A stretch of DNA of 64,000 nucleotides from Thermoplasma sp. Kam2015 (GTDB taxonomy: Archaea; Thermoplasmatota; Thermoplasmata; Thermoplasmatales; Thermoplasmataceae): positions 1 through 64,000 of the forward strand of contig NZ_QJSM01000024.1 in the NCBI RefSeq assembly GCF_003205235.1, read 5' to 3'. The position numbers and the translations under genes are program-made. The notes below the pieces were generated by a model. That model was not told where the DNA came from and ran no database searches. It worked only from the letters and a program-made list of their open reading frames with translations. How positions within the stretch are numbered: the stretch's first letter is position 1; every line of letters begins with the position of its first letter. Shown piece after piece: positions 1 to 64,000 of the stretch.

Positions 1-2
1 TC

Positions 3-593
3 AGGAATCCTGCAAAAAGGGATAGAAAATTAAAGGAGGCAAAGCACAGGCAGAGAAATGTCATAAGGGATAGACTGCAGAAATTGACAATTGAACTAGT
101 AAAGGACAATGATGATAAGACCTTTGTCTTTGAGGATTTAACAAATATAAAGGAGAATGGAAAGAAAAAGAACAATAAAGATAAAAACAACGATAAATCT
201 AAAAACAATCCAAATGGATCAAAAAAATTCAGAACAGATATTAACAGATGGCCATACAGATTATTCCAGAGATTTATAGATTATAAATCAAATAATAAAA
301 CATTGTATATACATCCAGAGGGGACTTCTTCTGAATGTCCTGTATGTGGTGGAAGATTAGAGCACCCAATCTGGAAAGCATCCAAATGCAATAGCTGTGG
401 TTTAACCTACGATAGGAATAGATTATCATCGTTATCCATCTCTATCCGTGGATTAGACCTCTGCGGTACCCCGTTTACCGTGAGTGGCAGTTCCTCTTGG
501 CATTCTATGAAGAATGATTACTTGTACCATCCAGATCAAGTAATTGTTGAGGATGCCAATGACTGCAAGAGAGAAATGCATAATAATGCATAG
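3..593 (+). CDS. tnpB: TnpB (IS200/IS605 OrfB-type RNA-guided nuclease), C-terminal part, cut by window edge
   Basis: The frame is open from the left edge to a TAG at 591-593, so only the C-terminal ~196 residues are visible and the true start lies outside the window. Visible TnpB features are the RuvC glutamate in FEDL, a four-cysteine zinc finger (CPVCGG, then CNSCG) and the final RuvC Asp region (YDRNRLSSLSI). A low-complexity Lys/Asn insert sits between FEDL and the zinc finger. No TnpA is seen beside it. The zinc finger and C-terminal tail differ clearly from the tnpB at 12765-13994, so it is another lineage. Base composition is AT-rich. Whether the whole gene is intact cannot be judged. 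Confidence 0.85.
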   Translation, partial: RNPAKRDRKLKEAKHRQRNVIRDRLQKLTIELVKDNDDKTFVFEDLTNIKENGKKKNNKDKNNDKSKNNPNGSKKFRTDINRWPYRLFQRFIDYKSNNKTLYIHPEGTSSECPVCGGRLEHPIWKASKCNSCGLTYDRNRLSSLSISIRGLDLCGTPFTVSGSSSWHSMKNDYLYHPDQVIVEDANDCKREMHNNA

Positions 594-707
594 TATTTCA
601 GGAACGGTGGTCATTTATCCTATGATACGGATCTCCTCCTTGCCGGGCTCATAGAAAATATGTAAAGGTCAATAAACAGCTGAATATAAATTTGCCTTTT
701 CATGCAA

Positions 708-974
708 GTGAGCTGCTCCTCAGCTGAAGCTTCGGATCTTCCTTCAGCGAAGGATATCTATATTTCCGGACATCCGTACAAGCCATATACCACTATAACC
801 ACAGGCGGGAATTCGGATCTCATCGAACCCACTTAAGTATCGTACATTTGTTTATCATGGATGATACAAAATATGGAAATATAATTTATAGGTCATTTTA
901 TTGGGAGAAGTCCGTGTATCTCATCGCTGAAGGATTTTAAAGTTACAGCTTCCTCCAAACCCATAACATCTTCT
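708..974 (-). mobile_element. TnpB-less IS605-type element (copy A, ~267 bp)
   Basis: This copy has both ends of the complete element at 12760-14104 but no transposase. The right end starts GTGAGC at 708 and is followed by the omega-RNA-like segment. The left end, with the remnant of its hairpin, runs to 974. Next to the left end is TTTAA on the element strand, and that TAA is the stop codon of gmhA. A central near-inverted repeat (839-866) is shared with the copies at 8432 and 35618 and is absent from the tnpB-bearing element. The boundaries come from comparing five copies by eye. Confidence 0.75.
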
Positions 975-1523
975 TTAAAAATGTTCATCGATCATGCTGC
1001 AGATCATATGGATGGCTGTTATATGTGCTTCCTGTATTATGGATGTAACGCTGGAGTCCACGTATAGAGTCTCGTCTGCGATATCCTTGATCTGTCCGCC
1101 GGTCTTTCCAGTAAAGCCGATGGTATGACACCCAAGCCTTTTGGCGGATTTTAAACCCTCTATAACGTTCTTGGAATTACCTGAAGTGCTTATCCCTATC
1201 ACCACATCTCCAGGTTTAGCCAACGCTTCAACCTGCCTTGAAAATACCACATCATATGAGTAATCGTTCGATATCGCGGTGATAGAAGAGGTGTTGGTTG
1301 TCAGAGCTATAGCGGGCAGAGGTTTTCTCTCCTTCATGAAGTGACCCGCCAGTTCTGCGACAAAGTGTTGCGCGTCTGCTGCGGATCCTCCGTTTCCGAA
1401 AACGATTAACTTATTGCCAGCCATGAATGCATCGTATATCTTCTGAGCTATTCCAGTAATCCTGGCGACGTCAAGATTTAACCTTACTCTCGCACCTTCG
1501 TTCAAGTACTCTTTTGCATCCAT
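975..1523 (-). CDS. gmhA: Phosphoheptose isomerase (sedoheptulose-7-phosphate isomerase)
   Basis: This cytoplasmic SIS-domain enzyme converts sedoheptulose 7-phosphate to D-glycero-heptose 7-phosphate, the first step of heptose precursor synthesis for surface glycans. The 182-residue length is typical of GmhA. The GNGGSAADAQHF motif is at ~43-54. H53, E57, Q164 and H172 have the spacing of the zinc ligands of bacterial GmhA. The ATG at 1523 lies 25 bases from a TATA-like box, which fits a leaderless start. The stop codon TAA abuts an IS605-type element (copy A). No other heptose genes are in the window, so the final product is unknown. Confidence 0.9.
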   Translation of the reverse strand: MDAKEYLNEGARVRLNLDVARITGIAQKIYDAFMAGNKLIVFGNGGSAADAQHFVAELAGHFMKERKPLPAIALTTNTSSITAISNDYSYDVVFSRQVEALAKPGDVVIGISTSGNSKNVIEGLKSAKRLGCHTIGFTGKTGGQIKDIADETLYVDSSVTSIIQEAHITAIHMICSMIDEHF

Positions 1524-1544
1524 GCAGGATTATGTGCTGACCTG

Positions 1545-1552
1545 GATATATC
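1545..1552 (-). promoter_or_regulatory. TATA box of gmhA
   Basis: GATATATC centred ~25 bases upstream of the gmhA ATG, the spacing expected for leaderless archaeal transcription. It is back to back with the box at 1601-1608. Confidence 0.5.
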
Positions 1553-1600
1553 ATTTCTGATCTTGGCGCGTCAAATAGTATCATGCTATAGGTAAAAGAC

Positions 1601-1608
1601 TTATATAT
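1601..1608 (+). promoter_or_regulatory. TATA box of ABC exporter operon
   Basis: TTATATAT centred ~24 bases before the GTG at 1628. This favours the GTG start over the out-of-frame ATGs just upstream, and implies a leaderless mRNA. Confidence 0.5.
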
Positions 1609-1627
1609 CATTTCATGATGAGTAAAT

Positions 1628-2428
1628 GTGAACGTATTCTTGAAACGCCTTTTGATAATAACGATTGCCGTTGCGGTAATAGCGCCGGCCATATATTATG
1701 CGATTACACTTAACAATGCGAATCAGAGGCAATCGGATCCACTTTATTATGCGCCATCTGACACCAATGTCCTTGGTTATGTTAACTATAACGGAACTCA
1801 TTTCTATGTTTATGCCAATAACAGAAGCTATGGCCTTATATTTGATACTTCATCTATATCCAACGTAAATTTCAGCAGAATCTCTTCGTTGATGCATGGA
1901 AATGGAATGAACAGTTCTACTTTTAATTCCAGTTCAAACTTTACACCTAAGACGAATATTAGCCTCTATGCTGACTATAAGGATTACAGTATATACGTTG
2001 TCAGAAACTTGAGTTTCGCATTCATTGGATTATCCATTACAAATCAGACTCTTTATCTCTATGAAAGTAACGGGTTTATCGTGCTGGGGAACCTCAATGG
2101 CATCTATGAATCCATAAACGCAACACTGGACAGCAAGAATGCGATTGGATATTCCAGTTATCTGAACAGCAGTGCAAATGTATCGATGGCCGTATTCAAC
2201 GTTGGAAATAAGATCGTGAAATCTGTATATTTCAACCTAACCGGAGATAATCTCACCGGAAGCATAAGATTCCTGAATTATACCTATGAGTCGTACTTCC
2301 TTTCAGCGATTTCGAATATGAAAGGGGCTACAATAATAAGTGTACATGACCTCAACGTAAAATTCAAACTGGACATTAGTAGTTTGACTTCGGCCTATGA
2401 TCTCATAGGTGTCCTCAATGCTCAATAA
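1628..2428 (+). CDS. Surface-exposed protein with N-terminal membrane anchor, ABC operon
   Basis: I recognise no family. Residues ~5-27 form one hydrophobic helix after a Lys/Arg-containing start (signal anchor). The rest is rich in Asn, Ser and Tyr with many N-x-S/T sequons and almost no cysteine, typical of an extracytoplasmic, possibly N-glycosylated archaeal protein. It is the first gene of a three-gene operon and overlaps the following permease gene by 20 bases. A plausible role is an accessory or substrate-related surface protein of that ABC-2 exporter. The GTG start is chosen from the TATA spacing. Confidence 0.7.
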   Translation: MNVFLKRLLIITIAVAVIAPAIYYAITLNNANQRQSDPLYYAPSDTNVLGYVNYNGTHFYVYANNRSYGLIFDTSSISNVNFSRISSLMHGNGMNSSTFNSSSNFTPKTNISLYADYKDYSIYVVRNLSFAFIGLSITNQTLYLYESNGFIVLGNLNGIYESINATLDSKNAIGYSSYLNSSANVSMAVFNVGNKIVKSVYFNLTGDNLTGSIRFLNYTYESYFLSAISNMKGATIISVHDLNVKFKLDISSLTSAYDLIGVLNAQ

Positions 2429-3248
2429 ATTTTCTGTTGCTTTTTCCTATTATTTCAAAAATTATTATCGTTCCAAAAGTTTTTACCTGATGCTAGCGCT
2501 GATCATTATAATCAGCGGAATAATGTCGTATTTTTCATTCCGCTATCAGAGCAAGGTTAACACTTTTCTTGACAGATTTGACAGCACCGCGATCACCACA
2601 GGTTTGAAATCCAGAGCATTGGACTATATCTGGTCTTTCGTGCTGGTTGATATTCCAGTGTATGCAGCTGTCTTCTTTGGATCTCCCTCCATATCAAGCG
2701 AGATAGAAGACAGGACGGCATTTCATATTTTTTCGCTGCCTGTGGGACGAATGACCATTCTATCAGCTAAATACGCTGCTGCCTATGCAGCCACCGTGTT
2801 GATATCTTTGATATATATCATATTGGAAGCTATCATAACCATAAGGATCTACGGAACCATAGACATGAATTCGTATTTACTATCATTGGTTCTTACTCTT
2901 ATATTCATAGCTTCAGTTCTCGCCTTCACTTTCTTCATAAGCAGCATATTCAACAGAAACATCTATGCATATATAACAGTTCTAATCATCTATTTTCTTG
3001 TCTTCAATGCGGTTGATGTGATAACCAGCTTGCTTTACAGCACCACATCGCCTTTTCTTCTCAACAATGCGGCCAACATAATAATGGAAGTTTTCATAGA
3101 CATCAATCTTTTTACCTTCTCCCCAACAATATCACTTTCTCCAGCCGGTGTATCGAAGATACTCCTAGCGGTCGCCGTGATGGTAATATATCTCGTTGCC
3201 TCCCTTGCAGCGGCAACTGTACTTTTTGAAAACAAGGAGGCGAAATGA
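2409..3248 (+). CDS. ABC-2 type transporter, permease subunit
   Basis: About six hydrophobic segments (near residues 22-42, 75-95, 110-135, 150-175, 190-215 and 245-270) are arranged like ABC-2 permeases. The sequence between TM2 and TM3 has the usual acidic, conserved character (IEDRTAFHIFSLPVGR). It overlaps the upstream gene by 20 bases and the ATPase gene by 4 (ATGA), indicating translational coupling. GTG at 2409 is the first start. ATG at 2418 is an alternative that would cut the overlap. The substrate is unknown and export is likely for this class. Confidence 0.8.
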   Translation: MSSMLNKFSVAFSYYFKNYYRSKSFYLMLALIIIISGIMSYFSFRYQSKVNTFLDRFDSTAITTGLKSRALDYIWSFVLVDIPVYAAVFFGSPSISSEIEDRTAFHIFSLPVGRMTILSAKYAAAYAATVLISLIYIILEAIITIRIYGTIDMNSYLLSLVLTLIFIASVLAFTFFISSIFNRNIYAYITVLIIYFLVFNAVDVITSLLYSTTSPFLLNNAANIIMEVFIDINLFTFSPTISLSPAGVSKILLAVAVMVIYLVASLAAATVLFENKEAK

Positions 3249-4138
3249 TGAACATATCAGTGAATAAAGTATCAAAGCGATATGGAGATATTCAGGCCCT
3301 CACCGATATATCGTTTGAAGTCGAGGGAAACGGATGCCTTGTACTCCTTGGACCTAATGGCGCGGGAAAGACCACCCTTATGAAGATAATGACAAACATA
3401 ATAAGACCAACGAGTGGAGAGGTGAGAATCAACGGTATCAACGTCAGAGAAGATCCGGGCAGAGCTCTCTCATCCGTTGGGTCGTTGATAGAACAGCCGG
3501 AATTCTATCCATACATAACTGGGTATGAAGCGTTGATGTTCACATGCATGATAAAGGGATTATCGCATGAAAGGTGCATTTCAGAGGTGAACAGAGTATC
3601 TAGCCTCACTCACTGCAGAGATTATCTGAACCGAAAGACAAAGGAATATTCGCGTGGTATGAAACAGCGGGTCGGATTGGCGGCGGCCCTCATAGGTAAT
3701 CCAGACATCATAATATTGGATGAGCCTACATTCGGCTTGGATCCAAACGGGATGATGGAGATAAGGGAGATAATTTTGAATTTGAAGAATGTTAAATTGA
3801 TCGTGCTTAGCACCCACCTCATATATGAAGCAGAATTACTGGCCAATCATATAGGTATAATCGATCATGGACATCTCATACACTTCGGGCCTGTGGAGAA
3901 AGATCGATATCTGGAGGTTAGAGGTAGAATCCGGGGAACAGATCTGAAACTGAACGGTGTGGACGTAATAGACAGAGAGGAAAACAGAATCATATTGAGA
4001 AAAAATCGTGATATAGAAAATTGGGAAATAATAAAGGCTCTGGAATCCTCCGGATCCTCCATAGAAACTTTCGATTATTACAGCGTGATCGAGGACCTCT
4101 ACAAGAATAGCGTCTCTCATTCTGATGCAGAATCCTAG
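3245..4138 (+). CDS. ABC transporter ATP-binding protein
   Basis: The ATPase subunit of the exporter encoded with the two upstream genes. Walker A GPNGAGKTT (~38-46), a signature region EYSRGMKQRVGLA (~137-149) and Walker B IIILDEPTFGLDP (~158-170) followed by an H-loop STHL are all present. The ~75-residue C-terminal extension is typical of ABC-2 drug/lipid exporter ATPases. The signature Ser-Gly is preserved in the variant SRGMKQR, as in many archaeal ABC-2 ATPases. Translation is coupled to the permease gene through ATGA. Confidence 0.92.
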   Translation: MMNISVNKVSKRYGDIQALTDISFEVEGNGCLVLLGPNGAGKTTLMKIMTNIIRPTSGEVRINGINVREDPGRALSSVGSLIEQPEFYPYITGYEALMFTCMIKGLSHERCISEVNRVSSLTHCRDYLNRKTKEYSRGMKQRVGLAAALIGNPDIIILDEPTFGLDPNGMMEIREIILNLKNVKLIVLSTHLIYEAELLANHIGIIDHGHLIHFGPVEKDRYLEVRGRIRGTDLKLNGVDVIDREENRIILRKNRDIENWEIIKALESSGSSIETFDYYSVIEDLYKNSVSHSDAES

Positions 4139-4451
4139 GTGTTTCAATGATTCTTTCCCATCGTGAACAGTCTTCCAACAGATCGAATCTTTTAGACTAA
4201 TGCGCTTACCTTTTCCCCAGCAGACGTATTCGTTGAAGGTTCGATATAGCGATCTCAGCAGTCGTGTATTCGAACTTCAGCAATCCTAACGTCATAATCC
4301 TTGCAAAAATTTCACTGGATTTTCCATATGGGAAAATCCATGCATCTAATAGTCGAAGATCGTGTTTCACGGCTTTCCATGGGCGCCCCGCATTTCCTGA
4401 ACTGATATCCAGAGGAATAATATAGTAAGCTGTATATATTTATAGCCAGAC
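4139..4451. other. Intergenic region with a perfect hairpin
   Basis: No convincing gene. A perfect 10-base inverted repeat (4316-4325 and 4331-4340, five-base spacer) could be a regulator site or an RNA hairpin. An AT-rich TATA-like stretch at 4432-4445 precedes the next gene. Confidence 0.5.
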
Positions 4452-4511
4452 ATGAGAAAAAAGCCATCAGACATACATAAACCTTATTTCCTGATTCTTG
4501 TTATTGTCATG

Positions 4512-5423
4512 ATGGATGTTTATATCAATTTCCCAGTTGATACTCATGTCCGGAAAATAGCAGAGAGTATACTTCAAGATTTTGATTTACACTGGTTTCC
4601 GGATTATTTTGATGCCGAGGTGCAGATCATAAAAGATCGATATGTACTGGGAAATAGAACAAAAATGATACAGACAATCAGTGCTGGTGTTGATCACATA
4701 GATGTTGCCGGTATCCCTGATAAAATCATACTGTGCAGCAATGCTGGTGCCTATTCAATATCGGTTGCAGAACATACCTTTGCTCTGATACTCTCACATG
4801 CAAAGAATATAATAGAAAATAATTCACTTATGAAATCTGGAACGTTTAAGCAGTCACCAACTACCCTTCTATATGGAAAGACTCTGGGTATAGTTGGTTA
4901 TGGAGGAATAGGAAGAAGGGTAGCAGAGATAGGAAAGGCCTTTGGAATGAAGATTGCTGCCTATACGAGATCGGGTGCTGATGATAACGTAGATAAGCTG
5001 ACTGATGATGTGGCTGAGCTGTTCGCATCTTCAGATATGATCGTCTTATCGATCCCGCTCACTGATAAAACCAAAGGCATGATAAATTACAAGATTCTTC
5101 AAAAGACCAAGAAAAATGCGTTTATAGTGAATGTCGCACGGGCCGACATAGTCCTCAAGTCCGACATGCTGAGATTCCTCAGAGAAAATCCAGATAGATG
5201 GTATCTATCAGATGTCTGGTGGGATGAACCTAACATTAAGGATGCCGATCTTCCAAATTTGATACTTTCCCCTCATGTGGCTGGAGGCATGTCTGGGGAG
5301 ATCATGGATACTGCATTACGTCTGGCATTTGAAAACGTGAAGAATTTCTTTGATGGGCATCCAAGAAATGTGGTAAAGAAGGAAGAATATAAGATGAAGA
5401 GCGAGAGATTCCTGGGGATATAA
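4512..5423 (+). CDS. D-isomer-specific 2-hydroxyacid dehydrogenase (glycerate dehydrogenase-related)
   Basis: An NAD(P)-dependent oxidoreductase of the D-2-hydroxyacid dehydrogenase family. The Rossmann motif GYGGIG is near residue 130. The catalytic Arg lies in NVARAD, Glu in WDEPN and His in SPHVAGG, so all three are present. The substrate cannot be read from sequence (hydroxypyruvate/glyoxylate or another 2-oxoacid). ATG 4452 would add ~20 hydrophobic residues (RKKPSDIHKPYFLILVIV) before the family-like start MDVYINF, so I prefer 4512 or 4509. The stop abuts the next gene's ATG. As I recall, a T. acidophilum homologue has a crystal structure. Confidence 0.88.
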   Translation: MDVYINFPVDTHVRKIAESILQDFDLHWFPDYFDAEVQIIKDRYVLGNRTKMIQTISAGVDHIDVAGIPDKIILCSNAGAYSISVAEHTFALILSHAKNIIENNSLMKSGTFKQSPTTLLYGKTLGIVGYGGIGRRVAEIGKAFGMKIAAYTRSGADDNVDKLTDDVAELFASSDMIVLSIPLTDKTKGMINYKILQKTKKNAFIVNVARADIVLKSDMLRFLRENPDRWYLSDVWWDEPNIKDADLPNLILSPHVAGGMSGEIMDTALRLAFENVKNFFDGHPRNVVKKEEYKMKSERFLGI

Positions 5424-6344
5424 ATGATGAGGAGAACTGTTTATGCTGTCAGGCTTGATACGGTGAGATATGAGAGAAAACTCAGCCTAATAGCCACCGT
5501 TGACAGCATAGAGTCTTCTCATGGAATAATTAACAGCATGATCGATATAGCTGAAGAAACCGGTTATCCTTATGAGATATTGATATCAACCAGGGCACCG
5601 GATGATGAGAACTACTATTACGATGAAATACGCGTCATATCAAGGAACACAAGGAAAAGAAGCGACGGATTGGCTAGAGCTATCAAATTGGCAACAGGAA
5701 ACTACACTTTTGTATTCGATCCCTCTATAAGTTATTCACTGACTTATGCAGATCTCATATATGGATATATAAATATAGGAACCAGCGAAATACTGTTATC
5801 CAACATCATGGGATTTCAGACTGAAGTTGTGAAGAATGTTGGTAACTGGAGACCGCTGATCTGTGGAGAAGATATCGATCTAATGGCCAGGGCGTTGGAT
5901 TCTTACGGTGTAATTGCCTATCCACTCGGTAGTCTGACAACCCTTGACATAGGGCAGATGATCTACGACAAAAGCCGGAGCATGATAGAGAGAATAATTG
6001 CGATGCGGGATCTGACTACAGCCGCAAACCTGAAATATAACGATATTTCTGAGATGGCCAGCTCCATGGATATGGATTTTGCTACATATGAGATCCTAAT
6101 GACTGGAAAGCTGCTTTCTTACATATCAAGACTAAGACCATATGAAAAAAATACGAACAACTACATCTTTGTCATGAACAGGATAATAGAATCATACATA
6201 TCTCAGGACTATAGAAGGATAGATACCATAACTGAAATGCCGAGAATAGAGATCTCCTCAAGCACCAGAAAATATCTTTCATCTGTGAGCGACCTGTGGA
6301 CAATGCAGGATTCTGACAATAAATATCCGCGTGAGAGTGTTTAG
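5424..6344 (+). CDS. Glycosyltransferase family 2-like protein (divergent)
   Basis: This 306-residue protein has the pattern of a divergent GT-A fold: a short strand-helix N-terminus, ATGNYTFVFDPS near residue 92 in place of the usual DxD, and GEDIDLMARAL near residue 151 like the acceptor/catalytic region of GT2 enzymes. The canonical DxD is degraded to FDPS, so activity is uncertain. No membrane segments. It starts directly after the dehydrogenase stop and precedes a GtrA-domain protein, so a role in polyprenyl-linked sugar transfer is plausible. Confidence 0.55.
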   Translation: MMRRTVYAVRLDTVRYERKLSLIATVDSIESSHGIINSMIDIAEETGYPYEILISTRAPDDENYYYDEIRVISRNTRKRSDGLARAIKLATGNYTFVFDPSISYSLTYADLIYGYINIGTSEILLSNIMGFQTEVVKNVGNWRPLICGEDIDLMARALDSYGVIAYPLGSLTTLDIGQMIYDKSRSMIERIIAMRDLTTAANLKYNDISEMASSMDMDFATYEILMTGKLLSYISRLRPYEKNTNNYIFVMNRIIESYISQDYRRIDTITEMPRIEISSSTRKYLSSVSDLWTMQDSDNKYPRESV

Positions 6345-6448
6345 ATTTATTCGACATTTTACGTATATAACGTCTGACTTGATATAGATGAAGTTTAATC
6401 ATATACCAGAAAAGTTTAAAAGCTGAAATACCGATAAGGCATATCACC

Positions 6449-7387
6449 ATGGAATTTCAGCAGGCAACCAATGCCATAGAACAGCAGGTCTCATTACGCG
6501 ATTCTCTGTCAGACAAGACTTTAGTGATCATAACCCATGACGAGGACGCACCAAAGAATCTGCCCCCATTCGGTGAGGTTAAAGTATATACTGTAGAGGC
6601 TATAGAAAAAGACCGCAAAAAATTTTCTCAAACTCTTGATGACAACACCTTCTATATGATATGCGATGGTGGGTATGCCTCAAAGGACATAATCTCAAGC
6701 CTCTACGACATCGACAGGTACGATATCATACTTGAAAAGAGAAGACTTGGGTTGCTTTTGAAAATATTCAAACATATCCTGGCTGAAAATGATAGGATGG
6801 CCGAAACGTCTCTTGATGTCATTTTCATGAATTCTGCTGTTATGGATTATATCTTATCAAGACATTATAAGATCTCCAGAGAAGTCCTCTTAAGAATAAT
6901 TGCATCCAACAGGTTCAGGGTAAAATATGTAGAAACAAATGTATGGCAGAACCTTAAAAATTTCGTATATATAGGAATCTATGAGCTGATCCACAGCTCT
7001 CTGCCCAAGTATCTGGTTGTTGGAACGACTGGCATCCTCATCAATGAATTCATGCTCAAGATGCTATCATATCGTTTGCCGTTGACGTTTGCAGACGCAC
7101 TTGCTATCGAAAGCAGCATAACCTCTAATTTTCTTATGAATGAGTATTGGACGTTCAACAATCGCGAGGTATCTAAGGGCGTGAAGGGCTTCTTCAGAAG
7201 GATGGGTTTCCACAACCTCACATCCCTGATAGGCCTAGGAATAAATCTGGGCATATTTACAGCACTTGTGGACACTGGAATGGAGATGCTCGCCGCAAAT
7301 CTCATAGGTATAGCTGTGGCATTTCTATCAAGATACATCATGTCTTCAAGACTTGTATGGCATGCCCCCAGCAAGGCCAGTGACTGA
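6449..7387 (+). CDS. GtrA-domain membrane protein with degenerate glycosyltransferase-like N-terminus
   Basis: The C-terminal ~125 residues (from YLVVGTTGILINEF) form four hydrophobic helices with the GtrA pattern, including NEYWTFNN after helix 2 and the final SRLVW. GtrA proteins are thought to help flip or transfer polyprenyl-phosphate sugars. The N-terminal ~180 residues resemble the remains of a dolichyl-phosphate-sugar synthase (VIITHDEDA, YMICDGG), without a clear DxD. GT2-GtrA fusions are common in archaea. Here the transferase half looks decayed, and the separate GT2-like gene upstream may complement it. Confidence 0.7.
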   Translation: MEFQQATNAIEQQVSLRDSLSDKTLVIITHDEDAPKNLPPFGEVKVYTVEAIEKDRKKFSQTLDDNTFYMICDGGYASKDIISSLYDIDRYDIILEKRRLGLLLKIFKHILAENDRMAETSLDVIFMNSAVMDYILSRHYKISREVLLRIIASNRFRVKYVETNVWQNLKNFVYIGIYELIHSSLPKYLVVGTTGILINEFMLKMLSYRLPLTFADALAIESSITSNFLMNEYWTFNNREVSKGVKGFFRRMGFHNLTSLIGLGINLGIFTALVDTGMEMLAANLIGIAVAFLSRYIMSSRLVWHAPSKASD

Positions 7388-7475
7388 TGACGCATCTCTA
7401 AGGATATCAGACAGTTTTTATTTTCTCTCGCATATCTTTCTTTATTCTTAAATCCAAGATTTCGATTCAGGAAAT

Positions 7476-8435
7476 ATGTCCCTGATGTCGATCCGGATCA
7501 AACTGGGCAGCCTTGCTGTTGGTGTTGCCATATTCGCCATAGGATTCGGCATAATCTACGGTATAATGTATTATATTGGTTTCAACATTGGCGTTTTAGC
7601 GCTCCTCATTATACTAGCGCCGATATTCATAATTATGGATATCTTGCAGTGGCTGTTCGGTCCATATATGATCGGCGCGGTGTACAGAACACACAGGATA
7701 ACGCCGGATGAGCCTGAATATACCATGTTGAATTCAATAGTCAGCGAGGTGGCGAAAAGCAATAAAATCAAGACACCTGATATATACATAGCTGAAGTAG
7801 ATATTCCGAATGCATTCGCCTATGGTTCGCCAATTGCCGGCAGACGAATCGCAGTGACAAGAGGCCTTCTCCGGATCCTCGATCCTGAAGAGATAAAGGC
7901 TGTGATCGGACATGAGATGGGACATCTCAGGCACAGGGATGTCGAGATGCTATTGGCAGTTGGACTTATCCCAACGCTAATATTCTATTTCGGATATACT
8001 TTGCTATTCTCAGATGGCAGAGGAAGAAATGCGGGCGGCATATTGTTGCTTGCCATAGTTGCAATCGTGGCCAGTTTCCTCTTCAGATTCCTCATACTTG
8101 CCTTCAATAGGATGCGTGAGAGTTATGCTGATATAAACTCCGCTCTCACAGTAGATGGTGGTGCAGATAAGCTGCAGACGGCACTTGCAAAAATTGTTTC
8201 AGCAACTGGTCACACTGGTTATTCCTTCAGGCGAAGACGAAAGAATACCTCCAGCAATCTCACAGAAATGCTATTCTTCAGCAATCCTGACGTTTCTGAA
8301 GCAGGGGATTACAGAAAGCTGGTTGAGGAATGGAAGACAGCTAAAGTTTCTCTATTCTCGGATTTCTTCTCAGATCATCCTCATCCAGCCAAGAGGATAC
8401 AGCGACTGGAAAGAATGAAGGACCGAAAAATGTGA
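7476..8435 (+). CDS. htpX: HtpX-like membrane zinc metallopeptidase (M48)
   Basis: A membrane-bound protease for quality control of membrane proteins. Two N-terminal helices (~12-35 and 38-60) are followed by the catalytic HEMGH (146-150), two further hydrophobic segments (~158-177 and 187-210) and the third zinc ligand E215 in RESYAD. Length (319) is normal. ATG 7476 is ~26 bases after a TATA-like CTTAAATCC. The last codon and stop (ATG TGA) lie at the boundary with a TnpB-less IS element: bases 8432-8435 belong to the element. In the reconstructed empty site the gene would read ATA TAA instead. Confidence 0.92.
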   Translation: MSLMSIRIKLGSLAVGVAIFAIGFGIIYGIMYYIGFNIGVLALLIILAPIFIIMDILQWLFGPYMIGAVYRTHRITPDEPEYTMLNSIVSEVAKSNKIKTPDIYIAEVDIPNAFAYGSPIAGRRIAVTRGLLRILDPEEIKAVIGHEMGHLRHRDVEMLLAVGLIPTLIFYFGYTLLFSDGRGRNAGGILLLAIVAIVASFLFRFLILAFNRMRESYADINSALTVDGGADKLQTALAKIVSATGHTGYSFRRRRKNTSSNLTEMLFFSNPDVSEAGDYRKLVEEWKTAKVSLFSDFFSDHPHPAKRIQRLERMKDRKM

Positions 8436-8700
8436 GCTACTCCTAAGCTAAAGCATCAGAGCTTCCTTTCATCGAAGAGACCTCTACCCTTCCGGACATC
8501 CGTACAAGCCATATATCACTATAACCACAGGCGTGTATTCGGATCTCATCGATCCTACTCAGTTATCATCCACTTGGTTTTCATGGATGATACAAGAGAA
8601 TATGGGAAGACGATCTATAGATATTTCCATTGAAGGAAGTCGATTTATCTCTTGTACGAAGAGAGAGTTTTACTGCTTCCCTCAAACTCCTAACTTTTTT
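8432..8700 (-). mobile_element. TnpB-less IS605-type element (copy B, 269 bp)
   Basis: The right end is GTGAGCTACTCC at 8432, followed by an omega-RNA-like segment (CGTACAAGCC, CCACAGGCGTG, GGATCTCATCGATCC). A central perfect 8-base inverted repeat is at 8565-8572 and 8584-8591. The left end carries the conserved TTGAGGGAAG arm and reaches 8700. The flank on the element strand is TTTAT (8701-8705). The left end also holds a perfect small hairpin (TCTCTT/AAGAGA). Its TGA is now the stop codon of htpX. No ORF inside looks coding. Confidence 0.85.
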
Positions 8701-8766
8701 ATAAAATTAGAAGACAAAGTGATCAACTTTATATCCAATCTTTGAGTAGTGCTAAAAATCTAATAT

Positions 8767-10857
8767 ATGATTTATTATCCCTACAGCATGCTGGCAGAGC
8801 GGTCATGGAATCTGGCCATTTCCGTAACTCTAATAGTTTATGCCTATATGGCATGGCTATCGGTCGGTTACTACGATCTCTCTGCACTCGTTATGTCATG
8901 GATTCTGATAATCATATCTTCACTTCTTGCGATAAATTCTACCACAAGATTCAATCCAAAGATCAGAACTACGCTCATTTATTCTGCCCTGCTCATATCC
9001 ATGCTTTTGCTCATCTCGATCTCCCTAAGATACGTGGCCAGCTATTATCTTGAGGATGAAATTCTGATCCAGACAAATGCGGCCTATCTCTTCCTGCACG
9101 GAGAAGACCCGTATCTGAAGATAAACATGCTGAGGCTTTTCTCCACAAGCCAGGTACCGCTTTTCAATACGCCAACGCTTGATGGTGGATATGTTTATTT
9201 TCTCATTTATCCTGGACTGTCGGTCCTTCTGTTTGTTCCAGCCTTATTATTTCATTTCAATCCATCATATGTTATAATAATTTTCAATTTTATATCGATA
9301 ATCCTGCTTGTATACTATTACAGAAAGAACAATCTCAAATTGCAGACACCACTTATAATAACAGATATGATGGTCTCCGCCTTCTACATAGGATTCACGA
9401 TCGCTGGTGTATCCTCCATAATATGGGTAACCCTGCTCGCCCTTGCATACGTATTCAGAGAAAAGCCATATATATCCGGCATCTTTCTTGGATTGTCTAT
9501 TGCCTACAAGCAGGATCCGGTCATAGTTGTTCCGTTCCTTCTCTATTTCATTCTGAAGGAATACGGCGGCATGCATGAGTTAAAATTCATACTGGCCTCA
9601 GCTGTGTCCTTCCTTGCAGTTAATCTTCCCTTCATAATAATGAATCCCAGCGCATGGCTGATCTCCATATTAAGCGTCGCTAACCAGAATATAATAGGCG
9701 TTGGATCTGGACCATCAATATTATCCTTCGCCGGATACTATCCAATAGATCCTCTGTATTTCTCGATCCTGGTAATGGCCATGGAAGTTTTCCTTTTTTT
9801 CGTCTACGTTAGGTATTACAATGCATTAAAATACGCATTCTTTGCGTTTCCCATACTGGTGATGCTCTTCAACTTCAGGGTTTTAATAAGTTATCTTATG
9901 TACTGGCCATTTTTGATAATGCTCATCCTGCCTGACATAAAGATCAGTGAGAATATGATTAAACCCCTGCATATCAACAGGGCTCACTTCCTCGCATTTT
10001 CTGTCGTCCTTATAATCATAACCGGTGGCTTTGCCATACCCATCCATTCTCAAAATGGCGACATCAAAATTGCTTCAATAAATGCCTATTACGATAATAT
10101 CTCCATACCAAATGTCATAGATGAGATGAACATATCCATGATCTATGAACCAGGAAATGGATATCCTACGACGATACCCGTATACTTCCGCATCCTCACA
10201 GATTCTGGTTTACAGAACTACAACATAAATGGGCTTCTATGGCATACAAACCTGTACTTGCATCCTGGGAGGAACAACCTCACCATATATCCGGATAATT
10301 ATTTTGGACTGCTACCATCCAACACTTCTTTTGTGATCATCGCATATTATGACCATATGCAGACCGCATACAGAAGCAATGGCCTCTATGCTGTACCGAA
10401 ATATCCAATACCAAACCCCATGCTGATGTATCCTGAATACTCTTCAACTGAACCCTTCCCAGGATGGCATGCCACGAAAGGCGAGGGTAAACTTGTTTAT
10501 TTGGCCAACGGATTTACCTTTAACTCTACAGAATGGTATAATTTAACATCAGACCAGTTTCAGGTATCATCCGATCTTGAAAATTTAACATTGCAGTACA
10601 ACATCAGTGGATACGGTATCTACGGATATACAATATCATTCGGAAACTTCAACTATACAGTCTCATCGGAATATTTTTCCTTCAATTCCAATTACACCCA
10701 TCTCATCGTGAACAATAGGATGCATGCGATCAGTTTCTCGAATGCAACCAGATTTGCAATGGAGTACAAATGGCCGATGCAGAGCGCGGAACTTTCCTTT
10801 TTCATCGGCCCTGATTCTGGGGTGACGGTGAAGTATGAAGGTGCGGAATATGAATGA
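8767..10857 (+). CDS. Polytopic GT-C-like membrane glycosyltransferase (paralogue 1)
   Basis: A 696-residue protein with about a dozen hydrophobic helices in the first ~430 residues and a C-terminal ~260-residue extracytoplasmic domain rich in N-x-S/T. The acidic LEDE (~95-98) in the first outer loop followed by HGEDPY (111-116), and GLSIAYKQDPVIVVPF (~240), are typical of GT-C fold polyprenyl-phosphate-sugar transferases (GT87/ArnT-like). It is most likely a transferase adding sugars from lipid carriers outside the cell. Acceptor unknown. The next gene is a paralogue in the same order of motifs, overlapping by 23 bases. Confidence 0.65.
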   Translation: MIYYPYSMLAERSWNLAISVTLIVYAYMAWLSVGYYDLSALVMSWILIIISSLLAINSTTRFNPKIRTTLIYSALLISMLLLISISLRYVASYYLEDEILIQTNAAYLFLHGEDPYLKINMLRLFSTSQVPLFNTPTLDGGYVYFLIYPGLSVLLFVPALLFHFNPSYVIIIFNFISIILLVYYYRKNNLKLQTPLIITDMMVSAFYIGFTIAGVSSIIWVTLLALAYVFREKPYISGIFLGLSIAYKQDPVIVVPFLLYFILKEYGGMHELKFILASAVSFLAVNLPFIIMNPSAWLISILSVANQNIIGVGSGPSILSFAGYYPIDPLYFSILVMAMEVFLFFVYVRYYNALKYAFFAFPILVMLFNFRVLISYLMYWPFLIMLILPDIKISENMIKPLHINRAHFLAFSVVLIIITGGFAIPIHSQNGDIKIASINAYYDNISIPNVIDEMNISMIYEPGNGYPTTIPVYFRILTDSGLQNYNINGLLWHTNLYLHPGRNNLTIYPDNYFGLLPSNTSFVIIAYYDHMQTAYRSNGLYAVPKYPIPNPMLMYPEYSSTEPFPGWHATKGEGKLVYLANGFTFNSTEWYNLTSDQFQVSSDLENLTLQYNISGYGIYGYTISFGNFNYTVSSEYFSFNSNYTHLIVNNRMHAISFSNATRFAMEYKWPMQSAELSFFIGPDSGVTVKYEGAEYE

Positions 10858-12763
10858 TGACGATCTGTGGTCAACCGTGAGACGCATAGAGTATCTTGGC
10901 TTCACAGTGATAGCGTATATGATCGCATACTATCTCTGGACCGTCTACGGCTATTTGGATCTCTACATCGATCTGCTTCAGTGGACACTATCCATAGCTG
11001 GAATATTCGTTGCGATATACGCGCTCACAGGCCATTCCATGAAGATATCACGCAGAACTGTTTACATACTTCTTGCTGGTAACAGTGCGCTCATACTCAC
11101 GATCATCTTAAGATTTGGATTCCTTGATATCACATTCGATCCTGTGATACTCTTCCTTGCTTTTGTGGACTATTATCTTGTGCATGATATGGTGACTGAA
11201 AAACATGGAAATCCAAGGAAATTTGCCTATATATTTGCCATCGTGACCGTATCTCTCCTATCCGTCATATCGGCCGCGATGTACTCCAACTATGTTGCTG
11301 CCACGATTGCAGTTGTTCTAATTGCGCTGAGCATACTGTCATACTTCAGGTTTTCCGCCCTAATTTATATGGCCATCGTCGGTTCGGTCATATTCCTCGC
11401 GCTCTCGATCTTACCGCTATATCCTAGGTTTGGAACTGACGAACTTGCTCTGGACTACTATGCAGCATTGATGATACTGCATGGAATGAATCCATATTCC
11501 GCGCATGTTATGAGTGGAGCATTCAAATCTTTGCATTTTCCGCTGTACATGACCACCCCCATGGCCACAGGCGGCTATGTTGAAAACTTTTCTTATCCAG
11601 TGCTGGCAGCCATAATGTTCATGCCGTCGGTGATCATGCACTTCCCCCCGACGCTCGTCATCCTCTCATTCACCATTGCCATATACCTGATGGTGGCTAT
11701 CTATTTTTTCAGAAGAAAGATGGTAGTATCCTCGATTCTCTCCATCGCCATACTTGCGGTGAACATAAACATCATCAATTTTGCGGATGGATCCGTTCCA
11801 GACGCTGCCTGGGCTGCATTTCTTACTGCTTCAATTATGCTTATAGAGAAACCTCGTTACTCCGCCCTTCTGTATGGCTTATCAACATCGATAAAGCAAA
11901 TACCATGGATTATCTTACCATTTCTGCTCTATTTCGTCTATCGCGAGAGGGGTATCAGAAATGCTGTCGAGTATCTTCTGATCTCTGCTGGTGTCTTCAT
12001 AATCACCAATATAAGTTTCATTATATCGAATCCACATTCATTCATTTCGTCCATTCTATCCCCTGAGACCGCACAGCTGATCGGTGTCGGACAGGGAATA
12101 AGCATCATCAGCATAGCCGGCTACTATTCACTTGAACCGCTATATTTTACCATAATGTTTGTCTTCTCGATACTCTTTTTCTTATTCATATACATAAGAC
12201 ATTTTGAAACGATGAAATACACATTCCTGATCTTTCCGCTCCTCATATTCTTTTTCAATTTCAGAGATCTCTACAATTACCTCATATTCTGGCCCTTCAT
12301 GGCCTTTGCATTTCTTCCATATCTAAAAGGCAGGAACGCCAATAAGAGCTTCAGGATTGGTCTCAAACGGATAATGACCTACTCCATGGTGTTCATAGCT
12401 GTGGCGGCCATTATAGCGGTTCCTATGCATGAACACAGCCAATTCTCAATATCTTCTGTCTCAAATATCAATAGAACCTCGTATTACGTTATCGGGATGA
12501 ACGTCAACGTTTCATATACTGGTGAGCATCCAATCCCACTGGAATTCAGATTTCTGCCCTATGGATATTTGGGAAATCTCAACGGTTTCATATGGTCCGT
12601 GAAGTCTTATACAGCTGGATCCAACTGGATAAACTTCACGATCGTGCCCTCCTATCAGCAGTCCATGCTGAATGCCAATTATTCCTATAAGCTAATTGCC
12701 TACTACGGAGAACAACAGGCATTCTATGATCTCAATTTGCCCTCTATGATCTACGGTGAGTGA
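10835..12763 (+). CDS. Polytopic GT-C-like membrane glycosyltransferase (paralogue 2)
   Basis: It shares the architecture of the upstream gene: an acidic TDE in the first long outer loop, HGMNPYSAHVM, YVENFSYPVLAA, GLSTSIKQIPWIILPF and a C-terminal outer domain, here shorter. The pair therefore arose by tandem duplication and probably acts on related substrates. ATG 10835 overlaps the upstream gene by 23 bases. ATG 10850 (overlap ATGAATGA) is an alternative. The stop TGA (12761-12763) lies inside the end of the IS element that follows. Without the insertion the gene would end GAA TAA, giving the same last residue (Glu). Confidence 0.65.
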   Translation: MKVRNMNDDDLWSTVRRIEYLGFTVIAYMIAYYLWTVYGYLDLYIDLLQWTLSIAGIFVAIYALTGHSMKISRRTVYILLAGNSALILTIILRFGFLDITFDPVILFLAFVDYYLVHDMVTEKHGNPRKFAYIFAIVTVSLLSVISAAMYSNYVAATIAVVLIALSILSYFRFSALIYMAIVGSVIFLALSILPLYPRFGTDELALDYYAALMILHGMNPYSAHVMSGAFKSLHFPLYMTTPMATGGYVENFSYPVLAAIMFMPSVIMHFPPTLVILSFTIAIYLMVAIYFFRRKMVVSSILSIAILAVNINIINFADGSVPDAAWAAFLTASIMLIEKPRYSALLYGLSTSIKQIPWIILPFLLYFVYRERGIRNAVEYLLISAGVFIITNISFIISNPHSFISSILSPETAQLIGVGQGISIISIAGYYSLEPLYFTIMFVFSILFFLFIYIRHFETMKYTFLIFPLLIFFFNFRDLYNYLIFWPFMAFAFLPYLKGRNANKSFRIGLKRIMTYSMVFIAVAAIIAVPMHEHSQFSISSVSNINRTSYYVIGMNVNVSYTGEHPIPLEFRFLPYGYLGNLNGFIWSVKSYTAGSNWINFTIVPSYQQSMLNANYSYKLIAYYGEQQAFYDLNLPSMIYGE

Positions 12764-12930
12764 GCTACTCCTCAGCTGAAGCATCGGAGCTTCCTGATTC
12801 AACGACCGACCTCTGCCTGTACGGATATATTCCGTACAAGCCCGATGTTGCGATCTCCACAGGCGTGAATTCGGATCGCACCGATCCTACTTTTATAAGT
12901 CCGATCTTCCTTATGTTCTTGGCGGCATTC
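12760..12930 (-). ncRNA. Candidate omega-RNA (reRNA) scaffold at the element's right end
   Basis: TnpB guide RNAs derive from the 3' end of tnpB and the right end. Here this stretch holds, on the minus strand, a GGATCG/CGATCC hairpin, a perfect TGTACGGA/TCCGTACA hairpin, GAAGC/GCTTC and a terminal AGCT/AGCT pair. The same elements are kept in the TnpB-less copies although they encode no protein, which argues for RNA-level function. The guide would be the ~16-20 bases beyond the end, that is the antisense of 12740-12759. The 5' limit is a guess. Confidence 0.6.
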
Positions 12931-13994
12931 AGATCCCTGTCTATAGTTAATCCGCACACATTGCAATGATATATGCGATCTGATAACTTCAGATCATGCT
13001 TTACGTTACCGCATCTTGAACATATCTTAGATGATGGATCGAATCTTCCTATCTCTATTATATTCTTTCCATATTTTTCTGCTTTCCATTCCAGTTTCTG
13101 CTTGAAGGAATAGAAAGAAACATCACTTAGACTCTTCGATATATGATGGTTCTGCATCATTCCATGTACGTTCAGATCTTCGATGACTATGGTATCGTAC
13201 TGCTTGGCTATCGCAGTCGATATTTTATCATCGAAGTCTTCACGCATGTTTCTCAGCTTCATGTACTCCTTCTGTAATTTAAGTATATGCTTGCTTCTAT
13301 TCTTCGATCCATTCTGCTTTCTCGATAACTGTTTTTGTAATCGTCTTATTCTTTTCTCTACCTTCTTTATGAATCCTGGATTCTCTATTGCTATACCATT
13401 CGATAAGGTTGCAAATTTTTCGATGCCTAGATCTATACCAACGGAGTTCTCTTCAGATAATGGTTTCTTCTCTGGTAGTTCTTCCTCATTTTCATATATA
13501 ATAGAGCAGTAATAGTATCCTGAATCCTTTGTTATTATTATCTCATTTATGTCCCTTATTTCTGATAGCTTATCTTTAGATCCCTTGAAGTATATGCCTT
13601 CAGAGAACTTTGGGAAATAGATCCTGTTTCCTTGAATTTTGATGTGCTGTGGTACTGCAAAGAATTCGTTCCTTTCCTTCTTCCTGAATCTTGGATGTTC
13701 TGCGTTCTTATGGAAGAAGTTCTTGAATGCATTATCGAGAAAGCGTAGAGACATCTGAAGTGATTGGGCGTTGATCTCGTACAGCCATGGATATTCCTTC
13801 TTGAGTTCGATGAGCATGTTATTTGTGTCGAAATAGTTCAGAGAAGATCTCTGTGCATCCCTATGCGTTATATAGTATTCATCCCTCCTTTTTAGAAAGT
13901 AATTGTATACGAATCTACAGCTGCCAAAGTGCTTCTCCAATAATATTTTCTGTCCTTCGTTTGGATACAGCTTTACTTTGGTGGCTGTTATCAC
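12765..13994 (-). CDS. tnpB: TnpB RNA-guided nuclease, full length
   Basis: 409 residues. N-terminal OrfB helix-turn-helix-like region (~1-45). RuvC-like nuclease with D188 in VGIDLG, E272 in VIEDLN and D352/D354 in TIDRDLNAAKNI. Zinc finger C325/C328 and C344/C347. All catalytic positions are intact. It starts at GTG 13994, with TATA-like AT-rich DNA at 14003-14031 inside the element. The last ~15 codons also form the right-end RNA structure. TnpB proteins cut DNA next to a TAM using the omega-RNA, favouring retention of the element after excision. Confidence 0.95.
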   Translation of the reverse strand: MITATKVKLYPNEGQKILLEKHFGSCRFVYNYFLKRRDEYYITHRDAQRSSLNYFDTNNMLIELKKEYPWLYEINAQSLQMSLRFLDNAFKNFFHKNAEHPRFRKKERNEFFAVPQHIKIQGNRIYFPKFSEGIYFKGSKDKLSEIRDINEIIITKDSGYYYCSIIYENEEELPEKKPLSEENSVGIDLGIEKFATLSNGIAIENPGFIKKVEKRIRRLQKQLSRKQNGSKNRSKHILKLQKEYMKLRNMREDFDDKISTAIAKQYDTIVIEDLNVHGMMQNHHISKSLSDVSFYSFKQKLEWKAEKYGKNIIEIGRFDPSSKICSRCGNVKHDLKLSDRIYHCNVCGLTIDRDLNAAKNIRKIGLIKVGSVRSEFTPVEIATSGLYGIYPYRQRSVVESGSSDASAEE

Positions 13995-14032
13995 TATCTA
14001 TAAGTATGGTAAATTGTTTATAAATATTTCCA

Positions 14033-14089
14033 TTGAGGGAAGTCCGTGTATCTCCTCCCTAAAGGTCGGAGTTTTACTGCTTCCCTCAA
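14033..14089 (-). repeat. Left-end inverted repeat of the IS605-type element
   Basis: A perfect 10-base repeat, TTGAGGGAAG (14033-14042) and CTTCCCTCAA (14080-14089), encloses a smaller CTCC/GGAG stem. The same arrangement recurs at 63798-63853 and in the small copies, where arm bases vary. It is probably the hairpin recognised by the transposase. Confidence 0.7.
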
Positions 14090-14264
14090 ACTCCTAACCT
14101 TCCTATAAAAGATCAGGGCATGGGATACAATATACATCTCGTGATGATCTGTATACTGGGAGCTTAAATAACGATACCTACAGATTTCAGTACATCCAAT
14201 CTTTCATTTATGGAAATGCTTCCTGAAATAATTTAGAACAATGTAGCTGCTATCGGAATCAATG

Positions 14265-14274
14265 CTTATATATC
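14265..14274 (+). promoter_or_regulatory. TATA box of hsp20
   Basis: CTTATATATC centred ~24 bases before the ATG at 14294, consistent with a leaderless mRNA. Confidence 0.55.
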
Positions 14275-14293
14275 AGTTGGTATTTAATAAATT

Positions 14294-14668
14294 ATGTATT
14301 CACCCGTTAGATTCTTTACAAATGAGATGTTGAAAAATGTTTCAAACACCGTGAAAGAAGTATCATCATTCATCTATCCGCCTGTGACGATGTATCAGGA
14401 TGGAGAAGATCTGGTGCTGGAAGCTGAGCTGGCGGGCTTCGACAAGAAGGACATAAGGGTGACCGTTGATAAAAACGTTCTTACCATAAGGGCGGAACGA
14501 AAGAGGGAGTATAAATCGGTCTATCTCGATCAAAGAGTGGACAAGGTCTTCAAGGTTGTGCGCCTGCCGGTAGATGTTGAACAATCCAGTATTTCTGCTA
14601 AATATCAGGACGGCCTTCTCACCGTCAGGATGAAGGCCAAAGATATAAAAACAGTAGAAATTGAGTGA
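14294..14668 (+). CDS. hsp20: Small heat shock protein (Hsp20/alpha-crystallin)
   Basis: An ATP-independent holdase chaperone of the cytoplasm that keeps unfolding proteins soluble under heat or acid stress. Of 124 residues, the alpha-crystallin domain covers ~35-115. The conserved AELAGFDKKDI (~54-64), RLPVDVE (~96-102) and the A-x-x-x-G-L-L version (KYQDGLLTV) near 108 are clear. The C-terminal VEI triplet matches the I/V-x-I/V oligomerisation motif. Length is normal. It stands alone between the IS element and a convergent kinase gene. Confidence 0.95.
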   Translation: MYSPVRFFTNEMLKNVSNTVKEVSSFIYPPVTMYQDGEDLVLEAELAGFDKKDIRVTVDKNVLTIRAERKREYKSVYLDQRVDKVFKVVRLPVDVEQSSISAKYQDGLLTVRMKAKDIKTVEIE

Positions 14669-14691
14669 AAAAATCATTATTTATCTTATCA

Positions 14692-16221
14692 TTATTTTCT
14701 TATCATGACGTAGACAAATGCTATAGAATCCAGGATTATTAAGGGAATGAATATAAAAGGCCTATTCTGAATCTCCAGGAAAAATGACACAAGAAGGAAT
14801 CCCAGAAAGATAGAGGCAGGAATTTTGTAATCGCTTCTGGGTCTTTCAATCTCTTCTTCGCTCTCCAGCTTTCGCTTCATTAAAGGCACGATCTGAACGG
14901 CTTTCTCCACTGACCTTAACGTGTCTGAGAGGAAATTCTTAAGCTGCTGCTTGTACAGGGTTTGAATGAGCCCTTCATCGTAGAGCAGCTTCTGCAGTAC
15001 CCTGATGAATTTGAAATCAGGATCAAGCTGCTGGCACACGCCCTCCAGGAGCGATGACATCCTCATATAGAGAACCAGTGCCCGCGGAAGCCTGAATGGG
15101 AACTGGAATATGACATCATTGGCAACATCGAGCAATTCTCTGATCTCAAGATCTTCCGCCGATCTTCCATAGAAATTTGATATGGCCAGTTCTATCCCCT
15201 TTCTGACAACACCTCTGTTCGCTCCAGGAGATAGGGCATTCAGGGAGATCAGGGCATCTATTATTTCATCTGGATCCCTATTGAGAAGACCGTCGTAAAG
15301 GGATAGAAGCCTGAATCGCATTTCATCATTTATGTGGCCGATCATACCAAAGTCGTACAGTATGATTGTGCCGTCTGATTTTACAGATACGTTGCCAGGA
15401 TGCGGATCTGCATGGAAGATGTCGTTTTTCAGGAGCATGCGCATGAATATTGTGTCATATCTGAGTGCGAGTTCCTTAGTATCTATTCCGGCTGATTTTA
15501 ATTTATTTACTTCATCTATCTTTATTCCTTCAATGTATTCCATGACCAGAATTTCCTTTCCAGAAAGTTCCTCCACTACACCTGGCACAATAACACGATC
15601 TTCCTCCTTAAGGTTTGCTGCTATGGCACGCATGTTTGACGCTTCCTTTCTATAATCGATCTCGTCAAATATGCGCCTATTGAAATCGGCAAGAACATTT
15701 TCGATGCTTAGATACAGAAAATTATCTATTCTTCCCTTCGCAAGTCTCAGGAGATGTTTGATCACTATCAGATCGTTCTTAACCCTTTCCTCGATGTTAT
15801 ATCTGTTGACCTTTACAGCTACTTTCTTTCCTCTATAAACTGCTTCATAAACCTGCCCAAGGGAAGCGCCAGAGATTGCAACATCATTGAAATATTCAAA
15901 AACATGATCTATTGGCCCAATGTTGCGCTCTATGATCTCCTTTACAAGGGGAAATGGATCAGGATCCACCCTATCCTGCAACAGTCTGAAAGACTTTAGA
16001 TATTCTTTTGGTAGCAGATCCGGCCTTGCTGAAAGTATCTGACCCAGCTTGATGAATGTAGGTCCGAGCTCAATAAATCGCTTGACAGCAAGCTCTCCAT
16101 GGCGTTCAATTTCATAATTCCATTCATGATCACCACGTTCAATCTTCCTGTCTTTGAGATATCGCCTGAATACTGGGTAGAGCTTTCTGAATATACGGAT
16201 TTCATCACTGATAATACCCAT
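14692..16221 (-). CDS. ABC1/AarF/UbiB-family atypical protein kinase
   Basis: Kinase-like UbiB proteins support quinone or isoprenoid lipid metabolism, probably as membrane ATPases. Signature positions are visible: the KxGQ motif in IKLGQILSARPDLLP (~56-70), the Ala-rich loop version GASLGQVYEA (~116-125), VAVKV, the hinge VMEYIEG (~222), FHADPHPGN (~268) and the metal-binding LYDFGMIG (~286). Two C-terminal hydrophobic helices (~467-503) anchor it to the membrane. 509 residues is typical. A thioredoxin gene lies 14 bases upstream on the same strand. Confidence 0.93.
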   Translation of the reverse strand: MGIISDEIRIFRKLYPVFRRYLKDRKIERGDHEWNYEIERHGELAVKRFIELGPTFIKLGQILSARPDLLPKEYLKSFRLLQDRVDPDPFPLVKEIIERNIGPIDHVFEYFNDVAISGASLGQVYEAVYRGKKVAVKVNRYNIEERVKNDLIVIKHLLRLAKGRIDNFLYLSIENVLADFNRRIFDEIDYRKEASNMRAIAANLKEEDRVIVPGVVEELSGKEILVMEYIEGIKIDEVNKLKSAGIDTKELALRYDTIFMRMLLKNDIFHADPHPGNVSVKSDGTIILYDFGMIGHINDEMRFRLLSLYDGLLNRDPDEIIDALISLNALSPGANRGVVRKGIELAISNFYGRSAEDLEIRELLDVANDVIFQFPFRLPRALVLYMRMSSLLEGVCQQLDPDFKFIRVLQKLLYDEGLIQTLYKQQLKNFLSDTLRSVEKAVQIVPLMKRKLESEEEIERPRSDYKIPASIFLGFLLVSFFLEIQNRPFIFIPLIILDSIAFVYVMIRK

Positions 16222-16235
16222 AAATCACCGTGGCA

Positions 16236-16565
16236 TCAGACGGAATCGCATGGCATCTTGGATACCTGATCTATGATGGATTCAAGCTTATGGAGGCCTT
16301 TGAGTTCAAATTGCCTTTCTCCGTTAATGAACATGATCACTCTAGGTATGCTGTTTATATTCAGAAAATCTATAATTTCAGGACTCTCATCGATGTTCAT
16401 CTTGTAAAAATAGCAGGCATTCAGTTGCTCGCATGCCTCTTCCAAGTACGGTGCCATCATCTTACAGGGATGGCACCACTCAGCCCAAAGTTCTATGATG
16501 AAACTTTTCTTATTTTCAACAAGCTGTTGGAATTCACTGAACGTGATGTCTTTAACGCAGGCCAT
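16236..16565 (-). CDS. trxA: Thioredoxin
   Basis: A disulfide reductase with the WAEWCHPCK active site (Cys pair in CHPC) near residue 30 and the cis-proline SIPRVIMF near 75. The frame is open to a TTG at 16577 with in-frame ATGs at 16574 and 16565. The TATA-like box at 16589-16597 is ~28 bases from the ATG at 16565, so that start (MACVKD, 109 residues) fits leaderless expression best. His in the CxxC loop (CHPC) is as in some DsbA proteins and archaeal thioredoxins. It may be co-transcribed with the downstream UbiB-like gene. Confidence 0.9.
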   Translation of the reverse strand: MACVKDITFSEFQQLVENKKSFIIELWAEWCHPCKMMAPYLEEACEQLNACYFYKMNIDESPEIIDFLNINSIPRVIMFINGERQFELKGLHKLESIIDQVSKMPCDSV

Positions 16566-16588
16566 ATGTCTCATCAATGCTTTTAACC

Positions 16589-16597
16589 TTATATATT
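16589..16597 (-). promoter_or_regulatory. TATA box of the thioredoxin gene
   Basis: AATATATAA on the minus strand, ~28 bases from the ATG at 16565. It decides between three possible starts. Confidence 0.45.
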
Positions 16598-16685
16598 TTT
16601 CAGATCCAAAATGATTTCAAGCTGAAACACTCGAACAGAGCTAGGAAAACTTTGCCAGGGCGATATTGTTCTTATCACTAGCATT

Positions 16686-16988
16686 TCAATTGGCAGACTT
16701 TCTTTCAGAACCTATCTCGTCAGAAATCAAAGATTCGTCCTGCATCCTATTTTTGCATTTTCTTATTGTGCCGCTCGTAATTATACTCCTGCTTCCATCA
16801 TATGAATTTATGAACTGTATTACCCTGTCTTTGTTGAACTGCGTGGCCAAATAGATGGCGAAATTGCCACGATGAAATTTGATCTTGCAACGAAAAGTTC
16901 TAAAAAGCTCCCTCGAAAGTTCCTCCTGTTTTGAAGACCAGACAAGTATGTATCTTTTCCTGATGACAGATCCCTTCAACACTATCAC
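16686..16988 (-). CDS. rnp2: RNase P protein component 2 (Pop5-like)
   Basis: A 100-residue protein resembling archaeal Pop5: the early RKRYILVW strand, the FRTFRCKIKFHRGNFAIYLA middle region where Pop5 has its L/F-rich RNA-binding core, and the C-terminal SGTIRKCKNRM matching the usual SGTI(R/K)..K+. Pop5 pairs with Rpp30 to activate the RNase P RNA in tRNA 5' maturation. The start GTG overlaps the previous gene's stop (GTGA). In archaea rnp3 and rnp2 are commonly adjacent in this order, supporting both calls. The sequence is divergent and short, so confidence is moderate. Confidence 0.6.
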   Translation of the reverse strand: MIVLKGSVIRKRYILVWSSKQEELSRELFRTFRCKIKFHRGNFAIYLATQFNKDRVIQFINSYDGSRSIITSGTIRKCKNRMQDESLISDEIGSERKSAN

Positions 16989-17368
16989 CTAATCCCAATC
17001 GACAACGGCACATCCATTCGATTCTCTGACTTATAGCGAATCACAGCAATACCATGTACGAGATGCTGAAGCCGCAGATTGAAAGTTATACATTTCCCTA
17101 AGCTCAGCATTTTGTGGGCATCACAGATGCACGTACGTTTTGATCTGAAGACCTTTACCTCTATCCATCCTATATTTTTATCCTTTTGTATGCTGATATC
17201 TTCCCGGCATTGTCGGTATTTTGTGATACGGATAGTTGATATGAGAAATTTATTTTTCGAATACCCGATCTCGCTTAATTCATCCTGAAATGCAGTGTTG
17301 ATGTGAAGAATTTTCAAATTGCATCGAATGAAATGATTTAACCCATAATAATTCCCAGCATTCTCCAC
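16985..17368 (-). CDS. rnp3: Probable RNase P protein component 3 (Rpp30-like), divergent and short
   Basis: Only ~127 residues against ~200 or more for typical Rpp30. Two patches fit the family: WIEVKVFRS followed by KMLSLGKCITFNLRLQHLV, like the 'VDVLSHP...VALEFNLRPLL' part of the TIM-barrel, and DVPLSIG near the end. The frame continues upstream of the GTG for 12 more codons with LFDIRVEN, which resembles the conserved Rpp30 N-terminus, but no ATG/GTG/TTG is there. A GGAGG lies 16 bases before the GTG. Adjacency to the Pop5-like gene is the best support. Confidence 0.42.
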   Translation of the reverse strand: MENAGNYYGLNHFIRCNLKILHINTAFQDELSEIGYSKNKFLISTIRITKYRQCREDISIQKDKNIGWIEVKVFRSKRTCICDAHKMLSLGKCITFNLRLQHLVHGIAVIRYKSENRMDVPLSIGIR

Positions 17369-17495
17369 CCTGATATCGAAAAGGCCTCCTGTAATTGAAC
17401 TATCTTATTATATAACATAATGCAAATAGATATGTGTGATGAACATAAAGGACGCAGCAAATTATGAAATTTTTTAACATAACTTTAAATTTTCA

Positions 17496-17517
17496 ATATC
17501 GATATCGGAATCGATAT
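17496..17517 (+). promoter_or_regulatory. Inverted repeat overlapping the padR start codon (likely operator)
   Basis: A perfect 8-base inverted repeat, ATATCGAT (17496-17503) and ATCGATAT (17510-17517), with a six-base spacer. Its right arm covers the first bases of the ATG at 17516. A TATA-like CTTTAAAT lies at 17483-17490. A leaderless gene with a dyad at +1 suggests autorepression by the PadR dimer. Confidence 0.55.
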
Positions 17518-17944
17518 GATGTTCGGCAACTTTGGAGCTTTTAAGAAGCGAGGATCACTCAGATACTGGATCTTATACCTCATTTACAGTAAACCCATGA
17601 GTGGCGCTGAGATCATGGACGAGATAGAGAAGCACAGTTTTGGTTTGTGGAGACCGTCACCCGGCTCCATATATCCAGCGCTTGAAACGCTGCTAAAGGA
17701 AGGGCTCGTCATCAGAAGACCGGATGGGAGATACGAACTGTCGGAGAAAGGCAAGGAGGATCTTGGCATAAATGGAATGACACAGTCCGATCATCTTAAG
17801 ACACCGGAAAGTGTCATAGATGAAATATACAGCTATGTCCAGTATCTTGAGGATATAGTGAGGAAGGAAGGTCAGCTATCTGAATTCGACAGACGGAAAC
17901 TTAAAGATATAGCGGATAAACTTCAGGAAATAGAGTCTAAATAG
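17516..17944 (+). CDS. PadR-family transcriptional regulator
   Basis: 142 residues. An N-terminal winged helix with the PadR hallmarks RYWILYLIYSKPMSGAEI (~16-33), then RPSPGSIYPALETLLKEGLV (~47-66) and the wing YELSEKGKE. The C-terminal helix (~105-140) is likely the dimerisation arm. It is first in an operon with a drug-type ABC exporter, the usual arrangement in which the regulator senses a toxic compound and derepresses the pump. The dyad over its start codon supports autoregulation. Confidence 0.9.
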   Translation: MMFGNFGAFKKRGSLRYWILYLIYSKPMSGAEIMDEIEKHSFGLWRPSPGSIYPALETLLKEGLVIRRPDGRYELSEKGKEDLGINGMTQSDHLKTPESVIDEIYSYVQYLEDIVRKEGQLSEFDRRKLKDIADKLQEIESK

Positions 17945-17954
17945 GTGATTTCAA

Positions 17955-18944
17955 ATGTCAATGATAAAGACGGAAAATCTGACAAAGATCTATCCCGGCG
18001 GTACGAAAGCCGTGGATAATTTGAACATAGAAATAGAGGAAGCGGAGATCTATGGCCTGCTTGGAAAGAATGGCGCCGGCAAGACCACAACGATAAAGAT
18101 GCTGACGACAGCCATCGAGCCTACCTCTGGAAACGCCATCATTGATGGTTATGATCTGAAGAGGGATAAAGAAAAGATAAGAAGGATAATAGGGGTAGTA
18201 CCACAGGATCTCACCACTGATGCTGATCTAAAGGGGATAGAGAACCTTAGAATGATTGCAGCATTCTATAATATACCAAGATCAGATGCAGATAAGAGGA
18301 TAAAGGATCTGCTTGATATAGTCGATCTCTCCGACTGGGGGAACAGATATGTCTCACAGTATTCTGGCGGTATGAGAAAGCGACTCGAACTCATATGCGG
18401 TCTTGTAAATTCACCCAGGATACTGTTTCTAGACGAACCTACTCTAGGTCTTGATGTGAATACAAGATCCAAGATGTGGAAATACATAAAGGATATACAG
18501 AAAGAGCTTGGCGTCACGATAATCCTGACATCTCACTACCTTGAGGAGGTCGATCAGCTTGCGGATAGGATATCCATAATCGATCATGGCAAGGTCCTCA
18601 TCACCGGAACACCAGAGAGCCTAAAGGCCAGCCTAAAAGGAGACGTAATCACGATGGAGTTTCAGTCAAAGGAAGAAGCCGATCTCGCCCGCGCATATCC
18701 TGGAGCATTACATGCTTCCCTAGCAGGAAATTATAAGGTGAGAATGAAAGTAGAAAACTCAGACACAGAACTTCCAAAGATACTATCTTACCTCATGGAA
18801 AGGAACGTCTCTCCTTCAACGATCAATGTCAAGAAACCCTCGCTGGATGAGGTTTTCCTCGAGTATACAGGATCCACAATAGATGATGATATAGATCCGG
18901 AACAGTTCAGAAGGATGATGCAGAATGTCAGGAGGTTGAGATAG
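17955..18944 (+). CDS. ABC transporter ATP-binding protein (DrrA/CcmA type)
   Basis: ATPase of an ABC-2 exporter. Walker A GLLGKNGAGKTTT (~34-46), signature QYSGGMRKRLEL (~134-145), Walker B ILFLDEPTLGLD (~155-166) and the H-loop TSHYLEE. A ~100-residue C-terminal extension, with the ESLKASLKGD region and DEVFLEYTG typical of DrrA-like ATPases, is present. It lies 10 bases after padR and its stop abuts the permease start, so the three genes form one operon. Confidence 0.94.
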   Translation: MSMIKTENLTKIYPGGTKAVDNLNIEIEEAEIYGLLGKNGAGKTTTIKMLTTAIEPTSGNAIIDGYDLKRDKEKIRRIIGVVPQDLTTDADLKGIENLRMIAAFYNIPRSDADKRIKDLLDIVDLSDWGNRYVSQYSGGMRKRLELICGLVNSPRILFLDEPTLGLDVNTRSKMWKYIKDIQKELGVTIILTSHYLEEVDQLADRISIIDHGKVLITGTPESLKASLKGDVITMEFQSKEEADLARAYPGALHASLAGNYKVRMKVENSDTELPKILSYLMERNVSPSTINVKKPSLDEVFLEYTGSTIDDDIDPEQFRRMMQNVRRLR

Positions 18945-19748
18945 ATGTCTGGTCTTGCACCGCTCACCGTGCGCGAAATAAAGAAATGGTATAGAAATCC
19001 AGTATATCTCATAGTGGGCCTCTTGCAGCCTGTTTTCTGGATAATACTGTTCGGGAGCGCCTTTGACATTTCTAAATTTGGCGGCCCGTTCGTTTCATCG
19101 TTCTTTGATGGCGCACCAGACTACATAACGTACATGATCGGTGGTATCTTAACGATCACTGGACTGTTCACCGGAATGTTCTCTGGAATCAACATAATCT
19201 GGGACAGAAGACTTGGTATACTTCAGAGATTCCTAGTTTCCCCCATTAAGAGAAGCTCCATAGTGTTCTCCAGAATCATCGCTTCAGTGGTTAGAATAAT
19301 AGTCCAGGTGGTTATACTCATTGCGATCGCTCTGATAATACCTGATGGCCTGAAAATATCCCATTCTTTCACCATCATTGATGCCCTGCTTATGGTGGCT
19401 GCGGTGTTGATGATCTCTTTCATATTTTCCTCAATATTCTCAATAATAGCCATAAGAATGACCAGAATGGAAACCATAATGGGTATAACGAATCTCGTAA
19501 ACCTGCCATTGATGTTCGCAAGTTATGCGCTGTTTCCACCCGATCTTATGGTTTCATGGCTCAGTGATGTTGCAAAATATAATCCGGTCTCATGGTCTGC
19601 GGAATCCATCAGGCTTTTGATAATATATGGAAATCTCTCTGGATCTCAGATTTCAACATTCGCTTCGTATATGATCTATCTATTCATACTGACCGTTATC
19701 ATGATCCTGCTGGTGTACTTCGTCTCTGAAAGCGGAATCAAAGAATGA
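18945..19748 (+). CDS. ABC-2 type transporter permease (DrrB-like)
   Basis: 267 residues with about six hydrophobic segments. LTVREIKKWYRNPVYLI at the N-terminus and the RRLGILQRFLVSPIKRSSI loop (~90-108) are typical of DrrB-like ABC-2 permeases; the loop is thought to contact the ATPase. WSAESIRLLI near 220 corresponds to the conserved C-terminal segment. It starts immediately after the ATPase stop. With the PadR regulator it likely forms an efflux pump. Substrate unknown. Confidence 0.92.
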   Translation: MSGLAPLTVREIKKWYRNPVYLIVGLLQPVFWIILFGSAFDISKFGGPFVSSFFDGAPDYITYMIGGILTITGLFTGMFSGINIIWDRRLGILQRFLVSPIKRSSIVFSRIIASVVRIIVQVVILIAIALIIPDGLKISHSFTIIDALLMVAAVLMISFIFSSIFSIIAIRMTRMETIMGITNLVNLPLMFASYALFPPDLMVSWLSDVAKYNPVSWSAESIRLLIIYGNLSGSQISTFASYMIYLFILTVIMILLVYFVSESGIKE

Positions 19749-20210
19749 AGATAGTCATATTTTTTCTTAACAATTATTCTTGAAAATTTTAGGGATCCTT
19801 TTTCCTTGCTGATCAAATGTATGCATCACATGCAGAAGTTGATCCATATAATCATAGAACTTAGGCTAGGATACATGATGTTGGCTGAATGGATGACGAT
19901 CGTATACCGCTATCTGCTTTCTTAGAATATAATGCTAGCTCATGAATATTTGACGAGAAGAATATCCATATTTAAATGCGGATCAAGAGAAGGTTGCTAG
20001 CCAGATGAAATTGGGATGCTGGCCATATGATATTGATGATCGCTCTTTATCGGCTAACCCGATAAATTCAACCCATCAAAATGCAGGCTGTTTCAAGGAA
20101 CGCATTAAACTTTATCATGGAGAGAATATCCTTCATATTTTTTAAACAACGAAGTTCCGATGGTTTGGAAAAATTATATTTCGTCTGCAGTAATATGAGA
20201 GGGAGATAAA
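19749..20210. other. Intergenic region with a hairpin
   Basis: No gene supported. A perfect 8-base inverted repeat TTTATCGG (20046-20053)/CCGATAAA (20059-20066) with a five-base spacer stands out. GGGAG at 20200-20204 is a plausible ribosome site for the next gene, unusual here because most genes look leaderless. Confidence 0.45.
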
Positions 20211-21359
20211 ATGGAAGTTATGGGGAAGATCGATCAGGGTGTAGTAAGCATCGAAAAAGACGGCAGGATAGTCTTTACAGTGGATTTATCCGGCAGATTT
20301 ATCTTCTATACAGATGGCAACGCCACATACAGGAGATCCCTTGAAAATAAATTTTTGAAAATAACGCACAATGGAAATACAAGAAAACTCGAACAAATCC
20401 CAGATGATCAGGCTCGTGAAATCGCAAATTCAGCATATGATTTTCTCAGGTCTTCACATGATAGCCTGCCGGAGGAAATAAGGGAGGCTGTTTCGCCGTT
20501 CCTGGACATGAACTATGAAAAACTTGTCCTTGATGCTGAAAAGATGAAGATCATATATGGCGGGGATATCCCAATAGTTCCACCTGATCAGTATTTCCCT
20601 GTATATGTGCAGGCTGAAACTGGATGCTCATGGAACAAATGTACCTTCTGCCGCCTATACAGAGACCGTACGTATGGTGTGCGTTCTCTTGAGGATTTTT
20701 CCAAACATCTCCACAGCATAAAGGAATTCTTCGGTAAGGGCCTGGCAGCAAGAAGGAGCGTTTTCATGGGCGATGCTAATGCTGTGAACATCGATCAGAA
20801 GGTGCTACTCCAGATGCTCGATATGATACAATCGGAGTTCAATTTGCCTATATTCTCGTTCGTCGATGCGATATCGACCCAGAAGAAGAAAAGCGAGATA
20901 CACTTTCAGGAGATGAGAGAGCATGGCCTCAAAAGGGTATACATAGGCCTGGAATCTGGAGATCCTGGCATACTGAGAATCTTCAATAAGCTGATGAACG
21001 TGTCAGAGGCCATCAATCTTGTAAATAAGATAAAGGGTTCCGGCATAAACGTGGGCATAATTCTGATGGCAGGAGCTGGCGGTAAGAAATTCTATAGAAA
21101 TCATATAGATAATACTGCTTCTGTTATATCGCAGATGGATTTGGGCAAGGGTGACATAATCTATATTTCGCCCATGTACGAATATGAGGATACCGAATAC
21201 TATAAGGTCGCACAGGATCTGGGCATACTATCCCAGGACGAAAAGATGAAACAGATAGATGAACTGAAGGCAAAAATAAGAGAAGAATTTCAGGAATTCA
21301 ATGGCAAACCTCTTGAATGCCCGATAGCACCCTATGATATAATGGAGGCAGTGTATTGA
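20211..21359 (+). CDS. Radical SAM protein of unknown function
   Basis: The cluster-binding motif reads GCSWNKCTFCRLY (~141-153), a C-x4-C-x2-C variant found in a subset of radical SAM proteins instead of C-x3-C-x2-C. Later SAM-fold landmarks are visible (FMGDANA, FSFVDA, YIGLESGDPGILR, IILMAGAGG). The N-terminal ~100 residues form an extra domain that begins with SIEKDGRIVF. No B12 domain is obvious. It overlaps the IdeR-like regulator gene by 4 bases, so expression is coupled to iron regulation. The reaction is unknown. Confidence 0.85.
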   Translation: MEVMGKIDQGVVSIEKDGRIVFTVDLSGRFIFYTDGNATYRRSLENKFLKITHNGNTRKLEQIPDDQAREIANSAYDFLRSSHDSLPEEIREAVSPFLDMNYEKLVLDAEKMKIIYGGDIPIVPPDQYFPVYVQAETGCSWNKCTFCRLYRDRTYGVRSLEDFSKHLHSIKEFFGKGLAARRSVFMGDANAVNIDQKVLLQMLDMIQSEFNLPIFSFVDAISTQKKKSEIHFQEMREHGLKRVYIGLESGDPGILRIFNKLMNVSEAINLVNKIKGSGINVGIILMAGAGGKKFYRNHIDNTASVISQMDLGKGDIIYISPMYEYEDTEYYKVAQDLGILSQDEKMKQIDELKAKIREEFQEFNGKPLECPIAPYDIMEAVY

Positions 21360-22012
21360 GCGTATTCGTTAGAAGATCGATAACCGAGGAGGATTATCTC
21401 AAGATAATTCAAGAACTAATGCTTTACAAGGGCTATGCGACACTGGCTGATATTTCTAAAAGTCTCAATGTTAAGAGGCAAAGTGTCAGAGATGAGATAA
21501 ATCATCTCATACTTCTTCACATGGTGGAGAAGATCGAACGGGGCAAATATCAGTTAACCATAGAAGGAAACCACGAGGCGAATAAATTTCTGAGAAAACA
21601 TCGAACTGCAGAAGTCTTACTTTCAAAATGTATAGGGATCCCATGGGAAAGGGTGGATGAGGAGGCCATGGGGATAGAGCATGGAATGACAGAAGAAATA
21701 ATACAGAGAACGCTGGAAAGGTTTGGTGTAACCCGATGCCCACACGGTAACCCGATACCGGATCCAGATGGTGAAGTTCAGGAGATAAACGATAAAAGCA
21801 TAATGTCCGTAGATGTCCCCAGAACTTTGAAGATAAGCAGGATCGTTTACGAAACAGATGAGATACTCCACTTTCTGGCAATGAATGATCTGCTTCCCGA
21901 TAGGGTAATTAAAGTATTGTCAACTGGCGATCCCGTAAATGCAGAAGTGGGCGGTAAACTTGTTAAAATACCGGCCTATATTGCAAATGCCGTAATGGTT
22001 ACTGAATATTAA
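21356..22012 (+). CDS. ideR: Iron-dependent transcriptional regulator (DtxR/IdeR family)
   Basis: 218 residues in three parts. A winged HTH (~8-65, ADISKSLNVKRQSVRDEINHL). A metal-binding/dimerisation domain (~66-150, TAEVLLSKCIGIPWERVDEEAMGIEHGM and TRCPHGNPIP). A C-terminal SH3-like domain (~155-218). Metal ligands of the family (Met/Cys, Glu, His) have counterparts. The start is TTG, overlapping the stop of the previous gene and preceded by GGAGG nine bases upstream, which decides it. It probably represses iron uptake genes when Fe2+ is bound. Confidence 0.92.
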   Translation: MSVFVRRSITEEDYLKIIQELMLYKGYATLADISKSLNVKRQSVRDEINHLILLHMVEKIERGKYQLTIEGNHEANKFLRKHRTAEVLLSKCIGIPWERVDEEAMGIEHGMTEEIIQRTLERFGVTRCPHGNPIPDPDGEVQEINDKSIMSVDVPRTLKISRIVYETDEILHFLAMNDLLPDRVIKVLSTGDPVNAEVGGKLVKIPAYIANAVMVTEY

Positions 22013-22064
22013 ATACGAAAATAGAGGATTTGCTTTTTCCCAGATGATTCATATCACATGAAAC

Positions 22065-23353
22065 TCAGCGCGTTAACCATTTTTCCTGCTTGTAGAAAGT
22101 GAAGAGTGCATAAATTGTGGAAACGAACATCATAAGGAGACCTATGATCCATATGCAAACACCTTTGCCCTATCGCCCTTCATCGTGGTTGATATTGATA
22201 CGCCGAAAATGACGGCTGAAGCTGTTGTCAGAAAATTTATGAAGGATCTCGCTACGAAGAACAGAGGCATATCTGGATCGCCTCTTAACCTATGAATTAG
22301 ATAGCTATCAAACCTCAATCTTGGCGTCATACCATAAAAGAACATGTGCATGTGAGGAACAATATATATGAATGTCAGCACGCCGATGACCAGAGTGAAT
22401 ATGGGAAGAAGATACATATATATGAGATCGAACGTGTACAGGGGCCCTGCCTTTCTCGCAGATCCACTCGCAATATCCTTGAAAAAGTACGTCCAGCCAA
22501 CCCTTCCCCATCTGATCTGCTGCTTGAAGAATTTCTTGAAGCTGCTGTACTGGTATGTGCGAGCATATACATCGTAATCCTTTACGGCTCTGTAACCGGT
22601 TCTTATTATATATGAGGTTATCTGCCTATCATCCCCAAGCACGCTTCTCTTTCCCATCACAATATTGTCCTGAAATTCACGGGACATCAAAAAGGGCTTG
22701 ATTACGTCCGTCCTGTACATGGAGCATCGACCGTCAAGAACCATCACTGAGCTCTTCCTAGACATAGATTTGAATATGACTTCTCTGACACGTTCAACGA
22801 ATTCCGAAGCATATGAAACAGGATGACCGTTCCTGAATATGCTGATATTTGTTCCAACACCACCTACATCGGCGTCAAGATACTTTATCATGTCCGCGAC
22901 TGCACCGGCGTCTATCACTGTGTCGCTGTCCAGAAACATAACAAGTGGCGTATGCACAAACTGCATTGAATGTGAAAGTATCCCCCTCTTTCCTCTATGC
23001 GGACTGACTCTGATAAAAGTGCATCCATGCTTCTCAGCGATGGATCTATATGGTTCGTCGCAGTCATCGCCGAAGACGAAAATTTTTGATCCCTGTTTAG
23101 AGGCCGCGATAACAGCCTCTTCGAATATTATTGGATCCTCCATGTACACGGGCATGACTATTGTGATGTCCTCTGCCGTAAACTTCTCTCCATTTTTTGG
23201 ATTGTGCGATTTTCTGTAAGCCAGTGAATTATAGCTGTTCACTATGTAATATATCGATGATATCAACCCGAATAAAAGCGCTATAATTTCAAGGATCCTT
23301 ATCGTATAATCACTATTGCCATCGCTAATAAAAATATAACTATGAATATGCAA
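22065..23353 (-). pseudogene. Processive family 2 glycosyltransferase (hyaluronan synthase-like), frameshifted at the 3' end
   Basis: An N-terminal helix (~18-40) is followed by a GT2 domain with VMPVYMED, FLDSDTVID (DxD), GDDRQ and QQIRWGRVG (QxxRW), the set seen in processive hyaluronan/chitin/cellulose-type synthases, then membrane helices. The open frame from a TTG at 23353 stops at 22142. One base out of frame, directly after, codes for another helix and YALFTFYKQEKWLTR before a stop at 22065-22067. That tail is the usual end of this family. A one-base deletion near 22145-22152 is the simplest reading: sequencing error, decay or regulation. Confidence 0.75.
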
Positions 23354-23394
23354 TGAAATTCGTTGATGAATTTAGGAAAATTATTTTGATCGAA

Positions 23395-24261
23395 TTATGT
23401 GGAGACGTAATATGAAAAATAAGATATATCCAATGTACTGATCGAAATGGGCTTCGTAAGCGAAAGAGTGAAGTGATCTGCATTGAGGATAAGGCTATAA
23501 TTCCCCAGCGTGTAATTGCCGGCCAAAGGAATCCGATCATCCGAAACAAGCAGATATTTTTCAAAAGATCCAGTGAATGAACCGTTGAGACCATAATTCA
23601 TAGCGGTCATGGTTATCGATTTCACAGTAGCAGGCGTACCATTGACGTATATCGTTTGATTGATGGAAATTGCGGTTAGAGATCTCTCAAGAACAGAAAC
23701 TGCAATGTAAAGTGAAGAGGAGGAAGATTCTGAGAAATTCTTTCCAACAAGATGGGCCAATGAAATGCAAAATGTATCGTTTGATATACGAACGAACATC
23801 GGCCCATAAAATACTGATCCGTCGGTTATAAAGTTTCCATAGTCTTTAATATAGATAGCGTCCAAGAAACTGGTCGACGGATAGGCAGATACATATCCTG
23901 ATTGTACATAGTCAACGGAATAGTTCTCATATACATTCTTCCCGGAGGAATTCACTAGAACACTGAATGATGCACTGAGAGAACCATAAGTCTCGTTAAT
24001 GAATGATAGATAGGTATCGAAGGTATTCCCAAAGCCTCCAGAAATTCCCGCAGGAAAATTTTGAACGAAGCTATGGCCCTCCATAACTTTAGCCGAGAAT
24101 GCATTCTCTGCGGCTATCGAATTCTGATAGAACTCCTGCTGCGATCTCTGTTCCTGCAATGGGACGTACCATGACGCATAAGCTGTCAAAAGCGTTACCA
24201 CTATCACAAATATAAGTACGGTACCGATTATCTCTGCGACAGCGTCATCGTCCTGCTTCAC
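23395..24261 (-). CDS. Type IV pilin-like (archaeal pilin/flagellin N-terminus) surface protein
   Basis: The N-terminus DDDAVAEIIGTVLIFVIVV is the archaeal class III signal/pilin pattern: a polar stretch, then a ~22-residue hydrophobic helix beginning A-E-I-I-G. A prepilin peptidase would cut near residue 6-7. The remaining ~250 residues are extracellular, Ser/Tyr rich, with several N-x-S/T sequons. 288 residues is long for a simple pilin. GTG start at 24261. It is a candidate subunit for the filament motor encoded at 36.1-40.2 kb, although not adjacent to it. Confidence 0.7.
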   Translation of the reverse strand: MKQDDDAVAEIIGTVLIFVIVVTLLTAYASWYVPLQEQRSQQEFYQNSIAAENAFSAKVMEGHSFVQNFPAGISGGFGNTFDTYLSFINETYGSLSASFSVLVNSSGKNVYENYSVDYVQSGYVSAYPSTSFLDAIYIKDYGNFITDGSVFYGPMFVRISNDTFCISLAHLVGKNFSESSSSSLYIAVSVLERSLTAISINQTIYVNGTPATVKSITMTAMNYGLNGSFTGSFEKYLLVSDDRIPLAGNYTLGNYSLILNADHFTLSLTKPISISTLDISYFSYYVST

Positions 24262-24404
24262 ATTAATTCAGCTAACTGATGTAGATAACTGTTTTCTCGA
24301 TTGTTTCATTATTTCTTCGATTCGACCAGGGTTCATCTACGCAGATCGCATGAAAGTCATCTATGCCAAGACTGCAACTTTTATTAGTTCATTATAATTG
24401 ATGG

Positions 24405-24971
24405 ATGTTGTTGCTGGTGGCATACCTCCTCGGCATTGCTGTGGGTCTTTCTCTCACGGCTCCTCCCGGACCTGTAAATTCGGTCATAATGTCTGAAAGT
24501 ATGAGATCAAAGGTGCATGGGATGAGCGTGGGAGCTGGTGCTATGACTGCAGACTTCATATTCTTCGTCATAGTATATAAATTTGGCAGACTTATACCGG
24601 AAACTTATCTTCATGCACTCTACATCATAGGTGCATTGCTTCTCTTTTATCTGTCTTATTCTGTTCTTAAATCTAAATCTTCTCAGAGAACCAGAGGTGG
24701 CAATTATGCGGTTGGATTCAGCATGGGCATAACTAATCCATTCCAGATATTGTGGTGGATAACAGTTGGACTCTTTTTCATAAGGTCATTTCACATTCTT
24801 GCTATAGCTGGCCTTTTTTCCGGAATTGTCATCTGGATAGTTACCTTCCCGTTGCTCATGAACAGATATGCCAAGAGATTTGAGAAATATGTTAAATTAT
24901 TCTCATTCATTGTGCTGTTCTCATTTGCCGTTTATCTTATGTTTTCTGGCATTTCATCCATTGCCAGATAG
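24405..24971 (+). CDS. LysE/RhtB-family exporter
   Basis: A 188-residue membrane protein with about six helices. The first loop APPGPVNSVIMSE matches the conserved G-P-x-x-P-G-P-like motif of LysE proteins, and GFSMGITNPFQILWW near 105 matches the second conserved N-P motif. The family exports amino acids or related small molecules. The ATG at 24405 is ~25 bases after an AT-rich TATA-like sequence, so it is probably leaderless. Substrate not predictable. Confidence 0.88.
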   Translation: MLLLVAYLLGIAVGLSLTAPPGPVNSVIMSESMRSKVHGMSVGAGAMTADFIFFVIVYKFGRLIPETYLHALYIIGALLLFYLSYSVLKSKSSQRTRGGNYAVGFSMGITNPFQILWWITVGLFFIRSFHILAIAGLFSGIVIWIVTFPLLMNRYAKRFEKYVKLFSFIVLFSFAVYLMFSGISSIAR

Positions 24972-25024
24972 TTATCTAGGAGTTCATCATATGGTATTGA
25001 TCCTTAATTTGAAATATTAGCTTA

Positions 25025-25034
25025 ACTTTAAATC
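25025..25034 (+). promoter_or_regulatory. TATA box of the usp gene
   Basis: CTTTAAATCC centred 25 bases before the ATG at 25055. Confidence 0.5.
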
Positions 25035-25054
25035 CTTGCTCAATATATTAAGCT

Positions 25055-25483
25055 ATGAAGATACTTGTGGCCTACGATGGATCAGATGGCTCTCAGAAGG
25101 CGTTGAGTTTTTCGCTGAATTTCAACAAGAGTGCCGATAAGATAATCGCACTGTATGTCTCACGCGATATAATCTCCGAAAGTGGACGGTTGACCTACAT
25201 ACCGGATACCATACTCGAACGTAAGGACAGCGAAGACGAGGCCATACTCTCCAGGGCCAAAAGCATTCTTGCGGCTTCCAATGTGGATTTTGAAGTTATA
25301 AAGAAAAATTCAGATGGAGTGGATGTTTCAAAGGTCATTGTCGATACTGCCAAGGAACTCCAATGTGATATGATAGTAACTGGGACAAGAAAACTCAGAG
25401 GTCTTTCGAAATACCTGCTTGGATCTGTCAGCGCCGGGATTCTAGCAATATCAAACGTACCGGTTATCGTTGTTCCACCATAA
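25055..25483 (+). CDS. Universal stress protein (UspA family)
   Basis: 142 residues in the alpha/beta Usp fold: ILVAYDGSDGSQKAL at the start and VTGTRKLRGLSKYLLGSVSA followed by NVPVIVV at the end. The ATP-binding pattern G-x2-G-x9-G-S is altered: where the second Gly is expected there is Lys (GTRK), although G-S of LLGSVS remains. It may therefore bind nucleotide weakly or not at all. Single-gene transcript with a clear TATA box. Confidence 0.92.
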   Translation: MKILVAYDGSDGSQKALSFSLNFNKSADKIIALYVSRDIISESGRLTYIPDTILERKDSEDEAILSRAKSILAASNVDFEVIKKNSDGVDVSKVIVDTAKELQCDMIVTGTRKLRGLSKYLLGSVSAGILAISNVPVIVVPP

Positions 25484-25937
25484 TTCTCGCAATGCGTCAA
25501 TATTTTTTAAGAATTCAGAACAACGCATTTAAGGAATCATCTATTGGCTATCAGCATAATATCAATGAGGCATTATTACACGATCGCTCGTAACAGCCAA
25601 CTGAGAATACTTTCATGTTAAAATGCTCTGAAATCCTCTCTCCCCTAAGGGCCGGAACTTTCTTACTTGTTTCATTGTAAATGCCTCTTATCATACCGGA
25701 TAATAACCCGCGATTCTACGTTCGATTCAGTGGCTTGCAGATGCATTGCGTTGAAAATTATATATGAGTCATTCATTCATCTTTAATCCCTTTTTGTTCG
25801 TAAGTTTTATCATTTGAAAAGGAACCTATGAACCAGATCAAATATTTTCCATCATAAGCATAATTAATTGCAAGCAGAGCCCATATAATTCTACTTCCGC
25901 ATGAAATCTTTATATCAACTGTATTGATATTAGACGG
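25484..25937. other. Intergenic region, possible decayed IS left end
   Basis: No gene supported. 25630-25675 (TCTCTCCCCTAAGGGCCGGA then CTTACTTG) faintly resembles the left end of the IS605-type elements (CTCCCTAAAGGTCGGAG then TACTGC). The 3' part holds the promoter of the permease gene. Confidence 0.3.
25908..25916 (+). promoter_or_regulatory. TATA box of the amino acid permease gene
   Basis: CTTTATATC centred ~26 bases before the ATG at 25938, consistent with a leaderless mRNA. Confidence 0.5.
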
Positions 25938-27371
25938 ATGTCAAGCAATTCTAATACTGGATTAAAGGCCAATTCCGTAGGTTTTTTGCCACTTCTCGGG
26001 CAGGCCATTGCAATGATATCGCCTCTGGGCGCTGTGGCTGCAACTATGACCGGATCTGCGTCTATTGCACTCGGTTCCTTACCACTTGCATATCTTATCG
26101 CAATATTTGCCGTGCTCTTCTGGATAAATACTCCGTATCAATATTCAAAGAAGATCGCCTCTGCAGGAGGGTTCTATTCTTACAATACGGAGGGTGCCGG
26201 CACATATTATGGATCCGTCTCTGGCTATATACTCTTCTTCTCCTATTATATGACATACACAAATGCAATACTGTTCATAACTGGCGTATTCATCCCCGGT
26301 CTCTTCAGTATATTCTTTGGAATAACGCTTAATGCCTACATATGGGTTCCACTGCTCATAGTATTCGGACTGATAATACTGCTTCCTGCATATCTTGGTG
26401 TCGAGGGATCGACCAAATACAGTCTCGCATCCTCAATAATCCAGATCGCTCTGCTCATAATACTTTCTGTGGCCATAATAGTGATCAAAGGGCCAGCAAA
26501 TACGCTGGAGCCGTTCACACCAAAGCCAGCTGGTGGTTTCGGTCCAGTTTTTGTCGGTATGATCCTGGCAATATTCTCGATGTCGGGTTCTTCCGCGGTT
26601 GTTGCGCTTGGTGAGGAGGCGAAGCAGCCAAAGAAGAATATCAGAAATGCCCTTCTCATAAGCTTCCTCATAACCGGAGCTGTCTTTGTCCTGACATCAT
26701 ATGCCCTCACAATAGGCTGGGGACTGAACAACATGGCTAATTTCGCGGCAAACGGAAGTGGACTTGAGTATGGCAATGGTGTACCCGGCATCATAGTTGC
26801 GCTCAAATATCTAGGTATGCCAATGGCCATAGCGATGATGATATTTGCAGTAAACAGTCTGTATACCGGATCACTTGCGCCACTGAATAGCGCAGGAAGG
26901 ATGCTCTATGCCATGGCAAGAGACGGTATCGCGCCTAAGGTCTTCAGCAAGGTCCATGGGAAGAGGAAAACCCCGCATATTGCTCTGATATTCATAGCAG
27001 TCTCCGGAATAATCGTTTCTCTCGCAGCGGGGCTAATAATGACCCCATTCTATGGCTTCCTGTATCTCGTAACCGCGTCAGCAGTCGCGCTCTTCATAGG
27101 ACATATCATGACCGATGTATCGTTGCCAATTGCGTTCAAAAAGTTCAGGGAGTTCAGTGTAGCAAAACATGCAATACTTCCAGCAATATCCATAGTATTG
27201 CTGCTCATAGGCATATATTACAGCTTCTTCCCGCCATCCTATCCGACAAACATCGCCATAATATCTGCAGTTATATTCATGATAGCGGTGACAATAGCGC
27301 TCAATCTTTATCTGAAGAGAAGAGGGATCAGCTCTGGAGTGAGCGTCAAGGGATCTTCAACAACAGAATGA
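25938..27371 (+). CDS. APC-superfamily amino acid permease
   Basis: 477 residues with about 12 hydrophobic segments. The first helix region GQAIAMISPLGAVAATM corresponds to the unwound TM1 substrate site, and FSMSGSSAVVALGEEAKQPKKNIRNAL (two adjoining parts near 215-240) is the typical TM6/loop signature of amino acid permeases. RMLYAMARDGIAP near 322 is another family hallmark. It likely imports amino acids, important for a peptide-scavenging Thermoplasma. Downstream rpiA has its own TATA-like box. Confidence 0.9.
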   Translation: MSSNSNTGLKANSVGFLPLLGQAIAMISPLGAVAATMTGSASIALGSLPLAYLIAIFAVLFWINTPYQYSKKIASAGGFYSYNTEGAGTYYGSVSGYILFFSYYMTYTNAILFITGVFIPGLFSIFFGITLNAYIWVPLLIVFGLIILLPAYLGVEGSTKYSLASSIIQIALLIILSVAIIVIKGPANTLEPFTPKPAGGFGPVFVGMILAIFSMSGSSAVVALGEEAKQPKKNIRNALLISFLITGAVFVLTSYALTIGWGLNNMANFAANGSGLEYGNGVPGIIVALKYLGMPMAIAMMIFAVNSLYTGSLAPLNSAGRMLYAMARDGIAPKVFSKVHGKRKTPHIALIFIAVSGIIVSLAAGLIMTPFYGFLYLVTASAVALFIGHIMTDVSLPIAFKKFREFSVAKHAILPAISIVLLLIGIYYSFFPPSYPTNIAIISAVIFMIAVTIALNLYLKRRGISSGVSVKGSSTTE

Positions 27372-27424
27372 TCCCATTTTTCTAAAATAGCAACATTTTT
27401 TTTATTGAATGGGCATACCTTTTC

Positions 27425-28150
27425 ATGGCTGATTACGAAAGGCAGAAGATGAATGCCGCCGTTGAAGCGGCAAGATATGTCAAGGACGGGATGATCATTG
27501 GCCTTGGAACCGGAACCACATCATACTACCTGATCAGAGAGCTTGGAAGAAGAGTGAAGGAAAAAGGTCTTCATATAACAGCCGTCTGCACCTCAAAGAG
27601 AACCGAAGAACTGGCAAGGGAAAATGGACTCAGCATAACAGACAGTATACAGAGTAACATAGATCTAACCATTGACGGTGCGGATCAGATTAATCTTTAC
27701 GGCACGCTCATCAAGGGTGGTGGAGGAGCACTTCTTCGGGAAAAAATAGTTGCATACAACAGCAGGGAGATGTATGTTATCGTCGACAGCAGAAAAATAG
27801 AAACCGAGCATTTTGGAACCTTTCCGCTTCCAGTAGAGATAGTTCCTTTTCTGCATATGAAGACTGTGGAAAACCTGAAAAATTTTTGTAAGAAAACGGA
27901 TCTTAGAAGAACGGATAAGGGTGAAATATTCGTCACGGATAACGGCAACTATATCGCCGACATGCACATGGAAAGGATCGAAGATCCGGTCGATCTGGAG
28001 CAATCATTGAAATCCATCCCCGGTGTAGTTGAGGTGGGTCTTTTCAATGGAATAGCGAAGAGGATATTCGAAGGCACTGAAAACGGATGCAATATATATA
28101 AAATAACACAAAAAGGGATAGAGAAAGAGGAAACTTATTTTGACCATTGA
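27425..28150 (+). CDS. rpiA: Ribose-5-phosphate isomerase A
   Basis: Interconverts ribose 5-phosphate and ribulose 5-phosphate in the cytoplasm. 241 residues. Signature parts are GLGTGTTSYY (~22-31, phosphate loop), DLTIDGADQ (~79-87, catalytic Asp), IKGGGGALLREK (~96-107, catalytic Glu and Lys nearby) and NGNYIADM (~175). Length and motif order are normal for RpiA. A TATA-like TTTTTTATTG lies ~23 bases before the ATG. Confidence 0.96.
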   Translation: MADYERQKMNAAVEAARYVKDGMIIGLGTGTTSYYLIRELGRRVKEKGLHITAVCTSKRTEELARENGLSITDSIQSNIDLTIDGADQINLYGTLIKGGGGALLREKIVAYNSREMYVIVDSRKIETEHFGTFPLPVEIVPFLHMKTVENLKNFCKKTDLRRTDKGEIFVTDNGNYIADMHMERIEDPVDLEQSLKSIPGVVEVGLFNGIAKRIFEGTENGCNIYKITQKGIEKEETYFDH

Positions 28151-28157
28151 ATTGAGC

Positions 28158-31100
28158 CTATCTTGATACCTCTATCTTTATTCTTACCGGTTCACCATTT
28201 ATCTCCCATAATTTCATGCCATCTGTTTTATCCAGGATCAGTTTATCGCTCTGCGTCTCCGTTTTTATGTAATCAGAGTGCCTGCTTATCGCATCAACAA
28301 AGTCGTCAGAAACATCAAGATACGCTATTATCCTGTCGGTATAGTTCAGGCTCATCTCCTTCCTCATAACCTGAATCCTTCTGACGATCTCTCTTGCCAA
28401 CCCCTCAAGATAATCATCGCGATCTATATTCTTGTTTATGAAGACATCGATACTATATTTTTCGGTCTGCGAATAGGCATAAGCTGGATCCGGCTGCCTT
28501 GATATATCAACCATATCCGGTTCGATCCTGGATCCATCTACCTCGATGAATCCTTTTGCAGCGATCTGATCCTGAACCAGCTTTCCGTCCATGGACCTTA
28601 TCTTTTCCCTGACAGCGTTTACCTTTGCCCTAAGTACTGGGGCAGCCTTGTCCATCCTCAGATCGGCTGACAGGGTTATCGGTTCCTTTTCCTTCTCTAT
28701 TATTCGCACATCCTTAGCATTCAGTTCTGATTTGACCACTTCTAGGACGGCCTGATCTATGTCCCCAGCTATGAGTATCTCCTTGAGTGGTTGTCTTCCC
28801 TTTATAGAGTTCTCCTGTCTAAGTCTCCTCACAGTCTCTATCACGGAATAAGCTCGATCCATGCCATTTTCCAGTTTCTCATCCACCAGCTTTGGATCAA
28901 ATTCGGGAAAACTCTCCAGATGGATGCTGTCCATAGATCCTCCAAGGTTCAGATAGATGAAATCTGAGAAGAATGGCGTTATTGGAGCCATAACTGCCAC
29001 AAATTGCATCATGGCGTAATAAAGCGTAGAATAGGCACTTCGCTTATCTTCATCAAAACCATCTGCCCAGAAACGCCTTCTGGAGAGCCTCAGATAAAAG
29101 TTGGATAGATCATCTACGAATTCCATGGCTGATCGTACTACCTCATGGAAATCCAGAGACTCGTATGCTTCTCTGGAAAACTTGATGAAGCTGTTGGTCT
29201 TTGATACCATGTATCTATCGAGAGGGTTATTCGATAGCTGAAGACCAGAATATTCAAAGTTATCTATATTCGCGTTGTATGCAAAGAATGAGTATACATT
29301 CAGAACCGTCATAAGCGTCTTTCTTGAAACCTCGTCTATTACCTTTTTATCCAGATTCTTTGATTTCCATGGAGCCCCGTACAGGAAGAACAGTCTCAGG
29401 GAATCAGGTGGAACCTCATTCAAGAAGTCCAGGGCGTATACAGAGTTTCCCTTGCTCTTGCTCATTTTCCTGCCCTGTTCGTCCAATATGAAGTTTATGG
29501 AGAGAGCACTCTCAAAAGCATTCTTATCAAACATTATGGCTGCGATGACATGAAGCACATAGAACCAGCCTCTGGTCTGATCTATGGCTTCAGTTATGAA
29601 TGATACGGGAACATCCGTTTCTGGATCGAAATTTCCCTCAAACGGATAATGCGATGCCGCATATGTTGCACTTCCAGAATCAAACCATGTGTCTATGACG
29701 TATGGTTCCCTGGTCATCTCCTCCCCGCAGGTCGGGCATCTGAATTTGACACCATCTATGTAGGGCCTGTGCAGATCCGCTGGAACATTTCCTCCAAGAT
29801 CCTCGATCTCCTTTCTGCTGCCCACAAACACCACATGTCCGTTCTTGCATCTCCACGCCGGCAATGGGGTACCCCAGAATCTGTCACGACTCAGATTCCA
29901 GTCCTTGGCTTCACCAAGGAAGTTACCGAACCTTCCATGTTTTAGATATTCTGGCTTCCAGTTTATCCTCTCATTGTATTCCACCAGTTTATCCCTGATC
30001 CTGGATACCGCTATGAACCATGCGTCAAGTGGATAATAGAGCAGCGGCGTATCGCACCTGTAGCAGAATGGATAGCTGTGTTCATACTTTTCACTCTTTA
30101 TCAGCAACTGATTCTTTTTCAGATACACTATTATCTCGTCGTTTGCATCGCGGACAAACTTTCCATTCCAAGGCAATCTTTCATCCGCGAATCTACCATT
30201 CTTGTCAACCGGGTTAAGGATCTCAACGCCCTCCGACTTGCCTATCTGATAATCATCAGCACCGAAAGCTGGAGCAGCATGGACTATTCCAGATCCATCC
30301 TCTGACGTGACGAAGGATCCAGCGACAACCTTCATCGTTCCCTTGGGTGGATCGAGAAACGGCATGAGCTGTATATATCTCTTTCCAACGAGATCTTTGC
30401 CCTTCAATCTGCGCAACTCTTTATAATCTTTGAATATAGACGAGGTCCTTGAGGTTGCAACGTAATATTTGAGACCCTGAACCTCAACAAGCGAGTATTC
30501 CATCTCTGGATTGACAACAAGGAACTCATTTGAAGGGAGTGTCCACGGTGTAGTTGTCCAAGCTACAAAATATGTGTTTTCCTCATCGGCGGACTTGAAC
30601 CTTACATAGACCGAAGGATCCTTAACATCCTTGTATCCCTGAGCGACCTCATGAGAACTCAGGCTGGTCTCGCATCGAGGGCAGTAAGGTACAACCGTAT
30701 AGTCCTTGTACAGAAGCCCGCTCTCATACATCGTTTTAAGGGCAAACCATTCGCTCTCTATATAATCATTTCTGAGCGTTATATAATCTCCGTTATGATC
30801 TATGGAAAAACCGAGCAGATCATCAACCTGCTTCCATTCGTCTATGTACCTGAATATGCTCTCCCTGCAGTATTCATTGAATTTTTCTACTCCAAAATTT
30901 ATTATTTCAGATTTTGTGTGGAATCCGAAATGCTTCTCTGCCTCAAGCTCCACTGGCAACCCATGACAGTCCCATCCGCCGACCCTGCGGTATATCTTAT
31001 GATCTGTCATGGTATTGAATCTGAGAACAATATCCTTTATCGTTCTGGTCATTGCATGACCTATGTGAGGCCTTCCGTTGGCCGTTGGCGGGCCTTCAAG

Positions 31101-31238
31101 AAATACAAATTTCCTGCTGCCATCTTTTGATAAAATCTTATTCAGTATATCCTTATCCTTCCAGTATCCCCTTATTTCAGCATCTATGTCCTTTAACGTC
31201 AGCCCAGGCTCAATCTGCTTAAATCTTAAGGATTGCAT
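28158..31238 (-). CDS. ileS: Isoleucyl-tRNA synthetase
   Basis: A class I synthetase of 1026 residues. The HIGH motif in RPHIGHAMTRT is near residue 58 and KMSKSKGN near 594, with the large CP1 editing domain between (including TTPWTLPSNE). The eukaryotic/archaeal-type length and a C-terminal anticodon-binding region with many charged helices are normal. It charges tRNA-Ile and hydrolyses Val-tRNA-Ile. Convergent with rpiA (7-base gap). ATG 31238 is 26 bases from a strong TATA box. Confidence 0.97.
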   Translation of the reverse strand: MQSLRFKQIEPGLTLKDIDAEIRGYWKDKDILNKILSKDGSRKFVFLEGPPTANGRPHIGHAMTRTIKDIVLRFNTMTDHKIYRRVGGWDCHGLPVELEAEKHFGFHTKSEIINFGVEKFNEYCRESIFRYIDEWKQVDDLLGFSIDHNGDYITLRNDYIESEWFALKTMYESGLLYKDYTVVPYCPRCETSLSSHEVAQGYKDVKDPSVYVRFKSADEENTYFVAWTTTPWTLPSNEFLVVNPEMEYSLVEVQGLKYYVATSRTSSIFKDYKELRRLKGKDLVGKRYIQLMPFLDPPKGTMKVVAGSFVTSEDGSGIVHAAPAFGADDYQIGKSEGVEILNPVDKNGRFADERLPWNGKFVRDANDEIIVYLKKNQLLIKSEKYEHSYPFCYRCDTPLLYYPLDAWFIAVSRIRDKLVEYNERINWKPEYLKHGRFGNFLGEAKDWNLSRDRFWGTPLPAWRCKNGHVVFVGSRKEIEDLGGNVPADLHRPYIDGVKFRCPTCGEEMTREPYVIDTWFDSGSATYAASHYPFEGNFDPETDVPVSFITEAIDQTRGWFYVLHVIAAIMFDKNAFESALSINFILDEQGRKMSKSKGNSVYALDFLNEVPPDSLRLFFLYGAPWKSKNLDKKVIDEVSRKTLMTVLNVYSFFAYNANIDNFEYSGLQLSNNPLDRYMVSKTNSFIKFSREAYESLDFHEVVRSAMEFVDDLSNFYLRLSRRRFWADGFDEDKRSAYSTLYYAMMQFVAVMAPITPFFSDFIYLNLGGSMDSIHLESFPEFDPKLVDEKLENGMDRAYSVIETVRRLRQENSIKGRQPLKEILIAGDIDQAVLEVVKSELNAKDVRIIEKEKEPITLSADLRMDKAAPVLRAKVNAVREKIRSMDGKLVQDQIAAKGFIEVDGSRIEPDMVDISRQPDPAYAYSQTEKYSIDVFINKNIDRDDYLEGLAREIVRRIQVMRKEMSLNYTDRIIAYLDVSDDFVDAISRHSDYIKTETQSDKLILDKTDGMKLWEINGEPVRIKIEVSR

Positions 31239-31259
31239 TCTTTACCTTAATAAACAACC

Positions 31260-31267
31260 TTATATAT
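31260..31267 (-). promoter_or_regulatory. TATA box of ileS
   Basis: ATATATAA on the minus strand, centred ~26 bases before the ileS ATG. Confidence 0.55.
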
Positions 31268-31410
31268 GCTTTTACCGATTGTATTCGATATAATCTCCTT
31301 ATCGAACTTTGCAACTTTCTTGTTTATGTGGCTATAAGGAACATCGCACCTCAGATATTGATCTTATTGTGGAAGGAAAAATTTGTTAATACCATGCATA
31401 TCATTGATCG

Positions 31411-32274
31411 ATGAAGTTTCTCGCCTATTTCGGTCATCTGAACATAGACGTTCTTATTCATGTTGATTCAATTCCAAGGGAGGGATCCGTGAACGTTAAG
31501 GATCTGTCCCAGCGTTTTGGAGGTACCGCTGGAAACTTTGCAATGATCGCCAAGAGGATGAATATTCCATTCGATGTATACTCTGCCATAGGGATGAAGA
31601 CGCATACCGAATACTATCACAAGCTGATGGAGATGGGCATAAACACGGATCATATAGAGAGATACGAAAATGAAAGCGGTCCAATATGCTATATAGCATC
31701 GGATGGAAAAAAGCAGGTGGCGTTTATGCATCAGGGGCCGATTGAGAGATGGGAACCGGCCATAAAGGATGAATACGAATTCGTTCATTTCAGCACCGGT
31801 CCAAAATATCTCGAACTCGCAAAATCTACCAGATCGAAAATAGTCTTTGATCCGTCGCAGGAGATTGGAAAATATTCCGCTGATGAACTGATTGAATTTT
31901 ATGAACGTTCCTACATCTCAATATTCAATGAACATGAATTCAAGGTATTCAGGGAGAAGACCGGTATAAAGCCTACAAAGAACATAACCATAGTGACATC
32001 CGGCGAGATGGGATCCAATCTATACGCAGAGGGGAAGAAAATCAACTTCCCTGCAATACCTTCTAATGGCGATACCGTTGGAGCCGGTGATTCCTTCCGC
32101 GCCGGAATCTATCTCGCCCTCTACCTGCACAGGAGCATCGAAAGGGGCATGATATATGGCACAATAATAGCGCATCATGCGATAGACGAAGGCATACAGA
32201 ATTTTTCCATAGGCATAGATGATCTTGAGAGAGAATCAGAGAACTATAGACGAATGTTTCTGACCAAGAAATAA
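31411..32274 (+). CDS. PfkB-family carbohydrate/nucleoside kinase
   Basis: 287 residues of ribokinase fold. FGGTAGNFA (~37-45) is the substrate loop, DPSQEIG the middle region and GDTVGAGDSFRAG (~220-232) the anion hole with the catalytic Asp in GAGD. Substrate specificity cannot be settled by sequence. As I recall, a close T. acidophilum homologue behaves as a broad-specificity nucleoside kinase, which would suit purine salvage. The promoter lies between it and the divergent ileS. Confidence 0.9.
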   Translation: MKFLAYFGHLNIDVLIHVDSIPREGSVNVKDLSQRFGGTAGNFAMIAKRMNIPFDVYSAIGMKTHTEYYHKLMEMGINTDHIERYENESGPICYIASDGKKQVAFMHQGPIERWEPAIKDEYEFVHFSTGPKYLELAKSTRSKIVFDPSQEIGKYSADELIEFYERSYISIFNEHEFKVFREKTGIKPTKNITIVTSGEMGSNLYAEGKKINFPAIPSNGDTVGAGDSFRAGIYLALYLHRSIERGMIYGTIIAHHAIDEGIQNFSIGIDDLERESENYRRMFLTKK

Positions 32275-32349
32275 TGAAATTTCAGACTCAACGATCAAAG
32301 AAACCAAAAACAGGAAAACAATTTTATCGGTATTAGCGTTGTACGGAAG

Positions 32350-32877
32350 ATGATATACGAATTCGAGGGAAGAATACCGGATATAGATCCCACTGCATAC
32401 GTCAGCGAAAATGCAACAGTCATTGGAAAGGTTAAGATCGGCAAGGAGGTCTGGATTGGCCCGGGAGCAGTATTACGTGGAGATTATGGAGAGATTGAAG
32501 TCGGGGATTATTCAGCTATAGAAGATAACTGCGTAATACATGCCAGGCCTGGGGAGAAGACGTTCATCGGTCAGCACGTGACGATTGGGCATCTATCAGT
32601 TATCCATACCGGAAGGATAAGGGACTGGGCCGTAATAGGAATGGGATCAACCGTTTCTGACTTCGCAGTCGTTGGTGTATGGGCTGCCATCGGTGAAGGC
32701 GCCGTGGTGAAAAACAGACAGGAGATACCGGATGAGGCCATAGCGGTTGGTGTTCCGGCCAAGGTTATAGGTAAGATAGACGAAGACTACAAAAAACTCT
32801 GGACAGATTACAAGCACAACTATAACACCTTCAGCTCAAGGTACAAGACGAATCTAAAGATTATGAGGAAGCCTTGA
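32350..32877 (+). CDS. Gamma-class carbonic anhydrase-like hexapeptide protein
   Basis: 175 residues forming a left-handed beta-helix (repeats such as ATVIGKVKIGKEVWIGPGAV) plus a C-terminal helix. Three His at the family's zinc-ligand positions are seen: CVIHARP, then IGHLSVIHT where the spacing G-H-x4-H matches gamma carbonic anhydrases. It may hydrate CO2, or be one of the many inactive relatives (YrdA type). The proton-shuttle Glu loop of the Methanosarcina enzyme is not present, as in the short 'CamH' forms. Confidence 0.87.
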   Translation: MIYEFEGRIPDIDPTAYVSENATVIGKVKIGKEVWIGPGAVLRGDYGEIEVGDYSAIEDNCVIHARPGEKTFIGQHVTIGHLSVIHTGRIRDWAVIGMGSTVSDFAVVGVWAAIGEGAVVKNRQEIPDEAIAVGVPAKVIGKIDEDYKKLWTDYKHNYNTFSSRYKTNLKIMRKP

Positions 32878-33231
32878 GAAATCTGTTCCCATGAGCGATG
32901 ATCAAAAAACCTGTTTCAAATATTTTATATAATATCATATATAATGTCTCCATAAGGAAAACTCTCAGACATAACATAAGCAAAAAAGCAGAGAAAGTTG
33001 ATGCTATGCTTAAGCATAAGATGATCGATTTATCTGAAATATCTTCGCTTGTACAGTGTATTCCTAAAGGCGCCCTACGTTGATCTCTGCAGACGTGCAT
33101 CGTCGCCCTGGCCTCATTCCGACCGATCACATCTTCTTCAAATTCATGTTTTGATCTCAGCTCTTGCTGATTTTTGAATGATGATAGAATAATTATCGAC
33201 AAGTTTTATTACAGATCATCGATAGGCATAC
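32878..33231. other. Intergenic region without convincing gene
   Basis: A 61-codon plus-strand frame at 32898-33083 and a 113-codon minus frame exist, but neither resembles a known family or has a well-placed promoter. A TATA-rich block is at 32918-32944. The enolase ATG at 33232 has an AT-rich stretch (AAGTTTTATTAC) ~25 bases upstream. Confidence 0.35.
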
Positions 33232-34437
33232 ATGGAATTACCTATTGAGGAAATCAGAATAAGGAAAATACTGGATTCGAGGGGGAACTTTACCGTTGAG
33301 GCTGATGTTACTGTTCCGAACGGGTTCGGAAGGACATCAGCACCTGCTGGAGCAAGCACGGGTGAAACAGAGGTCATTGCCTTTTCAAAATCCGGTATTG
33401 ATGCATCCATACAGTTCTTTGAAACTAAGGTGAAAAGATCTCTCATAGGATTCAACGCGCTGGATCAGTCCGGCTTTGACAGACTTATCACCGAGATCGA
33501 TGGTTCAGATAATTTCTCAAATCTTGGAGGAAACCTCGCTACGGTTCTTTCCATATCAGTTGCAAAGGCTGTATCTCAAAGTCTCGGAATACCATTATAT
33601 AGATATGTTGGTGGGATTAGGAGCACTATACCGCGCCCCATGGGCAACGTCATTGGTGGCGGTAAGCATGCCCGAAATGGAACATCTATACAGGAGTTTC
33701 TCGTCTCTGCTCAAGCAGATACATTCCTGGAATCTGCCTATATAAACGTGCTTGTACACAGACGGATTGGCGACATGCTTTCAGATAGATTTAAGGATAT
33801 AAGCATCGGCGTCGGGGATGAGAGGGCCTGGAGCGTTAATCTTTCAGACGATGAGGCCTTCGAAATACTGAACGAGGCAGTCAAGGAGATCTCGTCGGAG
33901 AAGAAGGTCAAGATATACACGGGAGTAGACTTTGCCGCGGATTCGCTGTATGAAAACGGAAAGTATGTTTACAAACACATCACAAGGAGCAGAGATGAGC
34001 AGATCGATTACGCTATCTCAGTATCTAAGGATTTTGGAGTTTACTATATCGAGGATCCCATGTACGATACTGATTTTGATGGTTTTGCTGAGATCACATC
34101 CAAGGTTGGAGACAGGAGCCTGATAGTGGGGGATGATCTGTACACAACAAATCCAGAGAGGATAAAGAAAGGCGTTGAAAAGAGATCGACAAATGCAGTC
34201 CTGATAAAGGTCAATCAGATAGGTACGCTGACTGCCGCGAGAGAGGCTGTTGCCGTGGCTACCTTCGCTGGCATGAAGAACATCGTGAGCCACAGATCCG
34301 GAGAAACCACCGATGATTTCCTCGCTCATCTGTCAGTGGCATTTGGATCTACGTTTGTGAAGACTGGCGTTATCGGTGGAGAGAGAGTTGCGAAACTGAA
34401 CGAAATAGCGAGGATAGAGGAATGCTTAACATCATAG
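33232..34437 (+). CDS. eno: Enolase (phosphopyruvate hydratase)
   Basis: Converts 2-phosphoglycerate to phosphoenolpyruvate. 401 residues. [14 protein letters not shown] at the start, [11 protein letters not shown] (mobile loop), the catalytic acid region SIQEFLV, the Mg ligands in [15 protein letters not shown] and VGDDLYTT, then [10 protein letters not shown] with the catalytic Lys, and [12 protein letters not shown]. All catalytic landmarks are present. Its 3' end overlaps the next gene's start by 16 bases. Confidence 0.97.
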
Positions 34438-35180
34438 GCATAGGCCTAAGGGGAACTGGCAGCATCACCTTCGATGAGTTCGATGCGCTGAGGACAAGCG
34501 ATCTGGTCTACATCGATCAGTACACATCGATCGGACAGCCAGGACTGGTGAAAAAGATCAGCTCCATGCTGGATCGTGAAGTCATACCTTTGAACAGAGA
34601 GGATCTGGAGAACGGCAGCATACTCAAGCCTGCTATGGACAAGAATGTGAGTTTAATCGTCATAGGGGACCCCCTGATGGCCACCACTCACAATGAGATC
34701 AGATTCGAAGCTCTGAACAGGGGAATCAAGGTCAGGCTATTTGAAAATGCTTCGATAATCAATACTGCCGTGGGCAAAGCCGGCCTCATGATCTACAAGG
34801 TCGCTCCACCAGTTTCACTTCCCAAGGTAAATGAGAAATTCTTTCCAATGAGCGTCATAGACAAGATCAAGAGAAATCTTGAAATCGGACTCCATACACC
34901 GCTTCTTATAGACCTTGATGGGACCGAGAATATCCCGCTGCATGATGCCATAGAATCGCTCATTGAGATGCAGAACAGGAGAGGATATGAAGGACTGATC
35001 GATGAGGTCTGCATCCTCTCCCGCGTATCGTTTCAGGACGAGAGGATCATATTTGGGAAGATAGATGATGTGATGCATGAGAATGCCGCATCTCCATATA
35101 TGATCATAATTCTTGCATCACTGGACGATAACGAAAGAAGATTTCTTTCTGCCTTTTCCAGATCATCAATGAAAGAATGA
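34422..35180 (+). CDS. dphB: Diphthine synthase
   Basis: An S-adenosylmethionine-dependent methyltransferase for diphthamide synthesis on elongation factor 2. Of 252 residues, the start [31 protein letters not shown] (~85-99) and [15 protein letters not shown] (~110-124) are the DphB/precorrin-methyltransferase-type SAM-binding motifs. Typical length. It overlaps enolase by 16 bases and is likely co-transcribed. Confidence 0.95.
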
Positions 35181-35272
35181 GAAATTTATTGATACCGTCT
35201 TAGACTTTAGAAATTCCATTATGCGAATATTTTTCATAAGAAAAAATTTAAGTTATGAAGTAATCATCGCCT

Positions 35273-35617
35273 ATGGTATATAAGAGGGTGTCTATTTCAA
35301 CAAAAATCTTTGAGAACACAAACGCCATTGTGGCATGGGTTTCTGGAAGACCAGTTCTCCTGTCCAGATTCGAAGGCAAATACTATGCCATGGATGCTGT
35401 ATGCGGCCATATGGGCTGTGCAATACTCGATAAGGTCGAAGGCAAGGAGGCAGTATGCCCTGCACATAAAGCCAGATATGACATCACCACCGGAAAGAAA
35501 ACTGCAGACGCCATGATCAGGCCAGATGTGAAATGCGAATATGATGGATCTGGAGAAACACTTAAGATATATCCTGTCAGGGAAAATGAAGGTTTCCTGG
35601 AGATTGATGTCTCATAA
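35273..35617 (+). CDS. Rieske-type [2Fe-2S] ferredoxin
   Basis: 114 residues. The cluster motifs are C-G-H (CGHMGC) and C-P-A-H (CPAHKARYD), giving the two Cys and two His ligands of a Rieske centre. The rest is beta-strand rich without membrane helix, so this is a soluble electron carrier. The conserved Gly-rich loop after the second motif reads ARYDITTGK. Partner enzyme unknown. The stop codon (35615-35617) touches the right end of the decayed IS copy C. Confidence 0.92.
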   Translation: MVYKRVSISTKIFENTNAIVAWVSGRPVLLSRFEGKYYAMDAVCGHMGCAILDKVEGKEAVCPAHKARYDITTGKKTADAMIRPDVKCEYDGSGETLKIYPVRENEGFLEIDVS

Positions 35618-35884
35618 ACCTGACGCGCACTACCATAAATTAGGATCTTCCTTTCAGCGAAAAGACCTATGCCTTTCCAGACATCCGTACAGGCCCCACA
35701 TCGTGATGTCCACAGGCGTGGATTCGGATCTCAGCGATTTTACTTAAGTATCATCCATCTGGTTATCGTGGATGATGCAAAAAATTTAGAAACGCAATTT
35801 ATAAATCTCTCCATTGAGGGGAGTCCGTACATCTAATGTCCGAAGAAAGAATTTTACTGCTTTCGCCAAACCCCTGACTTCTCT
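35618..35884 (-). mobile_element. TnpB-less IS605-type element (copy C, ~267 bp, right end decayed)
   Basis: It is aligned with copies A and B through ATCTTCCTTTCAGCGAA, CATCCGTACA, CCACAGGCGTGGATTCGG, a perfect inverted repeat ATCATCCA (35750-35757)/TGGATGAT (35769-35776), CCATTGAGGGGAGTCCGTA and GAATTTTACTGC. The left end meets GTTAA on the element strand at 35885-35889. The right terminus is mutated, and projecting the copy A length places it at the Rieske gene's stop codon. Confidence 0.7.
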
Positions 35885-36071
35885 TTAACCTTTATCCAAA
35901 CCGTTTCATCTTGTTGGACCAGATACCTGTTGATGCGGCAAGATCATGATTCTGATATCAAGTCGAAGCGTGCGGATAGTATCTGTGTATAAATTTTGAT
36001 ATAGGAATCTGATATCGCGCCATTCAAATGAAGCCGTCATATTTGTGGGACCCCAATAGGATCTGCCATCA

Positions 36072-37331
36072 TCAAGGATCTCTGTCACCTTTTCTCTCTT
36101 CAGGGAATTTCTCCCTGCTCAATTGGAATTTTGAAATGGCGGCCAGGAATTCTTCTGTTCCAATTCTTGGATCGAGCCCGGAAAGAAGATCACGTTTGCT
36201 TGCAATACTGTCCTCCACGAAAGCTTCTGGTATGCCCTTCAGTCCAGCAATCTTCTTGATCGCGTAGCTCACACCCGATGCCTGATAGCCAGCGGCAGAA
36301 TATTCGTATACATTGTTCAGAAGGATCCCGTCATCCATATGGATCTCAGAGACCTTACCGACATAGCGCCTTGCATCATTTCTCATCTCAACTATGATGT
36401 CAACGTTCATCAGGCTTGATTCCGGAATGGACAATGGAGGTGATCTGAGCCGCCGGATAAGTCCGACCGGGCTTCCAGAATGCACCGTTGTTATTCCCTT
36501 GCGACCGGAGGCCAGATAGTTGAAGAAGGTGTTTATATCGTTTCCTCTGATCTCTCCGGCAATTAGATAATCCGGGTTCCTGTAATGGATTATATCGATT
36601 ATGGACTGCATGGATAGATCCTCTATCCCAGGCTTCGGCTGAAGCAGCATCATATTTTTACCCTTCAGATTGAGCTCATGCGTGTCTTCGATGATCGTCA
36701 CATTCGTAAGCGGATCTAAGAACATGGCAATTGCGTTGAGAAATGTGGTCTTCCCGCTTGCGGTCGAACCGGTTATTATTATATTCAATCTTGATTCTAT
36801 GGCCTCCCAGATATACGCCATAACTTCAGGGGATATGGTGCCATTCCCTATCAGGTTTGCAGGATTGTATGGGTTAGATCTGAGTTTTCTTATGGATATT
36901 GTTGGCCTGGCCACGTCATGATGCACTATGTTGATCCTCAGATTTCCGAATGAAATGTCCACTATGGGATTGTAAACCGAGAGCGTCTTTCCAGATCTCT
37001 GGGCAAGATGCTTTGCGAATCTTCCAGCTTCATACTCGGTGAAGAATATGTCTGTACGCATGCTGCCGAGCGTCCTGTGGTATATGTAGACATAGTTCTC
37101 AGGCAGTACCGTTATATCTTCTATGTCAGGATCTTCCACAAGCGGTTCAACCTTTCCCATACGGTTGATGTAGTCATCAACAAATCTCTCGATCTGCGAT
37201 CTTGTTATGGCATCTATGTTGTTCTGTGCAGAAAAAACATCAAGCGATATCTCATGGGCACTGCTCAGATAACGCAAAGCCATTATTGCGATATCATCCG
37301 AATATTTGCCCTTGACCTGGTAAACACTCAT
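36072..37331 (-). CDS. Type II/IV secretion system ATPase (GspE/TadA/ArlI family)
   Basis: The active motor of the four-gene filament operon. Of 419 residues, the N-terminal ~170 form the N2 domain (IRKLRSNPYNP). Walker A GSTASGKTTFLNA (~194-206), the Asp box VTIIEDTHEL, Walker B DYLIAGEIRGND and the His box TVHSGSP follow. These are all the residues needed for ATP hydrolysis. It is last in the operon, its ATG overlapping the preceding gene's end by 4 bases. It drives assembly of pilus-like subunits with the two membrane proteins upstream. Confidence 0.93.
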   Translation of the reverse strand: MSVYQVKGKYSDDIAIMALRYLSSAHEISLDVFSAQNNIDAITRSQIERFVDDYINRMGKVEPLVEDPDIEDITVLPENYVYIYHRTLGSMRTDIFFTEYEAGRFAKHLAQRSGKTLSVYNPIVDISFGNLRINIVHHDVARPTISIRKLRSNPYNPANLIGNGTISPEVMAYIWEAIESRLNIIITGSTASGKTTFLNAIAMFLDPLTNVTIIEDTHELNLKGKNMMLLQPKPGIEDLSMQSIIDIIHYRNPDYLIAGEIRGNDINTFFNYLASGRKGITTVHSGSPVGLIRRLRSPPLSIPESSLMNVDIIVEMRNDARRYVGKVSEIHMDDGILLNNVYEYSAAGYQASGVSYAIKKIAGLKGIPEAFVEDSIASKRDLLSGLDPRIGTEEFLAAISKFQLSREKFPEERKGDRDP

Positions 37332-38068
37332 AGCGATCCCGCCAGAAGAAGGAGGAGCCCCGTCACAAGACTAAGTATGCCAGCGTACAGCGACCCCGGT
37401 ATGATATTGTCATAACGCACTATTCCAAGATATAAACCAGTGGCATAAGATTGGGCTAAGAGGATTATGGAAGAAAGAAAGACCATACCGTGACCATTGG
37501 AACGAAGGAAGTAGAAATCAACTATCACCATCACCAGTACGAATATGAGGAAGGATCCTATCACGAGACCAACATAGTTTTCTGAGGTCTGTATAACATT
37601 CTTCAGCCTTGTGGACCTCTCGTTCATGTAGGTTGAGAGGAACTGCAGTGTCTCGCCTGCTTTTCCAGTATTGTCAGCATTCTTCAATACAGCCGAGACA
37701 AGGGCAAGATCCGGCGATGAACTGCCTTCAAGATAATTAGATACCTCCTCTATCGTGTTTCCATTCTTCATCATCTCGATGGCTTTTTCCACCTCCTTTC
37801 TGATCGGCCCAAGATCTTCATTTTTTATCATGCGCAAAACCGAATAGAGGGAGAGTCCGTAGCTCGAGTAACCTGAAAGATCCCTGACAAGCGAGGGAAC
37901 CTGCATATTCTTTGACTCGATGTTCTTTGCAGTATCTATGAAACCTGCGCCTACGAATATCATAACGGCCGAAAACAGGAATATTATCGTTATTATGAGA
38001 TTCTTAAGTATACCACCCATGACGACTCCGATGAGTGCTATTATGGCTGAATAGATCCATCTGTTCAT
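37328..38068 (-). CDS. Type II/IV secretion F-domain membrane protein (TadC-like)
   Basis: 246 residues with helices near 7-45, 165-190, 195-215 and 222-245 surrounding a cytoplasmic helical bundle (~50-160). This is the GspF/TadC layout, with the ESSSPDLALVSAVLKNADNTGKAG-like central stretch (SSPDLALVSAVLKN) typical of F proteins. It carries a single F domain, so it likely pairs with the next gene's product to form the platform. Four-base overlaps with both neighbours show tight coupling. Confidence 0.82.
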   Translation of the reverse strand: MNRWIYSAIIALIGVVMGGILKNLIITIIFLFSAVMIFVGAGFIDTAKNIESKNMQVPSLVRDLSGYSSYGLSLYSVLRMIKNEDLGPIRKEVEKAIEMMKNGNTIEEVSNYLEGSSSPDLALVSAVLKNADNTGKAGETLQFLSTYMNERSTRLKNVIQTSENYVGLVIGSFLIFVLVMVIVDFYFLRSNGHGMVFLSSIILLAQSYATGLYLGIVRYDNIIPGSLYAGILSLVTGLLLLLAGSL

Positions 38069-38907
38069 ACTTCACCCCTTATCCTCTCAGTGAAATACCC
38101 TATCACTATGGCTGTGGACACCAGCAACAGCATAGATATTGCAAAGAACAGTACTGAGCTGTTTCTTATTGATATTATTGATCCGGTGAGGTAGAGCAGT
38201 ATTGGGAATGCTATGGCGACGGCCACATAGCTCTCAGCGGCCAGACCAAGAGAATCTAGAGAGAGCTTCGATCTGTTCTCTTGAATTCTCCTGTAATACT
38301 CAAGACGATCCCTCAGAAATGCTGTTAGATCTGAATTGAGAAGGATCGAGAGTCTTATCCCGGAGACAAACCTTGAAAAATCGGGCGAAGCGCTCACCTT
38401 CTCGCTGCGTTCCAGCGCGCTCAGAAAATCATAACCCATCGCGAACATGAAGGAGTTTACCCTCTGCGATTCCTTTGCGAATTCCCCGAGTTCCTTTATC
38501 CCAGCAAGCTCCCTGATCATAGAATCTGCCGACACCCCTGAAAGCGAGAGACTATAAGCGATGGCCAGGGCGTCCGGCATAACATACTCCACGCCGTGCT
38601 TTATCTCCTTCACCCTGATCTCTGGCAGCGTGAAGAGGTAATAGATAGCTATCGCATATATCAGAAAAGCGGCGGATGAGATCATCACCCAGAATGCATG
38701 CGCAAAAAAATATGACAATAGGGCAACTAGGACTATCAATATCGCTCCCCCAATGGCATATTCATAGGCTGATATCAGGTATGTCATTGCCCCTGCATTC
38801 ATCCTGGCCTTCACCATCAGATCCTCGTACTTCTTCACGGTTGCCTTGGGTATGATGCGTGCGATGCTTCCATCTATAGCCGACCTGACGCCTGCATATC
38901 TGATCAT
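38065..38907 (-). CDS. Type II/IV secretion F-domain membrane protein (TadB-like)
   Basis: 280 residues. Helices near 45-85 and 220-278 flank a cytoplasmic helical domain (~90-210). SLSGVSADSMIRELA and the later KLSLDSLGLAAESYVA match the F-domain pattern. Together with the downstream 246-residue protein it forms a split platform, as in Tad-type systems, instead of the single two-domain ArlJ/PilC protein. It overlaps both adjacent genes by 4 bases. Confidence 0.82.
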   Translation of the reverse strand: MIRYAGVRSAIDGSIARIIPKATVKKYEDLMVKARMNAGAMTYLISAYEYAIGGAILIVLVALLSYFFAHAFWVMISSAAFLIYAIAIYYLFTLPEIRVKEIKHGVEYVMPDALAIAYSLSLSGVSADSMIRELAGIKELGEFAKESQRVNSFMFAMGYDFLSALERSEKVSASPDFSRFVSGIRLSILLNSDLTAFLRDRLEYYRRIQENRSKLSLDSLGLAAESYVAVAIAFPILLYLTGSIISIRNSSVLFFAISMLLLVSTAIVIGYFTERIRGEV

Positions 38908-40172
38908 GTCCTGCCCTCCGCATAATTCCTGATCCGATCATCAAGCAGCGCTTTGAATTCAGCTTCTCCAATGGATCTCGCCATCCGCCTGTATATGCCG
39001 CTATATCCACTGAATATCAGATCCCTGTTCTCATTGGCCCTGAACGGAACGTTATATAAAACCTCGGATCCCTCTATCCTATCATACTCATAAATTGAAT
39101 GAACGTACTGCCCGTCCTCTGAGAGCTGTATGACGATATCGAACAATGATATCATATCTCGCGAAAGTCCAGTTGACGGATCAGAAAATAGCGATGACAG
39201 ATTTTCTATATTATCGATATCCATAGCCGATATTGTAGTATGCCCTGTTGTGATTGCCTGCACAGCTGTAGGAAGATCTTGCGCTGTGAGACCGTTTACG
39301 ATTATGAAATCCGGCCTCTGCCTCATGGCTGTGTTTATGAGATCAACCTTGCTGATCTCCATATTGAAGACTGTCTTTTCCCTGGGACTCATATATATTA
39401 CGTTCCTTGGAGACTCGTATCTACCATTTTCGCCTATGTATGCGATCTTCTTTTCAACGCTTATCATCCCTATCAGATAATAGATTATCGATATCTTCAT
39501 CGGCGTCTCCGGTCCTATGATGACGATCGATCTCATATTCTCAAGGGCTATGCTAAGATAGACGGAGACCTGAGGACTCTTCATCCTTGACATCATTTCA
39601 GGTTCTGAAACGGCGCGCCTGCGTTCCAGATATACTGAAGATCCCATTGGCGTGACATCGTCACCGAACGTGACTAAAGCCTTGAAATTCTGAAAGGTTC
39701 CATAGGCAATCGGGCTGCCACTCGATATCTTCTTACCCATCATCTGCGAGATTCTGATGGCTATGGAATCCAGATCCTCACGGTTCAATATTATATTGGT
39801 CTCGTAGTAGTGCCCGCCCGCCTGAACTATCACAGGACTGTCATAGCCATTTGCTATGATCTTCTCTATCCCATCGTTTATGTACAGCGGATAGATTTTT
39901 CTGAGACCGGATAGATATCTATTGATGAAATAATCCAGAACGAAAGGATCCCTTATCCGGTAGATGTTCCTGTATCTCGCAGTGATCTCCCTCAGATTCC
40001 ATTGTGATATCTCTCCAGAGATCGACGTTATTTCATTTATCACCATCCTTATTGCATCCCTGACGTTCTGTCCCATGTCAGGCTCCACTATACGCATATA
40101 ATCCTCAGATTCAATAGAATAACGTATGCCCTCCTCACTGCGATATTGAGCCTGCACGGAATGAAATCCCAC
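38904..40172 (-). CDS. GspE/TadA-like protein with degenerate ATPase motifs
   Basis: First gene of the operon. 422 residues aligning in layout with the ATPase at 36072-37331. The P-loop is changed to GPETPMKIS (Lys kept, Gly before it Met, Thr replaced by Ile). The Walker B line is RPDFIIVNGLTAQD where the active copy has the G-E-I-R sequence. The His box became SAMDIDN. The flanking TTGHTT and RQRPDFIIV still mark the family. It is probably catalytically dead and may form a mixed ring or a regulatory subunit. GTG start at 40172 (V6 is an alternative). Confidence 0.75.
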   Translation of the reverse strand: MGFHSVQAQYRSEEGIRYSIESEDYMRIVEPDMGQNVRDAIRMVINEITSISGEISQWNLREITARYRNIYRIRDPFVLDYFINRYLSGLRKIYPLYINDGIEKIIANGYDSPVIVQAGGHYYETNIILNREDLDSIAIRISQMMGKKISSGSPIAYGTFQNFKALVTFGDDVTPMGSSVYLERRRAVSEPEMMSRMKSPQVSVYLSIALENMRSIVIIGPETPMKISIIYYLIGMISVEKKIAYIGENGRYESPRNVIYMSPREKTVFNMEISKVDLINTAMRQRPDFIIVNGLTAQDLPTAVQAITTGHTTISAMDIDNIENLSSLFSDPSTGLSRDMISLFDIVIQLSEDGQYVHSIYEYDRIEGSEVLYNVPFRANENRDLIFSGYSGIYRRMARSIGEAEFKALLDDRIRNYAEGRT

Positions 40173-40221
40173 GTACCGGATTTTAAACTTTATCCGATCG
40201 GAAGGTTTTTCGCATGTGATC

Positions 40222-40460
40222 TACGCCCGACCTGAATCTTCAAACTTTCTTTCAGCGAAGAGATATCTGCATGCACTATGATAAGCTGGAAAAGCGCTGT
40301 ATCGTAATATCCACAAGCATACGTTAGAACCGCGTCGGTATCATTCTTACAAATTTTGCAAAGTTTGTATTGATCATTCCATCTCATAGAAAGATCGTAA
40401 ACCTGATCGCTGAGGGTGGGAGTCCTGCTGTTTTTGTAAAACAGCGACCTTTTTCGACAA
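40222..40460 (-). mobile_element. Highly decayed IS605-type element (copy D)
   Basis: CTTTCAGCGAAGAGATATCTGC and ATATCCACAAGCATACG match the right-end region of the other copies. On the minus strand, a 65-codon frame (40190-40387) has the degraded TnpB tail (NDTDAVLTYACGYYDTALF compared with GSVRSEFTPVEIATSGLYG). GGGAGTCCTGCTG at ~40417 resembles the left end. Both termini are too worn to place exactly. It lies between the filament operon and the nhaP stop. Confidence 0.5.
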
Positions 40461-40466
40461 AATATA

Positions 40467-41768
40467 CTACCTTTCTGATCCGTTCTCAGAACCGGGCAGG
40501 AAAATATTTCTTATTATGGGTGTGTAGATCGTCTGAAGGACTATGGAGAACAGAACAACGAAGAGAGCCGAAACGCTTATCAGCGGACCCCATGTCACAA
40601 GAACTGGGATATTATATTCGATTCCGACCACATAGGGCAACGTAGACAGGACCACGGGTACGACTCCACGGGGGCCAACAAGCGATATGAAAGCGACAAC
40701 CTTGTAATATCCTTTCATGCGTGGTTTTCCGAGATCGGCTATTCTTATGCTTGGGAAGACGGCCAGTGGACGCACGAGAAATATGAGCAGCATTGTGAGC
40801 ACAAGCCCAAGAAGAAGGTATGCTATGATCTCGGACAGGGTGAAGGAGGATCCTATCAGTATGAAGATAACAGCGGCGCTGAGAAAGGATAAACTTTCCT
40901 GGAAGTTCTGTTCCCTTGACCAGAATATGTTTTTATCAGAAAAATTGCCCACTATTGCACCGGTAGCTATTATGGCCGGGAATGGGGTTATTGAGAGACT
41001 CTCAAACACCGTGAACTCGAATATGACGAGACCGAGAAGCATCGCGGTAAGATAATTTTCAAACTTTATCCTCCTATCAAGGTATATCACCGCAAAGCCT
41101 ATGGCTATACCAACAACCGAAGGTACAGCCACCTGAATTATGAAGTAGAAGAAAACAGATGGGTAGAAGGAAATTATCTTCACCATTGATGAAAACAGGG
41201 AGACGTATGACGAATCCGGCGCCAGCAGCGCAATTCCGACAGATACAAGTATTATACCAACCGGATCATTGAAAAGGCTTTCTCCAACCAGTATCTCTGA
41301 TATATCCTCAGAAACTTTGACCCTCTTGAACAGGGGGATCAGAGTGACAGGATCAGTTGGAGAGACTATCGCACCAAACAGGAAACCGATGATGATCGGC
41401 GCACCAGTCAGCAGTGTGAATACAGCACCCGCCACTATGGCCGTTATGATTACTCCTATCGTATCCAGAGACGCTATCCTGTAAAACTCGCTTTTGAGAA
41501 CCTTCAAATTCATATTATGGCTTTCGCTGTACAGTATTATCACTAGGCCCATCATTCCCAGACCTACGCCGGCGAATGATGAGAATAGATAAACGGAAAA
41601 CCCTGGGCTTATGAGATGCAGTATCGGCCCGATTATTATTCCAAGGAAAACAAGTATTGGTATCTCAACAACGGACATCTTCCTCGAGATGGGCAGAGCC
41701 ATGGCTCCCAAAACGAGAATCAGGCTCACGTCGAGATAATAACCAAAGGGGAAGATGGCCGTCATCAA
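40467..41768 (-). CDS. nhaP: Sodium/proton antiporter (CPA1/NhaP family)
   Basis: 433 residues, ~12-13 helices. Family hallmarks are SPTDPVTLIPLFKRVKV (~112-128), GESLFNDPVGIILVS (~145-159; the Asn-Asp pair is the ion site) and LVGPRGVVPVVL (~363-374). It exchanges Na+ (or K+) for H+, relevant to pH homeostasis in a thermoacidophile where the proton gradient is steep and inward. It follows nadE by 3 bases and is probably co-transcribed. Confidence 0.93.
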   Translation of the reverse strand: MMTAIFPFGYYLDVSLILVLGAMALPISRKMSVVEIPILVFLGIIIGPILHLISPGFSVYLFSSFAGVGLGMMGLVIILYSESHNMNLKVLKSEFYRIASLDTIGVIITAIVAGAVFTLLTGAPIIIGFLFGAIVSPTDPVTLIPLFKRVKVSEDISEILVGESLFNDPVGIILVSVGIALLAPDSSYVSLFSSMVKIISFYPSVFFYFIIQVAVPSVVGIAIGFAVIYLDRRIKFENYLTAMLLGLVIFEFTVFESLSITPFPAIIATGAIVGNFSDKNIFWSREQNFQESLSFLSAAVIFILIGSSFTLSEIIAYLLLGLVLTMLLIFLVRPLAVFPSIRIADLGKPRMKGYYKVVAFISLVGPRGVVPVVLSTLPYVVGIEYNIPVLVTWGPLISVSALFVVLFSIVLQTIYTPIIRNIFLPGSENGSER

Positions 41769-41771
41769 TCA

Positions 41772-42497
41772 TCATTTTTCCAATGAATATGGCATCGTTC
41801 TCTTATGATCAGACGATCTGTGCATTTCCATTATCTTCTTGTACTCAGGTTTCTCCGTGAAAGTTCCTCTATCGAATATATCCATGAGTATCTCGTCCAT
41901 CTCGTTGTACGATAAGCCAATCTCTCCTTCATCTGTCTGCCCTTCCCAGAGACCGGCAGTCGGCTTCTTTTTAATTATTGATTCTGGTATGCCAAGTATT
42001 CCAGCGATTGCATATACGTCTCTTTTATACAGATGCTCTATCGGCTCCACATCGCAGCCTCCGTCTCCATATTTTGTGAAATATCCGAGCAGGAGCTCTG
42101 TCCTGTTTGTTGTACCGATAACCAGTCCCTTGCTTATATTGGCAAAGTAATAGAGTATGATCATTCGTGTTCTAGATTTTATATTACCTATGGCGGATCT
42201 GTCCGTTGCCGCCAGTGTTTCGACAAAGGAATCGACCATCGGATCTATCCTGACCTGCCTGTAAGTTAGGCCGAGACCTTCGGTCAGTTTCTTTACGTCA
42301 TCATAATCGGACTGCGGTGTATTCCTATCCGGCATGAAAACCGCTATTATCCTCTCCTTGGGTATCGATCTTGCAAGAAGGGCAAGAGTGACGGAACTGT
42401 CAATACCTCCACTTATTCCTATTACGGCATTCTTATCCTGAAGAATCTTTCTGAGAAAATCAGAGATTCTCTCAATTTCCTGCATATACTCGGGCAT
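41772..42497 (-). CDS. nadE: NH3-dependent NAD+ synthetase
   Basis: Amidates nicotinate adenine dinucleotide to NAD+, last step of NAD synthesis. 241 residues. The N-type ATP pyrophosphatase P-loop SGGIDSSV (~25-32) and the conserved GTTNRTELLLGYFTKYGDGG (~124-143) are present. The C-terminal KKKPTAGLWEGQTDE is a NadE signature. There is no glutaminase domain, so ammonia is the direct nitrogen donor. Confidence 0.96.
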   Translation of the reverse strand: MPEYMQEIERISDFLRKILQDKNAVIGISGGIDSSVTLALLARSIPKERIIAVFMPDRNTPQSDYDDVKKLTEGLGLTYRQVRIDPMVDSFVETLAATDRSAIGNIKSRTRMIILYYFANISKGLVIGTTNRTELLLGYFTKYGDGGCDVEPIEHLYKRDVYAIAGILGIPESIIKKKPTAGLWEGQTDEGEIGLSYNEMDEILMDIFDRGTFTEKPEYKKIMEMHRSSDHKRTMPYSLEK

Positions 42498-42579
42498 ACG
42501 GATAAACGTATTACAAATTAATTATAAAACTTCGTTGTCTTGCGCTGGAATTTCATTCGCATGTCATTTTCATGAAAAA

Positions 42580-43416
42580 TCATTTCATCATTTTTTGAAA
42601 CTCTGCAGCCCTGACAACATTTTCCAGAATATTTGTGGCAGTTATTGGGCCTACCCCTCCCGGTACAGGCGTTACAGCTTCCACATGTTTGGATACATCC
42701 TCGAAATCGGCATCGCCAACCACCCTATCGTTCACATAGTTTATGCCAACGTCTACAACCACTGAATCACCTGAAACCATACTGCCGTTCAAGAAACCAG
42801 GCCTTCCCACTGCGACGACCACAACCTTTGCATTCTTTGTGTATGCAGCTATATTCTGGGTCTTGCTGTGGCATACAGATACAGTATAATTACGGTTCAG
42901 CAGCATCATGGAGAGTGGCCTGCCAACCACAGGAGATCTGTTAATCACCGTAACGGTTGTCTCATGGTATCCATAATGGTCAAGTATATCGATCACAGCC
43001 CTCGGTGTGGCTGGAACCAGAAATTCGCGATTTAGAGCGATCAACCCCTGATTGTATGGAGATAGGGCATCAACGTCCTTGTAGTAGGGTATTTCTTTGA
43101 CTATCTCGTAATAATCAAAACCCTTTGGTAACGGATTTTCTATCATGAGGCCATTTATAGTCGGATCGGCTGCGATATCCTTTATCCTTCTCAAAAGATC
43201 TGATACGGAGATTTCATCGTATCTTTCAAGATCGACATCAATGCCTATCTTCTTTCCCCGCCTGATCTTTGCCCTCGCATATATTGATGCTGCCTCGTCG
43301 TTTCCTATCTGAATTAACTTAAGTGATGGTTCAAGGCCAAGGTTCTCTATCCTAGCCCGTAGATCGTTCGCCTTCTTCTCCGCTATCTCCTCTCCAGAGA
43401 GTATCCTCACTGCCAC
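42580..43416 (-). CDS. folD: Bifunctional methylenetetrahydrofolate dehydrogenase/cyclohydrolase
   Basis: Interconverts 5,10-methylene- and 10-formyl-tetrahydrofolate, linking one-carbon units to NAD(P). 278 residues. The [13 protein letters not shown] segment (~47-59) has the catalytic Tyr and Lys, LPKGF is the family's PLP-type loop, [13 protein letters not shown] (~162-174) binds the cofactor and TPVPGGVGP (~251-259) is the C-terminal hallmark. It overlaps the end of the glucose dehydrogenase gene by 10 bases and is probably translated from the same mRNA. Confidence 0.96.
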
Positions 43417-44492
43417 TTAATCACCGTTTTGATCTCACCATGCGGCTTCTGGAAGAATATGTTTGTCTCGGAGGGTTTTGCCTCATATGTTATCATGTTC
43501 TTCATTGCATCAGGATGCCTCCTGTTCCAGTTGCTCAGGGATTGCAGTGCCTGGACATAATGTATCTTGGCGGCATCAACGGATCCGGCTATGGTTATGT
43601 TCCTCTCAACTATGTAGTCTATGTCCTCTCCATCTACAGGATAGCCCGGAGCCTTGCCGTTTGTTCCAAACAGTATTACGATGCCATTATTGTTGACCTT
43701 TTTGATGAATTTGAAGACGGTCGCTGGATCCCCGCTTGTGTCAACGAGAAGATCTATCTTTTCAGGCATATCCTTGAGGTAGTTTGCGAAGCTAACCCCA
43801 AACTCATCCATCATCTTAAGCTTGTTCTCTGTCTCGTCGTGTCTGTTCACCATTGTGACGTCGAAGCCACGGTCTACGCCTGCGAATGAATAGAGAAAGG
43901 CCTCGCTACCGCTACCTATTATGACCATCCTCTTACCTATGAGGGTGGAATCTTCACCGAAGAAGATGGATCTCTTGGATACGACATCGAAAACCTCGAA
44001 GGCTTTCATCACATTCTTCAGCGGTTCAGTGAGCACTGCTATTTTGCCAAGATCCGGATCTTCTACCTTTACAAGGTATTCTATATCATCGTACAGGACA
44101 TCGCGCATGAAGCCATGAAGGCCAGTTATACCTGCCTCGTGTTTGTCAGGATCGCCTATTGAACAGTTGTCCTGCCTGCCAATTCTGCAGTTGATGCACT
44201 TCCCCGGTCTGCGTACCAATGGCACTACCAGATCGCCTTTCTTTATGTAGTCGTTATCCTTAACCTCATCGACACGCAGCAACGCCTCATGGCCAAGAAC
44301 GAGAAAATTCTGGCCCTCAGGATTGTAGGCAAATGAAAGTGCACCCGCCACCTCTCCTCTGTCCGTACCGCATATCCCGATGTAGACAGGAGAAAGTTTT
44401 GCATCGTAATGTTCTGGCTCAGGTAAATCCACGCTAGTGTATTTGACGCCACCCTTTGGAGCGTCAGTCACTATGGCTTTCTGTTCTGACAT
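43407..44492 (-). CDS. gdh: Glucose 1-dehydrogenase (MDR family)
   Basis: The first enzyme of the non-phosphorylated Entner-Doudoroff route of Thermoplasma, oxidising D-glucose (and galactose) with NADP+. Of 361 residues, [10 protein letters not shown] (~38-47) has the catalytic-zinc Cys, GHEALL the next ligands, and [20 protein letters not shown] contains the structural zinc cysteines. [10 protein letters not shown] is the Rossmann loop. From memory the sequence is very close to T. acidophilum Gdh, which supports the genus assignment. It overlaps folD by 10 bases. Confidence 0.97.
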
Positions 44493-44967
44493 AGATGCGG
44501 AAATATAAGATATTATTAATTAGTTTCTAGGGAATTACGGATTTCGAAATAATACCATGAGATCTCATTAGGTATACATCATCGATCATTGCATAACTGG
44601 AATCTGCTCTAGAAAGCCTAGAGCACACTTCAATGTAATGTATTCGCTGACTGGTTCTATCCATTACCAAAGAATTAACCTGAAAATGCTGGTTCCTGTA
44701 AATGCACGCCAATTTGCCCGATGATCCCGATCGGAGGGTTTATTGCAATGAAAGCATAACCATGCTTGATGTATGCCAATTCAGGAACCTTTAAGATCTC
44801 CGGGATAAATCGCTGCAATGCCCAAGAAGGTACCTTTTCATATTCAGATCCATGCGATACCTCGCTTGGTATAGCTAGGGCGTTTATATTTCTTAAATCA
44901 CATAAGTTAAATCGCAGATCTATGAAGAACCTTCATACAAATTTATATTGTTTCAATTCACACGCTG
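44493..44967. other. Intergenic region between divergent gdh and pyk
   Basis: No gene supported. It contains a perfect 8-base inverted repeat TGCTCTAG (44605-44612)/CTAGAGCA (44618-44625) with a five-base spacer, and the promoters of both flanking genes. Two genes of sugar breakdown facing each other make a shared operator plausible. Confidence 0.45.
44942..44949 (+). promoter_or_regulatory. TATA box of pyk
   Basis: TTTATATT centred ~25 bases before the ATG at 44971. It favours this start over the GTG at 44968. Confidence 0.45.
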
Positions 44968-44970
44968 GTG

Positions 44971-46605
44971 ATGCTCATGAAAACTAAGATAGTTGCCACC
45001 ATAGGGCCTGCGAGCAGATCAGCGGACATCCTGAAGGGGATGATGGAAAACGGATTATCGCTAATAAGAATCAATTCTGCACATGCAGATATCAAGGATG
45101 TGGGCGAAATAACGAAGCTGGTCAGATCCCTGGACAGGAACGTTGGTGTCATGATAGATCTCAAGGGCCCTGAACTCAGGACTGGCGAATTCAATGGAGG
45201 AATGCTGCGTATAGTATCCGGAACCAATTATGTCATGGGCAAAGATCTGGTACTCAACAACATGAATGCGCTATCAGCTGTTCAGGTCGGTGACAAGATA
45301 CTGATGAGTGATGGTGAGGTATCTTTTGAGGTTGTAAAGACAGATCCATTCACGATAGAGGCTCTGAACGACGGTGTTCTTAGAGACAGAAGCAGGGTCA
45401 ACATCCCCGGCCGCTTCATAGAACTTGGTACCATAACGGATAGAGACAGATCGTTCATCAAGGAAGGGATCAGCCAGGGCGTCGACTTCTTCGCACTTTC
45501 ATTTGTTCAGAAATCAGATAATGTAGATGAACTCAGGGATTTCGTCATGGACAGCGGTGGGGATCAGTATATAATATCGAAGATAGAGACAAAGAGCGGG
45601 CTAGACAACATAGAGGATATTGTCAGATCTTCCGATGGGATAATGGTTGCACGCGGCGACCTTGGAGTTGAACTGCCCTTGAAGGAAGTAGTTCTGGCTC
45701 AGAAAAGGATCATAAAGATAGCGCATGAGGATGGAGACTTCACAATAGTTGCCACTCAGGTTCTTGAATCTATGGTTAACAACAGTTCGCCCACCAGAGC
45801 GGAGATATCCGATATAACAAACGCCATAATCGACAACGCAGACGCCATAATGTTATCTGAAGAAAGTGCCATAGGAAAGTACCCAGTTCAGGCAGTCAGA
45901 ACCCTGAAGGAAGTCTCGGATTACGTTGAGGAACGCGTTTCCTTTGATTCGTCTTATTATTTCAAGGGAAACACAATTGCCTACTCTGTGGCGAGGGCCG
46001 CAAAAATACTATCTGACGACATTAAGAGTGACGGTATAGTCGCTCTGACGCATACCGGATCAACAGTGAGAATGATATCATCGCTGAGGCCGAAGGCCAT
46101 GGTCTATGCAGCCACGGTAAGCGACAATCTTGCAAGGAAACTGAACATCTACTTTGGAGTTATGCCCATGCACATGGAGGGCGACGCCGAGAAACTTACC
46201 TTCCCTGAGGTCATGGATCATATAGTGAGATCGGGACAGTTTGCCGACGGGAGCAAGCTGGTCATAACCAGTGGCGATCCATATTTCACCTTCGGTGGTA
46301 CGAACGACGTCAAGGTAGCCGTGGTGGGTAAATTCATAGGAAGGGGTTATTCATTTGGTGACAGCATCAACGGAACGGCAACCTACAGCGGAAATGGCGA
46401 CATCCTTGTGGTTGAAGATGGGAAGATCCCAGATAAAAACTTCAAAGCGTTCATCTTCACGGTGGATCCAAAACCCTCGGTAATCGGTTCTCTCAATGGA
46501 AAGACTATCGTCACAAAAACGAGACTGGTGAGAAAGATCCTGGAGGGAGAGCACATATATATCGATGGAAATACGGGCATAATACTGACATCATCACAGC
46601 GCTGA
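44971..46605 (+). CDS. pyk: Pyruvate kinase with extra C-terminal domain
   Basis: Transfers phosphate from PEP to ADP. KTKIVATIGPASRS at the start, MIDLKGPELRTG (~52-63), VARGDLGVELP (~225-235), ATQVLESMV (~263-271) and RAEISDITNAI (~280-290) are the standard parts. At ~544 residues it is ~70 longer than usual: the tail from ~480 (DILVVEDGKIPDKNFKAFI, then LNGKTIVTKTRLVRKILEG) resembles the phosphohistidine (PEPut) domain of some bacterial pyruvate kinases, without the catalytic T-S-H. Start at ATG 44971 from the TATA spacing. Confidence 0.95.
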   Translation: MLMKTKIVATIGPASRSADILKGMMENGLSLIRINSAHADIKDVGEITKLVRSLDRNVGVMIDLKGPELRTGEFNGGMLRIVSGTNYVMGKDLVLNNMNALSAVQVGDKILMSDGEVSFEVVKTDPFTIEALNDGVLRDRSRVNIPGRFIELGTITDRDRSFIKEGISQGVDFFALSFVQKSDNVDELRDFVMDSGGDQYIISKIETKSGLDNIEDIVRSSDGIMVARGDLGVELPLKEVVLAQKRIIKIAHEDGDFTIVATQVLESMVNNSSPTRAEISDITNAIIDNADAIMLSEESAIGKYPVQAVRTLKEVSDYVEERVSFDSSYYFKGNTIAYSVARAAKILSDDIKSDGIVALTHTGSTVRMISSLRPKAMVYAATVSDNLARKLNIYFGVMPMHMEGDAEKLTFPEVMDHIVRSGQFADGSKLVITSGDPYFTFGGTNDVKVAVVGKFIGRGYSFGDSINGTATYSGNGDILVVEDGKIPDKNFKAFIFTVDPKPSVIGSLNGKTIVTKTRLVRKILEGEHIYIDGNTGIILTSSQR

Positions 46606-46637
46606 TCAATGGATATTTCTGTGTTTAGGCAGAGAGA

Positions 46638-46910
46638 TCAGCCTCCGGCAACTGGAGGGAATAGGTCTATGCGATCATCGTCCTTGATCTCAGTATCTAG
46701 TCCCTTGATGGTTGTGATGTTTTCCCCGTTCACAAGTATTATCACATTTTTGAAAAGGCTCTGACCGTCATACATTTGCTTTCTGAAATCCTCTCCGTAT
46801 TCTTCATTCAATTTTTCAAGGAGATCAGATACGGTATCCACCCCATCTATTGTTTCTTCCTTCTTTTTTGTAACTGGCCTGAGCGTTGCATAATATCTTA
46901 CGGTAACCAT
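46638..46910 (-). CDS. MoaD/ThiS-family ubiquitin-like sulfur carrier protein
   Basis: 90 residues of beta-grasp fold ending in the diagnostic PPVAGG. The C-terminal Gly-Gly is adenylated and thiocarboxylated for molybdopterin synthesis, or in archaea joined to proteins as a SAMP modifier. The [14 protein letters not shown] helix and the VNGENI loop fit the family. No MoaE or MoeB gene is nearby, so the pathway cannot be chosen. A TATA-like CTTAAATAA lies ~25 bases upstream on the minus strand. Confidence 0.92.
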
Positions 46911-47076
46911 GGTATAACGATATATTTGTGTTATTTAAGCATGCAAGTTTCTCAATAAACCGCCCGGGTCAGCTCTAGTTTCATCATGAATTCAGGGATC
47001 CATTCTAGATTATGGTGATTAGAGTAACGCAATAGATTCGGGCTTTTACAAAAAATGGGCAAGAAATATCTAGGCC

Positions 47077-47748
47077 TTAGCGAGGTGAGCATGCCCGCTT
47101 CCCTATGAAGGCGCTGGAAAGCATTAGCGAATTATATACGATCATTGAAGTATAATATCCCACCTCAGTTAATCTACCGGCATATTCGACGTTTCCTTCA
47201 AGATCTGCGACAAAGATGGATACAGTATCTGTCGACGTGCCCGGACATGGTTTTCCAGTTCTAGCGTCCAGTATCTTCGCATCGTTCATGAACTGCGCCT
47301 TTCCTTCGACGATGGACTGCATCAGATTCACCATGGCGGAGGCATTGAGTGAAATGTCCGTGATCACAGCTATGTTCACGGTTCCTGGCTTGCCCAATGG
47401 ATTGCCTATTGATAGTGCGTTGTCGAAGCCCGCGGTCAGAAAGAGATCGATAAAACGGCCGTTTATGTTCTTCGACATATACACATATTTTGTGACAGCG
47501 GCCGCAGTTAGAGTCACTACCGTTCCTCTTTCATCCATCTTGTTTGAAATCAGAAAATTTTCAACTTCCGTCCTTACCGGTCCCCTGTAGTCATGATCTA
47601 CATGCCTGTTTATGTACCTAGATCTGAATCCGAAACCTCCATTAAATGGTGCGGAACTGAGAGCCTTTACATCATGCTCAAAATCGATGAGATAATAATC
47701 GCCCTGTTCAATAAATCTGTAAGGTTTATCGTCCATGATGTCAACCAA
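47077..47748 (-). CDS. cbiZ: Adenosylcobinamide amidohydrolase (CbiZ family)
   Basis: Salvages incomplete cobamides by cleaving the amide to give cobyric acid, the archaeal route for cobinamide reuse. 223 residues. Family landmarks visible are LSSAPFNGGFG (~30-40), YINRHVDHDYRGP (~45-57), VTLTAAAVTKYV, the FLTAGFDNALSIGNP region (~103-117), GTVNIAVITDISLN and GTSTDTVSIFV (~172-182). It suggests B12 use by this organism, in line with a possible cobalamin-type radical SAM enzyme at 58.2 kb. Confidence 0.9.
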   Translation of the reverse strand: MVDIMDDKPYRFIEQGDYYLIDFEHDVKALSSAPFNGGFGFRSRYINRHVDHDYRGPVRTEVENFLISNKMDERGTVVTLTAAAVTKYVYMSKNINGRFIDLFLTAGFDNALSIGNPLGKPGTVNIAVITDISLNASAMVNLMQSIVEGKAQFMNDAKILDARTGKPCPGTSTDTVSIFVADLEGNVEYAGRLTEVGYYTSMIVYNSLMLSSAFIGKRACSPR

Positions 47749-47780
47749 ATAATGATGTTGAAAATAAAGAATTCATTCAA

Positions 47781-47853
47781 AGCCACTGGAGGGCATCGAT
47801 CCCCCGACCTGCTGATTACGAATCAGCTGCTCTACCGACTGAGCTACAGTGGC
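47781..47853 (-). tRNA. tRNA-Thr (anticodon CGU)
   Basis: 73 bases on the minus strand folding as a complete cloverleaf. Acceptor stem GCCACTG/CAGTGGC with U as discriminator. D arm GCTC/GAGC. Anticodon stem GCTGA/TCAGC with loop TTCGTAA (anticodon CGU, reads ACG). T arm GGGGG/CCCTC with loop ATCGATG. No intron. CCA is not encoded. It lies between cbiZ and the DUF1015 gene on the same strand. Confidence 0.97.
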
Positions 47854-47983
47854 ATTTCCAACAACGGGCATCTACTACGAATCGCATACATTGATCCTTA
47901 CATATTTTATGGAGAGGAAAGCGAAAGCCTCGATGCCTTGCAGTTGAATTGTTAACGATCACAAAAATATTTCTGTCAGAAGA

Positions 47984-49141
47984 TCAGGAATCCTCAAACT
48001 CAGCGATGCTGTCAATGGATATACCAGAAGGGATCTTTGGGTAAAAATATGTTGATTTCTGTGGAAGCATGCGCCTGGAAAGAAGAAGACGTATTAGATG
48101 ATCCTTGTTCCAATCGGGCATTATAACTCCAAATGAAAAACTGCCTGAATCCACAAGTTTGATCACCTCTGAATAATCATGCGTATATATCGTTTCCCTC
48201 TCCAGGTCAATCATGGACATACCTATAGCCTTGGAAAATAGAAAATCATTTATCGCATCTATTGTGTTGTCATACACATTTTCTTTCGGCTTTATGCAGT
48301 AGAAGTGACCGTCGTAGATGACAGGATCACTGCCGGATATGCTATCACACTGATCCATGTGGAAGTATCTTGAGATCTTTTCTGGATCGAATTTGAATTT
48401 GCTGGAAACAACCCTGTGCACTCCTCCGATGAGCACCCCTTCCTCATGTATCGATGTTATGTATGACATGGCGTAACTCCAGAATTCCTTCTCCCTGCCT
48501 GTCTTCTTCGAAGCTATGTTCTTCGTTGCCTGAAGCCTGTGATGTCCGTCTGCAACTATAACCACATCGTTCTTCAGAATGTTAATTATCCTCTGTATTT
48601 CCTTGTGATCATAAATGTAATATACATGATTTTCAACCCCCTCTGGGCCGGCATAACTGTTGTCCTCTCTGATTCCATCGGTTATCGATTTCAGGTACTG
48701 GGGAAGATCATTCTTTATGGTGACCAGGAATATTGGTTCTAGCTGGCACCCTATTCCATCCATCAACACCTCCCTGTCTCTGACGAATTCCTCAAAGGTA
48801 CGTTCGTGTGGAATCACATCATTATTTTCTGGGAAAATTCGAACTCGTGCTATGATCCCATACCTATTGATCTGCCTTTTATCGAGATAAAATGTCTGCT
48901 TTAAAACTATGATGCATTCCCTTTCCGTCCTGATGAGAACTCCATTCTCAATCCAGTTATCCAGTATTACCCTTGCATGTTCCACTCCATCCTTACCCTT
49001 TGGCAGCGTCAGGTATGTTATGTTGTATGGATTCCTCTTGAGCTCTATCTCCTGCTTTGGCGTTATCGCGTCGAATGGAGGCGATATCATTCCGTCTATC
49101 TCCTTCCTGTATATCAGCGGTCTGAACGCTCTTACTTCCAA
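47984..49141 (-). CDS. DUF1015 family protein
   Basis: 385 residues. The family signatures are SPPFDAITP near the start, VIVADGHHRLQATKN (~192-206) and the closing LPQKSTYFYPKIPSG (~355-369). The biochemical role is not established. The HHR motif and the KSTYF/PK motif hint at a nucleotide- or phosphate-binding enzyme. Its ATG abuts the endonuclease IV stop, and a TrmB-like regulator gene precedes that, so the three are probably one operon. Confidence 0.9.
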   Translation of the reverse strand: MEVRAFRPLIYRKEIDGMISPPFDAITPKQEIELKRNPYNITYLTLPKGKDGVEHARVILDNWIENGVLIRTERECIIVLKQTFYLDKRQINRYGIIARVRIFPENNDVIPHERTFEEFVRDREVLMDGIGCQLEPIFLVTIKNDLPQYLKSITDGIREDNSYAGPEGVENHVYYIYDHKEIQRIINILKNDVVIVADGHHRLQATKNIASKKTGREKEFWSYAMSYITSIHEEGVLIGGVHRVVSSKFKFDPEKISRYFHMDQCDSISGSDPVIYDGHFYCIKPKENVYDNTIDAINDFLFSKAIGMSMIDLERETIYTHDYSEVIKLVDSGSFSFGVIMPDWNKDHLIRLLLSRRMLPQKSTYFYPKIPSGISIDSIAEFEDS

Positions 49142-49987
49142 TTATTCACCGATCTCCGACCTGATGTATCTTAGGTTCTCCTCAAATTTAGCTTCTCCAA
49201 ATGGCGTCTCCATGATCTTTGGCTTTTCTCTGAGCCTTTCGTCACCTATCAGCTTTATCAGTCCACCATCTATCGTGCCCTTGCCTATCAGCTCATGCCG
49301 ATCTATCTTGCTTCCCATCTCTCTTTTTGCATCGTTGAGATGAAAGGCGTAGACCCTCTCCAATCCGATGATATTGTCCAGAGAGTCTATGAAGGTCTCA
49401 TATGAATGCGTCAGATCATAGCCAGAGGCCCATGCATGGCATGTATCTACGCATACGCCTAAGCGTTTATCTGATACGTCGATTATGCTTGCAATCTCTT
49501 CAAGTTCTGTCCCGATCACATTCCCCTGGCCTGCTGTATTCTCTATGAGTATGATCACGCTATGATTACCAACTGTTGAGATCAGATCCCTTGCTCTCTC
49601 TAATCCGTCCTTCCTGTCTGGATTTGATCCCGGATGCACAGTGAGGAAAGTTGCCCTGAGCCGATCCGATCTCATGATCTCGTCATGGAATGCCTCTTCC
49701 GATCTTCTATATAACGATTCGTCTGATGAAGCCAGATTTATAAGATAGGAAGCATGGATCATGGTGCTCTTAATACTGTATCTGTCGACTGCAGCTATGA
49801 ACGCCTCTGCTTCTTCGTCCTTCAGCGGCGGCGAAGCCCAGCGCATCTGGTTCTTCGAAAAGAACTGAAAGGTAGGGAAGCCAAACTCGCTAGCTCTTTC
49901 TGGACCTTTATGCAGACCACCTGCAACGGATATGTGCCCACCTATGGTGTACTTCCTTGAGAGATTACGCAGATCTTCGCCTATCAA
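49142..49987 (-). CDS. nfo: Endonuclease IV (AP endonuclease)
   Basis: Cleaves DNA 5' of abasic sites in base excision repair. A 281-residue TIM-barrel metalloenzyme. The metal ligands appear in the expected order: GHISVAGG, MIHASYLIN (His), LTVHPGS (His), LIENTAGQGN (Glu, signature 1), VDTCHAWASGYDL (Asp/His, signature 2), AFHLNDAKREMGSKIDRHELIGKG (split here as FHLNDAKRE and DRHELIGKG, signature 3) and MET (Glu). All three zinc sites look intact. Confidence 0.95.
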   Translation of the reverse strand: MIGEDLRNLSRKYTIGGHISVAGGLHKGPERASEFGFPTFQFFSKNQMRWASPPLKDEEAEAFIAAVDRYSIKSTMIHASYLINLASSDESLYRRSEEAFHDEIMRSDRLRATFLTVHPGSNPDRKDGLERARDLISTVGNHSVIILIENTAGQGNVIGTELEEIASIIDVSDKRLGVCVDTCHAWASGYDLTHSYETFIDSLDNIIGLERVYAFHLNDAKREMGSKIDRHELIGKGTIDGGLIKLIGDERLREKPKIMETPFGEAKFEENLRYIRSEIGE

Positions 49988-49989
49988 TG

Positions 49990-50706
49990 CTATCCCTGGA
50001 TCTCTGGCTTATTTATCAGTATGTTGATGAACTGGTAAACATGCATGCTGAGGACGGGATTATCACTGTACCCGCATGTCTCAAGATCAGGACCAGCGAT
50101 CAGAGCCCTACTCTGGTCACTCACGATATCTGTGGCTATTAAACCGTCTCTCCTATAGACTATCACATTGGCAGGTACCCTCTTGTTGGGTGGTATTACA
50201 AAGACGACTCTGGCACCACGTTTTATGGCATTTTCAATGGGTTTCTTCATTTGTTTCCTTATCTCAATTATCTTCGGAGTTGAAATTATTATCTCATGTT
50301 CGGTGAGATTTATCATCTCTTCGATCTTCTCCATGACCTTCTGTGCACCGTTTATCGTGTATATAAGCTGCGGTTCGCCTCTCGACGGGGCATTATCTTC
50401 AAGCTCCTTAAGATCCCTGAACAGCTGCTGTAATTTTTCCTCATAGTAATCCCTTATCTCCTCCATCTTCGCCGGCTTGAACATCCTTGGTCTCCCCTCC
50501 GTGGCCTTTGCCAGACCCTTCTTCACCAGAGATTCCATGACCTTATAAGCAGATGTTCTGGGTATATTGGCAGTGCTCGCTATCGTATCAGCGTTGGCAA
50601 CACCGTGATAAACAAGCGCTGCGAAGCCCTGAGCTTCATACGAGGAGAGTCCAAACATGCGAAGCATCTCCTGAATCCTTTCCATCTTACCATTATTAGC
50701 TTCCAC
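49990..50706 (-). CDS. TrmB-like transcriptional regulator
   Basis: 238 residues. The N-terminal winged HTH has the TrmB pattern LSSYEAQGFAALVYHGVANA (~20-39), then IPRTSAYKVMESLVKKGLA (~48-66). A coiled-coil-like helix (~80-105) links it to a C-terminal PLD-like/effector domain (~115-230). TrmB relatives respond to sugars or other small molecules. It heads an apparent operon with endonuclease IV and a DUF1015 gene. Whether it regulates them is unknown. Confidence 0.85.
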   Translation of the reverse strand: MEANNGKMERIQEMLRMFGLSSYEAQGFAALVYHGVANADTIASTANIPRTSAYKVMESLVKKGLAKATEGRPRMFKPAKMEEIRDYYEEKLQQLFRDLKELEDNAPSRGEPQLIYTINGAQKVMEKIEEMINLTEHEIIISTPKIIEIRKQMKKPIENAIKRGARVVFVIPPNKRVPANVIVYRRDGLIATDIVSDQSRALIAGPDLETCGYSDNPVLSMHVYQFINILINKPEIQG

Positions 50707-50901
50707 GACTACTAATATTATTATTAATTAAAAACCTTTTCAATTTTCATCGCGCAATTTTTACGTATTTATCAATATCAAATGATTTCTGCGATAATTA
50801 TAATTATTTGTGAAACTAATTTATTATGCAAAAATTTGAAGAAAAAATTTGAAAAAACATGGTATAACAATAGTATTTCTATCGTGACGTCATATACCAA
50901 T

Positions 50902-52086
50902 ATGCTACCCTATGATGAAAATTCATATTCGAGGATGCTTGAGGGCTATACCGTCATAGTTGCAACATCAGGGAGTATTTCCATTTACAGAATACCGGAT
51001 CTTGTCAGGGATCTCAGGCGAGAGGGTGCCAGTGTCATAGTCGGGATGAGCCAGAGTTCAGCTGCAATGGTGAGCCCAGAGGTTATGAAATGGGCATCTG
51101 AGAAAGACGTTGTGACAGAGATCACAGGTCGTATAGAACATATAACGCTCTTCACAGAAAACCCGGATAAGAAGATACTTCTGATAGCACCAGCATCGTA
51201 CAATACCATAGGGAAGATGGCCAACGGTATAACAGACAGCATACCATCGCTCTTCTTTTCATTTGCCTTCGGTCATGGAATAAAGACGGTTGTTGCGCCA
51301 GCAATGCATAAAAGCATGATGGAAAATCCAATAAACCTGGAAAACGTCAAGAAATTGAGAGATCTAGGTGTCAGATTCGTTGAGCCAATCTATGACGATG
51401 AGAAGGCAAAGCTCGGCAGCAATGCCTCCATAGTTGACGAGGTATGTCGGGCGGCGCATGAGACCCTGGCTGGCAAGAGGATAATGATAATATCTGGAAG
51501 GGGTGAGGAGCCAATCGACCCCATACGATCGATAACCAACGCTGGCAGTGGATTCACCGGAGTTTGGGCTGCAAAGAATGCATACAGACTGGGTGCGTCC
51601 ATTATAACCTACGTGGGCAATGCTCAGTACGATCTCCCTGGTTATGTCAATTACATACACGCAAAGTCAATGGATGAATTCGAAGACAGATCCCTCAAGG
51701 AGGTCGAGAAGGGTTACGATGCAGTCATCGTCACCGCTGCACTGCCGGATTTCAAGGTGTCCGAAAGATCCGATAAGAAGTACAGTAGCGACGAGACCCT
51801 CAGACTTACCCTGGAACCCAGAGAGAAGCTCATATATAAGCTAAGAGAGAAATTCAATGGTCTACTTGTGGCATTCAGATTGACAGATAATATAAAAGAG
51901 GATGCGATCAGCCACTTCGAAGGAAAGATCGATCTTGCCGTCGTAAACACCTATGAGAAGGATCCCTTTGGGAAGGTGAGAAACAACTATCGCTTCGTAT
52001 GGAAGAATGGATCGAAGATTCTCAATGATGCGCCGAAGCCCATGATGACCAGGATGCTACTTGAACAGATATCCAGCATGATCTGA
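50902..52086 (+). CDS. coaBC: Coenzyme A biosynthesis bifunctional protein CoaBC
   Basis: Joins 4'-phosphopantothenate and cysteine, then decarboxylates the product. The flavoprotein (CoaC) domain has VIVATSGSISIYR, IAPASYNTIGKMANGI with the catalytic Asn region, and VVAPAMHKSMMENP. The CoaB part begins ~185 with IMIISGRGEEPIDPIRSITN. The frame is open from 50782, but that N-terminus (many Ile, then KNLKKKFEKTW) is unlike the family. ATG 50902 or 50935 gives a normal length. It precedes a nitrilase-family gene by 9 bases. Confidence 0.93.
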   Translation: MLPYDENSYSRMLEGYTVIVATSGSISIYRIPDLVRDLRREGASVIVGMSQSSAAMVSPEVMKWASEKDVVTEITGRIEHITLFTENPDKKILLIAPASYNTIGKMANGITDSIPSLFFSFAFGHGIKTVVAPAMHKSMMENPINLENVKKLRDLGVRFVEPIYDDEKAKLGSNASIVDEVCRAAHETLAGKRIMIISGRGEEPIDPIRSITNAGSGFTGVWAAKNAYRLGASIITYVGNAQYDLPGYVNYIHAKSMDEFEDRSLKEVEKGYDAVIVTAALPDFKVSERSDKKYSSDETLRLTLEPREKLIYKLREKFNGLLVAFRLTDNIKEDAISHFEGKIDLAVVNTYEKDPFGKVRNNYRFVWKNGSKILNDAPKPMMTRMLLEQISSMI

Positions 52087-52095
52087 GGGCATCTC

Positions 52096-52854
52096 ATGTT
52101 TGATGAAACTGTTAAGATAACGGGCTTTCAGTTAAAACGAACAGAAAAGGCCCGTGCATTAGATGCAATGAAGGAATCGCTGCGTGAAACGAATTCCGAC
52201 ATGGTCATATTTCCAGAAAAATGGACAACAGGGGAATATAAAGAGGACGAAATTCTGTCAATCATGGAAAGCCTGGATATTAGCCACATTCCACTCTTCA
52301 TTCCAGGATCATTCAGCATAAGCGATGAAGATATTCTATACAACAGATCCTATCTATTTCACTATGGAAAGCTGATCGGCCATCAGGACAAGATCTCACT
52401 CTATGCAGATGAATCAAGAAGATACACTGCCGGATCTTCAATCCGTGTGTTTTCCGGGGATGGACTTTCCATAGGTATTTCCATATGCTACGATATTGAC
52501 TTTCCATACTACAGCAAGGTGTTGATGAGACAAGGTTGCAACATAATAGTCAATCCATCACTGATAAGATCAAATTTTACGGAAGAATGGCATCTTTACG
52601 TATCAGCCAGATCCCTAGAAAACCGTGTTCCAGTCATATCAATAAATTCTCTCTCGGAACCCTTTGACGGACACTCTATAGCAGTTTCACCGTACAGAGA
52701 TGGAACCGGATTCAGAATAAGAAAGGCTGTGGCCACCGATATAAAATTTGATGTCACCTTGAATATAGGGGATTATGAAGACGGAAGGATCAGGAGAATT
52801 CGGGAAGATCCTGGTACATACTCATTCGCAAAAATTGAGGTAATCAAGTTCTGA
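52096..52854 (+). CDS. Carbon-nitrogen hydrolase (nitrilase superfamily)
   Basis: 252 residues. The catalytic triad is seen as Glu in VIFPEKW (~40), Lys in HQDKISLY (~99) and Cys in [10 protein letters not shown] (~132). The superfamily hydrolyses amides, carbamoyl compounds or nitriles. The ICYD-x-x-FP version fits amidase-type members. Substrate unknown. Co-transcribed with coaBC. The 3' end overlaps the convergent alpha/beta hydrolase by 11 bases. Confidence 0.9.
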
Positions 52855-53551
52855 CGTTTTCGTTGATTATTCTGGCCACTATCTGTGGATGACTTATCTG
52901 GGGCGTATGCCTCGCATAGGGTATCTCGAACAGATCGCTGTTCTTAATTAACTCATGGAATTTCCTTCCATACTCGATGCTCAGTACGTTATCAGCTGTA
53001 CCCCATATTATCAGGGTTTTGACCTTTATTGATCTGAGATCATCCTCCTTCATCTTCCATTCTTCTCTGGAGTTGTTTATGGCTATATTCCTGATGATGT
53101 ATTCATCATTACCATCCTCTACAGACATGACCTTCTCAACAAATTTATCAAGAGCTTCATCGCCTATCTCTGCGATGGTGGGATTTAGACCTGCACTGTC
53201 AACGAGAACCAGATAGTCAGGTGACTTCTTCTTCACCGTTATGTAAAGCGAGATCCAGCCACCATAAGAGTTTCCAACAAGAGTGAACCTATCTATCCCC
53301 ATTCGGTTCAGAGCGTCCATAACAGCTGATGCCTGAACTTCAATTGTGTACTCTATTCTGGGTTTATCACTCCTTCCATGCCCCAGAAGATCGAAGCAGA
53401 TCATGCGAAAGCGCTGATCCAGAAAACGGTCAAGCCTCAACCAGTTGTTGCCGGATCCACCAAGTCCGTGAAGAAAAACAAGCGGATATGAGCCGGGCCG
53501 CTCAAGATATGAAAGATTTCCAAAGCTTGTCATTATTGAATGCCTGTCCAT
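52844..53551 (-). CDS. Alpha/beta hydrolase
   Basis: 235 residues. The oxyanion region is [12 protein letters not shown] (~27-38), the nucleophile Ser lies in VGNSYGGW (~93-100), the acid is probably Asp in WGTADNVLS (~189) and the His is in [11 protein letters not shown] (~215). It could be an esterase, lipase or C-C hydrolase. The fold does not reveal the substrate. It has a strong TATA box 25 bases upstream and is divergent from ppdK. Confidence 0.92.
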
Positions 53552-53572
53552 ATATAAACTTTATCACACATG

Positions 53573-53580
53573 TTATATAA
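53573..53580 (-). promoter_or_regulatory. TATA box of the alpha/beta hydrolase gene
   Basis: TTATATAA centred 25 bases before the ATG at 53551 on the minus strand. Confidence 0.5.
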
Positions 53581-53669
53581 ACCTTGTATGCTTCTTTCGA
53601 ATAACGTTATTTTGCTAATGATTTTCGTATAGCAAAAATTCTTAACATAAAATTTTCCGCAAAAATCTT

Positions 53670-53677
53670 TTTATATC
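53670..53677 (+). promoter_or_regulatory. TATA box of ppdK
   Basis: TTTATATC ~20 bases before the GTG at 53693, slightly closer than in other genes of the window. It supports the GTG start. Confidence 0.4.
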
Positions 53678-53692
53678 ATTCCATAGGAAGAC

Positions 53693-56353
53693 GTGGCGCA
53701 AAAAGAGAAATTTGTCTATAGATTTGATGAAGGAGGAAAAGAAATGGTTGACCTCCTTGGAGGAAAGGGAGCCGGCCTTGCTGAGATGACAAAGATAGGT
53801 CTGAACGTACCGCCAGGGTTCACTATCACAACAAAGGCATGCATAGCCTTTCTGAAAAATGGAGGTTTTCCAGATGGAATGATGGATCAGGTAATGCAGG
53901 CACTGCATGATCTGGAACAAAAGGTGGGAAGATCATTCGGCGACGAGAAGAATCCGCTTCTCGTATCGGTAAGATCCGGTGCACCGGTCAGCATGCCTGG
54001 GATGATGGATACAGTTCTGAATGTCGGATTAAATGACAGAACTGTTGAGGGTCTCGCATTCATGACGGATAACAGACGCTTTGCCATGGACGCCTATAGA
54101 AGGCTCATACAGATGTTCGGAGAGATAGTTTATGGATTGCCGCACGAGGAGTTCAGGGAAAGGATAGAGGAACTGAAGGCAAAAGAACATTACGACGAAG
54201 ACAGATTCACCGTTCAGGATCTTCAGTGGCTGATAGATCAGTACCATACCATCTACAAAAAATATGGCAAGTCTTTTCCTCAGGATCCCCAGACGCAGCT
54301 GGTTGAATCTATCAAGTCCGTGTTCAATTCCTGGAACAGCAAAAGGGCTGTTGCATACAGAAAGATGAATGGAATACGCGATGATATGGGAACTGCAGTG
54401 AGCATAGTTGCGATGGTTTTTGGAAACATGGGCGATGATTCTGCAACGGGAGTTGCTTTCACGAGGGATCCAAATACCGGAGAAAAGAAGGTCTTCGCAG
54501 AGTATCTGACAAACGCCCAGGGCGAAGACGTTGTAGCAGGCATCAGAACGCCAAAGTACATTGATGATATGAAGAACGAGATGCCACAGGTCTACAGCGA
54601 TCTGATGAAGACCTGCGATATACTTGAGCATCACTACAGAGATATGCAGGATATTGAGTTCACGGTAGAACGCGGAAAACTCTACCTCCTCCAGACAAGG
54701 ACTGGAAAAAGAAGCGCAAGGGCCGCCATCAGGATAGCCCTGGATCTTGTTGATGAAGGAATAATATCCGAAGAGGAGGCATTGATGCGCATAACGCCCT
54801 CAACCTTCGACAGGATAATGCACCCTCAGGTCAAGGTCACCGGAAAGGAAACTCCGCTGGGAAAGGGCCTGGCAGCATCTCCAGGTGCGGCCTCTGGCAT
54901 GATCGTATTTTCATCAGAACGGGCTCTTGAGATCGGAAAAACCAAAAAGATGATACTGGTAAGGCCAGAGACCACAGCAGACGATGTGAGAGGCATGGCG
55001 GTTTGCGAGGGCTTCCTCACCCAGAAAGGTGGTATGACATCGCATGCGGCAGTCGTTGCAAGGGCTATGGGAAAACCGGCCGTTGTCGGTGTTGAGGCCA
55101 TGTCCGTAAACGTCAATGACAGAACAGTGACCATAGGAAACAGGGTTTTCAAGGAAGGGGATGTGGTGACCATTGACGGAACCTCTGGATTCTTCTATGA
55201 GGGCGAACTCCCAGTCGAGAAACCAACCATCGATGAGTATTCCAGCAGACTGCTGAAGATAGCGGACAGATACAGGAGGCTTGGAGTGAGAGCAAATGCG
55301 AATACCCCAGAGGAAGCAAAGCTGGCCAGGGAAAATGGCGCTGAAGGGATCGGCCTGGCCAGGACGGAAAGGATGTTTCTCGGAAATGACAGGATAGGAA
55401 TAATGCGATCCATGATAATGAGCGAAACGACTGAAGAGCGCAAAAAGTATCTGGATCAGCTTCTACCGATGCAGGTCCATGACTTCGTGGAATTCTTCAG
55501 GACCATGGAAGGCTACCCCGTTATAATCAGGCTTCTAGATCCACCGCTGCATGAATTCCTTCCAAACAAGGAGGATATATTGAGACAGATCTATGACATT
55601 AACAGTGGCAAGGGAAATAGGGAGGATCTACCCTATCTGGAGAGATTGCTCAAAACGGTTCGTGATCTTGAAGAATTCAATCCTATGCTGGGGTTCCGTG
55701 GATGCAGAGTCGGACTTGTGTATCCGGAGATATATGACATGCAGGTCAGGGCAATAATAGAAGCGGCTGTGAAGGTTATTGAGGAAGGGAGAACCATATA
55801 CCCAGAGATAATGATCCCTCTGGTTGGCCACCACAACGAACTTAAGAAGATCCGTGCTAGGCTTGAAGAAACAGCGAAATCCGTAAAGAATCATGAGAAG
55901 GTGAAGTACAAGTTTGGAACGATGATCGAGATACCGAGGGCCTGCGTCACCGCACACAAGATAGCTGAATATGCAGATTTCTTCTCCTTCGGCACAAACG
56001 ATCTGACACAGATGACTTTTGGATACAGCAGGGACGATGCGGAGGGAAAGTTCATGTTCTTCTATCTGGAAAATGGAATACTCGAGAGCGATCCGTTCTC
56101 CTCAGTTGATCGTGATGGTGTAGGAGAATTGATGAAGATCGCGGTCGAGAGAGGCAAGAGAACAAAGCCGGATCTGGAAGTGGGCATATGCGGAGAACAG
56201 GGCGGCGATCCTGATACGATTGAATTCTGCGATGAGATAGGACTGGACTATGTATCTGCATCGCCGCACAGGATTCCCGTAGCAAGACTGGCCGCAGCGA
56301 GATCAAACATAGCGAGGGAAAAACCTGAGATGACCCAGACGGCCAAATATTGA
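53693..56353 (+). CDS. ppdK: Pyruvate, phosphate dikinase
   Basis: Interconverts PEP, AMP and PPi with pyruvate, ATP and Pi, allowing gluconeogenesis or pyrophosphate-driven glycolysis beside pyruvate kinase. 886 residues. The nucleotide-binding domain begins LLGGKGAGLAEMTKIG (~19-34). The phosphohistidine domain has GGMTSHAAVVARAMGKPA (~450-467; His of TSHAA). The C-terminal PEP domain has GLARTERMF, EIPRACVTA, FSFGTNDLTQMTFG, GICGEQGGDP (catalytic Cys) and DYVSASPHRIP. Complete. Start GTG. Confidence 0.97.
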   Translation: MAQKEKFVYRFDEGGKEMVDLLGGKGAGLAEMTKIGLNVPPGFTITTKACIAFLKNGGFPDGMMDQVMQALHDLEQKVGRSFGDEKNPLLVSVRSGAPVSMPGMMDTVLNVGLNDRTVEGLAFMTDNRRFAMDAYRRLIQMFGEIVYGLPHEEFRERIEELKAKEHYDEDRFTVQDLQWLIDQYHTIYKKYGKSFPQDPQTQLVESIKSVFNSWNSKRAVAYRKMNGIRDDMGTAVSIVAMVFGNMGDDSATGVAFTRDPNTGEKKVFAEYLTNAQGEDVVAGIRTPKYIDDMKNEMPQVYSDLMKTCDILEHHYRDMQDIEFTVERGKLYLLQTRTGKRSARAAIRIALDLVDEGIISEEEALMRITPSTFDRIMHPQVKVTGKETPLGKGLAASPGAASGMIVFSSERALEIGKTKKMILVRPETTADDVRGMAVCEGFLTQKGGMTSHAAVVARAMGKPAVVGVEAMSVNVNDRTVTIGNRVFKEGDVVTIDGTSGFFYEGELPVEKPTIDEYSSRLLKIADRYRRLGVRANANTPEEAKLARENGAEGIGLARTERMFLGNDRIGIMRSMIMSETTEERKKYLDQLLPMQVHDFVEFFRTMEGYPVIIRLLDPPLHEFLPNKEDILRQIYDINSGKGNREDLPYLERLLKTVRDLEEFNPMLGFRGCRVGLVYPEIYDMQVRAIIEAAVKVIEEGRTIYPEIMIPLVGHHNELKKIRARLEETAKSVKNHEKVKYKFGTMIEIPRACVTAHKIAEYADFFSFGTNDLTQMTFGYSRDDAEGKFMFFYLENGILESDPFSSVDRDGVGELMKIAVERGKRTKPDLEVGICGEQGGDPDTIEFCDEIGLDYVSASPHRIPVARLAAARSNIAREKPEMTQTAKY

Positions 56354-56367
56354 AAAATAAATTATTT

Positions 56368-56790
56368 TCATTTTATTGTGAGCTTGAAGAGCTTATCGGA
56401 CGGATCCTGGACCCTCATCATCTCAGCTTCTTCCGCCTTCATTATCTGTATCTCTATGAGCGGATCAACAACTGCAGAGAAGAGATGTCCACCCACTATC
56501 ATGTGATTTGACCTGGCTCCAGATGCATGTATATGATATCGTGGATCGTTCTGCGCAATGCTCCCGTGCAGGGACACGATCTCCAGTCTCTCCCTGAACG
56601 TCTCCTTATCATAGTCCTGACCGTTCCAGTATCCGATCTCGAAATCTCTCAGCATGCCTATAGCCCATACTACCGTACCACCCTTAACGTCGTATTTTCT
56701 GCATACCTCATCCAGATCCTCAAAAAAGGAGGTATTCTTATCGAAGCGGGCCACTATGAATGTGCCCTCCTGCTTGGAGTACATATACAA
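56368..56790 (-). CDS. PPC/DUF296 domain protein
   Basis: 140 residues, one PPC domain, the fold found alone in prokaryotes and fused to AT-hooks in plants. Conserved parts are TFIVARFDKN, GTVVWAIGMLRDFEIGY (~37-53), SLHGSIAQ, HIHASGARSNHMIVGGHL (~86-103; clustered His may bind a metal) and VVDPLIEI. The prokaryotic function is not settled. Convergent with ppdK (14-base gap). Confidence 0.88.
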   Translation of the reverse strand: MYMYSKQEGTFIVARFDKNTSFFEDLDEVCRKYDVKGGTVVWAIGMLRDFEIGYWNGQDYDKETFRERLEIVSLHGSIAQNDPRYHIHASGARSNHMIVGGHLFSAVVDPLIEIQIMKAEEAEMMRVQDPSDKLFKLTIK

Positions 56791-56981
56791 ATATCATTTC
56801 ATTTCTTATTAAGGTTGGCTGTGCCCCCTCATGTCCTCCGCATGTTAGCCGCAGAGCAGATACATACTGCGGCACGTAAGATTACATAGTGCGCGGGTAA
56901 AAAAGCATCTTTACCTCTTCCAATGCGTTCCACCTCTGTGATATGATAATTGTATGAAATTCTGAGGCGATGGTTAAAATA

Positions 56982-58130
56982 TCATTTCTTGGAGATTATC
57001 TTTATCACGTCTGAGTCCTTCAATACATAGTCCCTGCCCAGGATCATCTTTGTTCTGCCGTTTATGGCCCTGATGAACCCTTCGCCGATATCTGTATGCA
57101 CCCTGAATGCAAGATCCAATGCAGTTGATCCCTCAACCATCACATACGCATCAGGAAGGACGTTTCCAGCCTTATCTGTCCATTTATTTTCATCATATAC
57201 TGGGTAAACGACGATGTAGTGCAGCAGGTTCTTGACCACCTTTTCCACCAGGTCGTGTATTCTCACGACACCGGGTGTCCTGAACCATCTATCTATCATC
57301 TCAAGCGCCTCTCTCTGTCGCTGATTGCCCCCCGTTATCTTAAACCCGGTCAGCACAGAATCTATCATGCCGGCATTCCTCGCTCTCTTCACGGCCAGCT
57401 CATACTCCGCAGAAACAACATACATATCAGGTATTGTCTCAATGATCTTACGAATGGTTTCAGCATCCACCTTGTCGCCCTTGTTGCCAGCATATACTAC
57501 GGGTTTTGCATATTTCAGTATTGCTGATGCTAGGTTATAGGCATCCTCCATCGTCCAGATACTCAGCCTGGCTGGGAAAAACTCAGCCTCGAGAATTTCA
57601 GAGATCTTCTTCTCCGGAACGCCGAAAAGAGAGAGTTTTCTTCTAAGGGCTATTTCACGGCGCTCGCCTGTTGCCTCACTCCTCCTGCTGAAATGATCCC
57701 AGTCAGAGTATATTCTGTCCGCGAACCACTTCTTTATCTCGTTCATCACCAGATTTATGCTGTTCTTTATGTTTTCAATTGATCCTGATGAGATGTCGAC
57801 TATGAGCACTATAGCATCTACATCCCTCACGGCGTCTAAGAATTCGTTTCCCATTCCACGGCCTTCGCTTGCACCCTCTATTAGGCCGGGAACATCTATC
57901 ACCTGAACGGGAATATGGCGTATCCCATTTTCGCAGTAGCCTTCCCTGGGATTGCAGTGAGATCCGATTTCTGAATCCGGGCACCTCACGGTGAAGAACG
58001 TCATGCCCAGGTTCGGTTTCACGGTAGTGAATGGAAAATCACCTATTTCGGCCTCATTCTGAGTTGCAGCCGAGTAGAATGTTGACTTACCGACGTTTGG
58101 TTCGCCTACGAGGCCTATCTTTACAGACAT
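56982..58130 (-). CDS. OBG-type (YchF/DRG-related) GTPase with TGS domain
   Basis: A translation-associated GTPase of 382 residues. The G1 loop GEPNVGKST (~8-16), DFPFTTVKPN (switch I), DVPGLIEGASEGRGMGN (G3, ~78-94) and AGNKGDKVDA (G4-like; NKxD kept as NKGD) are present. A helical insertion follows, then the C-terminal TGS domain (VMVEGSTALDLAFRVHTDIGEGF). This corresponds to the archaeal branch of the OBG-YchF subfamily, probably acting with ribosomes. Confidence 0.93.
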   Translation of the reverse strand: MSVKIGLVGEPNVGKSTFYSAATQNEAEIGDFPFTTVKPNLGMTFFTVRCPDSEIGSHCNPREGYCENGIRHIPVQVIDVPGLIEGASEGRGMGNEFLDAVRDVDAIVLIVDISSGSIENIKNSINLVMNEIKKWFADRIYSDWDHFSRRSEATGERREIALRRKLSLFGVPEKKISEILEAEFFPARLSIWTMEDAYNLASAILKYAKPVVYAGNKGDKVDAETIRKIIETIPDMYVVSAEYELAVKRARNAGMIDSVLTGFKITGGNQRQREALEMIDRWFRTPGVVRIHDLVEKVVKNLLHYIVVYPVYDENKWTDKAGNVLPDAYVMVEGSTALDLAFRVHTDIGEGFIRAINGRTKMILGRDYVLKDSDVIKIISKK

Positions 58131-58199
58131 GGCTGCCGCATTTCATCTTCAAAAATAAAGGTTTTCAGATTCACCTCGCTGGCATTTCTATCCGTAGTA

Positions 58200-59816
58200 T
58201 CAATTTGTCGCAGGCACGCTGGATTTTCTTGAAGACCTGCTTTTGAACCCAAGTGCCGCAAGATAATAGATGGTCTTGGCGAAACCAGCGAAGTTATCGA
58301 ACTCCACCATGGCGAATTTTTCAGTGGCCTTGCCCTTTGTCTCGCCCAGCTCCCTGAAGATGCCCTCAATGCCAGAGAAGACCCGTTCGTTCATGTTTCG
58401 AACCATCCACTGTATGATGGGATTCCTCATCTCGCTGGTGAGATACGGGAACAGATCCTTGGTCACCTTGATTGAGTGCTTCCACGATATATATAGTATA
58501 TCCCAGTACTTCTTCGGTATGGTATCGATCCATGGAAAATCGTTTCCCTTGAGCCTGCTGGCTGTCATAGGTATGACAGGAAGCGGGAATATCCATGCCT
58601 CAAGATCCAGGTCTATCATCCTCTCAACCAGCTTTATGCTCTCCTCGATATCCTCATCGGTCTCGTCCGGATATCCTATGGTCATCGTATAGCATGGATG
58701 TATGTGGTTATCCACTAGGATTCCCGTAGCATCCACGATCACGTCGCCCCAGTCATGCGGCGTCCACGGGAAAGGCTTGCCTCTCATGTACTTTGATATT
58801 ATGCGTTCACTACCGCTTTCCAAGCCAACGACCGGCGCTTCAGCTGTATATTTATCATATTCCGCAATCTCAGCGATGGCCTGAACAGTTCTAGGGCTTG
58901 ATTTTGCACCCGGAGCCGAAATATGCGGGAAATAGATGTGGGTAGCCCCCATCTTCTTGACCGTGGTGAACAGGTTCACAAGGGCTTCATGGTTCACCTG
59001 GAGCTTCTTCGACCCGTATAGCATTATATCATCAGTGAGAAGCTCAATTCCTCTTATTCCATGATCGATGTTAAGCCTGACCTCCTTGACTATGTCCTCC
59101 AACGGTATAGATCTGAATGTCTCTGGCGTTATGGAGCAGAACTGGCAGCCCCTTGGACATCCTCTGGTTATCTGCACCTCTCCGAATCTTGATGGCTTTA
59201 TTATCGTTGGGATTTCCTCAACCTTTGGCATGCGACCGTAGGTAACCTTAGGCACCGGTTCGCCTCTCTCCATTCTCCTTACCAGATCTGGAAAGTCCAG
59301 CTCCGCTTCACCGTCAAGCACTGCATCAACCCATTCCGGCATGTCCATAGCTATCTGCCATGCACCCGGGCCGCCTATTATAACCTTGAATCCGTACTTC
59401 GCTTTCAGCCTCTTTACCTTTTCAGCAAGCTCTTTGAAAAATTTCGCAGTCCAGCTGTCACCGCCACCGAATATCATGGTCAGCTTTGTAGAGACAGGAC
59501 TCAGTGCGTATGGATCATGTACGTTTATGCCTAGGACCTTCGTTCCTGCGTCAACGGTCTTCTCCAGTTGTTCCGGCGGTGATACAACAACCGATATGCC
59601 CTTCGATGCAAGAATGGCCTCAACCTTCCTGAGTCCGTACGGAGCCGTTATCGCCTCTCCATTTTCATAGGATTTGATTGGAGGAGTGAAGAATCTATCC
59701 ATAAAGAAACGTGGAACAAGCCTTGCAGGAAGGCATGCCACATAGCCAAGCGGCGAAGATCCATTGTAGTCCGTGAATGTCCCTCTATCAGATGTCAGAA
59801 CAACTTCCCAGGACAT
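58200..59816 (-). CDS. Cobalamin-type radical SAM protein (possible GDGT ring synthase relative)
   Basis: 538 residues. The N-terminal ~200 resemble a B12-binding-type domain (KVLGINVHDPYALSP, KVIIGGPGAWQ). The radical SAM motif is RGCPRGCQFC (~224-233, C-x3-C-x2-C), followed by GLESGSERIISKYMRG and TIGYPDETDEDIEE. The opening VVLTSDRGTFTDYNGSSPLG and APYGLRKVEAIL resemble what I remember of archaeal GDGT ring synthases (GrsA/B) and relatives, which would fit the cyclised tetraether lipids of Thermoplasma. That assignment is inference. Divergent from polB. Confidence 0.82.
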   Translation of the reverse strand: MSWEVVLTSDRGTFTDYNGSSPLGYVACLPARLVPRFFMDRFFTPPIKSYENGEAITAPYGLRKVEAILASKGISVVVSPPEQLEKTVDAGTKVLGINVHDPYALSPVSTKLTMIFGGGDSWTAKFFKELAEKVKRLKAKYGFKVIIGGPGAWQIAMDMPEWVDAVLDGEAELDFPDLVRRMERGEPVPKVTYGRMPKVEEIPTIIKPSRFGEVQITRGCPRGCQFCSITPETFRSIPLEDIVKEVRLNIDHGIRGIELLTDDIMLYGSKKLQVNHEALVNLFTTVKKMGATHIYFPHISAPGAKSSPRTVQAIAEIAEYDKYTAEAPVVGLESGSERIISKYMRGKPFPWTPHDWGDVIVDATGILVDNHIHPCYTMTIGYPDETDEDIEESIKLVERMIDLDLEAWIFPLPVIPMTASRLKGNDFPWIDTIPKKYWDILYISWKHSIKVTKDLFPYLTSEMRNPIIQWMVRNMNERVFSGIEGIFRELGETKGKATEKFAMVEFDNFAGFAKTIYYLAALGFKSRSSRKSSVPATN

Positions 59817-60226
59817 AATTTAATAATACATTAAAATATTTAAAGATTGCCAATTTTATTAAGAGAATGAAAATATACTCATATAATGCTAATAAATGTC
59901 AGAAAATACCCAATTTCATAAACACTTCACTTATGAATATTTTATAATAATATCTAACAATGATTTAAAGATATTGTTAAAAAATTATATCAATTCTAAA
60001 TAATAAGAGTGGACATACGTATGTAACTTCAACAACATGAGAAGATCCTTTCCAATATCTAAAGGCGCGCCATTCTCTTTGATAATAAACTTTATGAATA
60101 TATCCTGTATGCATGGCTGAAGCATCGCATCCCATAGCTGGGCATCGCGATGCAATGATTATGCGCTGCAGACTAAAGGACCTTGGTGAGGAGCAGCCTG
60201 TAGATAGATAAATATGGAGTATAATC
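59817..60226. other. AT-rich divergent intergenic region before polB
   Basis: 59817-60000 is very AT-rich. A perfect 12-base palindrome ACATACGTATGT is at 60013-60024. 60122-60153 can fold as GCATCGC/GCGATGC with an inner CCC/GGG. A TATA-like AAACTTTAT is at ~60087-60095 and a 32-codon frame at 60113-60211. No rRNA, tRNA or clear origin repeats are seen. Confidence 0.5.
60113..60211 (+). CDS. Possible 32-residue leader peptide or small protein upstream of polB
   Basis: An ATG ~20 bases after a TATA-like box opens a 32-codon frame (MAEASHPIAGHRDAMIM at its start) ending 15 bases before the polB ATG and in the same phase. The DNA also forms a strong hairpin at 60122-60153, so it may instead be a structured 5' leader. 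GC content is higher than its surroundings. It also contains GCTGAAGCATCG, a 12-base match to the IS right end, probably by chance. Confidence 0.3.
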   Translation: MAEASHPIAGHRDAMIMRCRLKDLGEEQPVDR

Positions 60227-62623
60227 ATGGAAGTTGAAATCAGGATCGTTTCCGCATCATACCGACAGAGTGATGTAGCAGTAGAGTTATTCGGTAGAAC
60301 ACAAAATGGAGAGTCTGTAACAGCTCTCTATTTTGGTTTCAGGCCATATTTTGATGTTGTCGAACCAGATGAGGATTATCTTAAGAAAATACAGAATGAT
60401 GAAGAATTTCTCAAAATGGAGGACAAGAAGCTGTGGATAAGAGGCAGATATGAGAATGTCAAGAGGATATACATAAGATCGCCATGGAAAGTTCCTGAAT
60501 TTAGAGAGAAATGCCCATTTGAAGTGCTCGCAGCAGACATACCATTTCATCATCGGTTCATATACGATTTTGATCTTGGATCTTGCGTTAGGATCACCGG
60601 AGAGGAGATCTCTGACAAGGAACCTTCATTCACTACGGATCTAGTCATAAGGGCTGAGAAGATAGAGAATGTGACCGATTTCAATCCTAACCTCAAGGTG
60701 CTGAGTTTTGATGTTGAAAATGAGATAAACAGGGAAAATGTCGAGGATTACGGACGGATCCTCGTGATAGGATATTCCATAAGCTTCCAGGGAAGGATCA
60801 CAACTGGTTCGCTTTCCGGTGACGAACAAAATATTCTGCATGGATTCATAGATCTCATCAGGAGTGAGGATCCTGACGTTATAACAGGATACAATATCGA
60901 CGGATATGATATTCCTGTCATAAAGAAGAGAATGGATCAGTACGGTATAAAGATGGAGATAGGCCGCGATGGATCAGTGCCCAGAAGAATAATGAACCAA
61001 TTTTGGCGTGTGCACGGGAGACTGATCAGCGACACCTGGTGGAGCGTAAAGAGAATTTTGCATCCAAAGCATGAATCACTTGATTATGTGTCAAACCTTC
61101 TGCTTGGAGAAGGAAAGGATAACATAGACCGCCTCAGGATCGAGGAGGAATGGAAGACCAGGAAGGACGAGGTCATCGCCTACTGCGTAAAGGACGCAGA
61201 CTTAACTCTCCGCATATTCGATAAGCTCATGGTGCTTAACAGACTGATGTACATGTCATCCGTAACAAAGCTGCCACTGGATGATGTGGCAAATGTCGGC
61301 ACAAGCAACTACGTTGATTCAATCCTCATAAGGGCAGCTGACAGGGAAAATATAGGAGTGCCGATGAATCAGCATGAGATCAAAACGGAGGAAATACAGG
61401 GCGGGTACGTTCATTCAATAGGAGCAGGACTTTATTCCAATGTGATCGTGCTGGACTTCAAAAGCATGTATCCATCCATGATAATAAAATACAACGTGTG
61501 CTTCACAACACTCGATCCAAATGGTGAGATAGAATCGCCAAACCATGTTCGGTTCCTTTCGCCGGACAAAAAGAAAGGTCTGATACCCAGAATACTTCAG
61601 GATCTTATGGCCGACAGAGATGAGGTTAAGCGGAAGATGAAGGCTGCCAAGAGCCCGGAGGAAAGGGAATTCTATGATGGTATACAGAATGCAATAAAGG
61701 TTCTCATGAACACCTTCTATGGCGTCCTGGCCTCATCGTTCTATCGTTTCACTGATCACAAGATCGGAAGCGCAATAACCGCATTCGCAAGGGAAACAAT
61801 TAAAGGAATAATATCGACCCTAGAATCCTCCGGCTACACCGTTATATACGGAGATACAGACAGCGTTTTCGTTAAATCTGGAGGAAAATCAACAGAGGAG
61901 GCCATAAGAAAGGGAAAGGAATTGAGCGAGAAGCTCTCGAAGGAGCAGGGGCTCACGCTTGACTTCCAGATGGTACTTGATCCTTTCTTCTCCCATGGAG
62001 CAAAGAAGAGATACGCCGGAAGATGCGTGTATCCGGATGACATGAAGGGTGAGATAGTCATCAAGGGATATGAAGTTCGCAGGACAGACTCTTTTGATCT
62101 TCAGAGCAAAGCTCTCTCGAAGGTGATAGATTACATACTGAATCGCGATGTAGAAGGTGCAATAAAATACGCAGACGATCTCATAAAGAAGGTGAGATCT
62201 GGAGATCCATCGATAGATATAGAGAGCCTGGTGATATCGAGGACCGTTAAAGAATTCGACAGCTACAGAGCGAATCAGGAGTCGCTGGCCAATATAAGGG
62301 CCGCCAAGAAGCTTATAGAGATGGGTGAGACCTTCGTACCTGGTATGAAGGTCTCATGGATAGTTACAAACGGCAAACGCACACCTCAGGAGGTTGAGCC
62401 ATATATATATGGAAGGGAGCTCAAGAGCAAGCCCGATTGGGATTATTATGCCAGGCGTTTATCAGAGACCCTGGGAAGAGTCATAGATGTATTCAAATCA
62501 GAACTGGGGCAGAGTCAGAAGATCTCCAGTCTCGAAAGTTTTGCAGCTTCCACGAATAAACAAGAACCTCAGCCCAAGGAAAGACCAAAGAACAGCACGC
62601 TGGATAGTTTTTTCGGATCTTAA
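60227..62623 (+). CDS. polB: Family B DNA polymerase
   Basis: Replicative or repair polymerase of 798 residues. The 3'-5' exonuclease has Exo I LSFDVENE (~159-166, D-x-E), Exo II TGYNIDGYD and Exo III YCVKDADLT. The polymerase domain has motif A DFKSMYPSMI (~407-416), motif B VLMNTFYGVLAS (~490) and motif C YGDTDSVF (~540). The C-terminal end TLDSFFG is a likely PCNA-interacting (PIP) box, Q-less form. Complete. No intein. Confidence 0.97.
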   Translation: MEVEIRIVSASYRQSDVAVELFGRTQNGESVTALYFGFRPYFDVVEPDEDYLKKIQNDEEFLKMEDKKLWIRGRYENVKRIYIRSPWKVPEFREKCPFEVLAADIPFHHRFIYDFDLGSCVRITGEEISDKEPSFTTDLVIRAEKIENVTDFNPNLKVLSFDVENEINRENVEDYGRILVIGYSISFQGRITTGSLSGDEQNILHGFIDLIRSEDPDVITGYNIDGYDIPVIKKRMDQYGIKMEIGRDGSVPRRIMNQFWRVHGRLISDTWWSVKRILHPKHESLDYVSNLLLGEGKDNIDRLRIEEEWKTRKDEVIAYCVKDADLTLRIFDKLMVLNRLMYMSSVTKLPLDDVANVGTSNYVDSILIRAADRENIGVPMNQHEIKTEEIQGGYVHSIGAGLYSNVIVLDFKSMYPSMIIKYNVCFTTLDPNGEIESPNHVRFLSPDKKKGLIPRILQDLMADRDEVKRKMKAAKSPEEREFYDGIQNAIKVLMNTFYGVLASSFYRFTDHKIGSAITAFARETIKGIISTLESSGYTVIYGDTDSVFVKSGGKSTEEAIRKGKELSEKLSKEQGLTLDFQMVLDPFFSHGAKKRYAGRCVYPDDMKGEIVIKGYEVRRTDSFDLQSKALSKVIDYILNRDVEGAIKYADDLIKKVRSGDPSIDIESLVISRTVKEFDSYRANQESLANIRAAKKLIEMGETFVPGMKVSWIVTNGKRTPQEVEPYIYGRELKSKPDWDYYARRLSETLGRVIDVFKSELGQSQKISSLESFAASTNKQEPQPKERPKNSTLDSFFGS

Positions 62624-62859
62624 CGTGTTCATCCTTTATTAATAGGATCCTGCTCTAATGCGAGAAACAATGACATCTCATCGTTATTCCAATCATCCAA
62701 TGAGGACAGGAAAGTTTATGCGTATAGCTTGCATTTAACGAAGGGATGTTGGCCGTGCGGATAACATATAGCGCAGCATACGTAAAATAGCCTTAAGGGT
62801 TATAATGGAGGCAATTAAACTCAAAGCGATGATCAATTTATCAAAGGTCTTATGGGTGA

Positions 62860-63774
62860 ATGAAAGAGAGGTGCAAAGGCTTGGATAGGGGAAGGGTAAG
62901 ATCGATAGCGCTTTACATAGTGATACTCGCAACGGTCATGGTTGCATTGCTCGCACTGCTATATACAGTCAGCTTATTCCATATAGTTCCGCTCAAATTC
63001 TCCCACGTTCTTTACGCCATTGTTATAGGCGTGATAATCTACGCAATCGTAAAGGTGATAGTGAAATACTTCGAACGTTTCTTCGCAGCACATAAGGAGT
63101 ACAGACATCTGAAATATGTAACGTTCATCATAAGTCTCATCGGTTATTTCATAATAGCCCTGGCTGTTCTTGCCTCTCTGGGGATAGATGTCTCTTCGGT
63201 TATACTTGGTTCTGCCTTCATCAGCGCTGTAATCGGTCTTGCAGCTCAGACTGTTCTTTCCAACGTATTCGGAGGTCTGTTCGTCTCAGTGGTCAGACCG
63301 TTCAATGTTGGCGATCATGTGATAATTAATACATGGCAGTATGGTGCATTGCTTCCCTCCTATCCACCGAAATACTTCTCCAGAGACTTTATGGAAGCCT
63401 CGATGTACAGAGGTGTGATAATGGATATTTCAATGAACTATACCACGCTCCTTCTGGAGTCGGGTGATATGGTGCGAATACCAAACGGAGTTGTTGTTCA
63501 GGCCGCCATAACAATCAGGAAGGGAATGGTGACTGTTCAGGCCAGATATGAAGTTCCCAAAACAATATCATTTGAAGAGATTGCCGAAAAAATCAAGGAT
63601 CAGATAGCGGCTGAATATGATGTGAAGAATCTTGGCATATTCATAGATGAGAGCACCATGAATACCTACATCATGCTGATAAGAGGCGACTTCCCTGGGG
63701 AAGACGCAGATTCCATCAGAAGCTCGATACTCAAGAAAGCCATGGATATAGTCGAACCTATGAAGACCCATTGA
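62860..63774 (+). CDS. mscS: Mechanosensitive ion channel, MscS family
   Basis: 304 residues. Three membrane segments (~17-42, 46-68 and 85-115) precede the pore helix and beta domain: VILGSAFISAVIGLAAQTVL then FGGLFVSVVRPFNVGDHV, with the Gly/Ala packing typical of TM3, and RIPNGVVVQAAI in the beta domain. It releases solutes under hypo-osmotic shock. A small insertion (~150-175, Tyr/Pro rich) sits inside the beta domain. The stop codon is 3 bases from the TTTAT flanking the next IS element. Confidence 0.93.
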   Translation: MKERCKGLDRGRVRSIALYIVILATVMVALLALLYTVSLFHIVPLKFSHVLYAIVIGVIIYAIVKVIVKYFERFFAAHKEYRHLKYVTFIISLIGYFIIALAVLASLGIDVSSVILGSAFISAVIGLAAQTVLSNVFGGLFVSVVRPFNVGDHVIINTWQYGALLPSYPPKYFSRDFMEASMYRGVIMDISMNYTTLLLESGDMVRIPNGVVVQAAITIRKGMVTVQARYEVPKTISFEEIAEKIKDQIAAEYDVKNLGIFIDESTMNTYIMLIRGDFPGEDADSIRSSILKKAMDIVEPMKTH

Positions 63775-63782
63775 TCCTTTAT

Positions 63783-64000
63783 AGAAAGGTTAGGAGTTTG
63801 AGGGAAGCAGTAAAACTCTTTCTTCGGACAGGAGATACACGGACTTCCCCCAACCGGAAATCCTATTGATAAGTTTGCTATATTAATAATAGATGTTCAG
63901 AACTATTAAACTGAAACTACCATACGATAGACCATTGATCGAGACAGCGAAGCAGTTTAGGAACGCATGTCAGTTGGTTCTGGACTATGGTTTTGAGAAT
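63783..64000 (+). mobile_element. IS605-type element with tnpB, left end and 5' part only
   Basis: It follows TTTAT (63778-63782). The left end is almost identical to the element at 12760-14104 over ~75 bases (GGTTAGGAGTTTGAGGGAAG onward), including the imperfect inverted repeat at 63798-63807/63844-63853. tnpB begins at 63893 and runs off the window. Confidence 0.8.
63893..64000 (+). CDS. tnpB: TnpB, N-terminal fragment cut by window edge
   Basis: ATG 63893 opens 36 codons reaching the window end: FRTIKLKLPYDRPLIETAKQ, then FRNACQLVLDYGFEN. This is the usual N-terminal pattern of IS605 OrfB proteins, but clearly unlike the other TnpB (ITATKVKLYPNEGQK). It may belong to the lineage of the partial tnpB at the window start, which cannot be tested here. 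Confidence 0.8.
   Translation, partial: MFRTIKLKLPYDRPLIETAKQFRNACQLVLDYGFEN

Follow-up and report, generated by a model that had tools for sequence, protein, structure and literature searches.

When the terminal codons of a gene lie partly inside a mobile element, the question arises whether its stop codon is the gene's own or the element's, and by what route the one could have taken the place of the other. Such a case is provided by the htpX-like gene in a 64,000-nucleotide stretch of the Thermoplasma sp. Kam2015 genome (referred to as the window). This gene ends in AAA ATG TGA (ATG at 8430–8432 and TGA at 8433–8435), in which GTGA (8432–8435) constitutes the first four bases of a repeat that thereby supplies both the last base of the final sense codon and the stop itself. 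The initial annotation of this locus had described exactly this ending, and its sequence and coordinates were confirmed. It had furthermore pointed to a second case in the window with the same phase and the same tip, which corresponds to the insertion at 12760, and was right to consider the two as independent; its two element versions turned out to be a 269-bp form without tnpB (at htpX) and a 1345-bp form with tnpB (at 12760). The features of both loci are listed in Table 1.

Table 1. Coordinates in the window of the two stop-replacing elements, their host genes and related features
Feature	Position	Strand	Remarks
htpX-like M48 peptidase gene	7476–8435	+	ORF; Pfam Peptidase_M48, 1.1e-33
269-bp element without tnpB	8432–8700	– (orientation of tnpB in full-length copy)	PATE-like
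Element 3′ tip CTCAC (complement GTGAG)	8432–8436	–	Presumed right cleavage site; gives TGA stop
Segment also present in full-length copies (tnpB 3′ end plus right end)	8432–8563	–	Alignment
Left-end subterminal hairpin GAGTTT...AAACTC	8665–8689	–	
Landing motif TTTAT (complement ATAAA)	8701–8705	–	Kept beside left end
Second short copy	708–974	–	
642-aa membrane protein gene	10835–12763	+	End GA/G TGA (slash, element boundary); native GAA TAA seen in KMA_Bin19
Full-length tnpB-bearing element, 1345 bp	12760–14104	–	Tip forms stop of gene 10835–12763
TnpB, 409 aa	12765–13994	–	Stop codon 5 bases before element end
Landing motif TTTAT of full-length copy	14105–14109	–	

Both ends of the 269-bp element align with both ends of the full-length element at 12760–14104, so that the short form corresponds to the ends of a solo-TnpB element minus the gene. 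The TnpB of the full-length copy matched the OrfB_IS605 (5.3e-28), TNB (3.7e-22) and HTH_OrfB (8.4e-16) profiles. By sequence, the element family belongs to the IS200/IS605 superfamily (IS1341-type, solo TnpB), and the short element at htpX is a tnpB-less derivative of such a solo-TnpB IS605/IS1341 element. As in a PATE, its ends are common to an IS605-type element and its length is too small for a transposase. The fold of the left-end hairpin gave a z of –3.35 in the full copy and of –1.26 in the short copy, and the fold of the right end was no better than that of shuffled sequences. Several full-length tnpB copies are present in the window's genome, next to a single Y1 TnpA gene, which was rejected as the obvious partner because it resides in another element with different ends. 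This lone TnpA gene, at L021 (G000:C20:42931), lies beside a divergent TnpB-like gene. No transposase for the abundant element family was identified in the window's genome, and mobilisation would therefore be either extinct or in trans, with TnpA probably supplied from elsewhere.

The behaviour of the element was surveyed in the stretches around its copies in Thermoplasma genomes. The nearest relatives compared were the Thermoplasma MAG KMA_Bin19 and Thermoplasma sp. FL, which are both metagenome assemblies; many contigs end inside element copies. Two further genomes of the genus are those that we take to be the T. acidophilum and T. volcanium (GSS1) type genomes, and in the latter (G004) the element family seems absent or nearly so (4 weak pattern matches versus 3 in a reversed control). 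The tip occurs about 70 times in the window's genome (73 times when up to 5 mismatches are allowed). Each base of the TGA at tip positions 2–4 is kept in 129 of 134 copies, and the TCAC of the tip is invariant in a 32-copy alignment. The htpX stop is therefore no chance match, a reading that we rejected with the tip conserved in about 130 copies. On the strand complementary to tnpB, the commonest words at a fixed offset after the conserved right-end CTAAC were ATAAA (33 of 90 right ends) and TTAAA (14), the remaining right ends being mostly shifted by one base. The motif beyond this end is thus WTAA(A), corresponding to TTTAW (TTTAT/TTTAA) on the tnpB strand.

Direct evidence for stop replacement came from two sites at which KMA_Bin19 lacks the element. 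At the 12760 site, KMA_Bin19 reads ATC TAT GGC GAA TAA AGG ATC, and the window reads ATC TAC GGT GA/GTGA.../ATAAAAGATC (slashes marking the element boundaries). At the gene of an HTH regulator, KMA_Bin19 reads GTT TCA TAA AAG AATC, and the window's genome reads GTT TC/GTGA.../ATAAAAGAATC. GAA TAA was thus changed to GAG TGA and TCA TAA to TCG TGA, leaving both proteins unchanged. These two empty alleles therefore place the W of WTAA in the flank, make the boundary exact and show that no bases were duplicated. Together with the motif counts, they indicate that the element inserts exactly before ATAAA, without target duplication and without terminal inverted repeats. In KMA_Bin19, moreover, the MarR gene ends in TT/G TGA at the codon where its T. 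acidophilum orthologue stops, and an HTH gene of isolate FL (G002) ends in AT/G TGA at the stop codon position of its Thermoplasma orthologues.

From the two cases in the window, the initial annotation had suggested a general rule and proposed to compare the phase across copies. The empty alleles at two genes bear out the fixed-phase exchange of a native TAA for the element tip, but not all copies behave in this way: same-phase captures recur, yet the insertion in the MarR gene of the window's genome (L171:1928) is in phase 1 and truncates the protein after adding GELPLS and a stop, and other genes are interrupted. Near-3′ elements are in fact found in MarR in both species, at different codons (truncating at L171:1928 and stop-preserving at KMA_Bin19 L170:1959). 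Apparent interruptions affect a PHP-domain phosphoesterase-like gene (L086:2121, minus) and a C69-like gene (L091:3131, minus). A number of candidates were discarded. The Mg-chelatase-like gene of L209 was rejected as another clean capture, since its site has lost about 38 bases of spacer. The open frames of phase 2 at L026, L051 and L140:5952, although long, were left uncounted, as they showed no convincing gene, and the hit to the short element at L202:808 proved spurious, lying within a gene. At three copies, the TTTAA on the tnpB strand still holds the unaltered TAA stop of the adjacent gene, as is the case at 975–979 in the window. There, the second short copy of the window directly follows a SIS isomerase-like gene (975–1523, minus), whose TAA stop forms part of the landing motif.

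Taken together, we consider it very probable that the stop swap is the passive result of two similar cleavage sites that stand in one register. In this mechanism, a derivative of a solo-TnpB IS200/IS605 element would insert in single-stranded form on the 3′ side of TTTAW, single-strand transposition being what its family membership suggests. The motif stays in the flank at the left end of the element, and the similar five-base sequence CTCAC, the presumed cleavage site, forms the other end. Because motif and tip are equally far from the downstream flank, the tip replaces the motif position for position on the complementary strand, which changes from ATAAA to GTGAG. A gene that ends in NNA TAA within the motif would then end in NNG TGA, with its stop kept and the preceding base turned into G. 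This swap would normally be silent, because NNA and NNG are synonymous for all amino-acid codon pairs except ATA/ATG, and htpX would be the one visible case of a residue change. Insertions elsewhere in genes would mostly be removed by selection.

For htpX itself, joining 8431 to 8701 in silico yields AAA ATA TAA, in agreement with the empty site reconstructed in the initial annotation. The native htpX stop would accordingly have been the TAA within the landing motif at 8701–8705, and the last residue would have changed from Ile to Met. As none of the five Thermoplasma genomes examined yielded an empty htpX allele, this residue change is given here as probable rather than as observed. The same finding could be taken to mean that the native stop lay elsewhere, so that the insertion shortened or lengthened the gene and the neat empty site is coincidental. 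The truncating MarR insertion and the variable length of htpX C-termini are compatible with such a history: the T. acidophilum gene (KLKMS) stops about two codons earlier, and that of isolate FL (KLKMQESGLKIE) about five codons later. Orthologues ending at another point had been named beforehand as what would refute the stop replacement. They were encountered only in these two distant relatives, which have unrelated 3′ sequence and whose length differences are C-terminal drift, whereas the 97% identical HtpX of KMA_Bin19 has the element at the same codon. The KMA_Bin19 gene ends in AGA GAA AG/GTGA.../ATAAAAATGG and reconstructs to GAA AGA TAA. With elements at the same htpX point, the reconstruction thus gives xxA TAA in both species, and does so from different flanks (AT/ATAAA and AG/ATAAA). 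As the empty alleles at the two other genes moreover show the same event directly, we give a native stop elsewhere little chance.

The htpX elements of KMA_Bin19 and the window are only 78–80% identical, with 93–95% identity in the flanking htpX sequence, and elements common by descent at two other sites are about 95–97% identical between these genomes. The two htpX elements may have inserted into the same motif on separate occasions, or conversion may have replaced one of them. Shared points with flanks that are 92–97% alike and elements that are 78–84% alike comprise htpX (8432–8700 and KMA_Bin19 L140:12549–12810), L055/L179 and L043/L181; other shared copies are about 95–97% alike between the two close species. 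Such diverged elements at shared points may reflect separate insertions, conversion between copies or repeat assembly error.

The presence of the element at the htpX point in both close species might in turn hint that it is retained there for regulation, by providing a 3′ UTR, a terminator or an antisense TnpB guide RNA. Judging from its position, with which its sequence conservation agrees, the segment 8432–8563 would correspond to the TnpB guide RNA (omega RNA), and its guide would then be complementary to the 3′ end of the htpX transcript; a T-rich end (TTTTTT) is present on the htpX strand. However, the low identity of the two species' copies argues against such a retained function, as does the lack of covariation support for the RNA fold: no covarying pairs or compensatory changes were found for the guide-RNA consensus fold, and no Rfam match for a guide RNA was found within the window. 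A regulatory use is therefore regarded as highly improbable.

Returning to the passive swap, the rule concerns register and not targeting. That two of the five copies in the window occupy a stop codon could nevertheless suggest an element with an active preference for stop codons or the 3′ ends of genes, for example via transcription or termination structures. Among the ATAAA/TTAAA sites in 255 kb, 20 were located on a sense-strand stop and 616 were intergenic, so that 3.1% of neutral landings are expected on stops (a null based on simple codon-score gene calls). Over four species, the observed share was somewhat higher (8 of 134 copies, P = 0.06), and 8 of the 84 two-ended copies qualified, versus about 4% expected, when stops kept on the other strand were included. 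Genome-wide in the window's genome, however, only 3 of 73 copies had captured a stop (P = 0.40), the majority of copies are intergenic (66 of the 84 two-ended ones), and a mild excess is to be expected if 3′ ends are the least harmful landing place. Active stop-codon targeting was therefore rejected as very unlikely, the 3.1% among neutral motif sites being close to the observed share. Coding sequence accounts for about 60% of the motif sites, yet no more than about six of the 84 two-ended copies were found within a gene of the same orientation, a sign that landings elsewhere are strongly selected against.

These observations show how a mobile element can occupy the stop of a gene with little or no damage, which bears on the persistence of IS605-type elements in compact genomes. 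They also call for caution in annotation, as the stop of a gene may belong to a transposon. The predicted base change is exact (NNA TAA to NNG TGA), and any genome that carries IS605-type elements lends itself to a check. A further-reaching version, in which the likeness of tip and motif has been selected as a safe landing and IS200/IS605 elements with TTTAW or TTAC motifs systematically turn TAA stops into TGA, appears unlikely to us.

A literature search restricted largely to openly accessible journals returned no published description of stop replacement by IS200/IS605 elements. The closest parallels to the full-length element are the TnpB elements of Sulfolobus islandicus, for which the TAM motifs TTTAT (solo tnpB) and TTTAA (tnpA plus tnpB) are reported (PMC10640517). 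Like SisTnpB1, the Thermoplasma elements combine an OrfB/TnpB gene with a TNB domain, a TTTAT/TTTAA motif at the left end and a conserved right end in guide-RNA position; unlike it, they represent a different lineage, and their guide-RNA role is putative. Stop replacement is not mentioned in the sections of the SisTnpB1 account consulted (PMC10640517). The short element in turn resembles the PATEs of Haloquadratum walsbyi, which are transposase-free, have near-terminal palindromes without terminal inverted repeats, cause no target duplication, derive from IS605-type transposons by deletion of the core and occur in many copies without an intact tnpA (PMC3119063). The Thermoplasma family differs in having its own sequence, and the sections of the PATE description consulted do not mention stop-codon replacement (PMC3119063). 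Group A IStrons have their stop where a self-splicing intron within genes begins, whereas the Thermoplasma element replaces the natural stop of a gene, and does so with its other end (PMC4227781). IS608 of Helicobacter pylori, finally, exemplifies this transposon class, in which the target motif remains at one end and the opposite end consists of a similar cleavage site: it inserts 3′ to TTAC, and TCAA, at which it is cleaved on the right, belongs to the element itself (PMC5934647). IS608 carries tnpA; the complement of its swap (GTAA to TTGA) again converts TAA into TGA in one register (PMC5934647).

Follow-up and report, generated by a model that had tools for sequence, protein, structure and literature searches.

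In Thermoplasma, two paralogous secretion ATPases encoded in one operon show a reciprocal loss of active-site residues. As judged from alignments, one paralogue (E1) is devoid of nearly every residue that acts in its own subunit and has kept the arginine finger directed at the neighboring subunit, while the reverse is true for the other paralogue (E2). It is fairly likely that the four genes of the operon specify a machine for a type IV filament (pilus), the motor of which would be an obligate ring of both ATPases with productive sites only at the E2-to-E1 interfaces.

An Operon of Two ATPases and Two Platform Proteins

The window, i.e., the whole stretch of 64,000 nucleotides that was analyzed, contains four minus-strand open reading frames that fill positions 36072-40172 in the order E1-Fa-Fb-E2. 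As a preliminary description had stated, neighboring genes overlap by 4 bases each (38904-38907, 38065-38068, and 37328-37331), and the two F proteins indeed consist of a single domain. The genes and a putative promoter element are:

40190-40181, minus strand: TATA-like AAGTTTAAAA upstream of the operon, a candidate element recognized by eye
38904..40172, minus strand: E1, FlaI/GspE2-type pseudo-ATPase, GTG start at 40172 with 422 aa (417 aa if GTG 40157 is used)
38065..38907, minus strand: Fa, platform protein with one T2SSF domain (1e-10), N-terminal-half type
37328..38068, minus strand: Fb, platform protein with one T2SSF domain (7e-12), C-terminal-half type
36072..37331, minus strand: E2, FlaI/GspE2-type ATPase of 419 aa, complete in its cis catalytic residues

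Both ATPases are homologous to the archaellum ATPase FlaI and to archaeal GspE2 (2OAP match: 4e-28 for E1 and 7.5e-50 for E2). Their homology and the RecA-domain fold of E1 (see below) place them in the FlaI/GspE2/TadA secretion-ATPase family. The true start of E1 is probably GTG 40157 rather than GTG 40172, because the TATA-like element is situated about 27 nt upstream of it and the conservation within the genus begins at that Val. A scan for bacterial-type promoters yielded matches at the level of shuffled sequences. The one-strand order E1-Fa-Fb-E2 was found in the window and in four further Thermoplasma loci. The nearest named relatives by E1, and the only two named in the genome-collection scan, were Thermoplasma sp. 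KMA_Bin19 (95%) and Thermoplasma sp. FL (77%).

Active-Site Residues of E1 and E2

The active sites were mapped to CpaF, for which ring structures in several nucleotide states are available (PMC12019362; PMC11300603). The nucleotide-binding subunit of CpaF holds K287 (Walker A), E312 (Asp box), E357 and R359 (Walker B), and H382 (HIS box), while R347 in helix 9, which is equivalent to FlaI R326, enters from the neighboring subunit (PMC12019362; PMC11300603). The numbering taken from the alignment reproduced the exact CpaF residue numbers, and in pairwise alignments FlaI R326 paired with E1 R284 and E2 Y250. A misplaced alignment of the finger was excluded by the constant 10-residue spacing to the Walker B Glu and by the agreement of the pairwise FlaI alignments. 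The following sites were located:

39492..39515, minus strand: E1, degenerate Walker A, aa 220-227 GPETPMKI, still with the first Gly and the Lys but without P-loop Gly6 and Thr
39420..39434, minus strand: E1, degenerate Asp box, aa 247-251, Arg at the Glu equivalent to CpaF E312
39315..39323, minus strand: E1, retained trans arginine finger R284-Q285-R286 (CpaF R347 = FlaI R326)
39285..39296, minus strand: E1, degenerate Walker B, aa 293-296 NGLT instead of GEVR
39219..39221, minus strand: E1, Asp318 in place of the HIS-box His
36747..36770, minus strand: E2, intact Walker A, aa 188-195 GSTASGKT
36582..36584, minus strand: E2, Tyr250 at the position of the trans arginine finger
36546..36557, minus strand: E2, intact Walker B, aa 259-262 GEIR

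It was thus confirmed that Walker A, Walker B, and the HIS box of E1 are broken, as had been described, and the Asp box turned out to be broken too. The losses were common to all five Thermoplasma species: in the P-loop of E1, Gly6 is replaced by Met or Leu and Thr by Ile or Tyr, both Asp-box Glu are lost, the Walker B Glu is replaced by Gly or Thr, the equivalent of CpaF R359 by Thr or Glu, the HIS-box His by Asp or Glu, and the hinge Arg by Glu or Ala. The P-loop Lys and the finger motif RQRP have been kept by E1 in 5/5 species. E2 had been called intact, which holds true for the cis residues, every one lost by E1 being present in E2 of all five species, but not for the inter-subunit arginine finger, which is a Tyr in all of them (Tyr250 in the window). 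The complete active site of a homo-ring, i.e., the cis motifs together with the trans arginine, is therefore found neither in E1 nor in E2 of any of the five. The residue that follows the finger position in E2 is Arg in four species and Asp in one.

Two further positions were inspected. D215 of CpaF steadies the arginine finger, and according to our reading of the CpaF paper it belongs to the nucleotide-binding chain. The equivalent Asp is kept in E2 of 5/5 Thermoplasma species and is replaced by Tyr or Arg in E1 of 5/5. The CpaF R223 column, which is less clear due to an alignment gap nearby, contains Lys in two, Arg in two, and Glu in one of the Thermoplasma E1 proteins. E1 may bind nucleotides weakly, because the P-loop Lys is kept in 5/5 and Lys or Arg is present at the R223 position in 4/5 Thermoplasma species, a point that counts against the proposed ring.

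Fifty-one alignment columns are invariant (at least 97%) in each of the two proteins outside of Thermoplasma. Of these, 6 remain in both Thermoplasma proteins, 25 remain in E2 alone, 8 in E1 alone, and 12 were lost from both, and the columns kept only in E1 include R284, R286, and P287. The stretch LINTA.RQRPD is invariant within the genus at 10 of 11 sites, compared with 136/422 over the whole of E1; this comparison was made post hoc.

Selection, Predicted Fold, and Pilins

The dN/dS ratio of E1 against the closest species was 0.086 (NG86) or 0.110 (YN00), and it was 0.043-0.053 in two other comparisons with an estimable dS. The ratios rest on the pairs that gave values, as dS was saturated for many pairs, and wherever estimable they were below 0.2 for all four genes. 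The open frames and the gene order are maintained in all five species. By these measures E1 is under purifying selection and is not decaying, and thus its pattern of motif loss is not chance decay. The four E1 values of about 0.04-0.11 rule out a decaying pseudogene; they agree with the conserved inactive paralogue of the preliminary description, and the unconstrained decay that it had named as a refutation was not seen.

Structures were predicted with AlphaFold from alignments that were six rows deep (proteins of the window, L077, and L078). The E1 model was poor overall, the mean pLDDT being 59.9, with much of the RecA domain in blocks averaging 67-89 and lower values near residues 249-271. 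The modeled RecA domain matched FlaI (4ii7) and GspE2 (2oap) with a Z of 22.3 and 3.1-3.3 Å over 235-237 residues, and so the RecA domain of E1 is predicted to fold like FlaI. In the model, R284 is one of the last residues of helix 275-285, shortly ahead of the Walker B strand 289-295. When the whole E1 model was superimposed on FlaI, GspE2, and CpaF with Foldseek, the rmsd was near 13 Å and the NTD was not resolved, so that only the RecA part is meaningful. The E2 model (mean pLDDT 48.1) was too poor for a fold search.

The pilins are probably PilA-type proteins encoded elsewhere in the genome. Each of the five Thermoplasma genomes contains two Pilin_N matches above the cut-off, which is only suggestive of the cassette making a pilus. 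The prepilin peptidase family PF01478 had no match in Thermoplasma; archaeal enzymes may be too diverged for it.

Orthologues and Distribution Outside of Thermoplasma

Within the order, 96 of 117 genomes had a match when E1 was used and 99 when E2 was used, archaellum ATPases being included in both counts. Every open reading frame of 93 loci of the order was scored against profiles of E1, E2, Fa, and Fb; this set leaves out archaellum loci, L089, and further matching genomes, e.g., G093, G097, G106, and G109. The full one-strand quartet E1-Fa-Fb-E2 was present in 72 of the 93 loci, including the four Thermoplasma loci, and in most of the remaining 21 the contig ends near the genes. Twenty loci of the class outside of this order, picked by us among the genomes with a match (311/400, members of the order included), contained the full quartet in 19 cases, and L153 was without an E2 match. 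Several genera were devoid of any such ATPase, e.g., g5 (0/10 genomes). In the genus g20 (L085-L088) the E1 gene is located apart from Fa-Fb-E2. This separation counts against a mixed ring of E1 and E2.

In the phylogenetic tree E1 formed one group (support 98/96) and E2 another (93/83), the Thermoplasma proteins were found in the expected E1 and E2 groups, and the profile scores agreed, so that both are orthologous to the proteins of the rest of the order. The Thermoplasma stem branches were very long, i.e., 4.17 for E1 and 2.46 for E2. Owing to this length, certain NTD sites are aligned with less confidence.

The residue tallies across the order comprised 84 E1 and 85 E2 proteins. L089, which has two E2-like proteins and represents another cassette in G004, and the ArlI proteins of L095 and L140-L144 were kept out of them; a separate ArlI gene is present in these genomes. 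Outside of Thermoplasma, all 79 E1 proteins of the order have the motif set (78/78 covered at Walker A, 76/76 at the hinge Arg), as do all 78 E2 proteins that cover the finger, the finger included; the E2 sequences of L068 and L072 stop before it. In the class sample, the finger and Walker B are present in 20/20 E1 and in 18/18 covered E2 proteins, one further E2 having unknown residues at the finger and one E2 having a Ser at the HIS-box column. Order and class together, the motifs are present in 99/99 E1 proteins covered at Walker B and in 96/96 E2 proteins covered at the finger. The inactive partner had been suspected to be a feature of a wider group. This view had to be abandoned: E1 is broken in 0/79 proteins of the order and 0/20 of the class outside of Thermoplasma, Walker A being missing only from one sequence truncated by a contig end, and E1 inactivity is not general to Thermoplasmatales.

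E1 and E2 also differ at the neighboring TGH position. Outside of Thermoplasma, it is a His in 69/79 E1 proteins of the order and Arg or Lys in 65/78 covered E2 proteins, and the class sample has His in 20/20 E1 and Lys in 16/19 E2 proteins. The Thr-Gly-His region of PilB takes part in inter-chain contacts (PMC5424180), and the asymmetry would fit a mixed ring that is older than Thermoplasma.

Discussion

The preliminary description had stated that it knew of no archaeal filament system described with such a pairing. The cluster of two ATPases and two platform proteins as such, however, has been described. Makarova and colleagues noted two ATPases in a single locus of Aciduliprofundum boonei (PMC4858521), Golyshina and colleagues listed CSP5_0712-0715 in Cuniculiplasma and likened them to Aciduliprofundum (PMC5155288), and Gaines and colleagues described CdiPE1, CdiPFa, CdiPFb, and CdiPE2 and regarded the presence of two ATPases as a unique trait among the pilus operons of archaea (PMC12448462). 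The class-wide spread of the cassette shows that the arrangement is not unique to Cuniculiplasma. As in Thermoplasma, two FlaI/AapE-type ATPases flank two platform halves in the CdiP machinery of Cuniculiplasma divulgatum, and its pilins are encoded elsewhere, as is probable for Thermoplasma. However, the loci of genus g4 such as L041, which we take to be C. divulgatum, keep all motifs in both ATPases, in contrast to the reciprocal loss in Thermoplasma. The part of the statement that stood concerns the pairing of an active with an inactive ATPase, which a literature search did not find in print; the word "walker" has no occurrence in the main text of PMC12448462. As far as searched, the reciprocal active-site loss, which is specific to Thermoplasma (5/5 species), is thus new, while the dual-ATPase cassette itself was already known.

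FlaI/ArlI and archaeal GspE2 are of the same sequence family as E1 and E2 and share the fold (Z of about 22 for the E1 model), but each is a single, self-sufficient ATPase, the homohexamer of which carries the cis as well as the trans residues. In Tad pili (CpaF/TadA) and in Epd pili, one ATPase of this family is accompanied by two single-domain platform genes (PMC6668835). The Thermoplasma cassette has the same site architecture and likewise two single-domain platform genes, but it contains two ATPases. We know of no pseudo-ATPase of the same family in Tad or Epd pili. PilT and PilU of type IVa pili resemble E1 and E2 in being two paralogous motor ATPases of one system; to our knowledge, they do not exhibit a reciprocal loss of catalytic residues.

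In this family, the NTD and the RecA domain of one subunit make up each ATP site together with an arginine finger that is contributed by the RecA domain of the adjacent subunit. In Thermoplasma, E2 would provide the nucleotide-binding side and E1 the finger. An alternating hexamer could then form up to three composite sites, each with the cis residues of E2 and the finger of E1. A ring of E2 only would have a finger at no site, and a ring of E1 only would have no catalytic site. In the alpha/beta ring of F1-ATPase, catalytic and non-catalytic subunits alternate and the latter give the arginine finger; the E1 sites would be non-catalytic like the alpha sites, although this is an analogy only, as the subfamily is unrelated. 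Hydrolysis at the three sites would be coupled to the split Fa/Fb platform, which would assemble PilA-type pilins from elsewhere. A hetero-hexamer had been among the roles proposed for E1, and it is now the best-supported one. The mixed ring is the simplest account of the reciprocal loss, in which one paralogue kept the trans residue and lost nearly all of the cis residues and the other did the reverse. All five species inherited one event, and thus the coupling of the two losses has an n of 1. Rings of mixed composition have already been proposed in this superfamily (PMC6711533). In contrast to the proposed ring, PilT and PilU of V. cholerae were reported to form separate homohexamers (PMC6821130), which counts against it.

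The latter observation is a precedent for a different arrangement (PMC6821130), in which E2 forms a homohexameric motor of its own and copes without the finger, and the inactive E1 serves apart from it as a scaffold or regulator, e.g., stacked under the motor or binding to Fa. The Arg one position past the lost finger in 4/5 Thermoplasma E2 proteins might stand in for it, and not every ring ATPase has to become inactive once its finger is lost. However, the fifth species has an Asp there, so that a substitute Arg is not common to all E2, the finger Arg was kept in 96/96 covered E2 proteins outside of the genus, and a scaffold would have no reason to retain RQRP while its other active-site residues are lost. 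We therefore regard this arrangement as unlikely. It is still less probable, with only a small chance of being right, that E2 serves assembly and E1 once served retraction, and that Thermoplasma lost retraction while E1 lingers. Such a PilB/PilT-like pair would agree with two full ATPases elsewhere in the class, and the analogy was raised for C. divulgatum (PMC12448462), but this species has both genes and was reported to show no twitching (PMC12448462). In addition, E1 is not decaying, its residue loss is selective rather than random, and with its motifs lost the two ATPases are not both catalytically competent. The very long Thermoplasma stems could also indicate that the whole machine is eroding and that the motif losses are drift. 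The intact frames and gene order in 5/5 species, the dN/dS below 0.2 for all four genes where estimable, and the retention of the E2 cis residues in all five make this highly improbable.

Since the pairing of the two ATPases extends over the class, the mixed ring probably arose before Thermoplasma, which would have made it irreversible. A mixed E1/E2 hexamer on a split Fa/Fb platform throughout the class Thermoplasmata, with paralogues that in Thermoplasma divide one active site into a cis part (E2) and a trans arginine (E1), is a tentative extension to which we give somewhat less than an even chance. The pilus of C. divulgatum has been called enigmatic (PMC12448462). In the Thermoplasma pair, cis and trans residues have been cleanly separated by nature. 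CpaF and PilB have been described as C2 machines; the symmetry of an alternating ring allows at most three finger-complete sites (C3). If the proposal is true, the Thermoplasma machine would be the first case of an obligate hetero-ring among type IV filament motors, and only three of its sites would work.

Additional ATPase and transposase genes

One further element lies in the window:
12765-13994, minus strand, IS605 OrfB/TnpB-type transposase with a Cas12f1-like TNB domain

Elsewhere in the same genome (locus L004, G000 C17:3699-4067), another gene encodes a distinct ATPase, roughly 596 aa long; it also matches PF00437 and resembles the PIN/KH-type PINA family. The gene for the archaellum ATPase ArlI is split into two reading frames in this genome (locus L003, about 1012-2635, corresponding to G000 C18, about 221916-223539), whereas it forms a single frame in other Thermoplasma genomes. 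The split may reflect either a genuine frameshift or a fault in the assembly.

Distribution and divergence of the ATPases

The first histidine of the HIS box (TGH), which is present in E1 and ArlI, is mostly replaced by Arg or Lys in E2 throughout the order. This asymmetry between E2 and E1 spans the class and is also present outside of Thermoplasma. A second E-Fa-Fb-E cassette was observed at locus L089 (G004 C66, at 5255 and 8562). Both of its ATPases score as E2-like with a weak preference, and it is a dual-ATPase system of a different kind.

A close FlaI-type ATPase was not found in the genera g2, g5, g11 and g14 of the family, including all 10 genomes of g5 (0/10), while g2 and g11 yielded only marginal matches to E2. 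Therefore, the motors of both the pilus and the archaellum appear to have been lost in these four genera.

In genus g20 (loci L085-L088, genomes G002 and G003) Fa-Fb-E2 occurs without an adjoining E1 gene, and the detached E1 has kept all motifs. This layout offers a natural test of whether a separated E1 still partners E2.
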